Source: Deltaproteobacteria bacterium (GTDB lineage: Bacteria > JAUYMQ01). From it: a stretch of 7,880 nt of DNA. The stretch lies in contig JAUYMQ010000399.1 of NCBI GenBank assembly GCA_030698575.1, forward strand, positions 1-7,880, read 5' to 3'. The translations under genes were made by a program, and so were the position numbers. How positions within the stretch are numbered: position 1 is the stretch's first letter; each line of letters opens with the position of its first letter. Under the pieces are notes generated by a model. The model saw nothing but the letters and a program-made list of their open reading frames with translations. It searched no databases and was not told where the DNA came from. This document shows positions 1 through 7,880 of this stretch, one piece after another.

Positions 1-2
1 GC

Positions 3-425
3 GCGAACGCCGGCGTCGACCAGTCGAACGCCCCCGGCCCCGGGCAGGCCGTTCTTCTCCCCGCCGATCCCGATGCCTCCGCCGCCCGCCTCCTCCGCGA
101 GCTGCAGTCGTTCACCGGTCGAAACGTCGGAGTCGTGATCACCGACACGTTCGGGCGGCCCTGGCGAGAGGGGCTCGTCGACGTGGCGATCGGGGTCGCC
201 GGACTGAGGCCCCTCGTGGATCTCCGGGGGCTGGCGGACTGGTCGGAAAGAAAACTGGAGGTCACGGTGATGGCGCTGGCCGATCAGGTGGCCGCTGCGG
301 CCGGCCTGGTAATGGGCAAGGTGGGGGGAATCCCAGCCGCCCTTCTGCGGGGGGCCGGGACATGGCTTGGAGAGGGACGGGCAGCCGAACTCGTCCGGCC
401 GGCCGAACGCGATCTGTTTCGCTGA
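3..425 (+). CDS. cofE: Coenzyme F420-0:L-glutamate ligase, C-terminal part (5' end outside window)
   Basis: This is the last 140 codons of a protein read in the frame that starts at base 3; the true start lies before the window. The visible part opens with NAGVDQSN, a CofE signature, followed by VVITDTFGRPWREG, DVAIGVAG and VMGKVGGIP, all typical of the CofE/FbiB ligase fold. Known role: GTP-dependent addition of L-glutamate to F420-0, forming the gamma-linked tail of coenzyme F420 in the cytoplasm. The protein ends in ERDLFR, near the usual end of the ligase domain. It therefore lacks the C-terminal nitroreductase-like domain fused to it in mycobacterial FbiB and is the stand-alone form. The GTG at 135 is internal and not a start, because the conserved region begins well before it. 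It converges on the MerR gene, with a terminator hairpin between them. Confidence 0.9.
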   Translation, partial: ANAGVDQSNAPGPGQAVLLPADPDASAARLLRELQSFTGRNVGVVITDTFGRPWREGLVDVAIGVAGLRPLVDLRGLADWSERKLEVTVMALADQVAAAAGLVMGKVGGIPAALLRGAGTWLGEGRAAELVRPAERDLFR

Positions 426-438
426 GCGGGAAGCGCTT

Positions 439-459
439 CCGGAACCGGCAGGGTTCCGG
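439..459 (+). repeat. Perfect 8-bp hairpin just after cofE
   Basis: CCGGAACC (439-446) and GGTTCCGG (452-459) form a perfect 8-bp stem around a 5-base loop, 13 bases after the cofE stop. No T-run follows, so it is not an intrinsic terminator by itself. It may protect the mRNA 3' end or assist the terminator hairpin that starts 13 bases later. Confidence 0.5.
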
Positions 460-471
460 CCCCGGAAACAG

Positions 472-498
472 AAATGCCCCGCCACGGCGGGGCATTTT
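472..498. terminator. Bidirectional intrinsic terminator between cofE and the MerR gene
   Basis: AAATGCCCCGC (472-482) pairs perfectly with GCGGGGCATTT (487-497) over 11 bp, with a 4-base loop. On the + strand the stem runs into a TTTT stretch. On the - strand it is followed by a T-rich ATTTCTGTTT. It lies 46 bases past the cofE stop and 19 bases past the MerR stop, so it can serve both converging genes. Confidence 0.85.
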
Positions 499-516
499 GA
501 TTCTCGATCCCTCCCG

Positions 517-1044
517 CTAGCGGCTGGCCGCCCGCCGGGCCCCGTTGCGCGAAACTCGCGCAGCGGCCTCATCCCGGCGGCTCCGCTGCAGATCCCGAAC
601 CCGCACCTTGAGGTCCTGGGCCATCTCCCCCAGGGGCAGAAGCAGGTACTGGCCACTATTTTTCAGAACGTTGACCACTTCCCGGTCATTTCGGCAGAGG
701 TAGAAGTTCTTCCCGTCGGTCAGCAAGCTGATCCGCCCCGAGCCGTTCAGGGCCGTATGGAAGGGCTTCTCGATCCCCATTTCGTCCCGGAGGACCCGGA
801 GGGTCTTCCGGATCCGCTGGAAGCTCATCCCCTTCTGCTTGAGGGCGGCGACCGCCTGGAGGACCATCACGTCGAGGGGACTGTAGAGCCGGCGGTTACC
901 GCTGCGGGGGGAGCGACCGGCGGGACGGCTCAGGCTGGGTGGAAAGACGCCCTGCTCGTCCCAGTACTGCAGGTTCCGGTTCGTGAGCCCCGTGAGGACC
1001 TGCACCTCCCGGCTGGTGAACCCTTCTTTCTTCGACAGGAACAT
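517..1044 (-). CDS. MerR-family transcriptional regulator
   Basis: A 175-residue DNA-binding protein with a MerR-type winged helix-turn-helix at the N terminus. Residues 8-30 (GFTSREVQVLTGL...LQYWDEQG) form the HTH. Residues 50-56 (NRRLYSP) are the wing and the usual entry into the second helical pair, and MSFQRIRKTL (73-82) is the standard MerR third segment. The C-terminal half (about 100-142, with LLTDGKNFYLC and GQYLLLPLGEM) resembles the effector part of an uncharacterised MerR subfamily. It lacks the spaced cysteines of metal sensors; only C117 is visible. A basic, Ala/Arg-rich tail ends the protein. ATG at 1044 is the first usable start, but no Shine-Dalgarno sequence is visible before it. 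The ligand and targets are unknown. It stands alone, convergent with cofE, and autoregulation is plausible. Confidence 0.85.
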   Translation of the reverse strand: MFLSKKEGFTSREVQVLTGLTNRNLQYWDEQGVFPPSLSRPAGRSPRSGNRRLYSPLDVMVLQAVAALKQKGMSFQRIRKTLRVLRDEMGIEKPFHTALNGSGRISLLTDGKNFYLCRNDREVVNVLKNSGQYLLLPLGEMAQDLKVRVRDLQRSRRDEAAARVSRNGARRAASR

Positions 1045-1163
1045 GTTGCAATCCGAGTGGTGAAAAGACTGTCCGAAAATTCCCGGCCAGGGACCAATCC
1101 CGCGGCACGTGGTCTCTCTCCCGGGGTGGCGGCCGATCGGGCGGGGTGCCCGGACGCCTCCTT

Positions 1164-1193
1164 ATAATAGACAGGCTGAGCGGCCGCTGGCAA
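1164..1193 (-). promoter_or_regulatory. Candidate sigma70 promoter for the MerR gene
   Basis: On the - strand, TTGCCA (1188-1193) and TATTAT (1164-1169) each match the sigma70 consensus at five of six bases, with an 18-bp spacer. Transcription would start near 1157 and give a leader of about 110 bases before the MerR ATG. The spacer is slightly long, as in promoters activated by MerR proteins, but I see no convincing dyad operator in it. Confidence 0.4.
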
Positions 1194-1332
1194 CGGCCCC
1201 ACCGGGCCGCCGGACGGCTGAAGGCACCCTTAAAAACCTATATATTTCATATACTTACAATTTTACGGAGAAAAGGCGACGGGGTGCTGGCAGGGAACGA
1301 CCGGGCCGGCTGCGGCTCGGCGGCTACACTGA

Positions 1333-1342
1333 ATTACGTAAT
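1333..1342. repeat. 10-bp palindrome ATTACGTAAT
   Basis: Perfect palindrome in an otherwise GC-rich stretch. Its half site ATTACGT recurs as the outer part of both arms of the large hairpin at 1408-1453. It may be a protein-binding site or chance. Confidence 0.35.
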
Positions 1343-1372
1343 CCGCAAAGATCGCGCAATCGGGAAGTCGCA

Positions 1373-1394
1373 GTGTGCACGCCGGCGTGGACAC
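1373..1394. repeat. Imperfect 22-base inverted repeat
   Basis: GTGT (1373-1376) pairs with ACAC (1391-1394) around a perfect 12-bp palindrome CACGCCGGCGTG (1378-1389), with a single G/G mismatch between the two. It can fold as a hairpin or serve as a dimeric protein site. Confidence 0.4.
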
Positions 1395-1407
1395 GAAGCG
1401 CCTCACC

Positions 1408-1453
1408 AAAATTACGTGGGGCCCGAGATTGCTCTCGAGCCCCACGTAATTTT
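1408..1453. terminator. Large bidirectional terminator hairpin after the Lys/Ala gene
   Basis: AAAATTACGTGGGGC (1408-1422) is the exact reverse complement of 1439-1453. After one C/A mismatch, the stem continues with CGAGA/TCTCG (1424-1428 and 1433-1437) closing on the tetraloop TTGC. The structure thus has 20 pairs out of 21 positions. Each outer end is A-rich on one strand and T-rich on the other, so a transcript from either side ends in ...TAATTTT. It begins 32 bases past the stop of the leftward Lys/Ala gene and most likely terminates it. Confidence 0.85.
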
Positions 1454-1485
1454 CCGCGCGATTGTCTCTTTCAGACAGAGACCAC

Positions 1486-1599
1486 TTACTTCTTCTTCTT
1501 CGCGGTCTTCTTCTTGGCTACCTTCTTCGCAGCCTTTCGCTTCGCTGGCTTCTTCTTGGCCGTCTTCTTCGCGGCCTTCTTCTTTCGCTTTGCTGCCAT
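1486..1599 (-). CDS. 37-residue Lys/Ala-rich histone H1-like microprotein
   Basis: ATG (1599) to TAA (1486-1488) encodes 37 residues: 20 Lys, 2 Arg, 10 Ala and only Met, two Thr, Pro and Val besides, with no acidic or aromatic residue. Residues 9-22 and 23-36 form a tandem 14-residue repeat of the type AAKK(T/V)AKKK(P/T)AK(R/K)K. Such KAAKK-type sequences resemble eukaryotic H1 tails and bacterial H1-like or AlgP-type C-terminal tails, which bind DNA or RNA by charge. Here the tail is the whole protein. The start is secured by a GGAGGT Shine-Dalgarno sequence 6 bases before the ATG. The gene has its own promoter and terminator and is therefore monocistronic. The likely role, by inference, is nucleic-acid compaction or charge neutralisation; a ribosome-associated or polyphosphate-binding role is also possible. 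All 20 lysines use AAG. It falls below usual gene-calling length cut-offs. Confidence 0.85.
   Translation of the reverse strand: MAAKRKKKAAKKTAKKKPAKRKAAKKVAKKKTAKKKK
1492..1575 (-). repeat. Two tandem 42-bp coding repeats inside the Lys/Ala gene
   Basis: Bases 1575-1534 (codons 9-22) and 1533-1492 (codons 23-36) encode near-identical 14-residue units. They differ at T/V, P/T and R/K positions, plus synonymous Ala codons. This suggests growth by duplication, with room for repeat-number variation between strains. Confidence 0.7.
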
Positions 1600-1605
1600 G
1601 TAGTT

Positions 1606-1619
1606 ACCTCCTATAGGAG
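1606..1619 (-). promoter_or_regulatory. Shine-Dalgarno site inside a CTCCTATAGGAG palindrome
   Basis: On the - strand GGAGGT (1611-1606) is a full anti-16S match, 6 bases before the ATG of the Lys/Ala gene. Most of it lies in the perfect 12-bp palindrome CTCCTATAGGAG (1608-1619). In the mRNA, CTCC could pair with GGAG across a TATA loop. The stem is only 4 bp, so any masking of the ribosome site would be weak. Confidence 0.6.
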
Positions 1620-1635
1620 TTTAGTGTTGAACATT

Positions 1636-1690
1636 TTTATATTTTTTGTTTTCGGCCTGTCAAGATATTTTTTTAGCTATTTTTGATCTT
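1636..1690 (-). promoter_or_regulatory. Strong sigma70 promoter with UP-like A-tracts for the Lys/Ala gene
   Basis: On the - strand a perfect -35 TTGACA (1658-1663) and a -10 TATAAA (1636-1641) are separated by 16 bp. Directly upstream of the -35, bases 1664-1690 contain runs of seven and five A on the transcribed-direction strand, like an UP element contacted by the RNA polymerase alpha subunit. Transcription should start near 1629 and give a leader of about 30 bases. The whole element is AT-rich in a GC-rich genome, which suggests high expression. Confidence 0.8.
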
Positions 1691-1862
1691 CGGTCCCCTG
1701 AAACTCGATATCTCCCCCCTTCCGGATGCGGGACACGTGCTCGCGTCACCGGATCGGACACCCGTCATGACCCGCGCGCGTGTCCGCGAAACCGTTCCGC
1801 GGCAGTCACTCAAGTCGCGCGTGCCACGTCAACTTTTCCTTTAACGTCGGGAAGATTCCAGG
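1691..1862. other. Intergenic stretch downstream of engB
   Basis: No gene seen. It contains an inverted repeat CGGACAC (1755-1761) / GTGTCCG (1780-1786) enclosing the palindrome GTCATGAC (1764-1771). A smaller repeat follows, CCGCG (1784-1788) / CGCGG (1798-1802). Neither has a T-run on the - strand, so no intrinsic terminator for engB is evident. Termination may be factor-dependent. Confidence 0.5.
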
Positions 1863-2459
1863 TTAAACGTCGAGACGCTGACGGATGCGGCGCCACAGCG
1901 TGTCCTTCCCCAAACCGGTTGTGGAGGAGAAGGTCAGAGGCGGATCCGGGAGCGGCGCAACCCTCTCGGCGAGAACGCGCTCGATTTCTTTGCACTGGGC
2001 CATGAGGCGACCCCGGGGAAGCTTGTCCGCCTTCGTGAGGACGACGATCGGGGGGATCGACAGGCGTTCGAGGTAAGCGAGGAGTTCGATGTCTCCGTCT
2101 GCGGGCAACCGCCTCACGTCCAGGATCACCACCGCGCCCCGAAGCGTTGCGCGCCCTGTAAGATAGCTCTCCACCAGCGGCCCCCACTCCGCTCTCAGCG
2201 CGATGGGCGCGCGGGCGTATCCGTAGCCGGGCAGATCGACGAAGAAGAACCGGTTGTTGATGAGGTAGAACTGGACCGCCTGCGTTCGCCCGGGCGTGGT
2301 GCTGGTGCGCGCCAGCCGCTTGCGGTTCAGCAGGACATTGATGAGGGAGGATTTTCCCACGTTGGATCGCCCCATGAAGGCGATTTCTGGAAGTCGCGGT
2401 TCTGGAACAGCGGCGGCCTGGTGGGCGGCGGCGTGGAATTCCGCGGACGTGACCTTCAT
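1863..2459 (-). CDS. engB: Ribosome biogenesis GTPase YihA/YsxC (EngB)
   Basis: A 198-residue TRAFAC-class GTPase of the usual length for EngB. All G motifs are visible: G1 GRSNVGKSS (30-38), G2 around TTPGRTQ (54-60), G3 DLPG followed by YGYA (75-82), G4 TKAD (142-145) and a G5-like SST (178-180). Members of this family act in the cytoplasm in late assembly of the large (50S) ribosomal subunit and are often essential. The ATG overlaps the stop of the upstream aminotransferase in ATGA (2456-2459). No clear Shine-Dalgarno sequence precedes it, so translation is probably coupled to that gene. No independent promoter is evident. Confidence 0.95.
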   Translation of the reverse strand: MKVTSAEFHAAAHQAAAVPEPRLPEIAFMGRSNVGKSSLINVLLNRKRLARTSTTPGRTQAVQFYLINNRFFFVDLPGYGYARAPIALRAEWGPLVESYLTGRATLRGAVVILDVRRLPADGDIELLAYLERLSIPPIVVLTKADKLPRGRLMAQCKEIERVLAERVAPLPDPPLTFSSTTGLGKDTLWRRIRQRLDV

Positions 2460-3613
2460 CGCGCCGGCCCGCGCGCATTCTCGCGCAGATAGCCCTCGAG
2501 GCGGGAGAGCGCCTCCCGGATGCGTTCCTCGGATGCCGCGTAGCTGAAGCGGAGGAACCCCTCGCCCCCGGGCCCGAAATCGACCCCGGGCGTCACTCCT
2601 ACTCTGGCGCGCTCGAGGAGATCGAAGGCCAGCCGTTTCGAGTCGCCATCCACATGCCTGGCGTCGGCAAATACGTAGAATGCGCCCTTCGGCGACACCG
2701 GAATCCGGAACCCGAGATCACGAAGCCCCTCGATGAGAAAGGGCCGCCGGCGCGCGTAGGTTTTCCGCATGGCTTCCAGATCGGGGGCTGCCTTCGTCAG
2801 GGCCGTCACGCCGGCCCACTGAACGAATGAGTTAGGGGAGATGAAGAAGTTCTGCTGGAGCTTCTGCACGGCGCGCACGCTTCCAGGGGGCACGATGACG
2901 TAGCCGAGCCGCCATCCGGTCATCGCGTAGCGCTTGGAGAAGCCGTTCAGGATGTAGGCCCCCTGCGAGAACGCCAGTGCCGAGAGGGCCTCTCCCTCGT
3001 AGACCAGACCGTGGTAGACCTCGTCGGACAGGAGCGGTGGGCCAAGGGCCGCGAGGGCGGCGAGGCGCTCGCCGTCCAGCACGGCACCGGTCGGATTGGC
3101 CGGTGAATTAATCAGGATTCCGCGTGTCCGCGGAGTCACCCTGGCCGCCACCTCGGCGGGATCCAGCAGGAAGCCCTCCTCCGCCGATACGGGGATCGTT
3201 ACCGGATTCGCGCCAAAGAAACGGATGAAATTCGGATAGCAGGCGTAGTGGGGATCGGAAAGGATGACTTCGTCGCCCGCTTCGAGGAGCGTCGCAAAAA
3301 GCAGGAGCATTGCGGGGGAGGACCCCGAGGTGATGATCACCCGGCCGGGATCCACCGCCTGCCCCGTTCTGGAGCGCGTCTCCTCTGCCACCGCCTCCCG
3401 GAGCGCCGGGATCCCGAGGCTGTCCGTGTAGTGAGTCTTCCCCTCGCGAAGGGCCCGGATCGCCGCCTCGACCACGCACGCGGGCGTCTCGAAATCCGGC
3501 TCCCCCACCTCGAGATGCACCACGTCCTCGCCCGCGGCCTCCATCTGATGCGCGCGCTCCATGATGTCCATGGCGATGAAGGGCTTCATCGACTCGACCT
3601 TGCGCGAGATCAT
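2456..3613 (-). CDS. Class I/II PLP-dependent aminotransferase (AspC-like)
   Basis: A fold-type I aminotransferase of 385 residues from the start I choose. Key residues are visible: HYTDSLGIPALREA (61-74), SPANPTG with N173, SDEVY with D197 and Y200, and SKRYAMTGWR with the Schiff-base lysine K227 and R235. FLRFSYA near the C terminus contains R355, the probable substrate carboxylate-binding arginine. It transfers an amino group between an amino acid and a 2-oxo acid in the cytoplasm; the exact substrate cannot be read from sequence. The frame is open to an ATG at 3688, but that ATG lies inside the -10 box TATAAT. The ATG at 3613 has GGAG 6 bases upstream, and its product begins MISRKVESMKPF, as is usual for this family, so I place the start there. 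It overlaps engB by 4 bases, and both are probably one operon. Confidence 0.88.
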   Translation of the reverse strand: MISRKVESMKPFIAMDIMERAHQMEAAGEDVVHLEVGEPDFETPACVVEAAIRALREGKTHYTDSLGIPALREAVAEETRSRTGQAVDPGRVIITSGSSPAMLLLFATLLEAGDEVILSDPHYACYPNFIRFFGANPVTIPVSAEEGFLLDPAEVAARVTPRTRGILINSPANPTGAVLDGERLAALAALGPPLLSDEVYHGLVYEGEALSALAFSQGAYILNGFSKRYAMTGWRLGYVIVPPGSVRAVQKLQQNFFISPNSFVQWAGVTALTKAAPDLEAMRKTYARRRPFLIEGLRDLGFRIPVSPKGAFYVFADARHVDGDSKRLAFDLLERARVGVTPGVDFGPGGEGFLRFSYAASEERIREALSRLEGYLRENARGPAR

Positions 3614-3619
3614 CGGGTT

Positions 3620-3623
3620 CTCC
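3620..3623 (-). promoter_or_regulatory. Ribosome binding site that fixes the aminotransferase start
   Basis: GGAG on the - strand lies 6 bases before the ATG at 3613. It supports that start over the ATG at 3688, which would add 25 mostly Arg-rich, unconserved-looking residues and sits within the promoter. Confidence 0.6.
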
Positions 3624-3686
3624 GCTGTGGGACCTATCGTTCGCCGGCGCGCCACGCGAACGCGGACCGTACGGCCACGCGTACTC

Positions 3687-3713
3687 ATTATAGGCCGCCA
3701 CGGTGGCTGTCAA
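3687..3713 (-). promoter_or_regulatory. Promoter of the aminotransferase-engB operon
   Basis: On the - strand, both hexamers are perfect consensus: TTGACA (3708-3713) and TATAAT (3687-3692), with a short 15-bp spacer. The spacer contains an 11-base inverted repeat GCCAC-N-GTGGC (3697-3707), a possible operator. Transcription should start near 3680, leaving about 67 bases before the ATG at 3613. Confidence 0.65.
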
Positions 3714-3870
3714 CGGCGGCAAGGCCGTGACACGGCGTCGTGGGGGAACCGGCGCTGATGAGTTAACCGTCGACGCGTACGCCGCGATGTTCTACCCTTG
3801 CGTAGTCGAATCTTGCGCAGGCGCGGCGCAAGTGACCTCGAGGCGATCCTCCCCGTTTACCCCGGTAGCG
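3714..3870 (+). other. Divergent region upstream of the glycosyltransferase
   Basis: The frame of the glycosyltransferase is open back to a GTG at 3703, with an ATG at 3787. The encoded extension has no recognisable features and partly overlaps the divergent promoter. I see no convincing -35/-10 pair for rightward transcription, only loose TTGCGT/TTGCGC sequences near 3800-3820. Confidence 0.4.
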
Positions 3871-5496
3871 ATGTCCGACACCCCGCTATTCCTGCAGCAC
3901 CGGCGCTGGAGCGTGTTCCTGCTCGTGTCCCTGTGCGGGGTCCTCTATCTCTACGGGCTCGGCACGCGGGACTTCGAAACTACCGACGAGGCACGCCGGG
4001 CGCTCGTCGTGCGCGGCATGGTGGATAGGGGAAACTACGCCGTCCCGGAGATCTCGGGCCACCCTTACCTCCAGAAGCCGCCGCTTTACTACTGGCTGGC
4101 CGCCATTGTCCAGAAAGCCTCCGGGAGCACGGACGAGTGGGTCTACCGGCTTCCATCGGCCCTGGCGGCCACGGGGAGCGTCGTCCTGCTTTTCCTGATA
4201 GCCGATCGACTTCTCTCGCGCCGCGCCGCCCTGGTGTCGTCAGCAATGCTCGCCACCTGCGCGCTGTTCATCGTCTACGGCGCTCGCGCCGGTATCGACA
4301 TGACGCTGTGCTTCCTGGTCACGCTCTCGATGCTCTGCCTGTTGCAGGCCCGCGAGGCGGACTGGCGGGGAACAATGGCCTGGGGTTTCTGGGGGGCAAC
4401 CGGGCTCGCCTTCCTCGCGAAAGGGCCCATCGGGTTGTTCTTCCCGCTGGCAGCCGCAACGGCGCTCGCAGCGGGGCCCGGGTTCGTCGCCGAGATACGG
4501 AAGATGCGCCCGCTCCTTGGCCTGCTCGTCGCGCTGGCCCTCGTTCTGCCCTGGGCCGCTCTGATCCTCGATCAAATCGGGGCCGAGGCCATGATCAGTC
4601 TCATGCGCGAGGAGGTTTTCGGCGGCTTCCGGGGAGGGCCGTCCAGGCATCCGCAGCCCCTCCTCTTCTATCTTTACGAGACCCCCGTCCTGTTCCTCCC
4701 CTGGGCCTTTCTCCTGCCGGCCGGGGTACTGGCGCTTCGCGAAAAAAAATCTGACGGGGAGCGAAAGGCGCTCCTCCTGGCGGCCGCGTGGCTGCTCCCC
4801 GCGCTGATCGTCTTCTCCCTCAGCCATCAGAAACGCGAATACTATCTCCTCCCCTCCTTCGGCGCCCTCGCACTCTGGATCGGCTGGACGGCGGATCGCT
4901 TCCTGCTCAGCCCTGCAACCGGTGATGAACGGGGTGTTGCGAGACGGCTCACGCGCCTCGGCTTCCTGGCGCTTACGGCGGTCGCCGCCGCGGGCGCTCT
5001 TGCGGGGGGCGCCTATCTGCGCTCCAGACATCCGGATCTGTCCGACGCGGTGGGCATAGCCCTCGCCGCCGTCGCGCTGTGGGCCCTTTTCGCGCTTATA
5101 TCGCTTCGGCGCGGGCGTCCCGGGCGCGCGATTGCCGCCGTTGTCATCTGCGCCGTCCTCTACGTCGGCACGGCGCGGGGAGCCCTTGCCGGCTGGCTCA
5201 ATGAGAAATACTCGCCACGGCACGCCGCATTGCAGATCGCGCGGGAGGTGCCCCCGGAAGCCGAACTGCTGAGCCTCTTCCGGTCGGAGCTGTTCATCGA
5301 GGCCTATGTCGGCAGGCCCGTGCTGCGGATCGACAATGACCGGGAGCTCCGCCGGCGGCTGGCCGCGGGCAAGAACGTCTACGTCCTCATCAACAGCGCC
5401 CTGTATCCCGCGCGAAGGCATCTCTTCCGCCAGGTCGTAATCCCCTCCATTGTGTTGCCCGGCAAGAGCAACGTAATCATGCTCGCCTCGAACTAG
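3871..5496 (+). CDS. ArnT/PMT-type (GT-C) integral membrane glycosyltransferase
   Basis: A 541-residue polytopic membrane protein from the chosen start. TM1 (about 13-30) leads into a periplasmic loop with TTDEARRALVVRGM (37-50), where D39-E40 match the acidic catalytic motif of the ArnT family. NYAVPEISGHPYLQKPPLYYW (55-75) is the matching family block. FLAKGP (181-186) and FSLSHQKREYYLLP (315-328) also match ArnT/PMT_2 positions. About a dozen hydrophobic segments follow, then a soluble periplasmic domain from about 445 to the end. Relatives move a sugar from a polyprenyl-phosphate carrier to lipid A, protein or another acceptor on the outer face of the inner membrane; donor and acceptor here are unknown. 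ATG 3871 is chosen because TM1 starts a dozen residues later, as in the family, although its Shine-Dalgarno sequence is poor. The next gene starts 16 bases after the stop. Confidence 0.87.
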   Translation: MSDTPLFLQHRRWSVFLLVSLCGVLYLYGLGTRDFETTDEARRALVVRGMVDRGNYAVPEISGHPYLQKPPLYYWLAAIVQKASGSTDEWVYRLPSALAATGSVVLLFLIADRLLSRRAALVSSAMLATCALFIVYGARAGIDMTLCFLVTLSMLCLLQAREADWRGTMAWGFWGATGLAFLAKGPIGLFFPLAAATALAAGPGFVAEIRKMRPLLGLLVALALVLPWAALILDQIGAEAMISLMREEVFGGFRGGPSRHPQPLLFYLYETPVLFLPWAFLLPAGVLALREKKSDGERKALLLAAAWLLPALIVFSLSHQKREYYLLPSFGALALWIGWTADRFLLSPATGDERGVARRLTRLGFLALTAVAAAGALAGGAYLRSRHPDLSDAVGIALAAVALWALFALISLRRGRPGRAIAAVVICAVLYVGTARGALAGWLNEKYSPRHAALQIAREVPPEAELLSLFRSELFIEAYVGRPVLRIDNDRELRRRLAAGKNVYVLINSALYPARRHLFRQVVIPSIVLPGKSNVIMLASN

Positions 5497-5512
5497 TCAG
5501 GGAGACTTTGCC

Positions 5513-6895
5513 ATGCACATGTCCCGCTTCGCCCCAATTCTCGCACTTGCGGCGGCACTTCTGGCCGCGCCACCGGTTGCCGCCCGCGGGGGACCGCCGC
5601 GCTACCAGGACATGGTGCGCGAGGAAATGCTTCCCAACGGCCTGCGCGTTCTCCTGCTGGAGGATCACCGGGCGCCGATCGTGTCGTTCCAGGTGTGGTA
5701 CCGGGTGGGAAGCCGGGACGAGAAGCTCGGGAAGACGGGACTGGCCCATCTGCTCGAGCACATGATGTTCAAGGGCACGCCGCGATTCGGCCCGAAGACC
5801 TTCAGCCAGACCATCGGCCGGAGCGGCGGCGACGACAACGCCTTCACGTCCCGCGACGCGACGGTCTATTTCGAGAACATCGCGTCCGAGAACATCGAGG
5901 TCGCCGTCGAGCTCGAGGCCGATCGTATGGCCCATCTCCTCCTCGATTCCAAGGCGTTTCTCTCCGAGCGCGACGTCGTGACGGAAGAGCGGCGCCTTCG
6001 GACGGAGGACGACCCGGGTAGCGAGCTGGCCGAGCAGCTCAACGCCGCGGCCTTCACGGCTCACCCGTACATGAACCCTGTCATCGGGTGGATGGGGGAC
6101 GTTCGCCGGCTCGATCCCGAGGATGCCCGCGCCTTCTACAAGAAGTACTACCGCCCCTCCAACGCGACGGTCATCGCCGTGGGCGATTTTGATTCGAAGA
6201 AGATGATCTCGCTCCTGAAAAAACACTTCGGCCCACTCCCCCAACTCCCCGCACCGGAGCGACCGGAGTACTCGGAGCCCGAGCAGCAAGGCGCGCGCCG
6301 CGTCGTGCTCCGCCGGACCGCGCAGCTCCCCATTGTCTACCTGAGCTACCACGCCCCCCGCCTGGGTGATCCGGACTTCGCGGCCCTCGACGTGCTCGAC
6401 GGGATTCTCTCGGGCGGGCGGAGCGCCAGGCTGCTTCAGGCAATGGTTTTCGAGAGCGGCCTCGCCACCGCGGCCTCCTCGAGCTACGACGGGCTCAGCA
6501 TCGATCCGAGCAACTTCCTCCTCTACGCACAGGTCTTTCCCGGAAAGACGATCCCGGACGTGGAGCGGGCGCTGCGCGCGGAAATGGCGAAGATTCTCGA
6601 CAGCGAAATATCAGCATCCGAGATCGGGAAAGCCCGGACGCAGATCGAAGCGAGCTGGTTCCGCGCCCAGGACTCGATGTTCTATCGCGGGATGCTGCTG
6701 GGAGAATTCGAGACGACGGGCAGCTGGCGCGATATTGACGACTACATCCCCGCCGTCCGCAAGGTGAAGGCCAGCGACATCCGCCGGGCCGCCGGGCGCG
6801 TGTTCACGGAGAACAACGAGACAGCCGCATACCTCGAGCCGACCGCGCCCGTGTCGGGCGGGACGGCAGAGCCGCATTCAGGAGGTGCCCGATGA
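5513..6895 (+). CDS. Secreted M16B zinc metallopeptidase, catalytic subunit
   Basis: A 460-residue protein with a signal peptide (hydrophobic stretch about 5-22, likely cut near A24 at VAA/RG), so it acts outside the inner membrane. The inverted zinc motif HLLEH (H79, E82, H83) and a third ligand E159 in VVTEERR are intact. The second M16 domain follows, with YRPSNATVIAVGDFD near 213-227. M16B peptidases enclose and cut short peptides in a chamber made of two such proteins. The substrate-binding Arg/Tyr pair found in the other half of M16 enzymes is absent here (V312 and T319 at those positions). The ATG at 5513 is preferred over the one at 5519 because GGGAG ends 8 bases before it. Its stop overlaps the next start (ATGA), which fits an obligate pair. 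The substrate is unknown. Confidence 0.92.
   Translation: MHMSRFAPILALAAALLAAPPVAARGGPPRYQDMVREEMLPNGLRVLLLEDHRAPIVSFQVWYRVGSRDEKLGKTGLAHLLEHMMFKGTPRFGPKTFSQTIGRSGGDDNAFTSRDATVYFENIASENIEVAVELEADRMAHLLLDSKAFLSERDVVTEERRLRTEDDPGSELAEQLNAAAFTAHPYMNPVIGWMGDVRRLDPEDARAFYKKYYRPSNATVIAVGDFDSKKMISLLKKHFGPLPQLPAPERPEYSEPEQQGARRVVLRRTAQLPIVYLSYHAPRLGDPDFAALDVLDGILSGGRSARLLQAMVFESGLATAASSSYDGLSIDPSNFLLYAQVFPGKTIPDVERALRAEMAKILDSEISASEIGKARTQIEASWFRAQDSMFYRGMLLGEFETTGSWRDIDDYIPAVRKVKASDIRRAAGRVFTENNETAAYLEPTAPVSGGTAEPHSGGAR
6880..6886 (+). promoter_or_regulatory. Strong Shine-Dalgarno site for the second M16 gene
   Basis: AGGAGGT lies just before the ATG at 6892, inside the end of the upstream M16 gene. 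It allows efficient initiation of the partner in addition to ATGA coupling, which suits roughly equal subunit output. Confidence 0.7.
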
Positions 6896-7880
6896 ACGTA
6901 CGCCGCATGCTTGCCCTGCTCCTGCTCGCGATCTGGGCCCTCCTTCAACCCGAGCGGGCTGTGGCCATCCCCGTGGAAACCTTCGAGGTGCCGCCTGGCG
7001 TTACGCTGATCGTCTCGAGGCAAACTCAAATTCCCGTCGTCTTCATCGTGATGGTCCTCCCGGGCGGAACGCTCGCTGAACCGGCCGGCAAGGCCGGGCT
7101 CGCAGCGGTCACCGCCGAGTTGCTTCAGCGCGGCACAAAGGCCCACCCGGGCAAGTCGCTCGCCGGGGCCTTCGACGCCATCGGCGCCGAGTGGAGCATT
7201 GACGCTTCGAGCGACATGGTCACAGTTTCGCTCTCCGCCCTTACGGATCATCTCGACGAAGCGCTCGATCTGCTGGGCGAGGTGCTAGCGACGCCCGCTT
7301 TCGAGGCGGCGGATTTCGAGAAGGTCCGCGCGGAGGCGATTGCCTCCCTGAAGGCCTCGGCCGAGGACCCCGGCTACCTCGCGGGCCGTGCGCTGCTTGC
7401 CATGCTCTACGATGGGCACCCCTACGGCGCCCCGGTCTCGGGGACGGAGGGCACGCTCGCATCGCTCACGCTGGAGGATTGCAAGAAATACTGGCGGCGC
7501 GTAGCAGGCCCCGCAGGCGTGGTCATCACAGCCGCCGGCGACGCGGACGGCAAGGATCTGGCGGGCCGGCTTCGCCACAGCCTCGACGCCTGGCTCTCCG
7601 CAGGCGGATCGGTATTCAAAGAAGTACCCCCCCTCCCGCCCCGGAGCGGCGATCCCGGAGTGAAGAAGATTAACGGTCCCTTCACGCAATCCACCATTCT
7701 CCTGGGCGAGCGGGGAATCACGCGAAACGACCCCGCCTACTATGCGCTCCAGGTCTTCAACTACACGCTGGGAGGGGGCGGATTCTCCTCCCGGCTTCTC
7801 AACGAGATCCGGGACAACCGCGGCCTCGCCTACTCGGTCAGCAGCAGCTTTGACACCCGCCTGCTGCCCGGCCCTTTCGA
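6892..7880 (+). CDS. Secreted M16B family protein, non-catalytic partner subunit (3' end outside window)
   Basis: 329 codons are visible; the C terminus lies beyond the window. A signal peptide is clear (RR at 4-5, Leu-rich core 7-18, AVA at 23-25 before IPVETF). The M16 fold is recognisable from GVTLIVSR, GLAAVTAELLQRGT and the C-terminal domain block GGGFSSRLLNEIRDNRGLAYSV. The zinc site is gone: where the partner has HLLEH this protein has AVTAE (72-76), and the third ligand aligns with A149. It keeps R307 and Y314, seven apart, matching the Arg/Tyr pair that holds the substrate backbone in M16 enzymes. It is thus the substrate-binding half, comparable to the alpha subunit of mitochondrial processing peptidase and the non-catalytic members of bacterial M16B pairs. 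It overlaps the catalytic gene by 4 bases. Confidence 0.9.
   Translation, partial: MNVRRMLALLLLAIWALLQPERAVAIPVETFEVPPGVTLIVSRQTQIPVVFIVMVLPGGTLAEPAGKAGLAAVTAELLQRGTKAHPGKSLAGAFDAIGAEWSIDASSDMVTVSLSALTDHLDEALDLLGEVLATPAFEAADFEKVRAEAIASLKASAEDPGYLAGRALLAMLYDGHPYGAPVSGTEGTLASLTLEDCKKYWRRVAGPAGVVITAAGDADGKDLAGRLRHSLDAWLSAGGSVFKEVPPLPPRSGDPGVKKINGPFTQSTILLGERGITRNDPAYYALQVFNYTLGGGGFSSRLLNEIRDNRGLAYSVSSSFDTRLLPGPF

Follow-up and report, generated by a model that had tools for sequence, protein, structure and literature searches.

Positions 1486 to 1599 of a deltaproteobacterial contig hold, on the minus strand, a reading frame of only 37 codons that is made up mostly of lysine and alanine, and the question is whether this frame is a gene in its own right and, if it is, what so small and so basic a product would do. 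The window analysed is the whole 7,880-nucleotide stretch of DNA around it, and the genome assembly to which it belongs comprises 4.13 Mb in 653 contigs and is 91.6% complete.

The microgene and its expression signals

The frame runs from an ATG at 1599-1597 to a TAA at 1488-1486 and is translated as MAAKRKKKAAKKTAKKKPAKRKAAKKVAKKKTAKKKK. Its composition is K20 A10 R2 T2 M1 P1 V1, that is, 22 basic residues of 37 with no acidic and no aromatic residue, and the computed net charge is +21.5 (about +21) with a pI of 12. A peptide of this composition would be intrinsically disordered. Residues 9-22 (AAKKTAKKKPAKRK, 1534-1575, minus strand) and 23-36 (AAKKVAKKKTAKKK, 1492-1533, minus strand) form two tandem 14-residue units that are identical at 11 of 14 positions, and the repeats at the DNA level inside the gene have units of 12 and 15 nt. 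The first-pass annotation had placed the frame at exactly these positions without stating the strand, and its count of basic residues and its tandem repeat agree with those given here. It had also described the frame as a histone H1-like tail that is complete by itself, and this description holds: an in-frame TAA lies 8 codons upstream of the ATG, and a longer protein ending in this frame is thereby excluded. By composition the product is of the H1-like, tail-only kind (lysine- and alanine-rich, built of repeats, lacking acidic and aromatic residues and lacking a globular domain), and it is encoded by a complete gene with a Shine-Dalgarno start.

Frames of this composition are not expected by chance. 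In 600 Markov windows of order 3 and 5, which yielded approximately 34,000 ATG frames of at least 30 residues, the maximum lysine fraction was 0.21 and the maximum lysine plus arginine fraction 0.45, compared with 0.54 and 0.59 in the 37-mer. The motif KKxAKK is found four times in the gene and only once elsewhere in the assembly, in the frame encoding ribosomal protein uL5 (L034:1-330), where it lies in a lysine-rich N-terminal extension (MPEAKARKPKQSPKGGKPKEGKKSAKK...). All 20 lysine codons of the gene are AAG, against 48 of 66 in the seven other genes of the window (P = 0.002 under the codon usage of those seven genes).

Signals for transcription and translation surround the frame, as the first-pass annotation had proposed. 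On the minus strand a -35-like hexamer TTGACA (1658-1663) is separated by 16 bp from a -10-like hexamer TATAAA (1636-1641), followed by CTCCTATAGGAGGTAACTACATG, which contains the Shine-Dalgarno sequence AGGAGG (1612-1607) 7 nt before the ATG. The promoter was absent from the list of a consensus scan because that scan demands a T at the last -10 position. A stretch rich in A-tracts above the -35 hexamer (1664-1688, minus strand) is UP-element-like in sequence and could function as such. A 12-base perfect palindrome, CTCCTATAGGAG, at 1607-1618 overlaps the Shine-Dalgarno sequence and could form a small hairpin that hides it; the folding of this candidate was no better than that of shuffled sequences, and sequestration was rejected. 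Beginning 32 nt past the stop codon, a hairpin with 21-bp arms and a 4-nt loop (1408-1453, minus strand) is preceded by an A-run and followed by a U-run, folds at -40.1 kcal/mol (z about -7.7), and resembles an intrinsic terminator that could act in both directions. On the same strand, an aminotransferase gene and engB lie upstream; downstream comes a merR-type gene, which begins 364 nt past the hairpin and has a promoter-like site of its own. Given its promoter, Shine-Dalgarno sequence and hairpin, and the separate promoter-like site of merR, the signals indicate that the 37-codon gene is transcribed as a unit by itself. Elsewhere in the window, positions 3-425 encode the C-terminal part of coenzyme F420-0:L-glutamate ligase (CofE), and the organism therefore probably makes F420.

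A strong promoter and a terminator with no known protein domain between them would also suit a small non-coding RNA, AAG-rich by chance and with its frame untranslated, and Rfam gave a match to the BjrC68 sRNA over the hairpin. All of the Rfam matches were, however, sub-threshold (26.5 bits against a cutoff of 39 for BjrC68) and covered the hairpin alone, whereas a well-spaced Shine-Dalgarno sequence, an ATG and a stop codon frame a sequence that the simulations never produced, and analogous frames in other genomes vary by whole codons and recode lysine according to GC content. The untranslated RNA is therefore highly improbable, and the frame is very probably a real gene.

A short frame rich in a single codon and followed by a terminator-like hairpin has the outline of an attenuator, and the merR-type gene follows it in the same orientation. 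Under amino-acid attenuation the 20 lysine codons of a leader peptide would sense the supply of lysyl-tRNA and so control termination at the hairpin and the expression of the downstream gene. Pairing between the leader and the 5' arm of the hairpin, however, reached only -10.7 kcal/mol, a value attained by 192 of 200 shuffled sequences, against -36 for the hairpin itself; no antiterminator pairing better than shuffles was thus found, and attenuation was rejected on that point. The merR-type gene is 364 nt away with its own promoter-like site, what follows the analogous frames of other genomes is uvrA, mutL or a bare terminator, none of these being a lysine gene, and G405 carries a tandem of three such frames. 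A regulatory leader is on these grounds very improbable.

Similar microgenes in other genomes

A protein search with the 37-mer returned the 37-mer alone, as expected for a sequence of such low complexity. A search of genome contigs with EngB found no near relative, and among the engB matches retrieved from other genomes, all of them distant, no lysine-rich frame of the 37-mer type was found nearby. DNA patterns worked better than protein searches for low-complexity lysine frames. Recurrence was assessed with a pattern combining a Shine-Dalgarno sequence, ATGGC and AKK in 386 bacterial genomes, and the places matched were then read. At least 17 other genomes of the 386 carry a free-standing lysine/alanine frame of 17-68 residues preceded by a Shine-Dalgarno sequence, a lower bound drawn from the matches listed and from patterns restricted to particular start sequences. 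A few of these frames came from a class search and from a second, end-anchored pattern; the latter was not strict enough, and most of its matches arose by chance.

The frames found consist nearly entirely of lysine, together with alanine, valine, threonine and proline; examples are MAKKKAKKVVKKAAKKTAKKATKKVTKKKKK (L085), MATKKKKAAAKKPAKKKAAKKAPAKKRKAAKKKK (L088) and MAVKKKAKKKVAKKKTAKKKVAKKKVAKKKTAKKKKKKK (L094). A terminator-like hairpin lies directly past the stop codon in L071, in the same gene in L068 and L085, and in L082, L088 and L120, and TTGACA and TATAAT hexamers precede the microgene of L103. A consensus promoter, a terminator directly after the stop codon, or both were read at L103, L071, L082, L088, L120, L109 and L111. 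Across 31 lysine microgene frames the lysine content is nearly constant, from 0.53 at AT-rich loci to 0.59 at GC-rich loci, and the share of AAG follows local GC content (rho 0.86, with a p-value that is only nominal because the frames are partly related). Constant lysine content with an AAG/AAA ratio that follows GC is the pattern expected if selection acts on the protein and not on the RNA. Two loci (L097 and L100) encode relatives of 92-95 residues in which a lysine repeat is placed before a small Cys-rich end (RCAAKTKAGKRCKNMAKAPSKFCKAHQ) that is probably metal-binding.

In several lineages the microgene occupies a fixed position. In the order that includes genome G194 (f174), the pattern matches 17 of 21 genomes and misses G326, in which the gene is nevertheless present. 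Where the flanks were read, the gene lies between the gene of an NtrC-type sigma-54 regulator and uvrA and encodes 11, 17, 21 or 22 residues, its length changing by whole codons, with an invariant GGAGGTGAT and a conserved stop codon. Just past the stop codon an invariant 15-mer, GACCTGGCACGTCCT, is followed by a hairpin; this block and hairpin (L122-L139 and L113, for example L123:1500-1680) have no Rfam match, and the block is possibly a separate RNA element. In the class of G310 (f25) all three genera have the gene, with 24, 31 and 29 residues, between a multihaem cytochrome gene and mutL and downstream of a conserved TGGTATAAT. An inverted repeat, CACTTGGGGCCAGT ... ACTGGCCCCAAGTG, encloses the microgene in the same class and is kept in the three genera (L180, L181 and L185), so that the 5' and 3' ends of the transcript could pair.

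Tandem arrangements are also found. The family of G129 and G267 has two successive frames (24+21 and 27+13 residues) ahead of a terminator. In that of G213, one genome (L094) has a single 39-mer where another has three frames in tandem, with 22, 17 and 17 residues; the two genomes share the helix-turn-helix gene upstream and the Lys-tailed protein downstream. At L175:1510-1760 each of the three 17-22-residue copies has its own GGAGG, and the next protein has 100 residues and a lysine-rich tail.

The microgenes of different lineages share their composition, and at this level of complexity common ancestry cannot be shown; judged from the sequences, convergence is likely, and convergent microgenes may have different targets.

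Relation to known H1-like proteins and probable function

No family of Pfam or NCBIfam matches the 37-mer, including the profile of the chlamydial Hc1/Hc2 family, in a profile test that is weakened by low-complexity filtering. The folded 90-residue domain of HU and IHF (PF00216) has no match in it, and the arrangement of AlgP, an N-terminal helical domain followed by a KPAA tail, is absent from a frame that totals 37 residues and has no N-terminal domain. In open-licence papers on short lysine-rich or H1-like bacterial microproteins no free-standing protein as small as this was described, an absence that is weak evidence.

Larger proteins of this kind are known. The first-pass annotation had held that H1-like tails in bacteria usually end a larger protein, but tail-only forms have been described in eubacteria and kinetoplastids (PMC3486875) and as Hc2 and BpH1 (PMC2848022). 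The trypanosome H1 is a C-terminal-type domain alone and yet supports higher-order chromatin (PMC3486875), and single-domain H1-like proteins of eubacteria are cited in the same paper. Like the 37-mer, these proteins consist of a single H1-C-terminal-type domain of lysine, alanine and proline and lack a globular domain (PMC3486875); the trypanosome protein has at least 73 residues, since an antibody peptide covers residues 59-73 (PMC3486875), against 37 here, and homology cannot be shown for sequence of such low complexity. Chlamydial Hc2 (HctB) and BpH1 of Bordetella are likewise free-standing and H1-like, consist of short lysine-rich units with alanine, threonine, valine and proline, and share the trait of changing in length by whole units (PMC2848022). 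Hc2 binds DNA; it differs in having 165-237 residues and a distinct C-terminal part (PMC2848022), whereas the 37-mer has no Pfam match. The C-terminal domains of AlgP and PhaF are lysine-, alanine- and proline-rich disordered tails that bind DNA, as do peptides derived from the KPAA tail of AlgP (PMC9239181), but these tails sit on larger proteins with an N-terminal domain and are built of KPAA units, whereas KKxAKK units stand alone here. Mycobacterial MDP1 is an example of an HU-type protein whose lysine-rich, disordered cationic tail contributes to DNA organisation (PMC5974015); that tail is carried by a folded HU-type protein, whereas the 37-mer has no folded domain and the HU genes of its genome are separate from it. 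Tail-only H1-like proteins as a kind are thus already known, bacteria included (Hc2, BpH1, trypanosome H1), and all of them are much larger. What is new is the size (37 residues here and down to 11 elsewhere), the single-gene setting and, in unrelated lineages, the conservation of these microgenes at fixed positions.

The product of the gene would be a free-standing, intrinsically disordered polycation of the H1-tail type. Its strong sigma-70-type promoter and strong Shine-Dalgarno sequence would give many copies of the peptide from a transcript predicted to end at the hairpin at 1408-1453. Unfolded and with approximately one positive charge for every 1.7 residues, the peptide would bind polyanions by charge neutralisation, most likely chromosomal DNA, RNA or both. 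It would compact or shield nucleic acid in the manner of the lysine-rich C-terminal domain of histone H1, and it would work beside the HU/IHF proteins of the genome, of which five PF00216 matches were found, so that a role in the nucleoid would be an addition to theirs. The highly expressed, nucleic-acid-binding character proposed in the first-pass annotation is in keeping with this reading of signals and charge. By analogy with the proteins above, the balance of evidence leans modestly towards a strongly expressed polycation that would condense DNA or RNA as the H1 C-terminal domain does.

As possible targets, DNA, RNA, polyphosphate and membranes are not distinguished by the composition. The peptide may be a counter-ion associated with polyphosphate or with RNA and ribosomes, condensing polyphosphate or coating rRNA or mRNA instead of having a role in nucleoid organisation. 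A gene for polyphosphate kinase 1 (PPK1) is present in the genome; AlgP, whose tail is similar in composition, is located at polyphosphate granules and needs the tail for granule spacing (PMC9239181); and Hc2 surpasses Hc1 in affinity for RNA and is the more efficient repressor of translation (PMC2848022). PPK1 is widespread, however, and its presence discriminates little, and the syntenic genes of other lineages, uvrA and mutL, belong to DNA repair rather than to polyphosphate or the ribosome, although neighbourhood is weak evidence. Condensation of DNA or RNA is ranked first, and polyphosphate or the ribosome second, because the closest tested analogues bind DNA; the counter-ion role is unlikely but deserves serious consideration. 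A secreted or membrane-active cationic peptide, antimicrobial or toxin-like, would be small and strongly cationic as the 37-mer is, but the 37-mer has no signal or leader sequence and no hydrophobic face (besides K, R and T it contains only A, V, P and M), no transporter, processing or immunity gene lies nearby, and the conservation seen in other lineages is of the housekeeping type, which together leave this explanation extremely improbable.

Among bacteria more widely, the fixed and sometimes tandem loci tentatively suggest, at somewhat short of an even chance, that several families carry autonomous micro-H1 genes of 11-68 residues, in which the H1 C-terminal domain is a complete protein of minimal size acting as a protein-encoded, polyamine-like counter-ion of nucleic acid. 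Such microgenes look like an overlooked class of polyanion-binding microproteins. Annotation readily overlooks small genes of low complexity, and protein catalogues may therefore lack a common component that binds chromatin or RNA. A gene of 11-40 residues is a minimal natural H1 C-terminal domain that can be synthesised for direct tests of DNA compaction and phase separation, and the microgenes are relevant to the proposal that H1-type tails arose in bacteria.
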